The translations under genes were made by a program, and so were the position numbers. From assembly GCA_014860625.1 (NCBI GenBank), contig JACZJJ010000029.1:1-54346 (forward strand): a DNA stretch of 54,346 nucleotides, read 5' to 3'. The stretch comes from Bacteroidales bacterium (GTDB lineage Bacteria; Bacteroidota; Bacteroidia; Bacteroidales; FEN-979). This document shows positions 1 through 54,346 of this stretch, piece by piece. Position 1 is the stretch's first letter. Each line of letters starts with the position of its first letter. Below the pieces are notes generated by a model. It made no database searches. It was not told the origin of the DNA and saw nothing but the letters and a program-made list of their open reading frames with translations.

Positions 1-1468
1 GAACGGTAATCCTGACATCAAACCCACGTCCCACGAATGCAAGGCCCAGGGCCTCTCCTTCCTTCGCGGCAATCTCCACGCACAAGCCGCACCGGATGCA
101 CTTTTCGGGTTCATAGACAACCATCTCATGCTGCAGGTTACGGGTCAGCAGATTCCGTTCAGCCGGAGCAAATCTCCGCCGGTTGGCGTCATATTCATCC
201 GCATAGATCCTCAGTTTGCAGCTTACCGGCTTCCGGCAGTCGCAATGCATGCAACGTTGCGCTTCACGGATGGCCTCTTCCCGGTTTAATCCAGCCAGAT
301 ATCCATCTGCTGGATCAATTCTTCCAGTTGGTGAAGCCTCTTGCATATACTCTTTCTTCTCTTCCTCCTTCAATGTGCCGAAGGCCGAGTTGAACATAGG
401 TTTACGCCGCCTGTCGGGATTCCCGTTCAGGTAAGCATCGGTTTCAAGGGCCGCCTTTTTCCCCTGGGCGGCCGACCGCACGGCAAGCAGCTGTTCCGAG
501 ATGATACTTCCACAGCCAAACACGCCTGCAATACCGGAAATGAAACTCTTCCTGTCAATGACCGAGCCCGTATCCAGTATAGGCAGGTTAAACTCGCCGA
601 TGGGATTTTCTTCCCGGAATCCGGTAGCCAGGATCACGGCATCAAAAACGGGGAGGATCTCCTTTTCCCACACCTTTCCCGAGACCGGATAATTCAATTT
701 AAACTCTCCGCCAAGTGTGTGGATCGATTCAATATCGGCATCAAGCATCTCTTTTGGCAGCAGGTCGTCGGGGATGCTGTAGCGCAGCGCTCCTCCTGCC
801 TTCTCCCGCTTATCAAAAAGCGTACAGGCATGGCCCATTCTCAGCGTATAGAATGCGGCAGACAGTCCGGCCGGACCGGTGCCAATCACCGCCACCCGTT
901 TCCCGCTTTTCTGAAGAGGCTGCCCGAGACCTCTCTTGCGAACGGTTTCATCCATGGCGGTATAACGCTTCAACAAACAAACCGATACCGGCTGGTCGAT
1001 GCTTTTCCTTCGGCAAGCCTTTTCGCATGGAGCCGGACAGATATACCCGAGTACCAGCGGCAGGGCGATCTCCTCCCTCACAACCCGCAGGGCCTCTTCC
1101 TCCTTATCCTCAGCGATGAGCCGGTTCATCAACGGAATGTTCATGAAGGCAGGACAGGATAGCCGGCAGGGGGCTTCGCAGTCGCCCACATGATCGCTGA
1201 GCAGCAGCTCCAGCGCCTCTTTCCGTGCCTCCATCACCTCTTCGGAGGATGCCGACAGGTGCATTCCCTCTGCGACAGGCATCGCACAGGAGGGGAACAT
1301 GCTGTTCTTATCCAGATCCTTGACCAGGCATATCATACACGACGGGTGGTTGTGGTGGCCCGGCAGGTAGCACATCGAAGGGATGCGAATGCCTGCCTGT
1401 TCGGCAGCCTGCATAACGGTCATGCCCTCCGGCACATCCATGGCAATATGGTCAATGGTAATCTTCAT
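1..1468 (-). CDS. NuoG-like/GltD-like iron-sulfur flavoprotein oxidoreductase (partial, C-terminus beyond window)
   Basis: The frame is open from an ATG at 1468 to the window edge (489 codons, no stop). Seen: an N-terminal plant-type [2Fe-2S] domain (Cys33, 44, 47, 61) as in NuoG and hydrogenase subunits; a GltD-type Fe-S adapter (Cys97, 101, 105, 144, 148, 152); an FAD-binding Rossmann motif GTGPAG at 196-201; a Cys-rich stretch (406-417); and the start of another cluster with Cys457, 460 and 463. No hydrogenase H-cluster motif is seen in the visible part. The family oxidises NAD(P)H through FAD or passes electrons between Fe-S clusters and a partner NuoEF module. The start lies 1 nt after the stop of the NuoEF fusion, so translation is probably coupled. 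Cytosolic by absence of a signal. Likely the third subunit of a NAD(P)H-linked complex; its physiological substrate cannot be told from this window. Confidence 0.88.
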   Translation of the reverse strand, partial: MKITIDHIAMDVPEGMTVMQAAEQAGIRIPSMCYLPGHHNHPSCMICLVKDLDKNSMFPSCAMPVAEGMHLSASSEEVMEARKEALELLLSDHVGDCEAPCRLSCPAFMNIPLMNRLIAEDKEEEALRVVREEIALPLVLGYICPAPCEKACRRKSIDQPVSVCLLKRYTAMDETVRKRGLGQPLQKSGKRVAVIGTGPAGLSAAFYTLRMGHACTLFDKREKAGGALRYSIPDDLLPKEMLDADIESIHTLGGEFKLNYPVSGKVWEKEILPVFDAVILATGFREENPIGEFNLPILDTGSVIDRKSFISGIAGVFGCGSIISEQLLAVRSAAQGKKAALETDAYLNGNPDRRRKPMFNSAFGTLKEEEKKEYMQEASPTGRIDPADGYLAGLNREEAIREAQRCMHCDCRKPVSCKLRIYADEYDANRRRFAPAERNLLTRNLQHEMVVYEPEKCIRCGLCVEIAAKEGEALGLAFVGRGFDVRITV

Positions 1469-1469
1469 T

Positions 1470-3827
1470 TTATGTAACCAAAATGGCATCTTCGGGACAT
1501 ACCTGACGACAGATATCACACTTGATGCATTTTTCCTGGTCTATCTCATGTATTTCAAACGGTTTGTATTCAATGGCTCCCGACGGGCATCGCTGGGCAC
1601 ATTTGGTGCAGCCAATGCATGTATCCTTAACGGTATACGTGATCAGCGGTGTGCACTTTCCGGCTGGACACCTTCCCTCCAGATGTGCTTCGTACTCCTC
1701 CCTGAAATAGACCAGGGTGGAGAGAACAGGGTTGGGGGCAGATTTTCCCAAACCACACAAACTCCCCTGCTTGATTGATCCCGCGAGATGCTCAAGTGTA
1801 TGGAGATCTTCCGGAACTCCTTTGCCATTGCGGATCTTCTCCAGCAACTCCAGCATCCTCCGCGTGCCGACCCGGCAAAAGGTACATCTTCCGCACGACT
1901 GACTTTGGGTGAAAGAGAGAAAATAATAAGCGATATCCACCATGCAATCGGTTTCATCGAGCACCACCAAACCGCCCGACCCCATCATCGATCCCACCTC
2001 CATCAACCCTTCAAAATCGACCGTCAGTTGGGCCAGTGATGCCGGAATGCACCCACCGGAGGGACCCCCAATCTGAACCGCTTTAAAAGCCTTTCCGCCA
2101 GCTATTCCACCACCTATCTCCTCTACAATTCTCTGGATGCTCATGCCCATTGGAACTTCGATCAGTCCGCCCCGGTTTACCTTTCCGGCGAGAGCGAAGA
2201 CTTTGGTTCCCCTGCTGCCGTTGATGCCGATCCGGGCAAAGGCATCGGCTCCGTGCCGGATGATCCAGGAGATGAATGCAAAGGTCTCTGTATTGTTTAC
2301 CAGAGTGGGGTTCCCGTTTAGACCGCTTTTGGCAGGATAGGGTGGGCGGATCCTTGGCAGTCCTCGGTTTCCCTCCACCGAGGCGATGAGAGCGGTCTCT
2401 TCACCGCAGACAAATGCGCCCGCCCCTTCAAAAATCCGGATGTGAAAGGAGAACCTACTCCCCAAAATATTCTCTCCCAGAATGCCTTCTTCCCTGCATT
2501 TTTCGAGTGCTTCGTTCACCCTGCTGACAGCCAGCGGGTATTCGGCCCGGATGTAGAAGATCCCTTCCGTCGCCCCGGTAGCGAATCCGGCGATGATCAT
2601 TCCTTCGATAACCCGGTAAGGATACGACTCGAGGATCATCCGGTCCATAAAGGCTCCCGGGTCGCCTTCATCGCCATTGCAGATCACTGTTTTATCGGGT
2701 GCTGCCTGATCGTGTACCAGCTGCCATTTTTTCCCGGTTGGAAATCCGGCACCGCCACGTCCCCGTAACCCACTTTCGGAGATGGCATCGATCACCTGCT
2801 GCGGTGTAAACGCTTTCAAACAGTTCGAAAGAGCTTCAAACCCGCCGGATCGCTTGTACTCTTCCAGGTCGGTCGGTCGCACAACACCCCGGTTCTCGGT
2901 CGCAATATTCATCTGGGGATCAAGAAATTCGGAGACGGGAGTGTCGCGCTCTTCTGCCTGGTAATGCCTTACCGATAACGGAGCTCCGTCGCGGAGGATC
3001 TGTTCAAAGAGAGAGACGACATCGGTACGCATGCGGTTGAAAAAACCCGTTGGCCTGAAGTGACTCAGTACCACCTCTTTGACCTCTTCCGGTTTGATCT
3101 TGGCGTAATAGGATGACGGTTCGCCGGGCTTGACGATCTCCAGCACCGGTACCTGGTGACAAATCCCGACGCAGCCTACCTGTTTCACATCCACCAGGAT
3201 ATGAGCGTCGGCCAGGGTTTGTTCCAGGGCAGCTTTCACGTCGGAACTACCGCTGGCAATGCAGCAGGATCCCAGTCCGATCCGGATCTCTCCCAGGCCA
3301 TTGGGACCGATGCTTTCAATCGTTTTACCGGCATCCGGGGATGTTGCTTTATGGAGGAGAAAATCCCTAAGGATCTCCCCGGCTTTCTCGGGGGCTACCT
3401 GTCCGTAGGTCACCGAATCGATCCGGATAACCGGCGCGATGGTGCAGCAGCCCAGGCAGGCGACTTTTTCGATGGTAAAGAGGCCTTCCCTGTCGGTATC
3501 TTCCAGCCCTTTCAGCTTCAGCTCCCGGCAAAAGGCATCGTAGACCTGGAGAGCCCCTTTCACATGGCACGCGGTTCCCGTACAAATTTTTATGCTGTGT
3601 TTTCCGGCCGGCCGATGCCTGAACTGACCATAAAAGGTAGAGATGCCGGTAATGCGCGAAGGGGTGATGGCAGTAGTGGCACAAACCCGCTCAAGCGCTT
3701 CATCCGGGAGGTAGTGAAACTCCTCCTGAATGGCCTGCAGGATAGGGATGACGGCTTCCACGGTTTTACCCCGGCCGGCTACAATCCGATCAACAATTTC
3801 TATTATATTTCCTTTATTCTCCGGCAT
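1470..3827 (-). CDS. Fused NuoE-NuoF NAD(P)H dehydrogenase subunit with extra thioredoxin-like and ferredoxin domains
   Basis: 785 aa. Domain order: NuoE/24-kDa thioredoxin-like [2Fe-2S] domain (about 1-160; Cys82, 87, 124, 128); a second thioredoxin-like [2Fe-2S] domain (about 180-260; Cys188 region, Cys219, 223) like the N-terminus of HydB/HndC; NuoF FMN/NADH core with GRGGAGFPTGKKW at 356-368; SLBB-like region; a [4Fe-4S] site CGRCTFC (645-651) plus Cys691; and a C-terminal 2x[4Fe-4S] ferredoxin (737-785). By family it binds NAD(P)H, FMN and Fe-S clusters in soluble hydrogenases, formate dehydrogenases and BamGH-type complexes. The NuoE-NuoF fusion is a variant of what are usually separate HydC/HydB genes. 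It is followed 1 nt later by the NuoG/GltD-like gene and is preceded by a 119-nt gap holding a palindromic repeat. The electron partner is inferred, not seen. Confidence 0.93.
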   Translation of the reverse strand: MPENKGNIIEIVDRIVAGRGKTVEAVIPILQAIQEEFHYLPDEALERVCATTAITPSRITGISTFYGQFRHRPAGKHSIKICTGTACHVKGALQVYDAFCRELKLKGLEDTDREGLFTIEKVACLGCCTIAPVIRIDSVTYGQVAPEKAGEILRDFLLHKATSPDAGKTIESIGPNGLGEIRIGLGSCCIASGSSDVKAALEQTLADAHILVDVKQVGCVGICHQVPVLEIVKPGEPSSYYAKIKPEEVKEVVLSHFRPTGFFNRMRTDVVSLFEQILRDGAPLSVRHYQAEERDTPVSEFLDPQMNIATENRGVVRPTDLEEYKRSGGFEALSNCLKAFTPQQVIDAISESGLRGRGGAGFPTGKKWQLVHDQAAPDKTVICNGDEGDPGAFMDRMILESYPYRVIEGMIIAGFATGATEGIFYIRAEYPLAVSRVNEALEKCREEGILGENILGSRFSFHIRIFEGAGAFVCGEETALIASVEGNRGLPRIRPPYPAKSGLNGNPTLVNNTETFAFISWIIRHGADAFARIGINGSRGTKVFALAGKVNRGGLIEVPMGMSIQRIVEEIGGGIAGGKAFKAVQIGGPSGGCIPASLAQLTVDFEGLMEVGSMMGSGGLVVLDETDCMVDIAYYFLSFTQSQSCGRCTFCRVGTRRMLELLEKIRNGKGVPEDLHTLEHLAGSIKQGSLCGLGKSAPNPVLSTLVYFREEYEAHLEGRCPAGKCTPLITYTVKDTCIGCTKCAQRCPSGAIEYKPFEIHEIDQEKCIKCDICRQVCPEDAILVT

Positions 3828-3856
3828 TAAATGTTATTGTCTACAGTCATCTTTTT

Positions 3857-3944
3857 ATTTTCAGCAACTTTTTACCCCGACCCTAAAGGGAGAAGTTGCT
3901 GAAAATCAGGCTCCCTTCAGGGTTGGGGTAAAACTGATTTTCAG
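3857..3944. repeat. Compound palindromic intergenic repeat (family member 1)
   Basis: A perfect 14-bp inverted repeat pairs 3857-3870 with 3893-3906. The loop 3874-3892 (accccgaccctaaagggag) is itself repeated inverted and imperfectly at 3911-3929, and 3901-3909 pairs perfectly with 3934-3942. The result is an interlocked cruciform filling almost the whole gap between the PQQ-like gene and the NuoEF fusion. It resembles the element at 32243-32333 in its CCC(T/G)AA..GGG core. In the minus direction it lacks a T-run, so it is not a standard terminator; it could be an RNA-processing or attenuating structure, or a mobile repeat. Confidence 0.8.
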
Positions 3945-3946
3945 CT

Positions 3947-5875
3947 CTACTTTCCAATGCAGTACAAGTTTTGATCACCTCTGATATAGATCCTTCCGTT
4001 AGAAAACGCCGGAGTGCAAACCGATCCTTCTCCCAGAGCTGGTTCTCCAATCGAAGCGAATACCTTGTCTGCTTTGAATATATGCATAACGCCAGCTTTA
4101 TCCATCAGGTATATCCTGTCATCAACCAGCACCGGTGATGCATAGGTGTTGTCATCCAGCTCCCTGACCCAGTACTCCTCTCCTGTCTTGGCATCATAAC
4201 AAACAATTGCGCCGTAGCTTGTAACCAGGAAAAGGTATTTGTCATTGGCAACGGGACTGGGAATATCAGACATGTAATCCGTTGTTTCCCATGATACTTG
4301 TGGAGGTGAGCCCAGTTTTATCGCAACTGTTTTGGCATACTCGTTGGTGGCAAATACCATTCCGTTGGCATAAGCCACTGAGGGTCCTACCTCACCGAAA
4401 ATGCAATCCAGTTTCCAACGTTCTTTGCCCGTTGCCGGATCATATGATGCCACACAGGGATCGGCAGCGAGGATCAACTCCATCCGGTTCCCGGTATTCA
4501 CCAGGACGGGTGATGCCCATGAGACCCTGACATTGCGGGGAGTGTTCCATACCAAATCGCCCGTGGCACCGTCAAAAGCCTTGACGCTGGCTCCTTTCGA
4601 CTGGTCCCACTGGACAATCAGCAGATTGCGGTACATGATGAGGGACGAGGAGTGCCCGTAATGATTCTGCGGAATTCCCAGATTTTTCGACCATACGATT
4701 TTTCCTGTCATGTCGAGCGCCACCAGGTCGCCCGTAGCAAAGATGGCGTAAACCCGCTGGCCGTCGGTCGTCATGGTGGGTGCTGCAAGCCCTGTCTCCC
4801 TGTCAACCTTTGGTGCCGTGGCCGGTGTACCCGGAACAGCGGAAACATCCGTAAGCCAGACAAATTCTCCCGTATCGGCATTGAAACAGTAAACTTCCCG
4901 TTTGGTAGCACTCGCCCCGGAGAGGAAAACCCTGTTTTTCCATACGATGGGTGAATTGTAGCCGGGAAGCCTGAGCTGGGCTTTCCATTTGATGTTGGCT
5001 CCAGTGGCTCCATTCCAGCTTACCGGAAAATTCTTCCCATATGCCACACCATTCCCATCCGGGCCTCTGAATGTGATCGCGTTGCCGGTAACCTCCTGCC
5101 TGGATGGGTATTGCTGAGCAGAAATTGCTGCGGAGGAGGAGGATGCAGGTTGATGGTCGCCTGACGGTGTTCCGGTTCCACTGATTGTTGTATGATCCGT
5201 TGTGACATCCGGTATTGTTCCATCCGAATCTGACGGATTACCAGCATACTGGGACTGATCGGGTGCTTGTTGATCAGATTGTGACAGATTCGTCTCCTGA
5301 TCCATGGCAGGGTTTATTGCAGAAGAATCGACTGCCAGTACGGATGAGGCAGCTTGACCCTGAAGTGTTTTTCCGATTTCCTTGTAGGTCAGGAATGCCA
5401 GGACGAGCGATCCTGTCACCAAAAATATTCCGGTATAGATGACCCATCGCTGGTTGATCTTTCGCAACTCCCAGAAATTCTCTTTGACCTCTTCGGGGAG
5501 TGGTGGGATTTTCGGCTGGATCATTTCGGTCCATTTCATGCAAATGATCACAACCAGCAGGCATACCAGTAGAATGTACCCGCCTGTCCGGATCTGCCAT
5601 TGGCTGGTGAAAAAAGCTTTCCGGGAGAGGAGATCGAGTTCGCGTATCTCGGTACGAAGTGCGTCATCCCCCGGGTTGCTCTTAAGCCGTTCCAGCATGA
5701 CGGACATGGCCGGTGTGTTGAGCGGATCAACACGCTTCACCTGGATATAATTGGCAATGATCAGGATGCAGAGGATAAAGGCCACAACTCCACTGATGAC
5801 AGCGATCTTTCTCAGCAGCTGGATGGTTTGTTCCGTTGATTTCGTCTCTTTCATAATGTTATCTGTTCCTGTCAT
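3947..5875 (-). CDS. Membrane-anchored PQQ-like (BamB-fold) beta-propeller protein with three N-terminal helices
   Basis: 642 aa. Three hydrophobic segments lie near 23-45, 97-115 and 143-163, followed by a Ser/Gln/Asp-rich linker (about 170-255) and a C-terminal domain (about 270-642) of repeated W/V-rich blades such as YCFNADTGEFVW, VVALDMTGKIVW and ASYDPATGKERW. These are PQQ-like blades, structurally eight-bladed propellers. I see no clear PQQ-enzyme active-site signature, so the fold is likely a scaffold or binding module rather than a quinoprotein dehydrogenase. The start ATG overlaps the stop of the NapH-like gene (ATGA), showing translational coupling. The unusual three-helix anchor and the place between a NapH-like protein and NuoEF suggest a structural part of a membrane complex; this is inference. 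Confidence 0.88.
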   Translation of the reverse strand: MTGTDNIMKETKSTEQTIQLLRKIAVISGVVAFILCILIIANYIQVKRVDPLNTPAMSVMLERLKSNPGDDALRTEIRELDLLSRKAFFTSQWQIRTGGYILLVCLLVVIICMKWTEMIQPKIPPLPEEVKENFWELRKINQRWVIYTGIFLVTGSLVLAFLTYKEIGKTLQGQAASSVLAVDSSAINPAMDQETNLSQSDQQAPDQSQYAGNPSDSDGTIPDVTTDHTTISGTGTPSGDHQPASSSSAAISAQQYPSRQEVTGNAITFRGPDGNGVAYGKNFPVSWNGATGANIKWKAQLRLPGYNSPIVWKNRVFLSGASATKREVYCFNADTGEFVWLTDVSAVPGTPATAPKVDRETGLAAPTMTTDGQRVYAIFATGDLVALDMTGKIVWSKNLGIPQNHYGHSSSLIMYRNLLIVQWDQSKGASVKAFDGATGDLVWNTPRNVRVSWASPVLVNTGNRMELILAADPCVASYDPATGKERWKLDCIFGEVGPSVAYANGMVFATNEYAKTVAIKLGSPPQVSWETTDYMSDIPSPVANDKYLFLVTSYGAIVCYDAKTGEEYWVRELDDNTYASPVLVDDRIYLMDKAGVMHIFKADKVFASIGEPALGEGSVCTPAFSNGRIYIRGDQNLYCIGK

Positions 5876-7182
5876 GATTTAATCGGGCAGTAATCCATGC
5901 AGCGGACGCAGCTGAAACATGTACCCCTGTTCGGTTCAAAATCGGTTCGGTACCGTGTCATCAGGCGTCCGGCCAGCAAGCCCCCGATTGTCAATCCGAT
6001 AAACCCTCCAACAATCCATCCGCCGATATAAAACTCCCTGATGATCTCTGCTGCCTCTGCATAAAGTTCGGAAGCCGGCTTCCCGGATGCCTTGAAGGCG
6101 GTCATCTCGATCGTTTCAGGTTGGCTGGCATCTTTTTCGGGATGCAACAACTCATTTGCCATCCATACCTTGCCGTTAACCAGAGCCAGCGACTCGTGCA
6201 GCTGTGAACCTGTCCAGCCCCCCAGCAGCATGAAAAACGGCATCAGAAGAATGGCCAGAATGAATTTCTTCAGGGTGGTTTGCCTGCTATCCGGATTTTT
6301 TACCGTGACCGGTTTTTCGATGCACTCGTAGGGGCATGAGTCCTCACATAGCCTGCACTGGATGCAAACCGATGGAGTGATCGTCATGTGATGCCTGGAA
6401 AAACGACTGATCCAGTTCAGCAGGACACCATAGGGACAGAGGAATCTACAGTATGGACGGGCGATGAAAATTCCGGAAAGGAGCAACACTCCGGCAAACA
6501 GAAACATGCCGAAGGTCGCGTCGAAACGAAAGATGCCCACAAAAGGGTCGTACCGGCAGATGATAAAGTCGGTCTTTGTTGCCGCATACAACACAGCCAG
6601 GGCCAGATATATATAAGGAATGACGCCAAGGACAGCATTCAGTTGCGGGCCGATTTTTTGCGGACGCCAGGAGATCAGGTCCTGGAAAGCTCCGAAAGGA
6701 CATACTCCCGCACAGAAAGTTCTGCCAAATGCCAGAGTGAAGACCAGCGGGGCCATGAAAAAAGCGAGAACTGTCCAGGGAATGATGTAAGATCCGGAGG
6801 AGAGAGCCAGGGTTACATTCTGGATGGCCCCGATCGAACAAACACACCCTTCCCGGTAAAAACCGAAATAGGCCAATGAAAAAACGGATATCCAGAAGAC
6901 CAGGTTTCGGGAGCGCCGTTTCAGCACTGCCCAGGTGACTAACGACAATGCCATCAGCAGGACAGCAACATCCATCACCTCGAGGATTTCAGCCCGTGGA
7001 GTGGGAAGCAGCGTTTCAGGTGTGATATATCCCGATTCAAATTCGGGCTTTGGAAAGCGTTGGATCGCATAGGTAGAGGCCATTTGCCATGCAAACAGGA
7101 GGGTCAGAACCGCTAGTGCTATGCCTTTTTTCACCGGCTTTCGTTTTCTATGTGATGTCCGGTTTTTCTTTCCCAAATCCAT
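5872..7182 (-). CDS. NapH/NosR-type polytopic membrane polyferredoxin
   Basis: About 436 aa from ATG 7182; an upstream in-frame start at 7257 lies far inside the ferredoxin gene and is less likely. Several membrane helices alternate with Fe-S motifs: FCAGVCPFGAFQDL and CRFLCPYG (the CxxxCP pair typical of NapH), CIQCRLCEDSCP (a [4Fe-4S] ferredoxin motif), and a C-terminal CFSCVRCMDYCP. NapH-family proteins pass electrons between the quinone pool and periplasmic ferredoxins or reductases. A region between the ferredoxin motifs (about 270-400) carries extra hydrophobic segments, giving a second membrane domain before the last cluster. It overlaps both neighbours by a few bases, the upstream Tat ferredoxin and the downstream PQQ-like protein. 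Likely quinone/ferredoxin hub of the cluster. Confidence 0.9.
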   Translation of the reverse strand: MDLGKKNRTSHRKRKPVKKGIALAVLTLLFAWQMASTYAIQRFPKPEFESGYITPETLLPTPRAEILEVMDVAVLLMALSLVTWAVLKRRSRNLVFWISVFSLAYFGFYREGCVCSIGAIQNVTLALSSGSYIIPWTVLAFFMAPLVFTLAFGRTFCAGVCPFGAFQDLISWRPQKIGPQLNAVLGVIPYIYLALAVLYAATKTDFIICRYDPFVGIFRFDATFGMFLFAGVLLLSGIFIARPYCRFLCPYGVLLNWISRFSRHHMTITPSVCIQCRLCEDSCPYECIEKPVTVKNPDSRQTTLKKFILAILLMPFFMLLGGWTGSQLHESLALVNGKVWMANELLHPEKDASQPETIEMTAFKASGKPASELYAEAAEIIREFYIGGWIVGGFIGLTIGGLLAGRLMTRYRTDFEPNRGTCFSCVRCMDYCPIKS

Positions 7183-7735
7183 TGAGCAGATAGGGTTTGT
7201 CTGCCGGAACCCTCGAGTAGGCATCCGACGGACAGTTACGTGCAATAGCACATTCATTGCAGTTGTCGCAAAGGTTTTGCCTCACCTGAAGCTGAAGTGA
7301 ACCATTTCCGAAGGCATCACATCCTTTCACGCATTTCCCGCAGCCAATGCACAGATCTTCCTCAATGGTATACTGAAAAAACGGGTCTTCAATGAAGGTG
7401 CGTTTGATCGCTTTCGTAGGACAAAGCTGGTGTTCGGCGGCTGTATCCAGTATTTTAGTCTCCGGCAGGAAGTAGCCTCCGCAGAGGTCGCAATAGCCGC
7501 ACATGGCATACACATGAACGCATTTAACGGCCGAGGGAGATTTCACACAGCTGTTGGCACACCTGCCGCATTGGGTGCATTTGGAAGGGTCGAGCTGCCA
7601 TACAAACTCATCTCCTCCCGCTTTCGTGGCAACGAGCGTGGCGATACCGCCCAGTCCGACAGCAATGGAAATTTGTACCCCATTCCTGATGAATGTACGC
7701 CGGCCGACCGTTTTATCTTTTCCGCCCTCGTGCAT
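7148..7735 (-). CDS. Tat-exported polyferredoxin (NapG/DmsB-like)
   Basis: About 195 aa from ATG 7735, which begins 1 nt after the upstream stop; the longer ORF from 7816 would overlap that gene and push the signal away from the N-terminus. It has a twin-arginine signal (GRRTFIRNGVQIS, then a hydrophobic Ala/Gly-rich stretch) followed by Fe-S motifs CTQCGRCANSC, CGYCDLC, CIGCGKCVKGC and CDNCNECAIARNC with a following CP, enough ligands for about four [4Fe-4S] clusters. Tat export implies the clusters are inserted in the cytoplasm and the folded protein is moved to the periplasmic face, where NapG-like proteins pair with NapH-like ones. It directly precedes the NapH-like gene, so a NapGH-type pair is a sound inference. 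The terminal acceptor is not visible here. Confidence 0.9.
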   Translation of the reverse strand: MHEGGKDKTVGRRTFIRNGVQISIAVGLGGIATLVATKAGGDEFVWQLDPSKCTQCGRCANSCVKSPSAVKCVHVYAMCGYCDLCGGYFLPETKILDTAAEHQLCPTKAIKRTFIEDPFFQYTIEEDLCIGCGKCVKGCDAFGNGSLQLQVRQNLCDNCNECAIARNCPSDAYSRVPADKPYLLNGFGKEKPDIT

Positions 7736-7736
7736 A

Positions 7737-7991
7737 TTACTTGCTTGCCCCTTTCTTTGATTCATATTCCCGATACGATTTGGCAGCCGGAAGTCCGCAT
7801 TGCTCTGTTTTCCCACAAAGGGTGCATGTAAAATCCAGGGAACAACTCTCTTCTGTCTCCTCTTTCAAAATGAGATATCCGCCAGTAACAGCCAGTCCGG
7901 CTCCGATCAGCCCCTGCATAAGGGTGGTAAGGAACCTTCGCCTGGGAAGCCTCTTCCCCATCTCCTGATTACCTGTTTCCATCGCTTTCAT
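7737..7991 (-). CDS. Small Tat-signal protein with a C-x5-C-x2-C-x5-C motif
   Basis: About 84 aa from ATG 7991, overlapping the end of the NHL-protein gene; other ATGs at 7982 and 7961 are possible, the last preceded by a purine-rich AGGAG. It holds a twin-arginine motif (LPRRRFLTTL) and one hydrophobic segment ending GGYLIL, then a short tail with four cysteines spaced C-x5-C-x2-C-x5-C and the sequence GKTEQCGLP. I do not recognise the family. The four-Cys tail could hold an Fe-S cluster or a metal ion. A Tat signal in so small a protein suggests cofactor binding before export, or escort by a partner, perhaps the adjacent Tat ferredoxin that begins 1 nt after its stop. It could stay anchored by its uncleaved helix. 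Confidence 0.75.
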   Translation of the reverse strand: MKAMETGNQEMGKRLPRRRFLTTLMQGLIGAGLAVTGGYLILKEETEESCSLDFTCTLCGKTEQCGLPAAKSYREYESKKGASK

Positions 7992-8955
7992 CTTCTTTAT
8001 GAACAAATATTCTCACCTGGCTTCTCCATGGATCCAGCAAGATGATCCGGCCGTTTGGATCTAATGCCAGATCCATCCCGCGGGTTCCTTCGTCAAACTG
8101 GTTGGGTGCGGCTACCAGGCAGCTGAATTCCCCTGATGGCAGATAGACCTTCACACGTTCTATTCCCTTTTCGCTGGTTACAAATGAGCCATCGGAGAGG
8201 ATAACAAAATGAGATGGGTTGCAGCATCCGCAGAAGCCCTCCACTTCCATGGATGGTTGCCCCCATGTAGAGATCAGGGTACCGTCGGGACGGAAAGCCT
8301 CAAACAGGTGGCGGCCTGAATTCACCACCCATAACTCACCATCACGGCCCAATCCCAGGTCAAAGTACGGACTGGGAATCACGAATCCGGGGATGCCTGC
8401 AAGGGAATCCTTTTCACCGATCCGGTTAATCAGTTCGCCTTTCATGTTAAAACGGTAGACGATTTTTTCTCCGGCATCAGCAATAAACACATCGGTTCCA
8501 TCTGTAGCCACACTGGTTAAGATAGATTTTTCACTCACCGGTTTCCACCGGTTAATAATCTCCCCCTGAGGACTCATAAATTCAAGATGGTCCTCCATGC
8601 CCAACAGGATTGTTCCATCCGGAGAGATCGTTATGCAGTATGCGGTATCCTGGAAAGGGAATGTTGAGAGCAGTTCGCCTTCCGGAGAAAAAACCTCCAC
8701 GATATCGGCCCCTGTTACATAGATCCGGCCGGCCGGATCGGTGGCAATCCCATAAACTTCAGATAATCCGATTGAGAACTGCTGGACTTCATTATAGTGA
8801 ATGAGGGCGGAATCACTCTTTCGAAGTTCTGCCAAACCATAATCGTAGGGATTGGTACTTCGATCACTTTCGGAAAAGAAGAGATCATATACCATGTAGC
8901 CGATCACTGCCAGAAGCAGGACAAGCGAGGCAATCAGAATCATTCGTTGTTTCAT
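7969..8955 (-). CDS. Membrane-anchored NHL/6-bladed beta-propeller protein
   Basis: 328 aa. A single N-terminal helix (about 5-27, uncleaved-looking, followed by an acidic spacer) anchors a domain of repeats such as GIATDPAGRIYVTGADIVEVF, SPDGTILLGM, GRDGELWVVN and LDPNGRIILLD, typical of NHL or SMP-30-like propellers. A motif GFCGCCNPSHF near residue 245 contributes three cysteines (C-x1-C-C), rare in such propellers. The family binds proteins or ligands or acts as hydrolase/lyase; no catalytic set is evident. Gap to the upstream PQQ-like gene is 15 nt and the downstream Tat gene overlaps its end, so it belongs to the same operon. It probably sits on the periplasmic side as part of the same assembly as the PQQ-like propellers (inference). 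Confidence 0.85.
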   Translation of the reverse strand: MKQRMILIASLVLLLAVIGYMVYDLFFSESDRSTNPYDYGLAELRKSDSALIHYNEVQQFSIGLSEVYGIATDPAGRIYVTGADIVEVFSPEGELLSTFPFQDTAYCITISPDGTILLGMEDHLEFMSPQGEIINRWKPVSEKSILTSVATDGTDVFIADAGEKIVYRFNMKGELINRIGEKDSLAGIPGFVIPSPYFDLGLGRDGELWVVNSGRHLFEAFRPDGTLISTWGQPSMEVEGFCGCCNPSHFVILSDGSFVTSEKGIERVKVYLPSGEFSCLVAAPNQFDEGTRGMDLALDPNGRIILLDPWRSQVRIFVHKEDESDGNR

Positions 8956-8970
8956 GGTCGGGTTGTTATA

Positions 8971-10401
8971 CTATTTTCTGATGTCAATACAAACCAATTG
9001 TTTCGAATCCCGCATCAGCAGGTATCCCCCTGTAATTGCAATCGGGCCCCAGGAGTCCTGTCCTTCGATAATTTGTTTCCGGTCAAGCACCGTGAACTTA
9101 CTGGTCGACAGTTTCGCAATGGTCAGCTCACCATCATCATTCAGGATGAAGAATTTTCCGTCGGCTATGATGTACGGGCCCAGGCCAAACCGATCCGTCT
9201 TCCCGCTTCGCATCACCACTTTTTGGCAGTCATCCGGATGAAACGAGACAAATTCATTTCGCAATCCCCCACCATCTTTCGGCATGATAGCCAGGAGATA
9301 ACCCTTGTAATAAATGGGTGTCTGCTGTTCGGATGCCAGTCCTTCGGCTGGCTTATATTTCTGGACGATCTCAGCTGAAAATTTGCCCTGCTGCTCTTTC
9401 ACCTGCATCACTAATCCCCCATACCCGTAGCCGGCCGTGAGAAATATCCTTCCTTTGTCGAGGATCACGGGCGAAGGAGCTACTACCGAAGGTGAAAACT
9501 CCAGGTTCTCCCAGAGGATCTCTCCCCGGTCATCGCCTTCGGCCGAAATTCCGCATACGCCTCCAATGGCAGGGTAGATATACATCTTCTTCCCCTTGAA
9601 CGTCATCGGCATCACTGAAGCATGAGACATCTTCCATCCGTTTGGATTGGCTGTTTCCCAGGCAATTGTCCCTGTTTTACAATCCACTCCAATCATCAGG
9701 GAGGATCCTCCAACGGCAATGATTGCGGTGTGGTCAACAATCAGCGGACACTGGCCGGTATACCAGAACGGAACCTCCACGCCATACTCTTTTTCAAGGT
9801 CGATCCCCCATAGCAGGTCACCGGTCAGTCTGTCCACGCACATCACCTGACAGCGGGGTCCGATGGTAACAACATAATTTTCGGTAACCGACGGAACCGT
9901 TCGGGAGAGCCCGTGGTTTCTCTTCAGGTGCACGTTGTACGAACGGCGCCAGAGTTCTTTACCGGTCTTGAGTGAGAGGCAGCGAAGAACATCCCTTTTC
10001 TGTGTTTCGTTGTAATCCAGCAGATAGAGTTTCCCATCGTAAACTGCCGGGGCAGCGTGACCCTCTCCAAGTTCCAGGGTCCACAAAATCTTAGGTTCTG
10101 AATCTCCCCACGAATCAATTAATGGAATCCGTTCCTTGCTGATGTTATCCAGATCGGCTCCCCGGAAACGTGGCCAGCGTGTACCCGGTATAGGTTCGGC
10201 CGTTCCGGTGTATTCAAAGAACTCCCCGATGTTGATCACCTCAGTTACCTTGTCTTTGTCAGTACGGTTATCCATCCCGGGAACGGCCAGGGTAACGGAC
10301 TCCACCGGATTGTACAATAGCCACCACAGAAGTATTCCGGCAGCCACCACGACAAACACAAAAGGAAAATATTTTATCAGGTGTTTTTTCGCTACTGTCA
10401 C
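8971..10401 (-). CDS. Membrane-anchored PQQ-like beta-propeller protein
   Basis: 476 aa, with a GTG start at 10401 (no suitable ATG nearby). A helix at about 10-29 anchors a periplasmic domain of PQQ-like blades: WRGADLDNISKERIPL at the N-terminal side, then LYLLDYNE, GDLLWGIDLEKEYGVEVPFW, IGVDCKTGTIAWETANP and LVCIDIRK. It resembles the following PQQ-like protein in the WxRFRGxDxDN and GEGHAAPAV/GDGHASAVV patterns, so the two are probably duplicates. No N-terminal lipobox is seen. It lies 23 nt after the 10425-11645 gene and 15 nt before the NHL gene, in the same operon. Role inferred as structural or electron-transfer-associated; no haem or quinone site can be shown. Confidence 0.87.
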   Translation of the reverse strand: MTVAKKHLIKYFPFVFVVVAAGILLWWLLYNPVESVTLAVPGMDNRTDKDKVTEVINIGEFFEYTGTAEPIPGTRWPRFRGADLDNISKERIPLIDSWGDSEPKILWTLELGEGHAAPAVYDGKLYLLDYNETQKRDVLRCLSLKTGKELWRRSYNVHLKRNHGLSRTVPSVTENYVVTIGPRCQVMCVDRLTGDLLWGIDLEKEYGVEVPFWYTGQCPLIVDHTAIIAVGGSSLMIGVDCKTGTIAWETANPNGWKMSHASVMPMTFKGKKMYIYPAIGGVCGISAEGDDRGEILWENLEFSPSVVAPSPVILDKGRIFLTAGYGYGGLVMQVKEQQGKFSAEIVQKYKPAEGLASEQQTPIYYKGYLLAIMPKDGGGLRNEFVSFHPDDCQKVVMRSGKTDRFGLGPYIIADGKFFILNDDGELTIAKLSTSKFTVLDRKQIIEGQDSWGPIAITGGYLLMRDSKQLVCIDIRK

Positions 10402-10424
10402 ATCACAAAGATAATGGCTTTTGG

Positions 10425-11645
10425 TTAGTCCTCAGCGACATCATACGCCATCAGGGCGTCACCGTGACGGATGTAAAGGATTCCGTCAACAATTGCGGGA
10501 TGAGCCCAATGCTGGGCTTCGCCATAAGGAATCTCAAACGAACTTATTTTTGTGAATCCGTCTGAAGTGGGTTTTACCAGTGCCAATTCGCCCACGTCGC
10601 TGTAACAATAGAGCATTCCATCGGCCCAGATGGTGGTACCTCTTCCCATCATTTTTTCTCCGTGGATGTCATCTCCTGTATTCCAGTCGACACAATACCA
10701 CCCCTTATTCGAATCATCTGATCCGTAAATTTTATCGCCAAGAACGACAAAACCACCCATCCGGTTATCGATCGAAGTGTTTCGCCACATCTCCTGTTTG
10801 GCTGAACCATCGGCGGCCAGTTTTAGTTGTACACCTCCTTGTCCGTATCCTGAAACACAATAGAGATACCCATCCTGAAAATAGGGTGTGTTGGCATGTA
10901 CTGACCATTTATTGGGTTGGGGATGCGACCAGAGCAATTTTCCATTTTCCGTATCAATACCGAGGATCGAGTTGGCTGTTTGTGTCACCAAAAGGGTTCG
11001 TTTAGGAAGTTTAACCAGCAGGGGTGAGCAGTAGGCACTGACCTCTCCCAAACCGGCACAGGACCAGATCAGTTTTCCGGTATTTCGGTTAAGTGCGATG
11101 ACATTGTTCTCTTTCCCTCCGGGTGTACAGAAAAGGACATCCCCATCAATGAGCAGGTTCTCAGTTACACCCCATTTGTTGTTAACCCCGTCATAATCCG
11201 TGAAAATATCGATCTCCCAAAGTTTTTTTCCATCATTGGCATCCATACAGAAAAGCTTCCCGAAAGCGCTCATCATATATAACTTTCCTTCCACAAACAG
11301 TGGTGTAGCGCGTGTTCCCGGCCAACTCTCCACCCAATCGGGTCCGTAAGGCACTTTCCAGAGAAGTTTTCCATCTGGAGAAAAACAAAGAATATAGCCA
11401 ACGTCTCCTGTCGTGCCGGCTGTATATATTTTATCCTTGGTCACAACGGCAGAGGCATGACCGTCACCGAGACCGTCAGCGTGCCAGAGAAGTGTGGGTC
11501 CCGAATCAGGCCAGGATGTCATCAAACCGGTCGACGGGTATTTTCCATCACGGTCAGGGCCGCGCCATTGTACGATTTCCTGAGAGATGACAAGATTGCC
11601 TAGAATCAAGAAAACTCCGAAAATTGATACGAACTTTTTTACCAT
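10425..11645 (-). CDS. Secreted PQQ-like beta-propeller protein
   Basis: About 406 aa from ATG 11645. A longer frame to 11702 exists but overlaps the ICMT-like gene, and the signal peptide (MVKKFVSIFGVFLILGNLVIS, cleavage near SQ-EI) begins only at this ATG. The mature part starts QWRGPDRDGKYPSTG and contains blades GYILCFSPDGKLLWKV, LFCMDANDGKKLWEI, VIALNRNTGKLIW, ILGIDTENGKLLW and the ending LMAYDVAED. This pattern is common in periplasmic PQQ-like proteins of Planctomycetes and Bacteroidota that lack a known enzyme activity. It is the only one of the three propellers with a cleavable-type signal, so it is likely free in the periplasm or bound to its anchored paralogue encoded next. Confidence 0.88.
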   Translation of the reverse strand: MVKKFVSIFGVFLILGNLVISQEIVQWRGPDRDGKYPSTGLMTSWPDSGPTLLWHADGLGDGHASAVVTKDKIYTAGTTGDVGYILCFSPDGKLLWKVPYGPDWVESWPGTRATPLFVEGKLYMMSAFGKLFCMDANDGKKLWEIDIFTDYDGVNNKWGVTENLLIDGDVLFCTPGGKENNVIALNRNTGKLIWSCAGLGEVSAYCSPLLVKLPKRTLLVTQTANSILGIDTENGKLLWSHPQPNKWSVHANTPYFQDGYLYCVSGYGQGGVQLKLAADGSAKQEMWRNTSIDNRMGGFVVLGDKIYGSDDSNKGWYCVDWNTGDDIHGEKMMGRGTTIWADGMLYCYSDVGELALVKPTSDGFTKISSFEIPYGEAQHWAHPAIVDGILYIRHGDALMAYDVAED

Positions 11646-11662
11646 TGTGTTCTGTTTTAATG

Positions 11663-12229
11663 TTAAATGAAACGCTTGACTTTGTTTTTGTATTCTATCC
11701 AATCGGCCCCAAACCGCTTTTCAAGAAATTGTTCCTCTCCCAGGATTAATATAACGTGTACTCCAATACAATAGAGAGAGATCAAGATATTTGGAAGTAG
11801 TGGAAAAAAAATCGCCGAGGCTGTATTAACAAGAAACAGACCCATGTAAAGCGGATTTCTGGTAAAACGGAACAGCCCGTTTGTAATAAGACGTGTTTTT
11901 TCCTCCGGTAATCCATATTTCAGGGATTCATTCAGGGTAAAGAAAGAAAGGAGAAGAATCACGGAGCCGGCAGTTAATATTCCTGTTCCCAGCCATGCCA
12001 TCCAACCGGGGATTTGCACACCACCGAAGGAAGGCATCAGGGCTTTGCAGAGAAGGAGTCCGATGCTCGCAAAAATGGCAAGTTTCCCTGAATAAAAAAG
12101 GAATGGATTTGCAGATGGCTTGCCAACCAGACTTCCCCCTTTAAGCACTATCCGAAGAAAAGCGATGATCATGCCAATCCCCAGGAATGTTAGTACAGCA
12201 ACAACGATTATGTTTGGAAGAGGGATCAT
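11663..12229 (-). CDS. ICMT/PEMT-like integral membrane methyltransferase family protein
   Basis: About 188 aa from ATG 12229; the frame extends to 12289 but this would overlap the beta-barrel gene. Four to five hydrophobic segments, then the family signature NGLFRFTRNPLYMGLFL and a C-terminal EEQFLEKRFGADWIEYK, matching the isoprenylcysteine carboxyl methyltransferase/phospholipid N-methyltransferase fold (cofactor-binding R-x-P-x-Y-x-G and the downstream Glu-Glu). Known members methylate prenylcysteine carboxyls, phosphatidylethanolamine or other lipids in the membrane using S-adenosylmethionine. The substrate here is unknown. It sits 10 nt after the beta-barrel gene and 17 nt before a PQQ-like gene, so it is cotranscribed with the redox genes; whether it serves them, for example by modifying a quinone or lipid, is speculation. 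Confidence 0.85.
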   Translation of the reverse strand: MIPLPNIIVVAVLTFLGIGMIIAFLRIVLKGGSLVGKPSANPFLFYSGKLAIFASIGLLLCKALMPSFGGVQIPGWMAWLGTGILTAGSVILLLSFFTLNESLKYGLPEEKTRLITNGLFRFTRNPLYMGLFLVNTASAIFFPLLPNILISLYCIGVHVILILGEEQFLEKRFGADWIEYKNKVKRFI

Positions 12230-12239
12230 TTTCAGTCGG

Positions 12240-12932
12240 TTAGTGATTTTTCCCGGCAAAGAATGAGAGGTTGAGCGAGTAGCCGACATCCCCCCCTACG
12301 GAGATTGTTTTCCCAACTACATAATCATCTCTCATCACGTCGCTCAACCCCTGGTAGTAGTTTATTTTCGCGATTATTGAGCCGGGGCCCAGTTTGTAAG
12401 TGACTCCCGCCTCAATGGCTATCTCGAAATCAACCGTGTTGAACCGTGCAAAAGGGGTCATGGAATTGGCAGCCCGGAATGGTGCCTGTTCTGCAATATT
12501 GAGATATCCTACAGCAAAATCGACTTTCGGCCCAACGCCGGCGAAGATCCCGAACTTGCTATCCCTGAACGTGTAATGGTATTTCAGCAAAAGTGACCAT
12601 CCGATGTAATGCTGGTTTGCCTTATAGGAATAAAAATCATTCAGTGTATCGATGAAGTTGATGTTTGACATCCCCATCTCCTGGTAATGTATCCCTGTGG
12701 AAAAGAAAAACCGGTTCCCAAGATCAATGTCTGCATTGAGTGAAACATGAAAAGAGCTTCGGTTTGGATCGATTGAAACGTAATCGAGAAAGTAGTAGTT
12801 GTTTTCGGGGCGCTTGTATTCGGCCACACTGGTATGTGTATAAATATAGCCTGCGGCCAGGCTGAAGCTGTTCTGGGCCTGGAGTGATCCAACAAAACCG
12901 GCAATAATGATCACGAATAGAAATCTTTTCAT
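12240..12932 (-). CDS. Outer-membrane beta-barrel protein
   Basis: 230 aa with a clear signal peptide (MKRFLFVIIIAGFVGSLQAQ) and a mature part of alternating hydrophobic/polar strands (for example NRFFFSTGIHYQEMG, WSLLLKYHYTF, FGIFAGVGPKVDFAVGY, DVGYSLNLSFFAGKNH), typical of OmpW/OMP_b-brl small porin-like proteins of Bacteroidota. It ends KNH rather than with a terminal aromatic residue, though Phe is near the end. It is the first gene of the minus-strand run, preceded by a -7-like box at 12958-12965, and the ICMT-like gene follows after 10 nt. A passive channel or an assembly partner are both possible; no substrate can be assigned. Confidence 0.8.
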   Translation of the reverse strand: MKRFLFVIIIAGFVGSLQAQNSFSLAAGYIYTHTSVAEYKRPENNYYFLDYVSIDPNRSSFHVSLNADIDLGNRFFFSTGIHYQEMGMSNINFIDTLNDFYSYKANQHYIGWSLLLKYHYTFRDSKFGIFAGVGPKVDFAVGYLNIAEQAPFRAANSMTPFARFNTVDFEIAIEAGVTYKLGPGSIIAKINYYQGLSDVMRDDYVVGKTISVGGDVGYSLNLSFFAGKNH

Positions 12933-12957
12933 TCAATCGTAGTTTAATATGTGCATA

Positions 12958-12965
12958 CAAAAATA
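12958..12965 (-). promoter_or_regulatory. Putative Bacteroidota -7 box for the redox operon
   Basis: On the minus strand the bases read TATTTTTG, matching the TAnnTTTG consensus, 25 bases upstream of the ATG of the beta-barrel gene. No good -33 TTTG is seen at the usual distance, so the call rests on position and the -7 box only. It would drive the roughly 13-kb run extending past the left window edge. Confidence 0.4.
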
Positions 12966-12994
12966 GAATTTTTTACTGATTGTCTCTGATCATG

Positions 12995-13028
12995 TTTGTA
13001 TTGAGTCATCTGAAAATTGTTAATTTTA
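12995..13028 (+). promoter_or_regulatory. Putative Bacteroidota-type promoter for the metallophosphoesterase operon
   Basis: TTTG at 12995-12998 and TAATTTTA at 13021-13028 are spaced by 22 bases, close to the TTTG-N19-23-TAnnTTTG pattern; the last base deviates. The ATG follows 19 bases later. It lies back to back with the minus-strand promoter in the 115-base divergent gap. Confidence 0.35.
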
Positions 13029-13047
13029 TAACATTAATCCTGTATCT

Positions 13048-13794
13048 ATGAAAATCGGGATCCTTTCTGATATCCATGAAGATGTAAACTCTCTCTCACA
13101 GGCTTTGAGAATGTTGGAGAATGAGCGTTGTGATCAGGTGATCTCCCTTGGTGATATTGTTGGGTATGACGACGGCTACTATGGAACTAGCAGAATCCAG
13201 GATGCGAATGAATGCATCCGGTTGGTGAAGGAGAACTGTTCTCTTTCTTTAATCGGTAATCACGATCTTTTTGCTATTAAAAAACTTCCTGAGTTCAATG
13301 TCCGGTTCGATTATCCGGCTAACTGGTATTCCTTATCCCTGGCTGAAAGACAAAGAATCGGAAGGGGAAAACTTTGGGACTACTCACACGCTGAAGATCA
13401 GGCTCAACTTTCAGACATTTCGCGTGAATACCTCTCAGGGCTACCTGAGTTTGTCGTGACAGAGTTCAGTGGAATTAAGATTCTTTTTTCTCATCATCTC
13501 TACCCTGATCTGAACGGCTCATTGCGAAAGATGCCAATATGGCCATCTGACATCTGGCCTCATTTAAAATGGATGAAACGAAACAATTGTCACACCTCTA
13601 TCACCGGCCATACCCATGTTGAGGGTACCATAACAGGAAACTGGTTTCATCTTCACACCACTTTGGAGACCAATTTCTTCATTGGAACCAACCGGAGCTG
13701 GCTAACCTGTTTACCGGTTACACAGGGTGGCGTATCATCCGGATGTATGATATTCATACCTGAAACAGGGGAGGTTACAATTCACCATATATAA
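13048..13794 (+). CDS. Calcineurin-like metallophosphoesterase
   Basis: 248 aa. The metal-binding motifs of the calcineurin-like superfamily are all present: DIH (Asp8, His10), GDIVGYD (Asp36), GNHD, a HH pair in FSHHLYPDL, and GHTHVEG. This is the layout of YfcE/MJ0936-type phosphodiesterases, whose substrates range from cyclic nucleotides to 3'-phosphates. No signal peptide, so cytosolic. It ends 14 nt before the sCache-CBS-DUF294 gene and is likely cotranscribed with it. This is suggestive of nucleotide-linked control if the DUF294 protein really transfers a nucleotide and the phosphodiesterase removes it, but that pairing is inference. Confidence 0.9.
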   Translation: MKIGILSDIHEDVNSLSQALRMLENERCDQVISLGDIVGYDDGYYGTSRIQDANECIRLVKENCSLSLIGNHDLFAIKKLPEFNVRFDYPANWYSLSLAERQRIGRGKLWDYSHAEDQAQLSDISREYLSGLPEFVVTEFSGIKILFSHHLYPDLNGSLRKMPIWPSDIWPHLKWMKRNNCHTSITGHTHVEGTITGNWFHLHTTLETNFFIGTNRSWLTCLPVTQGGVSSGCMIFIPETGEVTIHHI

Positions 13795-13808
13795 ACAGTA
13801 AACAAGTC

Positions 13809-16349
13809 ATGAAACGTCATCTTTCTTTTCGCTGGAGATTTGTTTTGCGAATCATCTTTCCTGTTGCAGCAGCGATCATCCTTTTTGTTACCGCATTCTA
13901 TGCCGTGATCCTTCCTGCCTATGAACGCAGTATCATGGATCGGAAAGCGGAGATGATCCATGAGTTGACCAACTCCGCATGGAGTGTCCTTCAAAAATAT
14001 TACCAGGATGAACTGGATGGGAATCTTTCTGAATTGGAAGCAATGGACGAGGCTGCTTCCCGGATCGAATATCTGCGATACGGAACTGAAGGAAAAGATT
14101 ATTTCTGGATCACGGATCTACATCCCTTGATGGTGATGCACCCATACCGGAAAGATTTGAATGGAAAAGAGTTAAACCGTTTCGAAGATCCGAAGGGAAA
14201 GCGAATGTTTGTCGAGATGGTAGATACTGCCATGAACTCGATTAATGGGGAAGGATTTGTGGAATATATGTGGCAATGGAAAGATGATAGTACCCAGATC
14301 GTTCCAAAACTATCCTTTGTCAAGTTGTTCAAACCCTGGGGATGGGTCATTGGAACGGGGATCTATCTGGATGATGTAGAAGAAGAGATTGCCAATCTGG
14401 AGCAAGGCCTGCTTACACTTGTTTTGGTGATCACCCTTATTCTTGCCGTATTAATGGGAATTGTAGCTCTTCAGAGTTTTCGGATCGAGCAGAAAAGAAT
14501 GAAGGCAGAGGAAGAAATTAAACGTTCTGAGGAAAAATACAGGACCCTGGTTGCGGCATCTACCGATGGTACGTTAATGCTTTTAGACGGAGAGGTTGTT
14601 TACGCCAATAAAATTATCCAGGATCTGTCTGGTTTTACTGAGCAGGAACTTGTAGAGAAGGGCTTATCGGCACTGTTCCGGAAACCCTATTTGAAAACCG
14701 TCATCGATACGATGAACGACACTACGATTGAATCGGGGAAGGCTGGTAGTATAGAAATCCCGTTGGTAACAAAATCGGGTGATCTGCCTGAAGTAGAGGT
14801 GATCATCTCTTTGATGCCACTGGGAAATGATTTCGTTCATGTAGTCCAGTTGAAAACGCTGAGTGAGGACAAACGTAAAATCCGGCTACAGGAGAACCTC
14901 CATGCAGATCTTCAAACATCGATTCTCTTTATGAGCCAACCGGTTGGCCAATTCCCGCAAAATCTTCTTCACTGTGGACTCAATCACTCCATTCTGAATG
15001 CTGCCAGGGAGATGACAGAAAAAGGATATGATGCGATTCTGATTTGCGCAGCGGACGGTACCCCTGTTGGAATTGTCACAGATGAAGATATCAGGAAGCG
15101 GAGTATCGTTGAGGGTATTACACCGGATCAACCGGTTTCGCGTATTATGAGTACTCCCCTGGTGACAATTTCCGAGAGGGGGATGCTCTATGAGGCGATC
15201 TCACTGATGCAGGAAGGTGAGATCAGTCATTTAGGTGTACGAAATCAAGAGGGGACCATTGTAAGTATAGTAAGTAATCAGGACTTACTCCAGGTACATC
15301 AATACTCTGTTTCGATGTTAAAACAACAGATCGAGAAGTCTGAAACCTGGCAATCCTCGGCACAAATCGGGAAACGGATCCCGAAGTTAACGGCAACCCT
15401 TCTTCACGCTGGATCAGATGCGAATAACCTTGTACGTTTTACGGCTACTCTCTTTGATGCATTGGTCCAGAAATTTATTCAGTTAGCCCTGGATCAACTC
15501 GGACAACCACCAGTTCCCTTCACATACATCGTACTTGGTAGTGCAGGGAGAGAAGAGCAGACCCTGGCAACGGATCAGGATAATGCAATCATCTTTGCAG
15601 AGGTTCAGGCTGATAAGGTGATAGAGGTTCAGGGATGGTTTCTCAAATTAGGTGAACTGGTAAGTAAGTGGTTAGATGAAGCTGGATATCCATACTGTAA
15701 AGGGAAGATCATGGCCAGCAACCCGCAATGGTGCCAACCTCTGAGCCAGTGGAAAACGTACTTCACCAACTGGATATCCTCCTCCGAACCTCAGGATTTA
15801 TTGGATATCAATATCTTTTTTGATTTTCGCCAGGTTTATGGAGAGAGAACGTTTTGCAGCGACCTGCACCAGCATATCCGGGCTGTGATAAACAAACATC
15901 CGGCATTTTTCATCTACATGACAGGGAATATTCAGAAACTAAGACCACCATTAGGCATTTTTGGAAATATCATTGTGGGGTCGTCTAAAAACCAGCCTCA
16001 AGCATTTGACATCAAGGAAGCGATGCTTCCATTGGTGGATATGGCACGAATCTATTCGTTGAAAGAGGGAATCAGGGAGACGAGTACATTGAGCAGGTTG
16101 GATCGGTTGTATCGACTCGGCATCTTCAATGAGAACCAGTTTGATATCCGTAGAGAGGCATTTAAACTCCTGATGCTGATGCGTTTCAAACATCAGGCAG
16201 ATCAGATATCCGGTGGGAGAGTGCCTGATAATTTTATCAATCCTGAGTCTGTTTCAACTGTTGAGCAAGCCATGTTAAAAAAGATCTTCGGTCAGATATC
16301 TGATTTCATCAGCAAGCTCGTTATGGATTTTAAAGGGGTGATGATGTAG
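13809..16349 (+). CDS. sCache-PAS-CBS-DUF294 putative nucleotidyltransferase signal protein
   Basis: 846 aa. Order: TM1 (about 9-37); extracytoplasmic single-Cache domain (about 40-195, with YGTEGKDYFWITD and the closing GWVIGTGIYLDDVE); TM2 (about 200-225); PAS (about 245-360); a CBS pair (about 385-500); a DUF294 nucleotidyltransferase domain with GSAGREEQTLATDQDNA near 577-593, which contains the Gly-Ser and Asp-x-Asp of the NT fold; and a DUF294 C-terminal helical domain. CBS-DUF294 proteins are commonly encoded beside acetate/solute:sodium symporters, exactly as here, and are thought to regulate uptake. The usual versions are soluble; the Cache plus PAS front end makes this a transmembrane sensor. 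CBS pairs bind adenosine nucleotides. The target of the transferase domain is unknown. Confidence 0.9.
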   Translation: MKRHLSFRWRFVLRIIFPVAAAIILFVTAFYAVILPAYERSIMDRKAEMIHELTNSAWSVLQKYYQDELDGNLSELEAMDEAASRIEYLRYGTEGKDYFWITDLHPLMVMHPYRKDLNGKELNRFEDPKGKRMFVEMVDTAMNSINGEGFVEYMWQWKDDSTQIVPKLSFVKLFKPWGWVIGTGIYLDDVEEEIANLEQGLLTLVLVITLILAVLMGIVALQSFRIEQKRMKAEEEIKRSEEKYRTLVAASTDGTLMLLDGEVVYANKIIQDLSGFTEQELVEKGLSALFRKPYLKTVIDTMNDTTIESGKAGSIEIPLVTKSGDLPEVEVIISLMPLGNDFVHVVQLKTLSEDKRKIRLQENLHADLQTSILFMSQPVGQFPQNLLHCGLNHSILNAAREMTEKGYDAILICAADGTPVGIVTDEDIRKRSIVEGITPDQPVSRIMSTPLVTISERGMLYEAISLMQEGEISHLGVRNQEGTIVSIVSNQDLLQVHQYSVSMLKQQIEKSETWQSSAQIGKRIPKLTATLLHAGSDANNLVRFTATLFDALVQKFIQLALDQLGQPPVPFTYIVLGSAGREEQTLATDQDNAIIFAEVQADKVIEVQGWFLKLGELVSKWLDEAGYPYCKGKIMASNPQWCQPLSQWKTYFTNWISSSEPQDLLDINIFFDFRQVYGERTFCSDLHQHIRAVINKHPAFFIYMTGNIQKLRPPLGIFGNIIVGSSKNQPQAFDIKEAMLPLVDMARIYSLKEGIRETSTLSRLDRLYRLGIFNENQFDIRREAFKLLMLMRFKHQADQISGGRVPDNFINPESVSTVEQAMLKKIFGQISDFISKLVMDFKGVMM

Positions 16350-16398
16350 TACGCATGATTATTACTGTTTAATTTTTAACAGGTTAATCCAATTCTCT

Positions 16399-16429
16399 AT
16401 TGTCAGAGAACTATTTATTAATATCTTTG
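16399..16429 (+). promoter_or_regulatory. Bacteroidota-type promoter for the symporter operon
   Basis: An exact TAnnTTTG -7 box (TATCTTTG, 16422-16429) follows a -33-like ATTG (16399-16402) after 19 bases. It lies in the 112-base gap between the DUF294 gene and the DUF485 gene, about 32 bases ahead of the ATG, so the transporter can be expressed apart from the sensor gene. Confidence 0.55.
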
Positions 16430-16450
16430 GAACCAAATTATAACCACAAA

Positions 16451-16457
16451 AAGGAGG
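16451..16457 (+). promoter_or_regulatory. Strong Shine-Dalgarno site ahead of the DUF485 gene
   Basis: AAGGAGG, fully complementary to the 16S anti-SD core, lies four bases before the ATG at 16462. Almost no other gene in the window has such a site, in keeping with the weak use of SD pairing in Bacteroidota, so its presence here suggests special translation control or a transferred gene start. Confidence 0.6.
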
Positions 16458-16461
16458 ACAT

Positions 16462-16743
16462 ATGCTTCATGAACCAGCAATACCGGTCGAAAAAGACCAT
16501 GCCATTGCAAAAAAGACAAAACTCGGAGTAATTCTATTTTTCGTGTATACTTTTATTTACGCAGGTTTTGTTGTTATTGGATTAACTGATCCCGAATTAA
16601 TGGGATTAGAAGTTATAGGTGGTCAAAATTTGGCTATCGTATATGGTTTTGGACTAATCCTCCTTGCAATCATAATGGGGTTTATCTACAATTATTTTTG
16701 CACCAGATTTGAAGACAAAATGAATAATAACTCAACTACCTAA
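16462..16743 (+). CDS. DUF485 family small membrane protein, symporter partner
   Basis: 93 aa with two hydrophobic helices (about 22-44 and 56-78) separated by a short loop, ending in a charged tail. It fits DUF485 (YjcH), which in many bacteria is encoded just before the acetate permease ActP, as here with 11 bases between stop and start. The family is assumed to be an accessory subunit or stabiliser of the symporter. The N-terminal ~20 residues are hydrophilic and cytosolic. Its strong SD and own promoter mark it as the first gene of the transporter operon. Confidence 0.85.
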   Translation: MLHEPAIPVEKDHAIAKKTKLGVILFFVYTFIYAGFVVIGLTDPELMGLEVIGGQNLAIVYGFGLILLAIIMGFIYNYFCTRFEDKMNNNSTT

Positions 16744-16754
16744 AACCAACGATT

Positions 16755-18677
16755 ATGATCTATGAAGTTTCAAATCTAGCAATTGTAATTTTTCTTTTTA
16801 TCGTTGCTTTCGTTTTAGGACTTTCCTTTTATTTCGCCCGAAAAACAAAATCGTCGAAAAGCTATTATGCTGCCGGAGGAAATATTCACTGGGGAGTTAA
16901 CGGAATTGCATTCGCTGGTGACTATTTATCAGCAGCCTCATTCCTGGGTATTTGTGGAATGATCGCTTTCTCAGGATATGATGGATTTCTCTACTCAATT
17001 GGATTTCTTGCTGGTTGGGTGGTTGCATTATTCCTGGTTGCCGAACCGCTAAAAAGACTTGGAAAGTACACGTTTGCTGATGCCTTGGATGCAAAATTCA
17101 ATTCAAAATCTATCAAACTTGCTGCAGCCATCAGCACACTCATCGTTTCTGTCTTTTATTTAATCCCTCAAATGGTGGGAGCTGGCGATCTGGTGGTTCC
17201 CTTGCTAGGGTTACCTCACTGGATGGGAGTGGTAATTGTTGGTTCGATCGTAATATTTATTGTTGCTACAGCCGGTATGACCTCCACCACTTATGTCCAA
17301 TTTATTAAAGGCGGGTTGCTTGTGATTTTTTCAACGATTCTTACGATTTATGTTCTAAAAAATGGCTTGACCCTAACCCCGGAGAATTATCATAAGTTCG
17401 CTGAAATAGAGGCTGTTGTGACAAATGATACCGTTGTCACCATTCCTGATTCCACCTATCATGTCGAAGCTACGGTAGTGACAGGTAAAATGGTTTTTGT
17501 CAAACTGAATACCCAAGAGTTTTCACCATGGTTCAAAGTTAATACACACGATGACCGTACTACGCTTGAAGAGGTGCTTTCAACAACAGTTACAGCCGAT
17601 GGTGAGAAATTGTTCAACGGCGCCCCGCAATCGGCCGGAAAATTCTTCCAGGTCGGCCACTTGAGTAAAATTATTGTTGACGGCAAGGAGGTGGACAAAA
17701 CAGGCCCTGTTGGTCCATTTGAGTTTATCAAAACACTGGAAAACAGTGAAGTTGTTCGGTTTGCCAAAAAATCATTTGAAAGCGAAGGAGATGCCATAAC
17801 CGTTTGGTATCAAAATCCTACATCCGGAAAAAGTGTGATGGAACCTGGTCTTAAATACAAATTATCAAAAGCTTCAGGTGCAACGATCTGGGATAAACTG
17901 AACTTTCTATCACTGATGCTGGCCTTATTTTTAGGAACCTCGGCATTGCCTCACATCCTGATCAGATATTATACTGTACCCAACCAGCGAGCCGCCCGAA
18001 AATCCACCATCGTTGCGATTGCCGCCATCGGGTTCTTTTATATGTTGACCCTGTTTATGGGGCTTGGCGCAATGATCAATGGGGTAATAGATGTAGAGAG
18101 CAGCAATATGTCGGGACCACTTCTGGCCAAAGTATTTGGTGTAAGTCTTTTTGCAATCATCTCCGCCATCGCCTTTGCCACGGTCCTTGGTACCGTTAGC
18201 GGACTTATTATTGCTTCATCCGGTGCCATTGCTCATGACTTTATTGACAACTACCTGCAAGTTAAGATGACTGATAAAGGCAAGGTAAAGGCAGGGAAAT
18301 TTGCTGCGTTTTCGGTAGGTATTTTCGCCATTCTATTAGGAATATTATTTAAAGGGATGAATGTGTCATTCCTTGTTGGTCTGGCTTTTGCAGTTGCTGC
18401 ATCCGCAAACCTGCCGGCCATATTATTCCTCCTTTTCTGGAAGAAAACCACGGCAAAAGGAATCGCCTGGTCAGTTATTGTGGGAATTGTATCTTCTATC
18501 GGTATAATTCTGTTTGCTCCATCAATGTGGGAAAGATATGGTCTTATTGCTAAAAATGCTCCCGTTCCTTTTGATAATCCCGGAATTATCTCTATCCCTT
18601 TAGCAGTAATAACACTGATTGTTATTTCTCTGCTAACTCAAAAAGATAACTCAACGAAAGATTTCGACAGAAATTAG
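16755..18677 (+). CDS. Sodium:solute symporter, acetate/monocarboxylate (ActP-like) type
   Basis: 640 aa. Many helices with SSS-family features: YYAAGGNIHWGVNGIAFAGDYLSAASFLG at the start (broken here only by length limits of the motif core), FGVSLFAIISAIAFATVLGTV (shortened: FAIISAIAFATVLG) and AHDFIDNYL, close to ActP-type permeases. The substrate is likely acetate or another short carboxylate, taken up with Na+. Odd: between two helices (about residues 215-380) there is an extra-long, mostly polar stretch of some 160 residues (for example TVVTIPDSTYHVEATVV, GPVGPFEFIKTLENSE) that would lie outside the cytoplasmic membrane. In classical ActP this loop is short. Preceded by the DUF485 partner and followed by a terminator at 18701. 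Confidence 0.88.
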   Translation: MIYEVSNLAIVIFLFIVAFVLGLSFYFARKTKSSKSYYAAGGNIHWGVNGIAFAGDYLSAASFLGICGMIAFSGYDGFLYSIGFLAGWVVALFLVAEPLKRLGKYTFADALDAKFNSKSIKLAAAISTLIVSVFYLIPQMVGAGDLVVPLLGLPHWMGVVIVGSIVIFIVATAGMTSTTYVQFIKGGLLVIFSTILTIYVLKNGLTLTPENYHKFAEIEAVVTNDTVVTIPDSTYHVEATVVTGKMVFVKLNTQEFSPWFKVNTHDDRTTLEEVLSTTVTADGEKLFNGAPQSAGKFFQVGHLSKIIVDGKEVDKTGPVGPFEFIKTLENSEVVRFAKKSFESEGDAITVWYQNPTSGKSVMEPGLKYKLSKASGATIWDKLNFLSLMLALFLGTSALPHILIRYYTVPNQRAARKSTIVAIAAIGFFYMLTLFMGLGAMINGVIDVESSNMSGPLLAKVFGVSLFAIISAIAFATVLGTVSGLIIASSGAIAHDFIDNYLQVKMTDKGKVKAGKFAAFSVGIFAILLGILFKGMNVSFLVGLAFAVAASANLPAILFLLFWKKTTAKGIAWSVIVGIVSSIGIILFAPSMWERYGLIAKNAPVPFDNPGIISIPLAVITLIVISLLTQKDNSTKDFDRN

Positions 18678-18700
18678 TTGATCCATTTCTTCCATTAAGC

Positions 18701-18744
18701 GAAAGCCAGCTTGTTTGTTCTATACAGGCTGGCTTTCTTCTTTT
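18701..18744 (+). terminator. Rho-independent-type terminator after the symporter operon
   Basis: A perfect 10-bp inverted repeat (gaaagccagc at 18701-18710 and gctggctttc at 18728-18737) with a 17-base loop is followed by a pyrimidine-rich run (ttcttttcctt). It lies 24 bases after the symporter stop codon and ahead of the DUF748 gene. Confidence 0.75.
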
Positions 18745-18780
18745 CCTTATATTTACATCAAATAAACCAGTTTCCCACCC

Positions 18781-20868
18781 ATGAAGCGTATTTACAAAAC
18801 CTCTCTTTGGGTAATCGGAGTTCTCGTTGGATTATTTTTAATCCTCCTTCTGATTGTCCCGCCAGTAACCCGGTATGTCATTGAAAACAACAGTGAAGCC
18901 TGGATCGGAAGAAAAACTAAGATCGAAAAGATCAGGATCAATTTACTTACCGGAAGTGTCGATGTAAAAGAACTTAAGATCTTTGAGGCAAACGGAGACA
19001 CTGTTTTTTTTCGTGTGCAAAGATTCATGGCAGATGTCAATCTCTGGAATCTTTTCCGTGGTGTTTACCACGTTGAACACCTCAGGATTGAGGATCCGTT
19101 TGTCCGGATCATTCAACAGGGCGACTCCCTCAATTTTTCGGATATCATGAAACGGTTTTCTTCAGATTCCTTCTCAAAGGCTGCTGACACTACCGTGAAA
19201 AAAAACGTGAAGTACAGAATTGATCACTTCTCCCTATCTGGTGGTAAGTTTCAGTATATGAACAACGACTTCGGGGCCAACATTGAAGTCGTTGATATGA
19301 CATTGGAGGTGCCTGCATTGAAATGGGATGACCCGGAACTGAAACTCAACTATAGCCTCTCCCTGGCATCAGGAGGAGATGTAGAGGGCACTTTTCATCT
19401 GAACCAGGAAACGTTGGGTTATACTGAACAGCTGACGGCTGACAGCTTGCAAATCTCTTTCATCCTTCCTTACCTGAAACCCTATCTAAAGATCAAGCAG
19501 CTGGATGGGACATGCTCGCTAACCATGACGATCGATGGGAATATGAATGATCCGTACAGGTCGGTCATGCGGGGAGAGGTGGATCTCCGTGATTTTGACC
19601 TGATGGGATCCAAGGAGCAAAAAGAGCTTGCATTTGACCATTTCAGCATCGGTTTGGACTCTATAAATACCTTTCAGGGATTTGCGAATATCGGAGATGT
19701 TTTGCTGGACGGTTTGTTGGTAAGAGAGGAACGGTATGATAGTATCGACTCCTTTTCACAGTTGATCATCCGAAATCTCGATGGGTATACACCTGATGGC
19801 AAAGCCCCGGATTCAGCGTTTGTAATCGCCAGTAAATCAAACCCGGTTATATTGTTGGTCGATTTTATCAAGAAAATGCAGGAGGTGGTGGTTATTGATT
19901 CTTTTACAGTCAATGAACTTTCTGTTAAAAACGGGGTCTTTCATTATTCTGATTATACGTTGCTTGAACCCGAGAACCTTACCATTGAAGATCTTACTCT
20001 GACGATCACCGACATTAACTCTTCGAATTGTAACACAAAGGGAACGTTCCGTGCAAACGTTGAAAGCACTGGATATATTCATGCCAATTTCACATTTTGT
20101 CCATTTAAACCATATGATTTTGAAGCCACTTACCAATTGAAAAACATCGAGGTTGTTCACTACAACCAGTATTCGATCTTTTATACCGATTACCCGTTTA
20201 AAGAGGGAACCCTATACTACAACGGATCCATCTCTTCAAAAAACAACGTAATGAAGATGAACAACAACATCTTCATCAAGAAAATATACCTCGGGAAGAA
20301 GGTAGACAATGAAGTGGGTATGCATTTGCCTATGAAGCTAATCCTGGCTATTGTCAGGGATAAGGAGGGAAATGTTTTCCTGGATATTCCCATTTCCGGA
20401 GATTTGAAAAACCCGAAAATGAATTACTGGAAGTTGATCGGTCAGGCTTTGGGTAACTTCTTTCGTAAGATTTTTACTTCGCCCTCTCGTCAGCTTGCCA
20501 AAGAATATGGAGAAAATGAGCAGTTTTTCAAAGATCTCTGTTTTGATAAAGACCAGGAGACGTTAAATAGCCATCAAAAACACCAGCTTGATAAACTAAC
20601 CCAGGTACTCACAGAAAAGCCTCAACTAGTCATTGATTTCCGGCATCTTGCCTATTCTGAAAAAGCTGACTCTGCGCATCAATATATCATGGCTCACCGT
20701 TTCAAAAAATGGAGTAGGCTAATCAGTGATTACCTGACTCCTTTTCTGGATGATCCAGTCAATCGGTTTACCTTTTCAGTTAAAGAGAAGAGTTCGGGGA
20801 ATGAGTCCTCCAAAAAAAGTGAGAAAAAGGCTCTTTGCTATGAACTCGGTTATAGTGTCCGGAAATAA
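18781..20868 (+). CDS. DUF748/AsmA-like envelope protein
   Basis: 695 aa. One N-terminal helix (about 8-30) followed by a long periplasmic region. It begins with TKIEKIRINLLTGSVDVKEL and KIFEANGDTVFFRVQRF, matching DUF748 of the AsmA superfamily, and repeated beta-rich segments follow (DHFSLSGGKFQYMNNDFG, VVIDSFTVNELSVKNG, LEPENLTIEDLTLTI). The C-terminal ~130 residues are charged and helical with a linker GNESSKKSEKKA. AsmA-superfamily proteins form extended grooves that move phospholipids between membranes, or limit outer-membrane assembly; which applies here is unknown. A TATATTTA box at 18748-18755 may be its promoter. The next gene (CheR) follows after 22 bases but has no evident functional tie. 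Confidence 0.85.
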   Translation: MKRIYKTSLWVIGVLVGLFLILLLIVPPVTRYVIENNSEAWIGRKTKIEKIRINLLTGSVDVKELKIFEANGDTVFFRVQRFMADVNLWNLFRGVYHVEHLRIEDPFVRIIQQGDSLNFSDIMKRFSSDSFSKAADTTVKKNVKYRIDHFSLSGGKFQYMNNDFGANIEVVDMTLEVPALKWDDPELKLNYSLSLASGGDVEGTFHLNQETLGYTEQLTADSLQISFILPYLKPYLKIKQLDGTCSLTMTIDGNMNDPYRSVMRGEVDLRDFDLMGSKEQKELAFDHFSIGLDSINTFQGFANIGDVLLDGLLVREERYDSIDSFSQLIIRNLDGYTPDGKAPDSAFVIASKSNPVILLVDFIKKMQEVVVIDSFTVNELSVKNGVFHYSDYTLLEPENLTIEDLTLTITDINSSNCNTKGTFRANVESTGYIHANFTFCPFKPYDFEATYQLKNIEVVHYNQYSIFYTDYPFKEGTLYYNGSISSKNNVMKMNNNIFIKKIYLGKKVDNEVGMHLPMKLILAIVRDKEGNVFLDIPISGDLKNPKMNYWKLIGQALGNFFRKIFTSPSRQLAKEYGENEQFFKDLCFDKDQETLNSHQKHQLDKLTQVLTEKPQLVIDFRHLAYSEKADSAHQYIMAHRFKKWSRLISDYLTPFLDDPVNRFTFSVKEKSSGNESSKKSEKKALCYELGYSVRK

Positions 20869-20890
20869 AAAACGAATTAATACCTAAAGA

Positions 20891-21730
20891 ATGCTTTCCG
20901 ATAACACAACCCTGATCAACCAGATTCTGGATGATATTAAGCAGATCCATGGGTTTGATTTCTCAGGGTATCATCCTGCCATGCTTGAACGGAGGATCAC
21001 CAACCGGCTCTTTGCTACAGGGAATTTGCAGTTGCATGCGTATGCCGAACTTCTGCATCACGACCCGAAAGAGATGGATCATCTGTTGGATACACTGACC
21101 ATCAATGTCAGTCGTTTTTTTCGCGATTCGTTTACCTTTGAGTGTATCTCAAACCTTGTCATCCCTGAAATCTGTCAGCGAAAATTAAAAAAAGGGGATC
21201 CCACCCTTCGAATCTGGTCTGCAGGATGTGCTTCCGGTGAGGAGGCTTATACGATAGGGATCATAGCAAAAGAGGTGACCGGAAAGTTAGACGTGCCTAT
21301 CGACCTTCATATTTTTGCTACTGACATTGACCAGAATATCCTGAAGAAAGCCCGGCAAGGGGTGTTTTCAGCAGAGAGTTTTTCTGAAACAAAAATGGGG
21401 ATCATCGAAAAATATTTCACAAAAAACAATGATCGTTTCGAAATTCATGCTGAAATCAGGGAGTTGATCCAATTTTCGAACCAGGATCTGTTGGATGAAA
21501 AACAGGCCATCCCACAGGAAAGCGTATTTGCTGATTTTGATCTTGTACTATGTCGAAACGTACTCATATACTTTAACAAAGAGGTTCAGCTGAAGATCTT
21601 TAACAACCTCTATCGATCGTTAAGTTCGGATGGGCTCCTGGTTTTAGGTGAGGCTGAAATTCCTGTTAGTTCATACAAAAGCAGGTTTCGATCCGAAAGT
21701 ACCTGTTGCAAAATTTATCGGAAAATCTGA
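20891..21730 (+). CDS. cheR: CheR-type protein-glutamate methyltransferase
   Basis: 279 aa. N-terminal all-alpha CheR domain (about 1-75, MLERRITNRLF region and the NVSRFFRD motif), then a SAM-binding Rossmann domain with IWSAGCASGEEAYTIG (about 106-121), IFATDIDQNIL (about 142-152) and the catalytic-region FDLVLCRNVLIYF (about 216-228), ending with VLGEAEIPV. By family it methylates glutamates of chemoreceptors with S-adenosylmethionine. No chemoreceptor, CheA, CheW or CheB is visible in the window. The next gene, a hybrid kinase, starts 17 bases after its stop. CheR next to PAS/GAF hybrid kinases is seen in Bacteroidota and suggests methylation-like adaptation of a kinase, but this is inference. 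Confidence 0.92.
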   Translation: MLSDNTTLINQILDDIKQIHGFDFSGYHPAMLERRITNRLFATGNLQLHAYAELLHHDPKEMDHLLDTLTINVSRFFRDSFTFECISNLVIPEICQRKLKKGDPTLRIWSAGCASGEEAYTIGIIAKEVTGKLDVPIDLHIFATDIDQNILKKARQGVFSAESFSETKMGIIEKYFTKNNDRFEIHAEIRELIQFSNQDLLDEKQAIPQESVFADFDLVLCRNVLIYFNKEVQLKIFNNLYRSLSSDGLLVLGEAEIPVSSYKSRFRSESTCCKIYRKI

Positions 21731-21747
21731 ATGAAAACAACAATCAT

Positions 21748-24700
21748 ATGATGAAGTTCAACAGGTTAAAATCGCGAATCACCTTCTGGTTCCTTGTAAT
21801 CGGGTTGTTTCCCGTTGTTTTGGCTGTTTCTGTAATTTACGTTCAGCGAATCCATTCCATCCACGAAAGAAGCTACGAGAAATTAACCACGATCCGTGAC
21901 CTTAAAATGGAACGGTTGAATAACTGGATCTTCGAACGGGAAGGAGATCTGAAAACTGCTTCGGCCGACAAAGAATTAGAGGATATTGTTTATCTGAAAG
22001 GGTTATCGTTACTTGAAAAGAGACAACATCCGGCATATCAAATTATCCACCGAATCCTGAACAGGTACCTGGATCAATATAAGGCATATGATGAACTTTT
22101 TATCCTTGATCCGGTTACCGGCGCCGTGGTTGTATCATCCAACCAGCAATCAGATGGAGATATCAAAAAAATGGAAGAGTACTTCACCATGGCCCTTTCA
22201 ACAAGGAATCTGTACATCCAGGATATCTATTATTCCAAAACCCTGAATCACTTAACCATGGCATTTTCTATTCCGATATTCAACCCTGAAAAAGAGATTA
22301 TTGGGATCATGGTGGCAAGGGTGAATCTGGATGAATCGCTCTATCCGTTGCTCCTTGACCGTGTTGGTTTGGGTGAAACAGGAGAGACACTCATCGTTGA
22401 TGAAAAGGGGCTGGCATTGAATGAGCTCCGCTGGTATGAGAACGCCCCGTTGAACTTATATATCACAGCAGCCCCGGCGATGAAAGCTGCCGCCGGGGAG
22501 ACCGGGATCATCGAAACCGGAGATTACCGAAACAAGCAGGTACTGGCAGCCTATGGGTATATTTCCAAAACCGGATGGGGATTTGTTTGCAAGCAGGATA
22601 TTTCAGAGGTCAATGCTCCCATCAATCCCATGCTAACCAATTTCCTGATTATTCTACTGGTCTCTTTCATCGTTGTATTCCTGAGTTCCAGGATCGTTGC
22701 CCGTTCATTGACTCAGCCCATTGCTCAAATGAAAGATGTTGCGGTCCGCATTTCGGAAGGAGATCTGTCCGCCAGAAATGAGAAAATTACGGCAGATGAG
22801 CTGGGTGTTATGGCTACTGCTTTCAATTATATGGCAGATGCAATTTCGAAACGATTTAAGGTTAAGGATGCTGTTTCAGAAATCTCAGGAGCAATTGTAA
22901 AAGCAATGGATATCAATAACTATGCACATTCCCTGCTGGTAGCCTTTGCTGATCAACTCAATGCCAATTTAGCGGTATTTTATGTGTTGAATGAACAGGC
23001 CGGCCAATTTGAACACTTCTGCTCCATCGGTGCCATTGAGAAGATGCTAACGCCATTCCGTGCCGATAATCCGGAGGGTGAGATGGGATTGGCGGTTTCT
23101 ACGAAACAAATCCAGTACATTCAATCACTACCATACGACACCATGTTCTCTTTCAGGACATCAGCAGGAAATATCAACCCGAAAGAGCTGATTACAATCC
23201 CATTGGTTATAGACGATACTGTTATCGCCCTGATCTCCATTGCCAGCCTCCATCCCTTCCCTCCCGAATCTATCGAAATTGTTAAAGAGGCGATGCCCGA
23301 GATCAATGCCACTTACGCAAACATGATGGCGAATGAACGGACCCGCGTTCTGGCTGAAGACCTTAAAGAGATGAACTGGAAGCTTAAATCGCAATCAGAG
23401 GAGTTGCAGTCACAATCGGAAGAGCTGCATATGACATCGGAAGAGCTGCAGGAGCAAAACATGCAACTTGAGATCCAAAGCAAGGAGGTAGAGGAGGCCA
23501 ACCGGTTAAAAAGCGAATTCCTGGCCAACATGAGTCACGAGCTCAGAACCCCGCTGAACTCTATTCTTACTCTCTCGCGAGTATTGATACGACAAGCTAA
23601 AGAGAAGCTGGATGACGAAGAGAACAACTACCTCGAGATCGTTGAACGAAACGGAAAACAGCTGCTTAACCTCATCAATGATATTCTTGACTTATCAAAA
23701 ATTGAAGCTGGTAGGCTTGTCCTCTCCATTGCCCCAGTCAACCTGAAAAATATCCTGACCTCCATCAAAGAGAGCCTGAATCCGCTGGCTGCTGAAAAAG
23801 ACCTTAAAATCACCCTGAATGCACCACGCAACCTTCCTAAAATACAAACTGATGAAAACCGGTTGATTCAGGTCCTGTCTAACATCATTGGAAATTCTGT
23901 GAAATTCACCAACCAGGGTGGAATTGATATTGATCTTTCTTACAATTCCAGAGAAGTACAAATAGATATCAGTGATACCGGCGTAGGTATTCCAGACGAA
24001 GAGCTTTCAACTATCTTTGATGAATTCACTCAGGTCGACGGATCCTCAACCAGGCAGTTTTCGGGAACTGGCCTCGGCCTTGCCATTGTCGACAAGCTGG
24101 TTTCTGCTTTGGAGGGTGAAATCCGTGTAACCAGTAAAGTGGGTGAAGGGACCGTGTTTACAGTCATACTTCCCATTCATTGGCCCGGAGGCAATCTATT
24201 CGAAAACGATCCGAATAATTCTTCAGCGCCAAAAAAATTTAAGAAGCTTAGAAAAAAAAGAAGTCATGATATAGCGCCAACGATCCTTATTGTGGAAGAT
24301 AACACTGTTGTCATCTCACAGATGAAGCAGATCCTCTCGCGGGAAGGATTCTCCGTTGCCATTGCTGAAGGAGGTGAACAGGCAATTAATTACATGAGGG
24401 AACAGGTCCCGGATGGGATTATCCTGGATCTGATGATGCCGGGAATGGATGGATTTGAGGTACTGGACCAAATGCGATCAACAGAGGAGACCGCCAATAT
24501 TCCTGTTCTGATTCTTACGGCAAAAGACCTGACAAAAGAAGACCTGAGCCGGTTACGATCGAATAACATCCAGCAACTGGTCCAAAAAGGGGATATTGAC
24601 ATGAAAGGCCTTCTTAAAAAAATCAGCTTCATGTTGGGAGAACCAGTGGATAATAACGGAGAAGAGAGACCCGGCATTCTACTGATCGAAGATAACCCCG

Positions 24701-25011
24701 AAGACCTTATTGCCCTCAAATCACTGCTTATCGATGCCAACAACCTCCGGGTGGCAAAGGATGTGAAATCAGGGCTGGAGGAGGCACGCAAATCAACACC
24801 GGATCTCATTCTCGTGGACCTCTCTTTACCGAAAGAAGAGTACATCAAAACGATCGAGCGAATCGTTCTTTCGGATGAGGCACAAGGAGCAAAGGTGATT
24901 GTAATAACCGCATGGGCAATGAAGGAGGATCAGCAGGCATTTTTGGATACAGGCTGTGATTACCTGATCACAAAACCCATTGATCCCGATGAATTTATTG
25001 CCCTGATATAG
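21748..25011 (+). CDS. Hybrid sensor histidine kinase: Cache-HAMP-GAF-HisKA-HATPase-REC-REC
   Basis: About 1087 aa from ATG 21748 (a TTG start at 21706 would overlap cheR and is not needed). Order: TM1 (about 12-33), extracytoplasmic dCache-like domain (about 40-285, closing GYISKTGWGFVCKQDISEV), TM2, HAMP (about 320-370), GAF (about 385-540), a coiled coil of repeated heptads (QSEELQSQSEELHM, TSEELQEQ), HisKA with SHELRTPLN (His near 597), HATPase with GTGLGLAIVD (near 773), and two receivers (LIVEDN with LDLMMP, then LIEDNPED with VDLSLP). Both receivers keep the phosphoacceptor Asp and the Thr and Lys. The signal sensed is unknown. The coil is of the kind found in kinases partnered with CheR/CheB. 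A second hybrid kinase follows 39 bases downstream. Confidence 0.92.
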   Translation: MMKFNRLKSRITFWFLVIGLFPVVLAVSVIYVQRIHSIHERSYEKLTTIRDLKMERLNNWIFEREGDLKTASADKELEDIVYLKGLSLLEKRQHPAYQIIHRILNRYLDQYKAYDELFILDPVTGAVVVSSNQQSDGDIKKMEEYFTMALSTRNLYIQDIYYSKTLNHLTMAFSIPIFNPEKEIIGIMVARVNLDESLYPLLLDRVGLGETGETLIVDEKGLALNELRWYENAPLNLYITAAPAMKAAAGETGIIETGDYRNKQVLAAYGYISKTGWGFVCKQDISEVNAPINPMLTNFLIILLVSFIVVFLSSRIVARSLTQPIAQMKDVAVRISEGDLSARNEKITADELGVMATAFNYMADAISKRFKVKDAVSEISGAIVKAMDINNYAHSLLVAFADQLNANLAVFYVLNEQAGQFEHFCSIGAIEKMLTPFRADNPEGEMGLAVSTKQIQYIQSLPYDTMFSFRTSAGNINPKELITIPLVIDDTVIALISIASLHPFPPESIEIVKEAMPEINATYANMMANERTRVLAEDLKEMNWKLKSQSEELQSQSEELHMTSEELQEQNMQLEIQSKEVEEANRLKSEFLANMSHELRTPLNSILTLSRVLIRQAKEKLDDEENNYLEIVERNGKQLLNLINDILDLSKIEAGRLVLSIAPVNLKNILTSIKESLNPLAAEKDLKITLNAPRNLPKIQTDENRLIQVLSNIIGNSVKFTNQGGIDIDLSYNSREVQIDISDTGVGIPDEELSTIFDEFTQVDGSSTRQFSGTGLGLAIVDKLVSALEGEIRVTSKVGEGTVFTVILPIHWPGGNLFENDPNNSSAPKKFKKLRKKRSHDIAPTILIVEDNTVVISQMKQILSREGFSVAIAEGGEQAINYMREQVPDGIILDLMMPGMDGFEVLDQMRSTEETANIPVLILTAKDLTKEDLSRLRSNNIQQLVQKGDIDMKGLLKKISFMLGEPVDNNGEERPGILLIEDNPEDLIALKSLLIDANNLRVAKDVKSGLEEARKSTPDLILVDLSLPKEEYIKTIERIVLSDEAQGAKVIVITAWAMKEDQQAFLDTGCDYLITKPIDPDEFIALI

Positions 25012-25050
25012 TATTCCATTTATCACGAATTAGACAAAATATTTGTTTGC

Positions 25051-28000
25051 ATGAAAAAAATATTGGCTATTGATGATCAGAGAGATAACCTGGTCTCGTT
25101 TCAAGCGATCGTAAAGAGCTATATGCCTGGTTGTACGATTATAACTTCCCAGTCGGGAAAAGAGGGTATAAAAATTGCACAGAATGAACAGCCGGATGTG
25201 ATCCTGCTGGATATCATCATGCCCGAAATGAATGGGTACGAAACATGTTCGCGCCTGAAAGCAGATCCCTCAACCCGGCGCATCCCGGTCATCATGATCA
25301 CAGCCATCAAAACTGACACTGAAAGCAAAGTGAAGGCCCTGGAATCCGGGGCAGATGCTTTTTTAACCAAACCTGTCGATCCTACTGAACTCTCTGCCCA
25401 AATCAGTGTTATGCTGAGGATAAAACATGCTGAAGATCAACTCGAAAAAGATAAGCAGAACCTCGAGCAATTGGTTGAAAAGAGAAGTACAGAACTGTTT
25501 CATAGCGAGCTTCGATATCGTACGCTAACCTCTTTGGCCCCGGTTGGGGTGTACCAAACTGATAAAGAAGGGAAATGCATCTATGTAAATCAACTATGGC
25601 AGGAGATGGCGGGGCTTACTCCCAACGAGGCTGAGGGTGAAGGATGGATAAAAGGAATTCATCCACAGGATCGTAATTTGGTATTTCAAAGCTGGAACCG
25701 AATGGTTGAAGAATTTGGAAAATGGGGAGTGGAATATCGGTTTCAAAACAAAGAGGGAAAAACTACCTGGGTATATGGTACGGCAAATAAAACTGTTGAC
25801 AATCAGGGAGAAGTCACCGGATACATTGGTGTCAATACAGATATCACAGAACTTAAACAAGAACACCAGGCATTAATTGAAAGCGAAAACAAGTTACATA
25901 CTCTTTTTCATGCAATGACAGATGTTGTATTTGAGATGGATTATGAGGGAACCTACCTCTTTATCGCACCAACATCACCTGAGTTATTGTACATGGTGGA
26001 AAAAGATATAATTGGAAAAAGGTTGCACGACATATTTCCTAAACCAGAAGCTGACATTTTTCTTAGCTTCATCCGTGAATGTATAGATGAAAAAAGCACC
26101 AAGACTATTGAATATCCTCTTATTATTAATAACAACACTATATGGTTCGAGGGAAAAGCAACTCCAATATCTCAAAAAAGTATTCTATATATTGCACGGG
26201 ATGTTACACCATGGCGTAAGGCGCAAATAGCTCTAAAGGATAGTGAAGAGAAATACAAATCGTTATTTGAAAAATCAGAAGATGCCGTATTAATAATCAG
26301 TGATGAACGGTTTGTTGACTGCAATCAGGCGACTGTAAAAATGCTTCGATATGAAGCCAAGCAAGATCTTTTAAATACTCATCCTTCAGAACTAAGTCCT
26401 GAGAAACAGTCTGATGGGAGATCATCTTTTGAAAAAGCTGATGAGATGATGAGTATTGCTTTGAAACGTGGCAGTCATCGATTCGAGTGGGATCACAAAA
26501 AAGCTGATGGAGAAGTTTTTCCGGTAGAGGTGTTACTTACTCCCATTCCCAATATAGATGGAAAGACGATTATTCATACTGTATGGCGTGATATTTCCGA
26601 GCGAAAAAAAGCTGAAAAAACTCAGCGTATCCTTTACAACATATCAAACGCCACAAACACGTCGGAGAATCTGGATGAATTGTTTCAATTCATTAAGGAT
26701 GAATTACATCAGATCATCGATACGACAAACTTTTTTATCGGATTATGGGATGGAGAATCCGACACGGTTTCGATCCCCTACATTGTTGATAAAGCCGATC
26801 ACTTTACTTCATTGCCGATGAAAGGATCGTTGACTGGATATGTCATCAAAAAACAACAATCGCTGCTTGCCACCAAAGAGATATTTGAAAAGCTTGAGCA
26901 ACAAGGAGAAGCTGAAATAATCGGGACAGATTCAAAAATCTGGTTAGGGGTTCCGATGAAAAGCAAAGGTGTTGTAACCGGAGTAATCGTGCTTCAAAGT
27001 TACGATGACGAGAAGGCATTCACTCAGGCAGATGTTGAGGTCCTTGAATTCGTTTCTCAACAGATCAGCCTCTCCATTGAACGGAAAAAGAGAGAGGAAG
27101 AGTTGAAAGAAGCCCTGAAAAAGGCTACGGAATCCGATCGGTTGAAGTCTTCTTTCCTGGCAACCATGTCGCACGAATTGCGAACACCCCTCAACGCTGT
27201 CATTGGCTTTTCAGATATCATTGATAAGACCTTTTCTTTGGATGAGATCATAAAGATGAATCAGCGTATCAATGTTAGTGGAAAGCACCTTTTAACAATC
27301 ATTGAAGACATTTTTGATATCTCGCTTATTGAAACCGGGGAGATCAAAATAGATAATGAAAAATTCGATCTTGTTCCGTTTATGCTTGGCATCCATACAT
27401 TTGTGTTGGCTGAACAAGATGCTCTTAAGAAACAACATCTCGAAGTTACATACCAGCCACCTCAAAACCTTAATGACGTTTTCCTTTTTTCAGATCAGGG
27501 AAAGATAAAGCAGATTTTACTGAACCTGCTGAAAAATGCCCTGAAATATACACATGATGGATCTGTCAAGTACGGCTTTATGACGGAGATTCAGGAGGAA
27601 AAATCATGGTTGAAATTTTATGTGAAAGACACCGGAATAGGGATATCACAGGATTTGCAACACATGATATTTGAGCCATTTCGTCAGGCCGATGAATCTC
27701 ATACCCGGGTATACGGTGGAGCAGGACTTGGATTGTCTATCTCTAAAAAGCTAACGAACCTGTTAGGAGGAGAGCTTTGGGTTGAGTCAACAGCAGGGAA
27801 AGGATCTACCTTCTTTTTTACTGTTCCGCATGAACAGCCAGAGGTCATTAACCCTGCTAAAGAGTTTAAAGGTACAGGAGGAATTCATTCGTATCCGGGA
27901 AAAACTGTTCTCATTGTTGAAGATGAAGACTCAAACTATGAATACCTGAATATTATACTCCACATGGTAGGGATCACCACACTATTTGCCCAAAACGGGC

Positions 28001-28257
28001 AGGGTGCGATAGACCTTTGTAAAACCAATCCCGCGATCGACCTGGTATTAATGGATGTCAAGATGCCTATGATGAGTGGGTATGAGGCTACCGCTGTGAT
28101 TAAAAAATATCGCCCTGACCTCCCGGTTATTGCACAAACTGCTCACGCTATCATCGGTGATAAGGCGAAGGCCCTGGAAGCTGGCTGCGATGAATACATT
28201 TCAAAACCTATCAATAAAGAAGATCTGTATAAACTTATAGGTAAATATTTTAATTAA
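25051..28257 (+). CDS. Hybrid sensor histidine kinase: REC-PAS-PAS-PAS-GAF-HisKA-HATPase-REC
   Basis: 1068 aa, no membrane helix, so cytosolic. An N-terminal receiver (1-120, ILAIDDQRDN, phosphoacceptor in LLDIIMPEMN, KPVDP) is followed by three PAS domains (about 150-265, 275-390, 398-515, each with a PAC-like end such as GYIGVNTDITELK), a GAF (about 530-665, ITDTTNFFIGLWDGE-like region), HisKA with SHELRTPLNAVIGF (His near 708), HATPase (GGAGLGLSISKKL) and a C-terminal receiver (LIVEDEDSN, MDVKMPMMSG, SKPINKED). The arrangement suggests that phosphoryl groups arrive from another kinase through the N-terminal receiver, with the preceding membrane kinase as the obvious candidate, and are then relayed. 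Partner assignment is inferred from position only. Confidence 0.92.
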   Translation: MKKILAIDDQRDNLVSFQAIVKSYMPGCTIITSQSGKEGIKIAQNEQPDVILLDIIMPEMNGYETCSRLKADPSTRRIPVIMITAIKTDTESKVKALESGADAFLTKPVDPTELSAQISVMLRIKHAEDQLEKDKQNLEQLVEKRSTELFHSELRYRTLTSLAPVGVYQTDKEGKCIYVNQLWQEMAGLTPNEAEGEGWIKGIHPQDRNLVFQSWNRMVEEFGKWGVEYRFQNKEGKTTWVYGTANKTVDNQGEVTGYIGVNTDITELKQEHQALIESENKLHTLFHAMTDVVFEMDYEGTYLFIAPTSPELLYMVEKDIIGKRLHDIFPKPEADIFLSFIRECIDEKSTKTIEYPLIINNNTIWFEGKATPISQKSILYIARDVTPWRKAQIALKDSEEKYKSLFEKSEDAVLIISDERFVDCNQATVKMLRYEAKQDLLNTHPSELSPEKQSDGRSSFEKADEMMSIALKRGSHRFEWDHKKADGEVFPVEVLLTPIPNIDGKTIIHTVWRDISERKKAEKTQRILYNISNATNTSENLDELFQFIKDELHQIIDTTNFFIGLWDGESDTVSIPYIVDKADHFTSLPMKGSLTGYVIKKQQSLLATKEIFEKLEQQGEAEIIGTDSKIWLGVPMKSKGVVTGVIVLQSYDDEKAFTQADVEVLEFVSQQISLSIERKKREEELKEALKKATESDRLKSSFLATMSHELRTPLNAVIGFSDIIDKTFSLDEIIKMNQRINVSGKHLLTIIEDIFDISLIETGEIKIDNEKFDLVPFMLGIHTFVLAEQDALKKQHLEVTYQPPQNLNDVFLFSDQGKIKQILLNLLKNALKYTHDGSVKYGFMTEIQEEKSWLKFYVKDTGIGISQDLQHMIFEPFRQADESHTRVYGGAGLGLSISKKLTNLLGGELWVESTAGKGSTFFFTVPHEQPEVINPAKEFKGTGGIHSYPGKTVLIVEDEDSNYEYLNIILHMVGITTLFAQNGQGAIDLCKTNPAIDLVLMDVKMPMMSGYEATAVIKKYRPDLPVIAQTAHAIIGDKAKALEAGCDEYISKPINKEDLYKLIGKYFN

Positions 28258-28298
28258 TAAATTACTTTTACATACGAAAAGAGCAAACCCCAATAATC

Positions 28299-28664
28299 AT
28301 GGCACATGTATTAATCATAGATGACGACCAGGTATTCAGATCCTCATTGTCGAAAATGTTTGAAAAAGCAGGCTATATTGCAACAACTGCCAGCGATGGA
28401 GAAGAGGGGCTGTCTCTTTTCAGTACTCTTGGTTTTGACCTGGTGATTACGGATATCATCATGCCTGTGATGGAGGGTATTGAAACGATTCTCAAATTGC
28501 TGGCTTTAAGTCCTGATTTGCAGATAATTGCTATGTCGGGTGGAGGCAAGGTGGGTGCCGAGGAATACCTGAATACCGCCCGCCTTCTGAGGGTAAATGC
28601 CATTCTTAAAAAGCCCTTCTCGTTCAAAGAGCTGCAGGAAGTGCTCGAAAAATTAAAAGCCTAA
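28299..28664 (+). CDS. Single-domain response regulator (receiver only)
   Basis: 121 aa comprising one receiver domain: acidic pair in IIDDDQVF, phosphoacceptor Asp in VITDIIMP, a Ser in place of the usual Thr (IIAMSGGG) and Lys in ILKKPFS. No output domain. It follows the hybrid kinase after 41 bases and is probably the diffusible output or phosphate sink of the cascade. Its last bases overlap by four the stop of the convergent HD gene. Confidence 0.9.
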   Translation: MAHVLIIDDDQVFRSSLSKMFEKAGYIATTASDGEEGLSLFSTLGFDLVITDIIMPVMEGIETILKLLALSPDLQIIAMSGGGKVGAEEYLNTARLLRVNAILKKPFSFKELQEVLEKLKA

Positions 28665-29221
28665 AGCCCAATTTCTTCTGCAATCGGAAGCATCGACTCG
28701 ATCGCCAGCGCGGCAAACTCAGGCATTGGAATCCCTATTTTCTCGCACTCTAGAATATTCTCACGACTCACCGATGCGGCAAATGCCTTTTCTTTCATCC
28801 GTTTGACGACTGATTTTGATTTCACACTGGCGAGTTTTTTATCCGGATAAACATAGGTAGTGGCAAAGATCAATCCGGTGATGGTCTCTCCGGATGCCAA
28901 TGCGTGCTGAAATTCAGTGCTTCGCTCTTTTCCGGATGAGCACTCGTTGTGCATCCTGATGGCATCCAGGATGTCAGGATCCACATCAAGGTGTTTCAAC
29001 AATACTTCCGTCTGAGTCCCGTGAACAGTCGGCTCTGCATTGGTTACCTCTACATCGAGGTCGTGGAGCAAGCCCGCTAAGGCCCATTTTTCTTCATTCC
29101 TTCCAAGATGCCTTGCCAACCCCCGCATAACCGCTTCAGAAGCCAGCGAGTGGGCGATCATTTTGTCGTTCTTGATGTAGGTATTTAACAACTCTATGGC
29201 TTGCTCACGAGAAATTGACAT
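28661..29221 (-). CDS. HD-domain protein (putative phosphohydrolase)
   Basis: 186 aa. HD-superfamily ligands are visible: an early His (MIAHSLASE), the pair in LAGLLHDLDVE, a His in PTVHGTQTE and another in IRMHNECS. This resembles HDIG-type small proteins annotated as hydrolases, often described as acting on nucleotides, with no certain substrate. The C-terminal half (about 125-186) is helical with a Lys-rich patch. Cytosolic. It is convergent with the receiver gene, with a 4-base overlap. A minus-strand TATCTTTG box lies at 29238-29245, just upstream of the ATG. Not a chemotaxis or GGDEF-linked protein. Confidence 0.88.
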   Translation of the reverse strand: MSISREQAIELLNTYIKNDKMIAHSLASEAVMRGLARHLGRNEEKWALAGLLHDLDVEVTNAEPTVHGTQTEVLLKHLDVDPDILDAIRMHNECSSGKERSTEFQHALASGETITGLIFATTYVYPDKKLASVKSKSVVKRMKEKAFAASVSRENILECEKIGIPMPEFAALAIESMLPIAEEIGL

Positions 29222-29237
29222 GGTACGTGTTTTCTAA

Positions 29238-29245
29238 CAAAGATA
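29238..29245 (-). promoter_or_regulatory. -7 box for the HD gene
   Basis: Minus-strand reading gives an exact TAnnTTTG (TATCTTTG) 17 bases before the ATG at 29221. A clear -33 TTTG is not seen upstream. Confidence 0.45.
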
Positions 29246-29531
29246 TGATCTTTTTAAAAATGAACCTTGTAACTAATATTCGGCACTACCAGTGCGTCGG
29301 TTCGAATAGAAATCTGATTCTTCAGGAGTCGGCCTGGTACCAAGCAATTCATTTGGAAAGATCTCTTCCAGTGAAGCCATTTTCAGAAGCATCCGTCGGG
29401 AAGAGGAAAAACAATCTTGCATTCCACTGTCATTGAGATAGTTGTCGAATCTTTCCTTTTTTTTTTGAAAAAAATTTCACTCCAACCTTTTACCTTTTAC
29501 CCTAAAACCGGATTAATGTCAAAAATTCCAC
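29246..29531. other. Intergenic gap with no gene seen
   Basis: The divergent gap between the HD gene and the secreted T9SS protein spans 310 bases including the HD promoter box. The stretch holds no ORF with coding character (open frames here are short and lack family features), no tRNA-like cloverleaf and no terminator hairpin. A/T-rich runs (29458-29475) and two copies of cttttac near 29485-29499 precede the ATG at 29532 and may form part of that gene's promoter region. Confidence 0.5.
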
Positions 29532-31994
29532 ATGAAACGAATTGGATATTATCCGGTTTTGCTGCTAATTGTTTTTTTGTGGCTCCCCGGAGAGATGATG
29601 GCGGCTACAATTGTTTCAGCCAAATCGGGAAACTGGGGGAGCGCTGATACCTGGGAAGGAGGCGTTGTCCCGACAAAGAATGATTCTGTTACGATCCTGA
29701 GCGGCGATACAGTCATCGTTGAATCCAGCGGGAAAAGCGGCTACACCCTGACAGTCGAGAGCGGGGGTGTGTTGTATGCCAATAATTCCTCCACCGGTTC
29801 AAACCCAAGGTATGTTTATATCTATGGTGACATTCTCTGCAACGGTGTTATCGGGAATGGGTCAACCTATGACCTTATCGGCTTTAACATTGAGGGTGAT
29901 ACCTGTGAGATCACGGGATCCGGTGTTTTCGATGCCTCCCGGATCCGGAAATACCTGAACGATTTCGATACCACAACCCTGATCATCCATCGCCTCGTGA
30001 CACTTCGCATCGGGGGAACAGCTCTGTATAACAACCGATCGGGGACGGTTTTTCAGGTGATCATTCAAGCCGGCGACACGTTGAATTGCTGCGGAGACGG
30101 AATAACATCCGGAAATGTTGCGATCGATGGGATCAACGGCGCCGCCAGTTCAACAGGAGGAGGGTCAATCACTGTGAACGGAACTCTGATGGTTTCAGGA
30201 ATCCTTTACCTGACCAACAGCAACTCATCCAACCCGGTATCTGTGACCATTTCAAATGGGGGTGTCATCAAAACAGCCTCCATCAGCTGTCCGAACAGTG
30301 GAAATTCCGGACACTCGTTCACCATTGAGGGTGGCGGAATACTGAACCTGACCGATGCCGGCTGGGGAGAAATTGGATTCTCCAATAACACCTATAGCTT
30401 TCTGCTGGGTTCCACAGTGATCTATTCGGGAGATACTCAAACGGTAGGAAATCCTGCGAACTATCACCACCTTACACTCTCGGGCAATGGTACTAAAACC
30501 GTTCATTCCGATATGGTTTTCGGAGGAGATCTTGTGATTTATGAGGGTGCCGTTTTAGAGGTTGATGCCGGAACAAATCTCACAGTAACAGGGAATTGCT
30601 CGCTTTCGGGAACCGGATGCCTGATATTGAAATCGCCTGCCAACTCCGGACCAACGGCCTCATTTATTCCAAATGGAGGAGTGTCCGGCACCGCGACGGT
30701 TCAGATGGAACGGTATCTAACGAAGTACCTGAATCCGGATGATTCAAGATACCACATGCTTTCGGCTCCGGTGGCCGGACAGGGTATCCAACCCGGATTT
30801 GTTGCCGACCCACCCGAATCCGGAACCGATTTTTACCGGTGGGGTGAAACAGAAGGGGCATGGATGAACTGTAAGGATGAATCAGGCAATTGGAATACCT
30901 CATTCCAGGCAGGTGATAATCGCACATTTATTCCTGGCATGGGATATCTGATAGCCTATCCTGAGGATGCACTGAAACTATTCAACGGAACACTGATTAC
31001 CTCGGATCTGTCGCCAGCAATAACATATACGGAAGGCGATTATGCAGGATATAACTTAATAGGAAATCCTTATTCGTCGGCATTGGATGCAGGGATTGAC
31101 AGCTGGGTGAAGAGCCATGTCGACAACGCGGTTTGGGTGTGGGATGGTGAGGCGGGGAATTACAAAAGCTGGAATGGAAATGCAGGGAATCTGACAAATG
31201 GGATTGTTCCGGCTATGCAGGGGTTTTTTGTACATGGAAACGGCCCTGATCCTTCGCTTACCATTCCCGCCTCTTCCCGTGTACATGCCAACCAGGTATT
31301 CTACAAAGAAGCTCCTCAAAACACACTCAACCTAACTCTATTTCATGGAGATCGAAATGATGGAATCACCTTGTCAATCAACGATTTATCCAATTCAGAA
31401 TACAGTCCGTTGGAGGATGTTCTAAAACGATATGGGGCATTAGACGCTCCTCAGCTTTTCTGGATTGAGGAGGATACCTATTTGTCTGTAAATGTTCGCC
31501 CCGGAAATGTGACTGGATTGATACTACCAATTGGATTTATTGCTGATGCTGATGGCGAATACCTTTTCTCTTTCGATGGAATGGAGAGTTTCCCAAACGG
31601 AGAGGACATTTTTCTGGAAGATCATTCGGAACAAAAAAGTATAAATCTAAGACTCCATTCCGACTATCGGTTTCAAGCTTCAGCCGGATACGATGCCACC
31701 AGGTTCACTATCCGGATTGGAAATCCTGCCAGTGTTTTTGAAAAAGAGCCTGATCGGATTATTTCGTTTTCGATAGAAGAGAAGAGGATCATTATTCATG
31801 GTCTTGAGTTGGATGAGTGTCCTGTTCGGGTCTGTCTGTTTAATCTCACAGGCATCCTCGTTACAGCTGAATCAGTTGATGCTACTGATCCGGTTGTTGA
31901 GACGGACCTTCATGATGGAATCTATATCGTAAAAATAATTTCAACCGGCCATACTGTTACAGGTAAAGTATTTCTTCATGATCCAACAAATTGA
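29532..31994 (+). CDS. Secreted beta-helix/G8-like protein with T9SS C-terminal sorting domain
   Basis: 820 aa. N-terminal signal peptide (MKRIGYYPVLLLIVFLWLPG, cleavage near MMA-ATI), then a region typical of Bacteroidota 'Asn/Gly-rich' adhesins: GNWGSADTWEGGVVPTKND with repeating valine/glycine-rich beta strands (VTIL, DTVIVES, LTVESGGVLYANN) resembling a G8 or parallel beta-helix fold to about residue 380. A middle part (YLTKYLNPDDSRYHMLSAP, GYNLIGNPYSSALD) is a motif common in Bacteroidota secreted proteins just ahead of the sorting signal. The C-terminal ~75 residues (VRVCLFNLTGILV ... GIYIVKII ... GKVFLHD) fit a type A T9SS sorting domain. Predicted to be exported across the outer membrane and attached or released; ligand unknown. 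The small PID-CTERM-like gene follows after 24 bases. Confidence 0.85.
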   Translation: MKRIGYYPVLLLIVFLWLPGEMMAATIVSAKSGNWGSADTWEGGVVPTKNDSVTILSGDTVIVESSGKSGYTLTVESGGVLYANNSSTGSNPRYVYIYGDILCNGVIGNGSTYDLIGFNIEGDTCEITGSGVFDASRIRKYLNDFDTTTLIIHRLVTLRIGGTALYNNRSGTVFQVIIQAGDTLNCCGDGITSGNVAIDGINGAASSTGGGSITVNGTLMVSGILYLTNSNSSNPVSVTISNGGVIKTASISCPNSGNSGHSFTIEGGGILNLTDAGWGEIGFSNNTYSFLLGSTVIYSGDTQTVGNPANYHHLTLSGNGTKTVHSDMVFGGDLVIYEGAVLEVDAGTNLTVTGNCSLSGTGCLILKSPANSGPTASFIPNGGVSGTATVQMERYLTKYLNPDDSRYHMLSAPVAGQGIQPGFVADPPESGTDFYRWGETEGAWMNCKDESGNWNTSFQAGDNRTFIPGMGYLIAYPEDALKLFNGTLITSDLSPAITYTEGDYAGYNLIGNPYSSALDAGIDSWVKSHVDNAVWVWDGEAGNYKSWNGNAGNLTNGIVPAMQGFFVHGNGPDPSLTIPASSRVHANQVFYKEAPQNTLNLTLFHGDRNDGITLSINDLSNSEYSPLEDVLKRYGALDAPQLFWIEEDTYLSVNVRPGNVTGLILPIGFIADADGEYLFSFDGMESFPNGEDIFLEDHSEQKSINLRLHSDYRFQASAGYDATRFTIRIGNPASVFEKEPDRIISFSIEEKRIIIHGLELDECPVRVCLFNLTGILVTAESVDATDPVVETDLHDGIYIVKIISTGHTVTGKVFLHDPTN

Positions 31995-32018
31995 AAATCA
32001 CTTACTAATAAAAATAAC

Positions 32019-32309
32019 ATGAAATCAAACTGGAAATTATTGATTGCGGGGACAACACTTTTGATGGGTTTCTGCGTATCCGCCTGGGCAGATCCACCTG
32101 AGCCTCCGCCGCCTCCTTCAGGTCACGGTCAAAACGGCAATGCTCCGGCTGGAGCTCCGATTGATGGTGGACTTGGAATTCTGCTGGCGATGGGAGCCAC
32201 TTACGGGGGAAAGAAGGCGTGGAGTGCGTACAGGAAGTGTAGACCCCTAAATCCCCGAAAGGGGACTTGCTCCTCCCTTCGGGAGGATCATTTCTGCGAA
32301 GCAGAGTAA
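32019..32309 (+). CDS. Small secreted PID-CTERM-like protein, C-terminus supplied by a repeat element
   Basis: 96 aa. Signal peptide (MKSNWKLLIAGTTLLMGFCVSAWA), a Pro/Gly-rich mature stretch (DPPEPPPPPSGHGQNGN) and then APIDGGLGILLAMGATYGGKK, which matches from memory the PID-CTERM type short C-terminal signal of Bacteroidota (PIDGG, a short hydrophobic helix, basic end). In that type the protein normally ends a few residues after the GKK. Here the reading frame runs on for about 25 codons through a palindromic repeat at 32243-32333, and the stop codon lies inside it, so the natural end was probably lost. Cotranscription with the T9SS cargo gene 24 bases upstream is likely. Function unknown. 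Confidence 0.7.
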   Translation: MKSNWKLLIAGTTLLMGFCVSAWADPPEPPPPPSGHGQNGNAPAGAPIDGGLGILLAMGATYGGKKAWSAYRKCRPLNPRKGTCSSLREDHFCEAE

Positions 32310-32333
32310 GCCCCCTTCAGGGGGTTTGGGGGT
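32243..32333. repeat. Compound palindromic intergenic repeat (family member 2)
   Basis: Outer imperfect arms (32243-32270, acccctaaatccccgaaagg start; 32307-32333, ending gggtttgggggt) enclose two perfect hairpins: tcctccc-ttc-gggagga (32271-32287) and tctgc-gaa-gcaga (32293-32305). It lies between convergent genes and could act as a two-way terminator. It resembles the element at 3857-3944 in its CCCC(T/G)AA..GGGG core. It supplies the last codons and stop of the small PID-CTERM-like gene. Confidence 0.8.
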
Positions 32334-32340
32334 AACGATT

Positions 32341-32802
32341 TTATCGTTTCCCCTTAAAGAACAGCTTCAGCAACGTACTGCTCTGTTCTGCAAGCATTCC
32401 TGAAACCACCTCTGTTTTCGGGTGGAGTAACGGATGGTTAACTAACCTGTACCCTCTTTTATCGTCATTGGCACCATAAACAATTTTCCCAATCTGAGTC
32501 CAGAGAGCTGCCCCGGCACACATGACGCAGGGTTCAAGTGTTACATACAACGTACACTCATTCAAATATTTTCCTCCTAAACCGGAAGCCGCAGCCGTAA
32601 ACGCCTGCATCTCTGCGTGGGCAGTTACGTCGGTGAGTGTCTGAGTAAGATTGTGAGTCCGTGCCAGCACTTCATTGCGACAAACGATCACAGCGCCAAC
32701 CGGTACCTCATGCTTGTCAAATGCCTTGACTGCCTCTTTCAGCGCTTCATTCATGAAGTACTCGTCAGAGAAAAGCTCAAAGGAGGTTCCGGACGACATC
32801 AT
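32341..32802 (-). CDS. tadA: tRNA-specific adenosine deaminase-like nucleoside deaminase
   Basis: 153 aa. The zinc-deaminase motifs are present: VTAHAEMQAF (His and catalytic Glu) and EPCVMCAGAAL (two zinc Cys). The N-terminal FMNEALKEAVKAFDKHEVPVGAV matches TadA, which converts A34 to inosine in tRNA-Arg(ACG) anticodons, better than guanine deaminase. The C-terminal KTEVVSGMLAEQSSTLLKLFF also fits TadA. Length fits the family. The start ATG lies one base after the stop codon of the upstream T9SS gene (32804), with ATG choices at 32802 and 32799. Cytosolic. Confidence 0.9.
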   Translation of the reverse strand: MMSSGTSFELFSDEYFMNEALKEAVKAFDKHEVPVGAVIVCRNEVLARTHNLTQTLTDVTAHAEMQAFTAAASGLGGKYLNECTLYVTLEPCVMCAGAALWTQIGKIVYGANDDKRGYRLVNHPLLHPKTEVVSGMLAEQSSTLLKLFFKGKR

Positions 32803-32803
32803 G

Positions 32804-35572
32804 TTACATCAGGATTAATTTTTCGGATGCAATGACCTTGCCCCCTGTTTCAAGTTTCAGGAAATAGACTCCCGCAGGTTGTCCAACGAGATTCAGCTGT
32901 TTTCTGAATGTGCCATTTGAACTTACCTTTTCCGACAAAATGATCTGGCCTTTTCCATTGACTACGCTGAGGTCAACAACAGCCTGGCCCGGCAGGTCGA
33001 ATGAAACATGTATATTGCCGGCAGAGGGGTTCGGGTAGATCGCAAGCAACGGATTGGAGAGTTCCCTTGTCCCAGTCACAACATCCCAGGGTCCGTCACT
33101 TGTAAAGAGTCCCCTCCCGTGTGAGGCAGCAAGAACGATGTTATCCGATTTACGGATACGGACCATGTCGACCCGAACATTCGCCATCCCGTCGGTGGCC
33201 GGTTCCCATACGACCGGGTTGGCAAAGATGTCATCTGTTGTCCATGTTCCTGTCTCCGTTGCCAGCATCACCTGGTGAGAATTCTGGGGATGGAAAATCG
33301 CCCATCGGACCGGCATATCCGGCAGGTTCGTCTCCACGTCGGTCCAGCTCTGGCCCCCATTCCCGGTTACCCAAACTGAAGGGACACCATAGTTGGAAAA
33401 GGTAGCCACCAGGGTATCTTCCGAACCTCCGATGGCCAGGCAGGAGATATTTCCTACCGGGAAATTTGGGCTTCCGATCTCCGTAACATCTGGTGTGGCT
33501 TCGGCACCTTCAACCCTGAATACACGTCCCTGCTGGTTACCTATGATCAGGTTGGTTTGTGCAGCGGTTGAGTAGGGTGAATAGGTCACGGCCGAAAAGT
33601 AGAGGTTGGAACCTGTTCCCATGTTGAGGTAATTCCCTGCCTCATTGCCAGTAATATTGGTAAGCCGGAGAATATGGTCGGCAAAATTTCCGACAAAATC
33701 AACGGCGTTGGCATAGATCGCATTTCTCCTGTAGTCAAAATCAGCGGGGCAAACGAAGGTTCCGCTGCTCCAGTTATTAAGACTGTTGACCCAGTTGCCG
33801 TTCATAAACACCGAATATTGATTGTAATAATAAGATGTTACGGAGAGGCTGGCTCCGTCTTCGTCAAAGAAACAGTAGGCTCCGTCGCCACCGGTCCACA
33901 TGTCGTTTAAGGTCAGGGGGTTTCCACTGTAATAAAGCGTTCCATTATCCTGAAGTCCGCCCAGGTAAGAGACAGCGGATGCTGTGGGGTTGATGGCACA
34001 TGTATAAAACTGGAGGGTATTGTATCCGTTGTTCCGCTGTTCAAAAGCCGGGTAGTTGACAATCCCGTTGTAGGTATAAAAAACGCCGCCATCGGTTCCA
34101 AAGAGAATCTCCTGGGAAGAGCCTGGCTTATAAACGATGGTATGCTGGTCGGCATGAATGTAATCCGATCCGCCGCCACTGTACATTTTTGACCAGTCGC
34201 TTACCCTGTACCAGGTGGTCCCTCCATTGGTGGAATGATGCATATCCAGACCGCCGATGAATAAATTGTCGGGATTGTTCGGGTCAACGGCAGCATCGAG
34301 AGCATGCCAGGCGATCGTAGCAAAATTTTCCCCATTGGTAAGGTCTGCAGGCAGAGACTTCTCCGTCCATGTCACACCTTTGTCATCAGACCGCAATACA
34401 TAATAGCAGTAAAAATACCTGAAGTTGTTTTCGCTCTTGATCTTCCCGGATGCCACCAGTGCATAAACGACATTCTCGTCTGATTTTGCAGAAGCAAGAA
34501 TAACCCTGCCCGGAAGGGGGTTGACAGGATTATTTTCAATCAGAATCTTATAATCTTCGTTCACCACCCAGCTCCCCGGCAATCCGCTATCCGAATAGAG
34601 TATGGTCGCACCGCCTTCATCATCGAGGTTCGGACGGCTTCCGATGTATATTCTGCCATCTGCTCCCTGTTCAATGTCGGCAGGTGCATAGGGTACGTTG
34701 GAGCCATAGATGTCAGGCAGTACCTGTTCCCATGTAACTCCGTTATCAACGGAACGGTATAATCCGTCGGAAGGTAAACTCTGGTGTGTGCCATGGTACT
34801 CTCCCGATACAACGCCTGCATAAATGACGCTGGTTCCGTTTTCATCTCTCACCAGGATGTCGGTGATATAAACAAAGTTGGAGGTGGAAGGGATCTGGTT
34901 CCAGGTTTGACCTCCATCTTCCGAACGCCAAATCCCCTGGCCAAGACCTGAACTTTCGCGGTAAGTAATCAGGGCTGTTTCCGGCTCCCCAGTACCTATG
35001 TAAAATACCTGTGAATTGTTTGGATCGTAAGTGATGCAACGGATACTGAGAATCGGCCAGAAGTCTCCGACAGGGACCCATGAAGAGAACTGATTGGTGA
35101 TGTCGTTGTTGTACCAGAGTCCGCCGGTCACACCTCCTGCCCATACCTTTTTCTGGTTCGGATCGTTCGGATCGTATAGGATGGCACGGGTACGGCCACC
35201 CATTTCAGTGCCCGTTCCTTCCCAGGAGAGCGAGGAGGTACTCTTTTGTGACTGGATCGCTTTTGTTTGCTTGTAAGCCGTAAGCAGTCGCTCACGTGGA
35301 ACCCTTTTCGTTTCGGGATCCATTGTCATCAGGTATTCCTGGAACGCAGCTGCATCAGGCTGGTCCATCGCCTTATCTTCATTTTCACCGTTCGATTGGG
35401 AAATCTTTGGCGCTTGCCGGTATTCTTTCAACAAAAAAGTTTCATAACGGTTTCGTTTATCAAACTGGGCGTGATTGAAAAATGCCATAAAGTCAGAGAT
35501 CGTGAAACTAACAAGGATCAGCAAAATCCCGGTTAGAACGATGGCAGGATAATTCAACGTATTGGTTTTCAT
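32804..35572 (-). CDS. Secreted BNR/sortilin-like beta-propeller protein with T9SS sorting domain
   Basis: 922 aa. N-terminal hydrophobic segment (about 8-28) acts as signal or anchor. The bulk (about 125-815) is a repeat domain with YDPNNPDNLFIGG, FYIGTGEPET, RSVDNGVTWEQV, LRSDDKGVTWTEK and TNGGTTWYRV, the Asp-box/BNR pattern of sialidase-like and VPS10/sortilin propellers, in at least two propeller units. The C-terminal ~80 residues (LAIYPNPSAGNIHVSF ... GQPAGVYFLKLETGGKV) are a classic type A T9SS sorting domain. No sialidase catalytic residues are evident. Likely a surface adhesin or binding protein. TadA follows one base after its stop, a tight junction for two unrelated functions. Confidence 0.9.
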   Translation of the reverse strand: MKTNTLNYPAIVLTGILLILVSFTISDFMAFFNHAQFDKRNRYETFLLKEYRQAPKISQSNGENEDKAMDQPDAAAFQEYLMTMDPETKRVPRERLLTAYKQTKAIQSQKSTSSLSWEGTGTEMGGRTRAILYDPNDPNQKKVWAGGVTGGLWYNNDITNQFSSWVPVGDFWPILSIRCITYDPNNSQVFYIGTGEPETALITYRESSGLGQGIWRSEDGGQTWNQIPSTSNFVYITDILVRDENGTSVIYAGVVSGEYHGTHQSLPSDGLYRSVDNGVTWEQVLPDIYGSNVPYAPADIEQGADGRIYIGSRPNLDDEGGATILYSDSGLPGSWVVNEDYKILIENNPVNPLPGRVILASAKSDENVVYALVASGKIKSENNFRYFYCYYVLRSDDKGVTWTEKSLPADLTNGENFATIAWHALDAAVDPNNPDNLFIGGLDMHHSTNGGTTWYRVSDWSKMYSGGGSDYIHADQHTIVYKPGSSQEILFGTDGGVFYTYNGIVNYPAFEQRNNGYNTLQFYTCAINPTASAVSYLGGLQDNGTLYYSGNPLTLNDMWTGGDGAYCFFDEDGASLSVTSYYYNQYSVFMNGNWVNSLNNWSSGTFVCPADFDYRRNAIYANAVDFVGNFADHILRLTNITGNEAGNYLNMGTGSNLYFSAVTYSPYSTAAQTNLIIGNQQGRVFRVEGAEATPDVTEIGSPNFPVGNISCLAIGGSEDTLVATFSNYGVPSVWVTGNGGQSWTDVETNLPDMPVRWAIFHPQNSHQVMLATETGTWTTDDIFANPVVWEPATDGMANVRVDMVRIRKSDNIVLAASHGRGLFTSDGPWDVVTGTRELSNPLLAIYPNPSAGNIHVSFDLPGQAVVDLSVVNGKGQIILSEKVSSNGTFRKQLNLVGQPAGVYFLKLETGGKVIASEKLILM

Positions 35573-35617
35573 GAGTCAACGTAGTTTATGTGTAATATCG
35601 TTATTTATAGAGGTTTA

Positions 35618-35625
35618 CAAATATA
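35618..35625 (-). promoter_or_regulatory. -7 box for the sortilin-like T9SS gene
   Basis: Minus strand reads TATATTTG, an exact TAnnTTTG match, 45 bases before the ATG at 35572. No obvious -33 element. The next box at 35694-35701 faces the other way, so the 155-base gap is divergently transcribed. Confidence 0.4.
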
Positions 35626-35693
35626 ACAGTTTTTATTTCAGATGGTTGCTTCTGGCATCTATCTTTAATACTCCTAACAAATATAAATATTTG

Positions 35694-35701
35694 TATATTT
35701 G
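35694..35701 (+). promoter_or_regulatory. -7 box for the DUF2892 gene
   Basis: TATATTTG on the plus strand exactly matches TAnnTTTG, 26 bases before the ATG at 35728; no convincing -33 TTTG at N19-21. Confidence 0.45.
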
Positions 35702-35727
35702 CAGTCTAAACTAAAAACCAGATCACT

Positions 35728-35925
35728 ATGAAAAAGAATGTTGGAAATGCTGACATGTGGATCCGCATCATCCTGGGTGTGGTCATTTTCGCTCTTGGCA
35801 TCTATTATCAGAGTTGGTGGGGAATACTTGGTGTGATTCCTTTTGCTACAGCTTTCATGCATTGGTGCCCGGTGTATTTACCTTTTGGCATCAGTACAGC
35901 TAAAAAGGAAACCGAAAACAAGTAA
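35728..35925 (+). CDS. DUF2892 (YgaP C-terminal-like) small membrane protein
   Basis: 65 aa matching DUF2892: MKKNVGNADMWIRIILGV at the start, GVVIFALGIYYQSWWGILG in the middle and a CPVY motif (MHWCPVYLPFG). The family has two short helices and is often fused to or beside rhodanese-type sulfur-transfer domains; alone its role is unclear, though a sulfide- or thiol-linked function is suggested by the conserved Cys. Inner membrane. The stop abuts the convergent TruB gene end at 35926. Confidence 0.8.
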   Translation: MKKNVGNADMWIRIILGVVIFALGIYYQSWWGILGVIPFATAFMHWCPVYLPFGISTAKKETENK

Positions 35926-36615
35926 TCACTCGGGAAGCAAGCTGGTCTTCAAGGATTCCAGCTCCCATGCATCGCGTAAGTGATAGGGGCCTATCCTGGT
36001 GCGGCAAAGCGCACTGAGGTAGGCTCCGTTGTTTAATGCCGTGCCTAAATCCCTGGCAATAGACCTGATGTAGGTTCCCTTGCTGCATGCAATCCTGAAA
36101 TGTATTTCCGGCATCTCAATCCGGGTAATTTCAAAGGCAGATATTTTAATCGGTTTGGCAGTCAGTTTTACCTCTTCATCCTGGCGGGCATAATCATAGG
36201 CCCGTCTCCCCTTGATTTTTACGGCCGAAAATTTGGGTGGAGTCTGCAGCTGTTCTCCAACAAACATTTTTGAAGCCTCTGTGATCATCTCCGCGGTTAT
36301 TGATTCCATATCAAACCGCTGATCCACTTCTGATTCCAGATCGAAAGAGGGCGTTGTCGCTCCAAGGGTAAACACACCCGTGTACTCTTTGTCAAACTCC
36401 TTAAACTCCTCGATTTTCTTGGTAAATTTCCCTGTACAAAGAATCAGCAGGCCTGTAGCCAGGGGGTCAAGTGTGCCGGCATGACCGATTTTGATCTTTT
36501 TGATACCGAGCTTTGATTTGAGGAACATACGAAAGCTGTTCACTACATCAAAGGAGGTCCAGGTATAGGGCTTGTTAATCAGCAGGATCTCTCCCTCGGC
36601 AAATTGAAATGGCAT
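35926..36615 (-). CDS. truB: tRNA pseudouridine(55) synthase TruB
   Basis: 229 aa. The catalytic Asp sits in HAGTLDPLATGLLILC (near residue 45-60), with KFTKKIEEFKEFDKEYTG and the later CSKGTYIRSIARDLG that are TruB hallmarks. Converts U55 in the T-loop of most tRNAs to pseudouridine. It is somewhat short of the ~300-aa E. coli protein because it lacks most of the C-terminal PUA domain, as usual in Bacteroidota. The first base of its ATG is shared with the UppP stop (TGATG). It ends the AsmA-FtsX-DUF3098-UppP-TruB run and converges on DUF2892. Confidence 0.95.
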   Translation of the reverse strand: MPFQFAEGEILLINKPYTWTSFDVVNSFRMFLKSKLGIKKIKIGHAGTLDPLATGLLILCTGKFTKKIEEFKEFDKEYTGVFTLGATTPSFDLESEVDQRFDMESITAEMITEASKMFVGEQLQTPPKFSAVKIKGRRAYDYARQDEEVKLTAKPIKISAFEITRIEMPEIHFRIACSKGTYIRSIARDLGTALNNGAYLSALCRTRIGPYHLRDAWELESLKTSLLPE

Positions 36616-37394
36616 CAGGTAATATTTAATGTATGACCCGAAAGCAACAGGATCAGTATAATGACTCCCACGGCGATCCGGTAATAACCAAATGCCCTGA
36701 ATCCATGTTTAGTAAGGAACGCAATAAAGGATTTGATTGCTATCATCGCAACGATAAAAGCAATTACGTTCCCGACTGCAAGGATGGGCAGGTTTTCGGC
36801 TGTAAATAGTTGTGTATTGCTCACCAGCTTATACAGAGAGGCTGCAAACATGGTAGGAACCGCAAGGAAAAAGGAGAATTCGGCGGCATTTTTGCGACTC
36901 AGTTTCTGGCTCATCCCACCTATAATGGTGGCAGCGCTGCGTGAAACACCGGGGATTACCGAGATGATCTGTATCAGTCCAATGATAAACGCTTTCTTAT
37001 AGGTCAGTTTGGTTTTTTCATTTTCCGGCTTGTCAAACCATTTGTCGACAAAAACGAGGAATACCCCTCCAACCACCAGGGCAATGGCAACAATGAGCAC
37101 ACTGCCTAGCATGGCATCAATGATGTTATCGAGGAAAAATGCGATGATGAGAGGAATGCAGGCAACAGCCAGCTTAAAATAGAAATCCCAGCTCTGAAAA
37201 AACCGTCTCCAATAGAGAACGATCACGGAGAGAATCGCCCCGAACTGGATATTCACGGTAAAGGCTTTGACAAAATCGGAAGGAGGAATGCCCAGGATAG
37301 CCTGGGTGATGATCATATGACCTGTTGAAGAGATAGGGAGGAATTCGGTGATCCCTTCCACGATCGCGATAATGATCGCTTCGAAAAAGGTCAT
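36615..37394 (-). CDS. uppP: Undecaprenyl-diphosphatase UppP (BacA)
   Basis: 259 aa, mostly membrane helices. Signature motifs [15 protein letters not shown] (near 13-27) and GVSRSAATI (near 149-157) carry the catalytic Glu and Arg-Ser residues. It removes a phosphate from undecaprenyl diphosphate to recycle the lipid carrier for peptidoglycan and glycan synthesis; resistance to bacitracin is a known phenotype of family members. Length is normal. One base separates it from the DUF3098 gene upstream; it overlaps truB by one base. Confidence 0.95.
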
Positions 37395-37395
37395 C

Positions 37396-37674
37396 TCAGT
37401 CCTTGGGTTTCTTCATGATGGCGAAGATTTCCACCACATAACCAGCCAGCACCAGAATGGGGGCAAGGGTAATCCTGCGGAAGCTGAAGATCTCGGGATT
37501 GAATTGTGACGGGTCTTTGGACCCACCACCAATCATCAGTATAAACCCTAAAGCTATGAGTACCAACCCAATCAGCATCAGGCGGTAGTTCTCCTTGCCA
37601 AAAGCGAAATCACCAACCTGAACAGGTTGTTTTGGCTGTGGTGCCGTTTCGATGTTTTTTTTCTTCTTTTCCAT
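37396..37674 (-). CDS. DUF3098 two-helix membrane protein
   Basis: 92 aa. A hydrophilic Lys/Gln-rich start (~25 residues), then [20 protein letters not shown] and a second helix [22 protein letters not shown], fitting DUF3098, a family largely limited to Bacteroidota and always seen between ftsX and uppP. Function unknown; genomic conservation suggests a role in cell-envelope or division work. Neighbouring spacing is 48 bases from ftsX and one base from uppP. Confidence 0.85.
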
Positions 37675-37722
37675 ACGATCTGCGTTGGAAGCGCAAAAAT
37701 AGGTTATTTTTCACTAACTCGG

Positions 37723-38601
37723 TTAACTATATAACGAATCTGTCCTCATCCGGATGTATTTCCTGATAGCAAAATAGGTTGAAATCCAGGATATCATGAT
37801 TCCCACAACAATGATCAGTGCAAAAAGAATTCCAAACAACTCAAGGTCCTGAAAATCCAACAGTTCGGGCATCTCGTTAACAGCAAGGTATAGGACCAGT
37901 AGCAACAGGCCAATGGCGATGGTGCTACTCAAAAAGCCATTCAGGATCGCCTTTGCCAGGAAAGGCTTCTGGATAAATTTCTGTGTTCCACCAACCAGCT
38001 GCATGCTTCGGATCAGGAATCGCTTGGAATAGACAGATAACCGTATCGTATTATTTATCAGTGCAATGGCAATAAATAGTAAGATCAGGCTGAATCCGAA
38101 GATGACCAGGCTTATCTGCTCGACATTTTTGTTGATCTCATCCACCAGGGGTTTATGGTAATCTACCTCTTTTACAATAGGATAGTTAAGAAGTGTTTGT
38201 TCAATCAGCCGGATGCTGTCGGTATTGGCATAGGATGCGTTCAGCCTTAGCTCAATAGAAGGAAGCAGGGGGTTATACCCCAGAAATCCCACAAAATCCT
38301 CCCCCAGTTCTTCTGTGAATTCACGGGCCGCCCTTTCCCTTGTAATGTATTCTGTTGTTTTTACATAGGCCTCTTTATCAAGCCTTTTCTGCAGTTCAAA
38401 AACATCAATTTCTTTCACGCCATCTTTAATCATGATTGAGAAACCGATGTTCTCTTTGACATAATCTGACAGTTTTTTGGCATGCAGCACAAGCATACCC
38501 AGCATACCCAGCATAAATAACACGAGGGTGATGCTGATGATTGTGGTTACATAAGAGGTGGCTAACCGACGCTTCTGGTAGCTCTGTTCATTGTTTCTCA
38601 T
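37723..38601 (-). CDS. ftsX: Cell-division ABC permease FtsX
   Basis: 292 aa. N-terminal helix (about 16-42), extracytoplasmic FtsX domain (about 45-165, with EYITRERAAREFTEELGEDF), and three C-terminal helices (about 170-195, 225-250, 258-282). It is the membrane partner of FtsE and controls cell-wall hydrolases or opens the divisome in relation to the cell cycle. The IRxxxxVGxxxxF(I) type loop before the second helix (RSMQLVGGTQKFIQKPF) is typical. FtsE is not in the window. Lies 22 bases after an AsmA-like gene and 48 before DUF3098, in a Bacteroidota-conserved order. Confidence 0.92.
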   Translation of the reverse strand: MRNNEQSYQKRRLATSYVTTIISITLVLFMLGMLGMLVLHAKKLSDYVKENIGFSIMIKDGVKEIDVFELQKRLDKEAYVKTTEYITRERAAREFTEELGEDFVGFLGYNPLLPSIELRLNASYANTDSIRLIEQTLLNYPIVKEVDYHKPLVDEINKNVEQISLVIFGFSLILLFIAIALINNTIRLSVYSKRFLIRSMQLVGGTQKFIQKPFLAKAILNGFLSSTIAIGLLLLVLYLAVNEMPELLDFQDLELFGILFALIIVVGIMISWISTYFAIRKYIRMRTDSLYS

Positions 38602-38623
38602 CGGTAAGAAGTTCCGGATAAAA

Positions 38624-40345
38624 TTACTGCTTTTTTACTCGCCGGCTATTTTTTCCTTTTTTAATTGCTTTCTGCTCTTTGGTGTTAAACCCCATGTTGG
38701 ACTTCAAACCACTGAAGATACTTTTCCAGATGAAGTTGATGATCGATTTGTGTTTGTCGCGCTGGAAGTAAACAACCCCGGTATTCAGCTTTCCATTGGG
38801 TAAGGGATTGCTTTTGTTAATCAGGAAATCGGTTGCTACAAAGTTTATCAAGCCTGTTTTAATCCCATCCCAGGCGGTATTTTTCTCCTTGAACATCTTG
38901 AAAGAGAGGTTATCGTAATAAAATGTGAGATTGCCAATAGAGAAATCATCGTTGAATTGGATTTTGGGTATGACCATCTTTTTCACCATTCCGCTTTCGA
39001 TTTCCGCCGGTTCAAGTTTCGAAAGCATCGGGTTAATCTTTGTTAAATCAAACCTGGAAAGTTCGGCTGAAAGAGTGAACCGGTTTCGCGTATCACCAAA
39101 GATAAAACGGACGGTTGCCTGCAATTTTCCACTTCCTGCAATGTAGGCTTCTGCTGTGAGGGGAGATACCTTCTTTTCAGCAAGCCAGACCGAATCGTTG
39201 GTAAACCCTTTCAGGAGGCCATTGATCCGGTTGAAAAAGATCGTTCCGGGCTCGTTGGAAACCTGCTCTGAATAGGTTGCTTTCCCGTTTGCAACCTCCA
39301 GCGAATCGATCCATACGTAGGTTTTCAGTCCCCGGATCAACTGTTGCGGCATCGGAGGTTTGAATCCGGGACGCATCGGCACTCTTTTATCACGGTAATC
39401 GTCCAGCACCAGGCTATCTATCCTCAACTTGCCGGCAACCAGTCGTTTATCCAGCATCAGCTCCTTCCAGTCAATTCCCGATAACAAAATCTTCTGCACC
39501 TGCACATCCATCCTGTCGGTCTGGTACCCCAGCTTTCTGCTGAATTCATGCCTGTTGAACAGGGGCTCGAGGTGAAACCGGTCAATATAAACAAGGTTGT
39601 GACCTGTTGACAGACCTACTTCGCCGAAATGCATGGCATACATTCCGTTGCCAGTTTGCTGTTCGATATCCCTGAGTGTTACAGCAATATCATCCGTATT
39701 ATAGATCCGGGGATCGGTTCTCCAGGTAGAATCAACCCAGAGATTGACAACCTGGATATCTACATAGGGAATCGTAAACTCCTTAACCGAATCTGTTGCC
39801 TGATCGATGTAGGTCAGGCTTCCTGTTACCAGGCTGATTGTACCGACAGAGATATAATCCCATCCTCCTGGCAGAGGAATGGACTGGGTTGTATCCTTCG
39901 GTTTTCCTGTTGTATCAGGAACAGGAATTTTTTTTCTCCAGATTTTCAGTTCGGGAGATTTCACATCAATACGCTTTGCTTCAATTCGTTTGCTGAACAA
40001 TGCCTTTTTCAGGTCGAAATCAAGGACAGTTATTTTCCGTACCGTAAGACCAAAGAGGATGGCAGGAGCCGAATCGGGATTCATGGCATTGTAAACGGCT
40101 GTATCAGGCATCAGGGATAATTTCCGGATGTAAAGGTTTCCTCCGAAAATACCATAATAAACAGATCCAACATCTGCCTTGTACAATCCTTTTGTCTCCC
40201 GCTTAACAGTATCTTCAAGGGCACCTTCGATCAAGTTGCTCCAGTAAAAATAGACAACCACTCCAATCACCAGGATGATCCCTGCCAGGATGCCCAGGAT
40301 CCATAGCAAGATTCGTTTCGTTTTAGATCTCTTTTTTTTCTCCAT
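38624..40345 (-). CDS. AsmA-like/DUF748-type envelope protein (paralogue B)
   Basis: 573 aa. A basic start, one helix (about 10-32), then a beta-rich periplasmic domain. Shares with the 1312-aa neighbour the segments KLGYQTDRMDV, RLVAGKLRIDSLVLDDYRDK and GTIFFNRINGLLKGF, and a similar C-terminal tail (SGLKSNMGFNTKEQKAIKK). It therefore looks like a shorter copy of the C-terminal half of its neighbour. Sequence patterns suit the AsmA superfamily, which forms grooves for lipid movement between inner and outer membrane. Ten bases lie between the two genes and the next is ftsX, so all are one transcription unit. Confidence 0.85.
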   Translation of the reverse strand: MEKKKRSKTKRILLWILGILAGIILVIGVVVYFYWSNLIEGALEDTVKRETKGLYKADVGSVYYGIFGGNLYIRKLSLMPDTAVYNAMNPDSAPAILFGLTVRKITVLDFDLKKALFSKRIEAKRIDVKSPELKIWRKKIPVPDTTGKPKDTTQSIPLPGGWDYISVGTISLVTGSLTYIDQATDSVKEFTIPYVDIQVVNLWVDSTWRTDPRIYNTDDIAVTLRDIEQQTGNGMYAMHFGEVGLSTGHNLVYIDRFHLEPLFNRHEFSRKLGYQTDRMDVQVQKILLSGIDWKELMLDKRLVAGKLRIDSLVLDDYRDKRVPMRPGFKPPMPQQLIRGLKTYVWIDSLEVANGKATYSEQVSNEPGTIFFNRINGLLKGFTNDSVWLAEKKVSPLTAEAYIAGSGKLQATVRFIFGDTRNRFTLSAELSRFDLTKINPMLSKLEPAEIESGMVKKMVIPKIQFNDDFSIGNLTFYYDNLSFKMFKEKNTAWDGIKTGLINFVATDFLINKSNPLPNGKLNTGVVYFQRDKHKSIINFIWKSIFSGLKSNMGFNTKEQKAIKKGKNSRRVKKQ

Positions 40346-40355
40346 AACTCATCGG

Positions 40356-43300
40356 TTATCTCTGTTTCATTTCCCGTTTCAACGATCGCTTAAATGCACG
40401 CTGCTCTTTTGAGTTCAACCCCTCACTCGACATCAGTCCGGTAAGCAGCGACTTCCAGAAGAAGTTGAAGAAGCCCTTTTCTTCATCCCGTCTGTTCCAG
40501 ATATATCCAGAACGGTGAATCCCGAAATAACCCGGATTCTCCTGCGGAACAGCCATGTTCACCAACAGCTGCAACAGGCTGGTGCCGGTCTTGTTCCAGA
40601 AGTCTTTCTTCTCTTTCAGAAGCTCTATCGACAGTCCTTGATAGTAAAGATCCAGCAACCCGTTGGCGTATGTTCCATTTCCCCTCATCCAGTGAATGTT
40701 CACGCTGTCGACAACACCGCTTTTAATTTTAACCGGTGCAACTTTCGAGACCATCGGATTGAACAGAGGCATCTCCACCATTCCTGCTCTTCCCCGAAAA
40801 TAGAAGGTGTCAGAAGGGGATTGAAGAGGAAACCGGAACTCCCCCTCCACTTTGGCTTTTCCCATCAGGTAGGTAGATCCGTGGGCCACCAGCTCAGCAT
40901 CGCCTTCGATCAAAAGGGAATCGGTGGTAAAATTCCGGGCCAGCACTTCCATCCGGTTAAAAAATATCATTCCCGGTTCTTTCCCGTCCTGTTCCCTGTA
41001 TGTCACTTGTCCGTTGGTCAGGGAAAGTGTATCAATGGTAACAGGGAAGGATAGCTTCCTGATGGCCTGCTGGATCATCGGTGGCCGCTTCCAGTAGGGA
41101 AAGTTTACACGCTTGTCGCGGTAGTCATCCAGTGTCACACCATGGATGTAAACCAATCCGGCAATGAGCTTTTTCTCCTCCAGCAACGTCTTGAAATCCA
41201 ATCGTTCCAGCTCAATTGTTCCCGTAACCACCTCCATCCGGTCGGTTTGATAACCCAACTTCCGTGAGTACAGCGAATCAGAAAAGTTTGGCGTGAGAGC
41301 AAAGGAATCAATGGCCAGGGTTGAATGGCCTGTCGAAAGGTGCAGCCCGGCTATGGAGAGAGTGTTCATGCTGTCTTTTGTAATCAATGAGTACCCGCCT
41401 GTTTCCAGCTCGATATCATCACAGAAAAAGAGTGTCGATGCCTTTTTCTGTGAATGGGTACTGTCATAACTGAACCCATGAATTGTCGTGTTGATCCCGT
41501 CCAGGCTCAACGTGGTCGAACTATCGGTATCTCCGTTTTTGTAGTGGAAGACTCCGTCGGTCAGTACCACGTTGCCGATTTCCATTGAAAGGAATGGTGT
41601 CTTCAATTCAGGATGACTGGATAAGGCTGTTTTTTTCGTTTTCATCATACCCTGGTTTTCCGAATAACGGTTGAGGGTAATTTCTGGATGCGCGATCTCG
41701 ATCTCTTCAATCCGCAGATCCCTGTCGAAAAGTACTTGCTCAAGGTTGAGATGCCGCAAGATAAAGGAGGGTAGTGAAAGTTCAATGGTGACGGGTTTTC
41801 TGCTTTTTCCAATACCCGGTTCCATGGGAACCACATGCAGATTACTGATGATGATGTCTGGCGGATAGGAATCTGACAGAAATCGGGAAAAGCTAATAGA
41901 ATATATACTGTCCAGCAGGATGGGCATTGCTGAATCAGGCCTCAGTGAAAGCAGGTCGTAACGCAATATTTTTTCTCCCTGATCCCACCCTGTCAGGTCA
42001 AAAAGGAATTTTGACAGTTGGAAATCGAAGTTTCTGACCAGTACCGAGCCAGTGGATTTCTGGTCCTCCTCAACCAGGTCGAACCATCCTTTGTCGATCA
42101 TGATACTCCCGATCTCAATTTTTGAAACGGCATCGTCGATATCAGAAAACGATTCATTGAGAGAGCTCTTCGTTTTTCTTTTCACCGACCTGATCACAAT
42201 TTCCGGCTCCTGAATGCGGATGTCGCCTGCAGAGAACCACTTCTCTCCAATCCATTTCCTGTGATCAAAACCATGCACCTGAAGAGCCTTGAACTGTGCA
42301 GCAAACGTTGATGGATACGGCATCCCCGGATGCATTCTGCTGGTTGTAAGCATGTTAAAATCGGTAACATCCAGCTCCTGAGAGAGAGAATTTACAAACA
42401 GCTCCTTTACCGTTATCCGGTGAAGTGAATCGGGTGACAGATAGTGAAAGTCTCTCAATTCAAGATCCAGTTCCAGTCTGTTCAGAAATTCCTTCCGGTC
42501 ATGGTGAGTAAGGGTGTCAATCATAAATCCTGTGAGGGTAAGATCCACCAAACCATCTATCCGAACTTCATTTAATCCTTCTTTATCATCCTTGAAGCTG
42601 ATTCTGGCATTGGACACTTCGATGGTACCCGCTTCAATCGATACCATATATGGCATGACCACGCTGCGGCCAATGTCCAGTTTCTGAAGGAATGTCTCTT
42701 TCTGATTGGCACTATCTTCAGGTACTTTTTTATCCCGGTACTGTATGATCGTCAAATCAGGTTCAAAAATGGCTAACCGGCCAAATTCCAGGTTGCGGGT
42801 ATTGAACATCCGTAGCAGGTTGATTTGCTCCAGTTTCACCTGAGGGAACATCATCCTGTAGAGGGTGTTGCTCTTGTAATGATAAGCGGAATCCGTTGAG
42901 GGTGAAGGATAGAGTCTCGTATTGTAGATATCTATCAGGGATCGTTTGGTACTGATGATCACCTGCTGTGCGTTGAGATCATGTAATTTATCCTGAAGTG
43001 CCAGGGTAAATCCTTCCAGATCGAACTCGATATCCCGGGAATAAAGAATCTTTGTTGTATCCAGATGTGCCACCGAATCGAGATAGAATCCCTGTAATTC
43101 CAGAGTGGCTCTATCCACCTCAAGTTCCGGCCTGGGTATATTCACTTCCGGATAAAACCGGAAGGAGGCGTTACTCAGGAGGAAGGTGTCAATCGTGATG
43201 TTTTTCAGTTTATCCTGAATAATGGTATAAAGGGAAGCGATCGTCACCTTGGTCCGTTGTTTTTTCGCAACGGGTTCGGCCTGTTTGTGGAGGAACATAC

Positions 43301-44294
43301 TGACATCGAGGTTGTCAATGTTCATCGAGTTGATCGATATCTCTTTTTTGAGGATCGCTTTGTAAAGGTCCACGCCGTAAATGGAGAAATCAGGAAGATG
43401 AACCTGATAAAAACTTCCCGCTTTTGCACCGGCCAGTTTGCCTGAATTAAAGTTAGGTGTCAGGGAGAGGTTTTGCCCGAAAAGGCGTGAACCTGTCAAT
43501 GAGAAGCCCACTTCGTCAGCAGTCAGGAAGTAGAGACTGTCGGAGAGTGCATAGTTAAAGTTCCTGATCCGAAGCTCTACATCTTTCGAGTAAAAAACCC
43601 TCTCCTCTTTGTAATCGTAGGCGTTGAGGTCGAAATCACGTAAAACAGCTGAGTAGAGCCAGTCTCCCTCCATGGTCATTCCCGATTTCAGTGTCTGCTT
43701 TCCTGAAAATGATCCGTCGTTTACCCGTATGGAATCAATCCTTACCTCCTTGAAAACTTTCGACAGCAGCGGATAGAGATCCTGGTAAATGTGCTTGAAC
43801 CTTCCCCGTTTTCTTGCAGTAGAATCGGGGAAAGCGATGAAACTGATGATTGGTTTCTCCACCTCTATCATCCGCAAATGAATTGCCCTGTCGAAAAAGA
43901 TCTCTTTCAGGCTCAGGTTATTCAGCACCAGTTTTTCATAGGTCACAGAATAGAGGGTTCCTTTCGCTTTCCCCTCTTCCCTGAGCTTTTCGTAGCGCTC
44001 TTCGTTGGGAATAAGTTTGAAGCCGGTGATGGATGTCTTCCCCGACAACAGGTTGAAATGGAACTGGTTAAAGTCAATTTCGTAGACGCCATGACTCGTC
44101 TGACGAATCTTCGACTGAAGAAACGTCTTGATAAAGGTCTCTCCGAAATAGTTCATCGCGATGAAAGCCGAAATGAAGACCACTGAGATTACGATCAAAA
44201 CCATCATGAGGGCTTTGACAATATGTCTGGCAAATTGTGGTTTGTGACCGTTGGGTGTTTCGTCAGGCATGCATCTGGAGCGTAGTGAATTCAT
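40356..44294 (-). CDS. Giant AsmA-like/DUF748-type envelope protein (paralogue A)
   Basis: 1312 aa from ATG 44294; the second ATG at 44270 is a good alternative because a minus-strand TATCTTTA box (44297-44304) sits almost on the first ATG. One N-terminal helix (about 28-52) precedes a very long periplasmic part with repeated units of the type 'fDRxLRIEEIEIAHPEITL' (seen at least at LSLKEIFFDRAIHLRMIEVEK, ILKKEISINSMNIDNLDV and LNLEQVLFDRDLRIEEIEI). Such serial units are the mark of bridge-like lipid-transfer or AsmA proteins. The C-terminal third is a paralogue of the next gene (KLGYQTDRMEV, VTLDDYRDKRV, GMIFFNRMEVLARNF, LNSKEQRAFKR). Possible role: lipid traffic between membranes, linked here to division and undecaprenyl recycling genes; this is inference. 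Confidence 0.87.
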   Translation of the reverse strand: MNSLRSRCMPDETPNGHKPQFARHIVKALMMVLIVISVVFISAFIAMNYFGETFIKTFLQSKIRQTSHGVYEIDFNQFHFNLLSGKTSITGFKLIPNEERYEKLREEGKAKGTLYSVTYEKLVLNNLSLKEIFFDRAIHLRMIEVEKPIISFIAFPDSTARKRGRFKHIYQDLYPLLSKVFKEVRIDSIRVNDGSFSGKQTLKSGMTMEGDWLYSAVLRDFDLNAYDYKEERVFYSKDVELRIRNFNYALSDSLYFLTADEVGFSLTGSRLFGQNLSLTPNFNSGKLAGAKAGSFYQVHLPDFSIYGVDLYKAILKKEISINSMNIDNLDVSMFLHKQAEPVAKKQRTKVTIASLYTIIQDKLKNITIDTFLLSNASFRFYPEVNIPRPELEVDRATLELQGFYLDSVAHLDTTKILYSRDIEFDLEGFTLALQDKLHDLNAQQVIISTKRSLIDIYNTRLYPSPSTDSAYHYKSNTLYRMMFPQVKLEQINLLRMFNTRNLEFGRLAIFEPDLTIIQYRDKKVPEDSANQKETFLQKLDIGRSVVMPYMVSIEAGTIEVSNARISFKDDKEGLNEVRIDGLVDLTLTGFMIDTLTHHDRKEFLNRLELDLELRDFHYLSPDSLHRITVKELFVNSLSQELDVTDFNMLTTSRMHPGMPYPSTFAAQFKALQVHGFDHRKWIGEKWFSAGDIRIQEPEIVIRSVKRKTKSSLNESFSDIDDAVSKIEIGSIMIDKGWFDLVEEDQKSTGSVLVRNFDFQLSKFLFDLTGWDQGEKILRYDLLSLRPDSAMPILLDSIYSISFSRFLSDSYPPDIIISNLHVVPMEPGIGKSRKPVTIELSLPSFILRHLNLEQVLFDRDLRIEEIEIAHPEITLNRYSENQGMMKTKKTALSSHPELKTPFLSMEIGNVVLTDGVFHYKNGDTDSSTTLSLDGINTTIHGFSYDSTHSQKKASTLFFCDDIELETGGYSLITKDSMNTLSIAGLHLSTGHSTLAIDSFALTPNFSDSLYSRKLGYQTDRMEVVTGTIELERLDFKTLLEEKKLIAGLVYIHGVTLDDYRDKRVNFPYWKRPPMIQQAIRKLSFPVTIDTLSLTNGQVTYREQDGKEPGMIFFNRMEVLARNFTTDSLLIEGDAELVAHGSTYLMGKAKVEGEFRFPLQSPSDTFYFRGRAGMVEMPLFNPMVSKVAPVKIKSGVVDSVNIHWMRGNGTYANGLLDLYYQGLSIELLKEKKDFWNKTGTSLLQLLVNMAVPQENPGYFGIHRSGYIWNRRDEEKGFFNFFWKSLLTGLMSSEGLNSKEQRAFKRSLKREMKQR

Positions 44295-44370
44295 TGTAAA
44301 GATAAATAATTCCCTGTAATTTTCTAACTTCGCACCCCGAAACGAACTAGAATCAACTTATTACAACCAG

Positions 44371-47106
44371 ATGATGGAATATAACTTTTCGGAAGTGGAG
44401 AAGAAGTGGCAGCGCTACTGGGTGGAGCATGGCACCTTCCGAATTGAACTTGACCACTCAAAGCCTAAGTTCTACGTTCTCGACATGTTTCCCTACCCGT
44501 CGGGCGCCGGCCTTCATGTGGGTCATCCGCTGGGGTATATCGCTTCAGATATTTATGCCCGGTTTAAACGGCTGAAAGGATACAATGTGCTTCACCCGAT
44601 GGGGTATGATGCCTATGGCCTGCCTGCAGAGCAATATGCTATCCAGACCGGAACCCATCCCGCGGTTACGACAGAAAAAAACATCCTCCGCTACCGCGAA
44701 CAGATGGATAAGATAGGTTTTTCCTACGACTGGTCTCGCGAAGTAAAGACCTGTGATCCTGATTATTACAAATGGACACAATGGACCTTTATCCAGCTGT
44801 TCAACCACTGGTACAATCCCATTCTGCAAAAAGCCGAACCCATCACCAAATTGATTGCACAAATCAAAGAGACTGGCTTCGATGGCTTGACCCCGCTGCT
44901 GTGGAACGGCTGGAGTGAAAAAGAGCAGCAGGAGCTTCTTATGAACTACCGGCTGGCCTATATTTCTGATGCGATGGTGAACTGGTGCCCCGAACTGGGT
45001 ACCGTACTTGCCAATGACGAGGTGGCCAACGGATTTTCCGTAAGAGGAGGTCACCCTGTTGAACGGAAGCTGATGAAACAGTGGTTTCTACGGATCACGC
45101 CTTATGCACAGCGACTGCTTGATGGCCTGGACAGCCTGGATTGGTTTGACTCCCTGAAAGAGATTCAGCGGAACTGGATTGGAAGGTCGCAGGGAGCCGA
45201 TATCCTTTTCCCCGTCAAGGGTCATGACGATCAGCTGGAGATCTTCACAACCCGTCCGGATACCATCTTCGGTTCTACCTATATGGTTCTGGCGCCGGAG
45301 CATGAACTGGTGGAAAAGATCACGACGTCCGACCGAAGAGAGGCCGTGAAGGGCTATACCGAGACAGCAAAAAACCGTTCGGAGCGTGAGCGGATGACAG
45401 ATGTGAAAAAAATTACCGGGGAGTTTACGGGAGCATACTGTCTCAACCCTTTCAATCAGCAGCCAATTCCCATCTGGGTAGCGGAATATGTGCTGGCAGG
45501 ATATGGCACGGGAGCTATCATGGCGGTACCTGCTCATGACCAGCGCGACTATGAATTTGCCAAACATTTTGGCCTTCCTATCAAAGAGGTCGTTTCCGGT
45601 GGCGATATCTCAGAATGCTCTTTCGATGCCAAAGAGGGCATCCTGGTCAATTCCGGTTTCATCAGCGGGATGGAAGTAAAGGAGGCGATCCAGGCTGTGA
45701 TTGACCGCATTGAGGAGATGGGTATTGGGAAAGGAACGATCAACTACCGCCTCCGCGATGCCATTTTCAGCCGTCAGAGATACTGGGGAGAACCTATTCC
45801 GATCTATTACAAAGATGGCATTCCATACCCGCTTCCCGAATCGGAGCTCCCTTTACGCCTTCCGGTAATAGATAAATTTCTGCCTACCGAATCCGGCGAC
45901 CCGCCGCTTGCCCGCGCCAGCAACTGGAAAACAAAAGAGGGTTATCCACTCGAAACTACTACCATGCCAGGATTTGCCGGTTCCAGCGGGTACTACCTGC
46001 GCTATATGGATCCGGGCAACCATGAGCGCTATTTTTCGAAGGAAGCCGCCGGATACTGGCAAAATGTCGACCTCTATATCGGTGGAGATGAGCACGCTAC
46101 AGGCCACCTCATCTATTCCCGTTTCTGGAACAAATTTCTATTTGATATCGGACTTACCCTCAATGAGGAGCCCTATAAAAAGCTGATCAACCAGGGGAAA
46201 ATCCAGGGTCGCTCCAGCCTGGTTTACCGGGAACAGGGAAGCAATAAATTCATCTCCCACGGACTGATTTCATCGTATGAGGTGGTGCCGATGCATGTGG
46301 ATCTGGAATTGGTCGAAAATGATATCCTCGATCTTGCTGCGTTCCGGAAATGGAGGCCTGACCTGGGAAAAGCGGAGTTTATCCTGGAAGATGGAAAGTA
46401 CCACTGCGGTCATGCTGTTGAAAAGATGTCGAAGTCGCTTTACAACGTCGTGAACCCCGATCAGATCATCGAAGAGTACGGTGCCGATACACTGCGCCTC
46501 TATGAGATGTTCCTCGGGCCTCTCGAACAATCAAAACCATGGGACACCCACGGCATCGAAGGCGTATTCAGGTTTATCCGGAAAGTGTGGCGGCTGTATC
46601 ATGACCAAAACGGACAATTCCGCGTTTCGGAAGAGCCTCCCTCCGTGGAAGAACTCCGGGTCTTGCACAGGACAATCAAAAAAGTGCAGGATGACATCGA
46701 ACGGTTTTCGTTCAACACCGCCGTCAGCACCTTCATGATCTGCGTGAACGAACTTTCGGATTTGAAATGCCACAAGAGGGCCATCCTGACCGATCTGGCC
46801 ATTCTGTTGTCGCCCTACGCACCACATCTGGCTGAAGAGCTCTGGGAACAGTTGGGTCATGCCGAAAGCATCACCAAAGCATCATTCCCCGAATACATGG
46901 AAGAATATCTGGTAGAAAATACGTTTGAGTATCCCATTTCGTTTAATGGTAAGATGCGTTTCAAATTAACGCTGCCTCTAAATCTCAACCCTTCAGAGAT
47001 CGAACAGGCAGTTTTGCAGGCAACCGAATCAGAAAAATGGCTTCAGGGAAATCCACCGAAAAAAGTGATCGTTGTCCCGGGAAAAATCGTGAATGTGGTT
47101 ATTTAA
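44371..47106 (+). CDS. leuS: Leucyl-tRNA synthetase
   Basis: 911 aa class I synthetase. HIGH-type motif [10 protein letters not shown] (near 46-55), an editing insert (CP1, about 230-440, with [13 protein letters not shown] and [19 protein letters not shown]), and the KMSKS signature [12 protein letters not shown] (near 683-694) followed by the anticodon-binding helical part. Charges tRNA-Leu with leucine and edits misactivated amino acids. Length is normal for Bacteroidota. Divergent from the AsmA-like operon with a 76-base gap. Its last 70 bases overlap the putative start of the DUF3108 gene, and a heptamer array begins 8 bases after its stop. Confidence 0.96.
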
Positions 47107-47921
47107 TTCTGATATTCCTCATTCTCCATTCCCCGTTCCTCATTTCCCAGGAGATGGTTCCTGTTAAAAATGAGGCGTTTACCCACGGCGAATACCTTGA
47201 ATACAGTGTTTATTACGACTCGTATATTACCGGTAAGGTGACGGCAGGCGTAGCAATAGCTGAGGTGAAGTTCGAAAGCCAGGAGGTAAATGGCCGGCAA
47301 ACCTACCATCTGGTAGGAACAGGAAAAACCAAAGGCGCTTTCAGTCTCTTTTTCAAGGTCAACGACCGGTTTGAGAGCTTTTTAGACCGCGAGTTGCTGA
47401 TTCCGTGGAAATTTATCCGGCATACCAAAGAGGGGGATTACGCGTATGACGACGAGGTGAAGTTCAACCAGTTTACCGGAACCTACTCCAGTACCCGGAA
47501 AAACCGAGCGATGCCAAAAGGGACGCAAGACCTGATCTCCTCCCTTTACGTAGCCCGCACATACGATATGTCGAATGCTCAACCCGGCGACGATTTTCCC
47601 ATTACATTCCTGCTGGATGACTCCATCTATGTTTCGGTCATCCGCTATATGGGCAAGGAGGATGTAAATCTCGAACTGGGAACTTTCCGTTGCATCAAGT
47701 TTCAGCCACTTGTTGTGACCGGCAACATATTCTCCCAACCCTATCCAATGGACATCTGGATTACCGACGACAAAAACCACATCCCTTTGCTGATCAAATC
47801 TGCCGTGATCATCGGTTCTGTAAAACTTGAACTGACAGAATACAAAGGGCTGGCAAACCCCCTCACCTCCATGATTGCCCCTCCGGAAACGGAACAACGC
47901 CGGAAACGGAAAGACCAGTAG
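47037..47921 (+). CDS. DUF3108-family secreted protein with signal peptide written in a heptamer array
   Basis: 294 aa from ATG 47037, which lies inside leuS. The mature part (from about residue 40: [77 protein letters not shown]) fits DUF3108, beta-sandwich periplasmic proteins of unknown function common in Bacteroidota. The hydrophobic signal core [15 protein letters not shown] is encoded by bases 47101-47147, largely a 7-bp tandem array (ATTCCTC-type units at 47114-47148). No normal start codon sits directly ahead of this core; the nearest ATG in frame is 47037, giving a 22-residue charged leader. An alternative at 47154 lacks any signal peptide. The real start is uncertain. Confidence 0.7.
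47114..47148. repeat. Heptamer array 1 (ATTCCTC-type)
   Basis: Five consecutive 7-bp units: attcctc, attctcc, attcccc, gttcctc, atttccc. It starts 8 bases after the leuS stop codon (47104-47106) and encodes most of the signal-peptide core of the DUF3108 protein in its current frame. Confidence 0.75.
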
Positions 47922-47987
47922 GCCAGGCAACCTGATTTATGGAATTTCATTTAATGTTGTATCTTTATTGATTCCAAATAAAAAATT

Positions 47988-48122
47988 ATGCGCAAGACTC
48001 TTTTGATTTTCGTTGTTGGTTGTCTGTTATCTGTTGTCTGTTGGGCATCGTCTGTTGGCAGTCAGCAGTTGGCAGTTGGCAGTTCAATTCCGGGTTTCAG
48101 GGTCTTGCAGAGATTGTTTTGA
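47988..48122 (+). CDS. Doubtful 44-codon ORF: signal peptide run into a heptamer array
   Basis: Starting at ATG 47988, the frame reads MRKTLLIFVVGCLLSVVCWA, a good signal peptide, then enters the 7-bp array (48020-48082) and stops at 48120-48122. The upstream TATCTTTA-like box (near 47960) hints at a real promoter. It overlaps the convergent MORN gene end. Most likely a truncated or repeat-overrun gene remnant, or chance. No homology is recognised. Confidence 0.25.
   Translation: MRKTLLIFVVGCLLSVVCWASSVGSQQLAVGSSIPGFRVLQRLF
48013..48082. repeat. Heptamer array 2 (TTGTCTG/TTGGCAG-type)
   Basis: Nine clear 7-bp units from 48020 (ttgtctg, ttatctg, ttgtctg, ttgggca, tcgtctg, ttggcag, tcagcag, ttggcag, ttggcag), with a tenth degenerate unit before. 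It ends one base before the stop of the MORN-repeat lipoprotein gene (48084) and fills the convergent gap between two genes. Confidence 0.8.
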
Positions 48123-48539
48123 ATAATCGACTTCTTTGATCAGGTTTCCGGCCTGGTCGTAAAACTTCCAGATGCCAACCCGTTCGTTATCTTTGTACCA
48201 GGCCTCGTAGCGGAGTTTGCCGTTTTCGAAATAGGTCAGCCGCTTGCCTTCATTCTTTCCCTTATTGTAGGACCCTTCACTCCACACATTTCCATTTTCG
48301 TAGTAGTAGATCCAGTATCCGTCGCGCGCTCCGTCTTTGTAAGGGCCTGTCATCTCTATCTGCCCGTTGGTATAGTAGAAGGTCTCTTTCAGCAATATCT
48401 GCTTCTCTCCCGTCCCCCTGTATTCGCATTCGCGCCTGGGGGATCCGTCGGGGTAGCTCTCTTCGACCACTTTATGTTTCGGCGAACAGGAGATCAGTAA
48501 CGTGAGTATAAAAAGAGGCACTACGCTATTCTTGAGCAT
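48084..48539 (-). CDS. MORN-repeat lipoprotein
   Basis: About 151 aa from ATG 48539, chosen because it gives a clean lipoprotein signal peptide (MLKNSVVPLFILTLLISC with the lipobox Cys at 18). A longer frame reaches ATG 48578 and 48617, overlapping the dihydroorotase end. The mature part has MORN-like repeats: YYTNGQIEMTGPYKDGARDG, YENGNVWSEGSYNKGKNEG, YFENGKLRYEAWYKDNERVG and FYDQAGNLIKEVDY. MORN repeats bind membranes or other proteins. Databases often name such proteins 'YwqK-type antitoxin', but no toxin gene is present, so I do not adopt that. Lipid-anchored in the envelope. Confidence 0.82.
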   Translation of the reverse strand: MLKNSVVPLFILTLLISCSPKHKVVEESYPDGSPRRECEYRGTGEKQILLKETFYYTNGQIEMTGPYKDGARDGYWIYYYENGNVWSEGSYNKGKNEGKRLTYFENGKLRYEAWYKDNERVGIWKFYDQAGNLIKEVDYSKQSLQDPETRN

Positions 48540-48570
48540 ACCTCGGCAATCGTGCACAAATAATCGTAAC

Positions 48571-49830
48571 CTATTCATAATGAAATGATAATCGTTGCCC
48601 TTTGTGTGTTTCATCAATTATTCCCTGATGCCATGCCAGGTGACCATTCACCCAGGTAGATAGAACCGACGACCGGAAGGTATCGCCCTCAAACGGTGAC
48701 CAGCCGCACTTGTAAAGAATATTGTCGGGCGTTACCGTCCAGGGAGCCTGTAAGTCGACAAGCACCAGATCGGCAAAATAGCCTTCCCTGATATATCCTC
48801 TTTTTTCGATACGGAAGAGTTCAGCCGGGTTATGCGCCATTTTCTGCACCACCATCTCCAGCGGTATTTTTCCCTGAAGATGCATCTCCAACATAGCAAC
48901 CAGGCTATGCTGGATCAGGGGTCCGCCTGAGGGGGAGGAAAAATAGGGATTGGCCTTCTCTTCCAGAAGATGCGGAGCATGGTCTGTGGCAATCAGATCA
49001 ATCGAGCCGTTCAGCACCCCGTCCAGCAGCGCCTGTTGATCCTCTTTCGTTTTGATGGCCGGGTTCCATTTTATCCGGGCACCCAGCCTTGCGTAATCCG
49101 TATCGTTAAACCAGAGATGATGCACACATACCTCTCCGGTGATTTTTTTCTCACGTAGCGGCATCTCTTTATCCAGTAGAGAAACCTCCAGGGCTGTAGA
49201 GAGGTGCAGGATATGAAGCCTGGAGCCGAACTCCCTGGCCAGTGCAACGGCTCGCTCGGAAGATCGATAGCAGGCTTCGGCCGACCGGATAAGAGGATGA
49301 GCCTCCATGGGAACGTTCTCACCGTACTGATCCCTGAAGGAACGGATATTTGCCTGGATGATCGCCTCATCTTCCGAGTGGATGGCAATCAATACCGGGC
49401 TTTGAGAGAAGATCCCTTCGAGTGCTTTCCGTTGGTCAACCAGCATGTTTCCCGTTGATGCCCCCAGAAATACCTTCACGCCACAAACCTTTCGCGGATC
49501 AATCTTCCTGACTTCCTCCAGATTATCGTTGGTGGCACCCAGGAAAAAGGTGTAATTCGCCAGCGATTTTTGTGCGGCAATTTCAAACTTCTCCTCCAGC
49601 AATTTGTGGGTAATGGTCTTCGGATTGGTGTTGGGCATATCCATGAAGGATGTCACACCCCCGGCAACGGCCGCCCGGCTCTCGGAATAGATATCCCCTT
49701 TAGCCGTTAGCCCAGGATCACGAAAATGGACCTGATCGTCGATGATGCCGGGGAGCAGGAATTTTCCGGTGGCGTCAAGAATCTGGATCTGGGATCCGGG
49801 ATCCGGGATCCGGGATCCGGAATACTGCAT
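48571..49830 (-). CDS. pyrC: Dihydroorotase, catalytic part (N-terminus out of frame upstream)
   Basis: 419 aa in the frame from a weak start inside repeats (49830). The metal and substrate motifs are intact: PGIIDDQVHFRDPGL (His-x-His-like metal site), GVKVFLGASTGNML, AIHSEDEAII, LHILHLSTA, DLIATDHAPH and the closing ADLVLVDLQAPWTV. This matches class I dihydroorotases of Bacteroidota, which close carbamoyl-aspartate to dihydroorotate in pyrimidine synthesis. The N-terminal ~38 codons normal for the family (MKGVLIQNATIVNEGKRFIG) are found just upstream but in a different frame, separated by two 7-bp arrays. If only this frame is made, the protein lacks the first beta-strands. Neighbours (GT2 before, MORN lipoprotein after) fit the common gene order. 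Confidence 0.85.
   Translation of the reverse strand: MQYSGSRIPDPGSQIQILDATGKFLLPGIIDDQVHFRDPGLTAKGDIYSESRAAVAGGVTSFMDMPNTNPKTITHKLLEEKFEIAAQKSLANYTFFLGATNDNLEEVRKIDPRKVCGVKVFLGASTGNMLVDQRKALEGIFSQSPVLIAIHSEDEAIIQANIRSFRDQYGENVPMEAHPLIRSAEACYRSSERAVALAREFGSRLHILHLSTALEVSLLDKEMPLREKKITGEVCVHHLWFNDTDYARLGARIKWNPAIKTKEDQQALLDGVLNGSIDLIATDHAPHLLEEKANPYFSSPSGGPLIQHSLVAMLEMHLQGKIPLEMVVQKMAHNPAELFRIEKRGYIREGYFADLVLVDLQAPWTVTPDNILYKCGWSPFEGDTFRSSVLSTWVNGHLAWHQGIIDETHKGQRLSFHYE
49791..49818. repeat. Heptamer array 3 (GGGATCC x4) inside pyrC
   Basis: Four perfect tandem copies of gggatcc (with a partial copy gg after and a decayed one before). It is palindromic at its core (ggatcc). It lies in the coding frame of the dihydroorotase; a change of one unit shifts the frame by one base. 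Confidence 0.9.
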
Positions 49831-49831
49831 C

Positions 49832-49894
49832 CCTGTGCCCTGTGCCCTGTGCTCTCTGCCCTGTGCTCTCTGCCCTGTGCCCTGTGCCCTGTGC
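49832..49894. repeat. Heptamer array 4 (CCTGTGC-type, 9 units) inside pyrC
   Basis: Nine 7-bp units: three cctgtgc, tctctgc, cctgtgc, tctctgc, three cctgtgc (63 bp). The seven exact copies and the 3-1-1-1-3 symmetric layout suggest recent growth by slippage. It separates the true N-terminal codons of dihydroorotase from the rest. Confidence 0.9.
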
Positions 49895-50012
49895 TCTGCG
49901 CTCTTCAGAGGGGGTCACTTTAACAATGCGCTCTCCCTCAACAAGCACATCCCCAATGAAACGTTTGCCTTCATTGACGATGGTCGCGTTTTGAATCAGA
50001 ACACCTTTCATA

Positions 50013-50753
50013 TTATTCTTTTACCCGCTTGTATTTGCCCATGATACTCCTCCACCTGAGCTTGATCACACCGAGGATGGCCTCCTTGAAAATACCCTTG
50101 CTCATTTTGGATGTTCCAAGAGTTCGGTCAGTAAAGATGATCGGGATCTCAATGATGTTGAATCCAAGCTTCCAGGCAGTGAATTTCATCTCTATCTGGA
50201 ATGCATAGCCCATGAGCCTGATCTTGTCGAGGTTGATGGCTTTCAGCACTTCGCTTCGGTAACACTTGAATCCCGCTGTGGTGTCGCGAACCTTCATCCG
50301 GGTAATCAGACGAACGTAACTGGAGGCATAATACGACATCAGAACGCGCCCGATGGGCCAGTTTACTACGTTTACGCCTGTGATATAGCGTGACCCGATG
50401 ACCAGGTCCCCACCGCTATTCTTCGCTGTATCGTAAAGCCGTAACAGGTCGTCGGGGTTGTGGGAGAAGTCGGCATCCATCTCAAAGATGAAGTCATATC
50501 CTCTTTTAAGGGCCCATTTGAAGCCATGAATGTAAGCCGTTCCAAGTCCCAGTTTGCCCTTACGCTCCTCAATAAAGAGACGTTCGGGGAATTCCTCCAT
50601 CAGTTTCCTGACGATCCCGGCCGTTCCGTCGGGAGAGTTATCTTCAACGATCAGGATATTAAAATCCTTCTCAAGGGAAACAACCTTGCGGATGATCCGC
50701 TCGATATTCTCCTTTTCGTTGTAGGTGGGAATGATGACTAGACTGTCGGTCAC
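50013..50753 (-). CDS. Polyprenol-phosphate mannosyltransferase-like GT2 glycosyltransferase
   Basis: 246 aa. GT-A fold features: VIIPTYNEKENI at the start, IVEDNSPDGT, the metal-binding MDADFSHNP and the conserved KMRVRDTTAGFKCYRSEVL-type region and FTDRTLGTSKMS. This is the dolichol-phosphate mannose synthase (DPM1) group, which uses GDP- or UDP-sugars to load polyprenyl phosphate. No C-terminal helices are seen, so it is a DPM1-type catalytic subunit that acts at the membrane face. It lies upstream of dihydroorotase in the common Bacteroidota order. The actual sugar is not determinable. Confidence 0.9.
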   Translation of the reverse strand: MTDSLVIIPTYNEKENIERIIRKVVSLEKDFNILIVEDNSPDGTAGIVRKLMEEFPERLFIEERKGKLGLGTAYIHGFKWALKRGYDFIFEMDADFSHNPDDLLRLYDTAKNSGGDLVIGSRYITGVNVVNWPIGRVLMSYYASSYVRLITRMKVRDTTAGFKCYRSEVLKAINLDKIRLMGYAFQIEMKFTAWKLGFNIIEIPIIFTDRTLGTSKMSKGIFKEAILGVIKLRWRSIMGKYKRVKE

Positions 50754-50825
50754 GGGTTCTTCTTTCGTTTAGGGTGTTTTAATTAACGCAGAGGGGTTCT
50801 CTCTATTGTCCTGATTTGTTATTTG

Positions 50826-53282
50826 TTACTGCGATACCACAACTTTCCGGATGACTGAACGATCACCCGACCTCATCCGAAGCATGTAAACTCCTGCGGG
50901 AAGGCCCGTTTGATTGAACCGGATCGTATTCTCACCCATTGTGATCATGCGTTCAACTGATTGAACCTTTCTGCCATCAAATGAAGTTAACTCGAACAAG
51001 ACGATTCCCTGCTCACGCGATTGGAAAGAGAGCGTAAACTGTCCGTTCGACGGGTTGGGGAAAATCTTCACCCGGCTGACCGACTCCTGCTCTTCAGGAA
51101 CTGCAGAGCAGTCCTTAAAGGTGATATAAACGGTATCCCATTGGTAGCCATACTGGTCGCTCACCCTGCACCAAACCATCTTCGTCCCGATGCCAACCCC
51201 CGAAGAATCGATGGTTGCCGTTTGCCCGAGATCGCCGGTTGACCAGTTATAGGTCATGAAATTTCCGGCATCCAGGATAACTTCAATCCCGGCACATACC
51301 TCCTGGTCGGGACCGAGGTTCAGAATCGTCTGCTGATTCACAGGAATTCCGTTTTTATAACGCTCGCTGAACTCCTGGTAATAGAGGTTGGTAATGCCGG
51401 CATCATGGATCACAAGGGTGTTTTCATCGTTTTTCTGATCGGCACTGCTGCTCCAGTTGTGTGAACCGGTGAGGATGAACGGATCGGAAGAGGGATTGGA
51501 CTGGTCAACGATCATAGACTTACTGTGCAGTGTCCCCTGCTCTCCAAACTCCCTGAATTTATCTCCAAGGGACGTTTTCAGTGTTTCAACCACGGCAGTA
51601 CCACTGGTCCCTTCATTATCGATGACAACCCGGGTATTGATGCCGATGTTGGCACGGGCTACCAGGGCATCCCCAATATCCGTTCGGGTGATCAGCATCG
51701 TCATCACCCCGATGTCGTTGTTCGATTTGTTGATATGATCGATGATCACGCTGTTGACTCCATCCGAAGGACTGAACCAGACCTCCACGCGTTTCCCTCC
51801 GATGATCAGCTCGTGAGGTGTATTGTCGGTTTTATCGATGCCAAATTTTGCTTTCGCAGGATCCGGAGTCGCCGTGGTTGAGCCCCACATCTCTTCAAAT
51901 TCAAGCATGTAGACCTTCGCCAGACTCATATCCTGGATAAAGAGCATGTTGTTGTCATCAGTGTTGATGTTCCATTCGGTCCAGTTGCAGGAGCCGGTCC
52001 AAACGATCGGATCGTTGGGAACGGTCGACTTCCCGTCAATGATCATAAATTTGTCGTGCATGATGCCATCACCTGCGGGGCGGGCAATCTTTTTGATCCC
52101 TCCGGTAAGCTCAGGAATCCCGCTGTTTCCGGTCGATCCGTCGGTCACCACCCGAACGGTTACGCCCCGTGCATAGGCTGCATTCAAGGCAGTTGCGATG
52201 TTTGAGATCCCTTCAATCGTGAAGTTGTAAATGGCCACGTCGACGGTGTATTTCGCCCGGTTGATGTACTGAATGATTGTATCATCGGCACAGGCATCCA
52301 GGAAGATGGCATCCACGCCGGTAGAAACAGAGTGGTCAACAGAGGCGGTAAAATAGATTTTGAAGTCGCCGGTGGAGACCGACTCGGTGATGAAGGGCCG
52401 TACCGGTCCGAAAGCGGTATCCTGACCGGTTACGCTGAAAACCTTCACATAAACAAGGTCGGAGGGTGATAATGATGCAAGGTCCATGCTGTGGCTTGTG
52501 CCTGTCCCCGGTGCTGAAACATGACCAAGTTCCAAATTCTGTGTGAAACCATAATAGAGTTCCGTAGTTCCATCAATATCTGTCTCCCAACTCAGGATAA
52601 AATCCGTTGTGGTGATATTTGACTGTGTGACGGGAGAAATGATGTGAATGGAACTTCCCGAAAGGATATCCTCCGTATCGCGAAGCAGGAGTTGGTATCC
52701 TGAAGAGGAGCTGGTGTAGGAAAACTGAGAGCAGATCCCAATAATGTCGACTTCCCCTGATGGGATGATCTCCCCAACTAAGGAGGAACTGTTGTTGATC
52801 CGGATCTGTGCCGACTCCCCTCCCGCTGTGATGGTATAGTTTGTATTTCCCGCGAAAGTACTGCCGGCGTTGGAGAAAAGTACGCCATTCATCCGCACAA
52901 GCTCGGCTTCATAGGATTCATTCATCTGATTTGGCGTAACCACCTGGGGTGCGGGCAATGGTGTATTTTCAGCCAGCACCGTAAATGAGTTGACCGGGTC
53001 GAGTTCCAGCAGGTAGTTGTAGTTTTTCAATACCCCTGTTACTTCGATGGAATCGCCTCTCTTCACGCTGGTCATCGAAAAGCTGTAAGCGGCTATCCCG
53101 GCTGTGGCATCCTGGAGGTACTTGATCGTGCCCAGTTCCGCTCCATTTGTCACAACCCCTTTTACTGTTACGGTCGTACCCAACGGCATCGCCCTCGCCT
53201 CGGCAATCGTACTCTGGGCAAATCCAGTCTGCAAAGAGAGTAATATCACTCCCGAAAAAATCAACATCCTTTTCATCATCAT
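50826..53282 (-). CDS. Secreted phospholipase D-like double-HKD protein with T9SS sorting domain
   Basis: 818 aa. Signal peptide (MMMKRMLIFSGVILLSLQTG, cleavage near FAQ-STI); the start could also be at the second or third Met. Then an OB-fold-like region (about 25-210, EARAMPLGTTVTVKGVVTNG, similar to DUF5689/YhcR-type), a linker with a fibronectin-like part (about 215-300), and two PLD catalytic modules with HDKFMIID ... GSCNWT and HSKSMIVD ... GSHNWSS. Next a PKD-like segment (LGPDQEVCAGIEVILDAG) and a T9SS type A sorting domain (VKIFPNPSNGQFTLSF ... LPAGVYMLRM). PLD-family enzymes cleave phosphodiesters in lipids or DNA; a nuclease role is as likely as a lipase one because of the OB-type domain. 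Exported across the outer membrane. Confidence 0.9.
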   Translation of the reverse strand: MMMKRMLIFSGVILLSLQTGFAQSTIAEARAMPLGTTVTVKGVVTNGAELGTIKYLQDATAGIAAYSFSMTSVKRGDSIEVTGVLKNYNYLLELDPVNSFTVLAENTPLPAPQVVTPNQMNESYEAELVRMNGVLFSNAGSTFAGNTNYTITAGGESAQIRINNSSSLVGEIIPSGEVDIIGICSQFSYTSSSSGYQLLLRDTEDILSGSSIHIISPVTQSNITTTDFILSWETDIDGTTELYYGFTQNLELGHVSAPGTGTSHSMDLASLSPSDLVYVKVFSVTGQDTAFGPVRPFITESVSTGDFKIYFTASVDHSVSTGVDAIFLDACADDTIIQYINRAKYTVDVAIYNFTIEGISNIATALNAAYARGVTVRVVTDGSTGNSGIPELTGGIKKIARPAGDGIMHDKFMIIDGKSTVPNDPIVWTGSCNWTEWNINTDDNNMLFIQDMSLAKVYMLEFEEMWGSTTATPDPAKAKFGIDKTDNTPHELIIGGKRVEVWFSPSDGVNSVIIDHINKSNNDIGVMTMLITRTDIGDALVARANIGINTRVVIDNEGTSGTAVVETLKTSLGDKFREFGEQGTLHSKSMIVDQSNPSSDPFILTGSHNWSSSADQKNDENTLVIHDAGITNLYYQEFSERYKNGIPVNQQTILNLGPDQEVCAGIEVILDAGNFMTYNWSTGDLGQTATIDSSGVGIGTKMVWCRVSDQYGYQWDTVYITFKDCSAVPEEQESVSRVKIFPNPSNGQFTLSFQSREQGIVLFELTSFDGRKVQSVERMITMGENTIRFNQTGLPAGVYMLRMRSGDRSVIRKVVVSQ

Positions 53283-53318
53283 CTCGATACTATCTAATTA
53301 TTTGACTTACCAATGGTC

Positions 53319-53350
53319 ATTTCGCTATTTCACTATTTCGCTATTTCGCT
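53319..53350. repeat. 8-bp tandem array (ATTTCGCT x4)
   Basis: Four 8-bp units (atttcgct, atttcact, atttcgct, atttcgct) in the 73-base gap between the TonB receptor's stop and the PLD-like gene's start. Same general style as the heptamer arrays nearby but with a different period. May influence readthrough or spacing; no hairpin is seen. Confidence 0.7.
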
Positions 53351-53355
53351 ATTTT

Positions 53356-54346
53356 TTAATAGCTTATTGTTATTGAAAAATTAAACCTCCTCCCCAGCCC
53401 AAAATAGACCCCTGCCGATGCTGCATCGAAGTCTTTCTTGCTGCTTGAATAGGAGTCGTTATTTTGTGCATCAGAAATGTATTTCTGATCAAGCAGGTTG
53501 AGTACGTTTCCCCGAATATCCAGGTTGAAATTCCTGAAAACGAACCGGTACCCGGCATTGAGGTCAATCAGGTAATAGACCGGAAGTCGCCATGAATCTC
53601 TTGGCTTACCATTCTCATCCAGATAGTTGGTCCCCAGATCAGGACTCAACGTAACAGGATCCATTTCTGAATAATTTTTAGCAAAAAGTGTGAAACTTCC
53701 AGAAACATAAAGATGCTTGATAATCTCCCACCGGATACTCTCCATCAATTGAATCTGGGCGGCATCACCCACATGAACCCCTTTTGCATTGAAATAAAAT
53801 TTCCCGATCAGAACATTTGCATCGTCGTAAATAAATGCAGTATCACCCGATGTCCATCTCCAGTCAGCTATTGCAATAACCTGATCCCATTGCACTGATG
53901 GAACAGGCCTCCAGCCAAATTCAATCTCAATCCCTTTATGAAATGCATTGATTCCGTTGACATTATATGGAAATAGCTCTTGATTCCATTCTACTTTCCT
54001 AGCCCCATCCAAAGGTTTATTTTGCCACCACGTCAAATACCCGTTAACATTCAGGGCGATTTTGGATGTATTAAAACTATATCCGATCTCAACGGCTTCG
54101 ACATTTTCATTCTTTATCCCAAAAAACTCCTTGTTATCATAATCAAAGACGTTATTGAACCGGGGAGCGCGTGACAGATATCCCAGGTTGAAAAAGATAT
54201 TGTTTCGGCTGTCAATGTTGTAATTCGTCCCGCCTTTTACCGTAAATCCTGGAAAAAGCCTCCAGGGAGACCGTGTAAACCTCGTTCCGGGTGAGTTCAT
54301 GTCATAAGGCGATGCATTCACAATGTAAAGGGTATCCCGGGTTTGT
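53356..54346 (-). CDS. TonB-dependent outer-membrane receptor (C-terminal part, N-terminus beyond window)
   Basis: The frame is open up to the right edge of the window (at least 329 codons), so the start lies outside; internal Met near 54321 is not the real start. Long amphipathic beta strands (VKGGTNYNIDSRNNIFFNLG, AVEIGYSFNTSKIALNVNG, LNAGYRFVFRNFNLDIRGN) and a final aromatic residue (FNFSITISY) mark the C-terminal barrel of a TonB-dependent receptor. The segments LIDLNAGYRF and LNLLDQKYISDA are typical of the family's last strands. Ligand unknown. Only the C-terminal barrel can be judged. It is followed by an 8-bp tandem array and the PLD-like gene. Confidence 0.88.
   Translation of the reverse strand, partial: QTRDTLYIVNASPYDMNSPGTRFTRSPWRLFPGFTVKGGTNYNIDSRNNIFFNLGYLSRAPRFNNVFDYDNKEFFGIKNENVEAVEIGYSFNTSKIALNVNGYLTWWQNKPLDGARKVEWNQELFPYNVNGINAFHKGIEIEFGWRPVPSVQWDQVIAIADWRWTSGDTAFIYDDANVLIGKFYFNAKGVHVGDAAQIQLMESIRWEIIKHLYVSGSFTLFAKNYSEMDPVTLSPDLGTNYLDENGKPRDSWRLPVYYLIDLNAGYRFVFRNFNLDIRGNVLNLLDQKYISDAQNNDSYSSSKKDFDAASAGVYFGLGRRFNFSITISY

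Follow-up and report, generated by a model that had tools for sequence, protein, structure and literature searches.

A small four-cysteine protein with Tat-type features is a conserved partner of a NapG-like ferredoxin in an operon of anaerobic Bacteroidota

The window analysed here is a stretch of 54,346 nucleotides from a Bacteroidales genome (contig JACZJJ010000029.1, lineage FEN-979). It carries a row of minus-strand genes in the order PQQa, PQQb, NHL, tiny, NapG-like, NapH-like, PQQc, NuoEF and GltD-like, in which the gene of main interest encodes a very small protein with four cysteines, hereafter the tiny protein. The features of the locus are the following, in ascending order of position.

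2..1519, minus strand: GltD-like NAD(P)H oxidoreductase with an N-terminal [2Fe-2S]-type domain, similar to StnC's N-terminal part; truncated at the contig end
1470..3827, minus strand: NuoE-NuoF fusion with a C-terminal 2[4Fe-4S] domain, HydB/StnB-like
3947..5875, minus strand: propeller protein PQQc with an N-terminal hydrophobic region (profile match, synteny)
5872..7182, minus strand: NapH-like polytopic ferredoxin-type membrane protein, with an uncertain start (longest open reading frame from 7257)
7148..7735, minus strand: NapG-like Tat ferredoxin, 195 aa, with four [4Fe-4S]-type cysteine sets (sequence, alignment; fusions in relatives)
7737..7991, minus strand: tiny four-cysteine protein, 84 aa, stop codon included in the coordinates
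7797..7844, minus strand: C-x5-C-x2-C-x5-C module of the tiny protein, Cys 50, 56, 59 and 65 (sequence, chance test, relatives)
7866..7943, minus strand: RRRF signal anchor and hydrophobic helix, residues 17-42 of the tiny protein (sequence; AF2 helix; conservation)
7969..8955, minus strand: NHL beta-propeller with an N-terminal hydrophobic stretch and a GCCNP vicinal cysteine pair (residues 244-245)
8971..10401, minus strand: PQQ_2/BamB-like propeller PQQb (profile match, synteny)
10425..11702, minus strand: PQQ_2/BamB-like propeller PQQa; start uncertain, one to four copies in relatives

Translation of the window bears out the original prediction of an 84-residue protein with RRRF, one helix and a C-x5-C-x2-C-x5-C pattern. 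The protein consists, in order, of the RRRF motif (R17-R18-R19-F20), a single hydrophobic helix whose uncharged stretch spans residues ~21-42 and is followed by K43, the four cysteines at 5-2-5 spacing, GLPAAKSYRE and a short tail. The cysteines had been described as ending the protein; their regular spacing stands, but 19 residues lie beyond the last of them. Counted from its first ATG, the frame shares 23 bases with the 3' end of the NHL gene upstream (7969), and its stop codon (7739-7737) is separated by a single base, as predicted, from the ATG of the NapG-like gene at 7735. The reading of that neighbour as a Tat ferredoxin with about four [4Fe-4S] sites was equally accurate, since it has its own RRTF signal and 17 core cysteines, corresponding to four [4Fe-4S]-type sets plus one. 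Across the window's six stop-free frames the exact cysteine pattern is present a single time, against a mean of 0.065 per window in 200 order-2 Markov windows, and in none of these random windows did RRxF lie within 50 residues upstream of the pattern. A promoter scan (16 sites versus 12.8 expected) adds nothing.

Within the window's family, the tiny gene was detected in 32 of 43 genomes (E <= 0.01), all of them among the 35 that carry the NHL gene of the operon (Fisher p about 1e-6 for co-occurrence). Thirty of these copies were fetched as loci, and the remaining two (genomes G024 and G011) are L054 and L055; all 32 retain RRxF and the exact 5-2-5 spacing. The gene shows purifying selection, with dN/dS values of 0.05, 0.09 and 0.25 in the three computable pairs. 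In four more pairs synonymous sites were saturated (pS 0.75-0.82) at a pN of 0.10-0.21, and a further, near-identical pair differed at no synonymous site. An order-wide search with the tiny profile gave matches in 33 of 295 genomes, some of the weaker ones being the NapG signal region and not the tiny protein. When the NapG profile was applied to 395 genomes of the phylum, with at most ten candidates scored per genome, only the window's own protein was recovered at E <= 1e-25, which is weak evidence for the absence of NapG relatives in distant genomes of the phylum.

Scanning contigs with the NapG profile yielded 371 confirmed loci, the best 80 of which are the named loci referred to below. 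By record label these 80 are mostly Bacteroidota MAGs and isolates, together with bins labelled KSB1, Hydrogenedentes, Kiritimatiellales, Phycisphaerae and Chlorobiota; misbinning may account for some of these. Cultured strains among the listed loci belong to Marinifilum, Labilibaculum, Ancylomarina, Sunxiuqinia, Gaoshiqia and Perlabentimonas. Named and family loci overlap, some lying on the same contigs (e.g. L095 and L003), and their rows are non-independent. Gene order is strongly kept in the best 80 of 371 loci; with contig ends included, these hold NapG in 79 cases, NapH in 77, NHL in 76, PQQc in 73, PQQb in 70, PQQa in 65, NuoEF in 59 and GltD in 52. A tiny module lies upstream of, or fused to, the ferredoxin at 74 of the 78 assessable loci among these 80, comprising 68 identified by the first pattern, L173 and L123, and the divergent L101, L141, L144 and L149; it was not found at L102, L116, L138 and L145. 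The two loci not counted, L111 and L156, have contig ends too near the tiny gene. As a side observation, L156 begins in the apparent tail of a tiny gene, and none is seen in 583 bases at L111. Loci L088, L089 and L091-L094 have the operon without the tiny gene.

In 13 of the 30 family loci the tiny module forms the N-terminus of the NapG-like open reading frame, and NapG's own RR signal is then missing; the 17 split loci all carry RR on both proteins. From stop to stop, the fused frame spans 219-232 aa in ten of these loci and more in L011, L012 and L025, and over all loci collected there are 19 distinct fused sequences. Fusion to NapG places the module on NapG's side of the membrane. Genomes G003, G007 and G014 have open triple frames (tiny-NapG-NapH), yet NapH was not accepted as part of a triple fusion, because a signal-peptide-like stretch is kept before it and makes an internal start likely. 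On a NapG tree built from few alignment columns, four changes are needed to account for the split and fused states, and a single origin of the fusion was not rejected (AU p 0.059). The linker of L025 resembles the tail of its split relatives and hints at a second fusion event.

Across anaerobic bacteria the tiny protein is widely conserved as a partner of the NapG-like ferredoxin, with natural fusion of the two in some cases. The suggestion that so small a protein might ride with a partner is strongly supported by this synteny and by the fusions to the adjacent ferredoxin. Its size and the simple composition of its anchor could also suit a decayed fragment or a chance open reading frame, and decay had been suggested as the reading if no conserved homologue occurred next to NapGH-like genes. 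Such homologues occur in 32 of 43 family genomes and at 74 of 78 named loci. Together with the synteny, purifying selection (dN/dS no higher than 0.25), the fusions and a pattern seen once where 0.065 was expected, they lead us to reject this explanation, whose probability we regard as negligible.

A set of 105 sequences (A5) was collected with a pattern demanding an Arg, four cysteines at 3-5/2/5-6 spacing and F/I/A; there were 89 motif matches, and three chance minus-strand rows were dropped before A5. The pattern makes the cysteines and the first Arg invariant by construction, and leaves the exact 5-2-5 spacing and the second Arg free. The exact spacing is found in 104 of 105 sequences. After the first Arg (105/105, as demanded), the second position is R in 94, K in 9, S in 1 and L in 1, and F follows in 103 of 105. 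No charge falls within the helix core in 104 of 105, and K/R come after it in 104 of 105, which fits the Tat helices of low hydrophobicity and positive tail described in passages of PMC5449189. The window's protein likewise has the features of a Tat substrate (RRxF, a hydrophobic core and positive charge after it), and TatC is encoded in the genome. Divergent copies depart further from the pattern. A Perlabentimonas copy, L101, has no RR and three cysteines, the first being missing and C-x2-C-x5-C kept; L141 has RQ; L144 and L149 have a first spacing of x8; and the Kiritimatiellales copies L136 and L162 have x3 and x7, with the last cysteine spacing also longer. The C-x2-C-x5-C triad is the stablest part of the protein.

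These sequences bear on the argument that a protein this small seldom needs Tat unless it folds with a cofactor or rides with a partner. The argument is weakened by the RR-less Perlabentimonas copy and by the replacement of the second Arg in 11 of 105 sequences (with K, S or L), to which L141 adds a Q. Such erosion of RR in some lineages speaks against a strict requirement for Tat export of the protein in its own right, and it is not certain that in every lineage a cluster would be inserted in the cytoplasm and cross the membrane by a Tat signal on the tiny protein itself. The original interpretation as a whole is thus partly supported: the partner half is borne out by synteny and fusions, the Tat argument is weaker than it looked, and a cofactor in the tiny protein is plausible. 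An AF2 model of the tiny family (65 aa) has a helix at residues 7-33, with block pLDDT values of 91 and 88 for residues 11-30 and about 50 elsewhere. A model of the fused tiny-NapG protein reached a pLDDT of 54.5, with all 74 standalone tiny rows displaced in the MAFFT alignment, and the cysteine module has a pLDDT of about 50 to 60 in both models, neither of which is informative on a bound cluster.

In some operons the cysteine module can be dispensed with, as indicated by L051-L053 (genomes G012, G028 and G034), where the ferredoxin keeps a tiny-like anchor and the cysteine segment is gone; the tiny profile matches the NapG anchor of G034 at E 1.4e-5. The NapG motif CGYCNLCSG is present in 4 of 11 module-less rows versus 0 of 111 others; this was not accepted as coevolution of NapG with the module, three of the four coming from one family and sharing one anchor layout. 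The retained anchors are what a targeting adaptor might leave behind, the tiny protein then mainly giving NapG its Tat signal and anchor in the manner of a hitchhiker carrier, with the cysteines as a docking knot; in fused loci, too, its RR anchor is the sole signal of the ferredoxin. NapG in split loci nevertheless has its own RR signal (17/17 family loci), and across lineages it is RR that erodes and the cysteine core that persists, whereas a pure carrier should show the reverse; this explanation is rather improbable.

The NHL protein suggests another partner for the cysteines, as its GCCNP pair does not vary in any of the 76 aligned rows and its gene overlaps the tiny gene in the window. 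Disulfides of the tiny protein could exchange with this vicinal pair as a periplasmic thiol-disulfide element, and the loss of RR in some copies would not matter to a thiol protein inserted by Sec. Nine loci (L051-L053, L088, L089 and L091-L094), however, have an NHL frame with CCNP and no tiny module, and the rigid spacing, the three-cysteine copy and the polyferredoxin fusion fit a metal site better; we give a thiol-disulfide role only a small chance.

The tiny protein of the window has no significant match in Pfam or NCBIfam, the 105 relatives match no significant Pfam family, and the family profile has no significant match by sequence in the PDB, in agreement with the earlier view that no named family exists for it. 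Ten of the 105 members match the FeoB-associated Cys-rich membrane protein (PF12669) weakly and without significance (best E 0.012). PF12669 is by name a small Cys-rich membrane protein, as the tiny protein is; its layout is a helix plus cysteines, and this shared layout probably accounts for the matches. No feo gene was found among the ten window genes scanned.

Among the same searches are matches of the kind expected for a structural zinc knuckle, in which zinc would stiffen the link between the anchor helix and NapG and have no redox role. The four-cysteine motif is compact, ribosomal protein L44 is the top PDB sequence match to the family profile (E 0.057, non-significant), and a single one of the 105 members shows weak similarity to Pfam Zn_ribbon_6 (E 0.0023). 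Given the size of the search, neither match is significant, and a different single member gives an equally weak match to NADH-G_4Fe-4S_3 (E 0.047). The neighbouring genes encode iron-sulfur proteins, and RseC, which has the same spacing, binds an Fe-S cluster in vitro (PMC11729352). We therefore consider a zinc knuckle unlikely, though it deserves to be kept in mind.

According to excerpts of PMC11729352, the 70-residue N-terminal domain of E. coli RseC has the motif CX5CX2CX5C and, reconstituted in vitro, holds a 420-nm, O2-sensitive cluster read as [4Fe-4S]; the protein acts in an Rsx/Rnf electron-transfer setting, and its CX2CX5C triad is the conserved core, the first cysteine not being conserved. 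The RseC/RnfF N-terminal domain (PF04246) thus resembles the tiny protein in its cysteine spacing and in belonging to a small membrane protein, there of an Rnf-type system. In topology the two differ, the RseC cysteine domain being cytoplasmic and preceding two transmembrane helices (PMC11729352), whereas the tiny protein begins with one anchor helix, has Tat features and lies on the NapG side. None of the 105 members matched the RseC_MucC profile (PF04246) at E <= 0.1. An hhalign comparison with a profile of 27 RseC copies from the order Bacteroidales gave a probability of 0.8%, and 19 of 200 column-shuffled decoys scored as high; the 27 copies were chosen for C-x2-C-x5-C, so that the triad appears in them by selection. 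Comparison with a single RseC brought the triads into register at a probability of 7.7%. Homology between the two is not supported by these results. The tiny protein would work like the RseC knot at most, and is not established as an RseC.

The remainder of the operon recalls several known systems. Like NapG/NapH, MauM/MauN and NosR, it combines a Tat ferredoxin having four [4Fe-4S]-type sets with a polytopic NapH-type protein (Cx3CP and ferredoxin motifs), in which 15 cysteines are kept in at least 76 of 77 aligned rows. The scores are below the family cut-offs for NapG (NF007012, 19.2 versus 269 bits), MauM-NapG (TIGR00397, 14.0 versus 178.85 bits) and NapH/MauN (TIGR02163, 47.2 versus 213.05 bits), and unlike the NapG/NapH quinol dehydrogenase the window's operon has the extra tiny module and propeller partners. 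No Mo reductase was found among the ten window genes scanned. The dual Sec-Tat polyferredoxin of MLMS-1 (PMC5449189) likewise joins a NapG-type to a NapH-type part in one natural protein. Its NapH part is N-terminal, with the Tat helix as fifth transmembrane segment, while the fused proteins in relatives of the window begin with the Tat anchor and cysteine module.

The best solved (PDB) matches of NuoEF include NfnB, StnB and HydB chains, and those of the GltD-like protein include NfnA, StnC and related chains, as in the bifurcating Stn and Bfu enzymes (PMC10482914, PMC9304861), where 8OH5 is StnABC (PMC10482914). By sequence, NuoEF fits a HydB/StnB-type NuoF carrying 2[4Fe-4S] at its C-terminus, and the GltD-like protein a partner of StnC type. 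In contrast to Stn, NuoE is fused to NuoF, and complete GltD-like frames in relatives measure 517-571 aa against 1172 for StnC in the available text of PMC10482914, a length without the NuoG-like half of StnC. Unlike those of Stn and Bfu, these genes are part of a NapGH-like membrane operon; the available portion of PMC9304861 contains none of the terms PQQ, NapH and GltD. In the open-licence PMC literature searched, no paper was recognised as naming the tiny protein or the operon, and PMC6797604 was discarded as a NapH paper, 'NapH' in its accessible text being part of the strain name NaphS2. A search for PqqE, for which no positive control was at hand and all 14 control genomes gave weak, non-passing matches, reached 108.1 bits against a cut-off of 381.35; with no PqqE above cut-off, the PQQ-like propellers may hold no PQQ, PQQ uptake aside.

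In the reading that we propose, and rate slightly above an even chance, the tiny protein is exported by Tat, stays anchored in the membrane and adds a further Fe-S module to a NapGH-like transmembrane electron-transfer complex. What supports this role are the conservation, synteny, natural fusion, conserved cysteine core and Tat-type anchor features described above, with the cluster-binding RseC domain as a precedent. Against it count the low model confidence over the cysteines, the unsupported homology to RseC, the erosion of RR and the operons that lack the module. As an accessory of the periplasmic NapG-like polyferredoxin encoded just downstream, the protein would use its RRxF helix as both Tat signal and anchor, and its 16-residue four-cysteine knot would carry one additional cluster, probably [4Fe-4S], beside those of NapG. 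This cluster would pass electrons between the NapH/NapG relay and the periplasmic NHL and propeller proteins. The relay in turn may be fed by the cytoplasmic HydB/StnB-like NAD(P)H module, the step of which we are least sure, giving a putative chain from the cytoplasmic NAD(P)H/ferredoxin module through NapH, and NapG with the tiny protein, to the NHL protein and propellers. More tentatively, the gene content would allow the operon to encode an undescribed transmembrane complex, made up of a HydB/StnB-like module, NapH/NapG, a mini-ferredoxin of a new kind (C-x5-C-x2-C-x5-C with a Tat anchor) and then the NHL cysteine pair; we see this as possible but doubtful.

The tiny protein represents an unnamed family of small proteins with a clear partner, and the operon a widespread, apparently uncharacterised electron-transfer system of anaerobic Bacteroidota, of which cultured members exist. 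Reduction of Fe(III) is reported for four Labilibaculum strains, one of which also reduces Mn(IV) (PMC5760507); those strains are not among the loci studied, and linking their activity to the operon is a guess. The operon might also replace or complement Rnf. Within the family, rnfC was above cut-off in 1 of 35 operon-bearing genomes versus 2 of 8 others, a difference that is suggestive but not significant (p 0.08). Across the order RseC is common, being present in 240 of 295 genomes and in 16 of the 22 with the tiny protein (the window's excluded), and a general replacement of Rnf was rejected at this level. The same cysteine spacing in RseC and the tiny protein points either to repeated origins of the knot in membrane redox systems or to its great age.

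The gene for the tiny protein (84 aa, with a C-x5-C-x2-C-x5-C module), that for the NapG-like Tat ferredoxin and that for the NapH-like membrane protein are spanned by a single stop-free frame in three relatives' operon loci:

L038, 9129-11039, stop-free ORF across tiny, NapG and NapH
L039, 6686-8599, stop-free ORF across the same three
L047, 9744-11690, stop-free ORF across the same three

A signal-peptide-like stretch is retained ahead of NapH in all three long ORFs, and internal starts are likely; otherwise each would encode a membrane protein with Tat first and Sec later. Among the 11 rows that lack the tiny module, four (L051, L052, L053 and L088, three of which belong to one family) have a NapG with CGYCNLCSG rather than CGYCDLCGG; none of the 111 other rows shows this change.

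Two further features concern the propeller genes of the window:

3947-11702, propeller genes of the BamB/PQQ_2 type, three of them within one operon
8221-8226, vicinal Cys pair (residues 244-245) in the GCCNP motif of the NHL propeller, whose gene lies upstream of that for the tiny protein

One of the three, PQQa, occurs in relatives as tandem copies (up to four). The NHL Cys pair, invariant across all 76 aligned rows, is a possible metal or disulfide site.

Rnf seems to have been largely lost from the window's family, with rnfC exceeding the cut-off in only 3 of 43 genomes. RseC, a small membrane protein tied to Rsx/Rnf electron transfer, was found in 1 of 21 genomes of this family and in 240 of the 295 sampled across the order.
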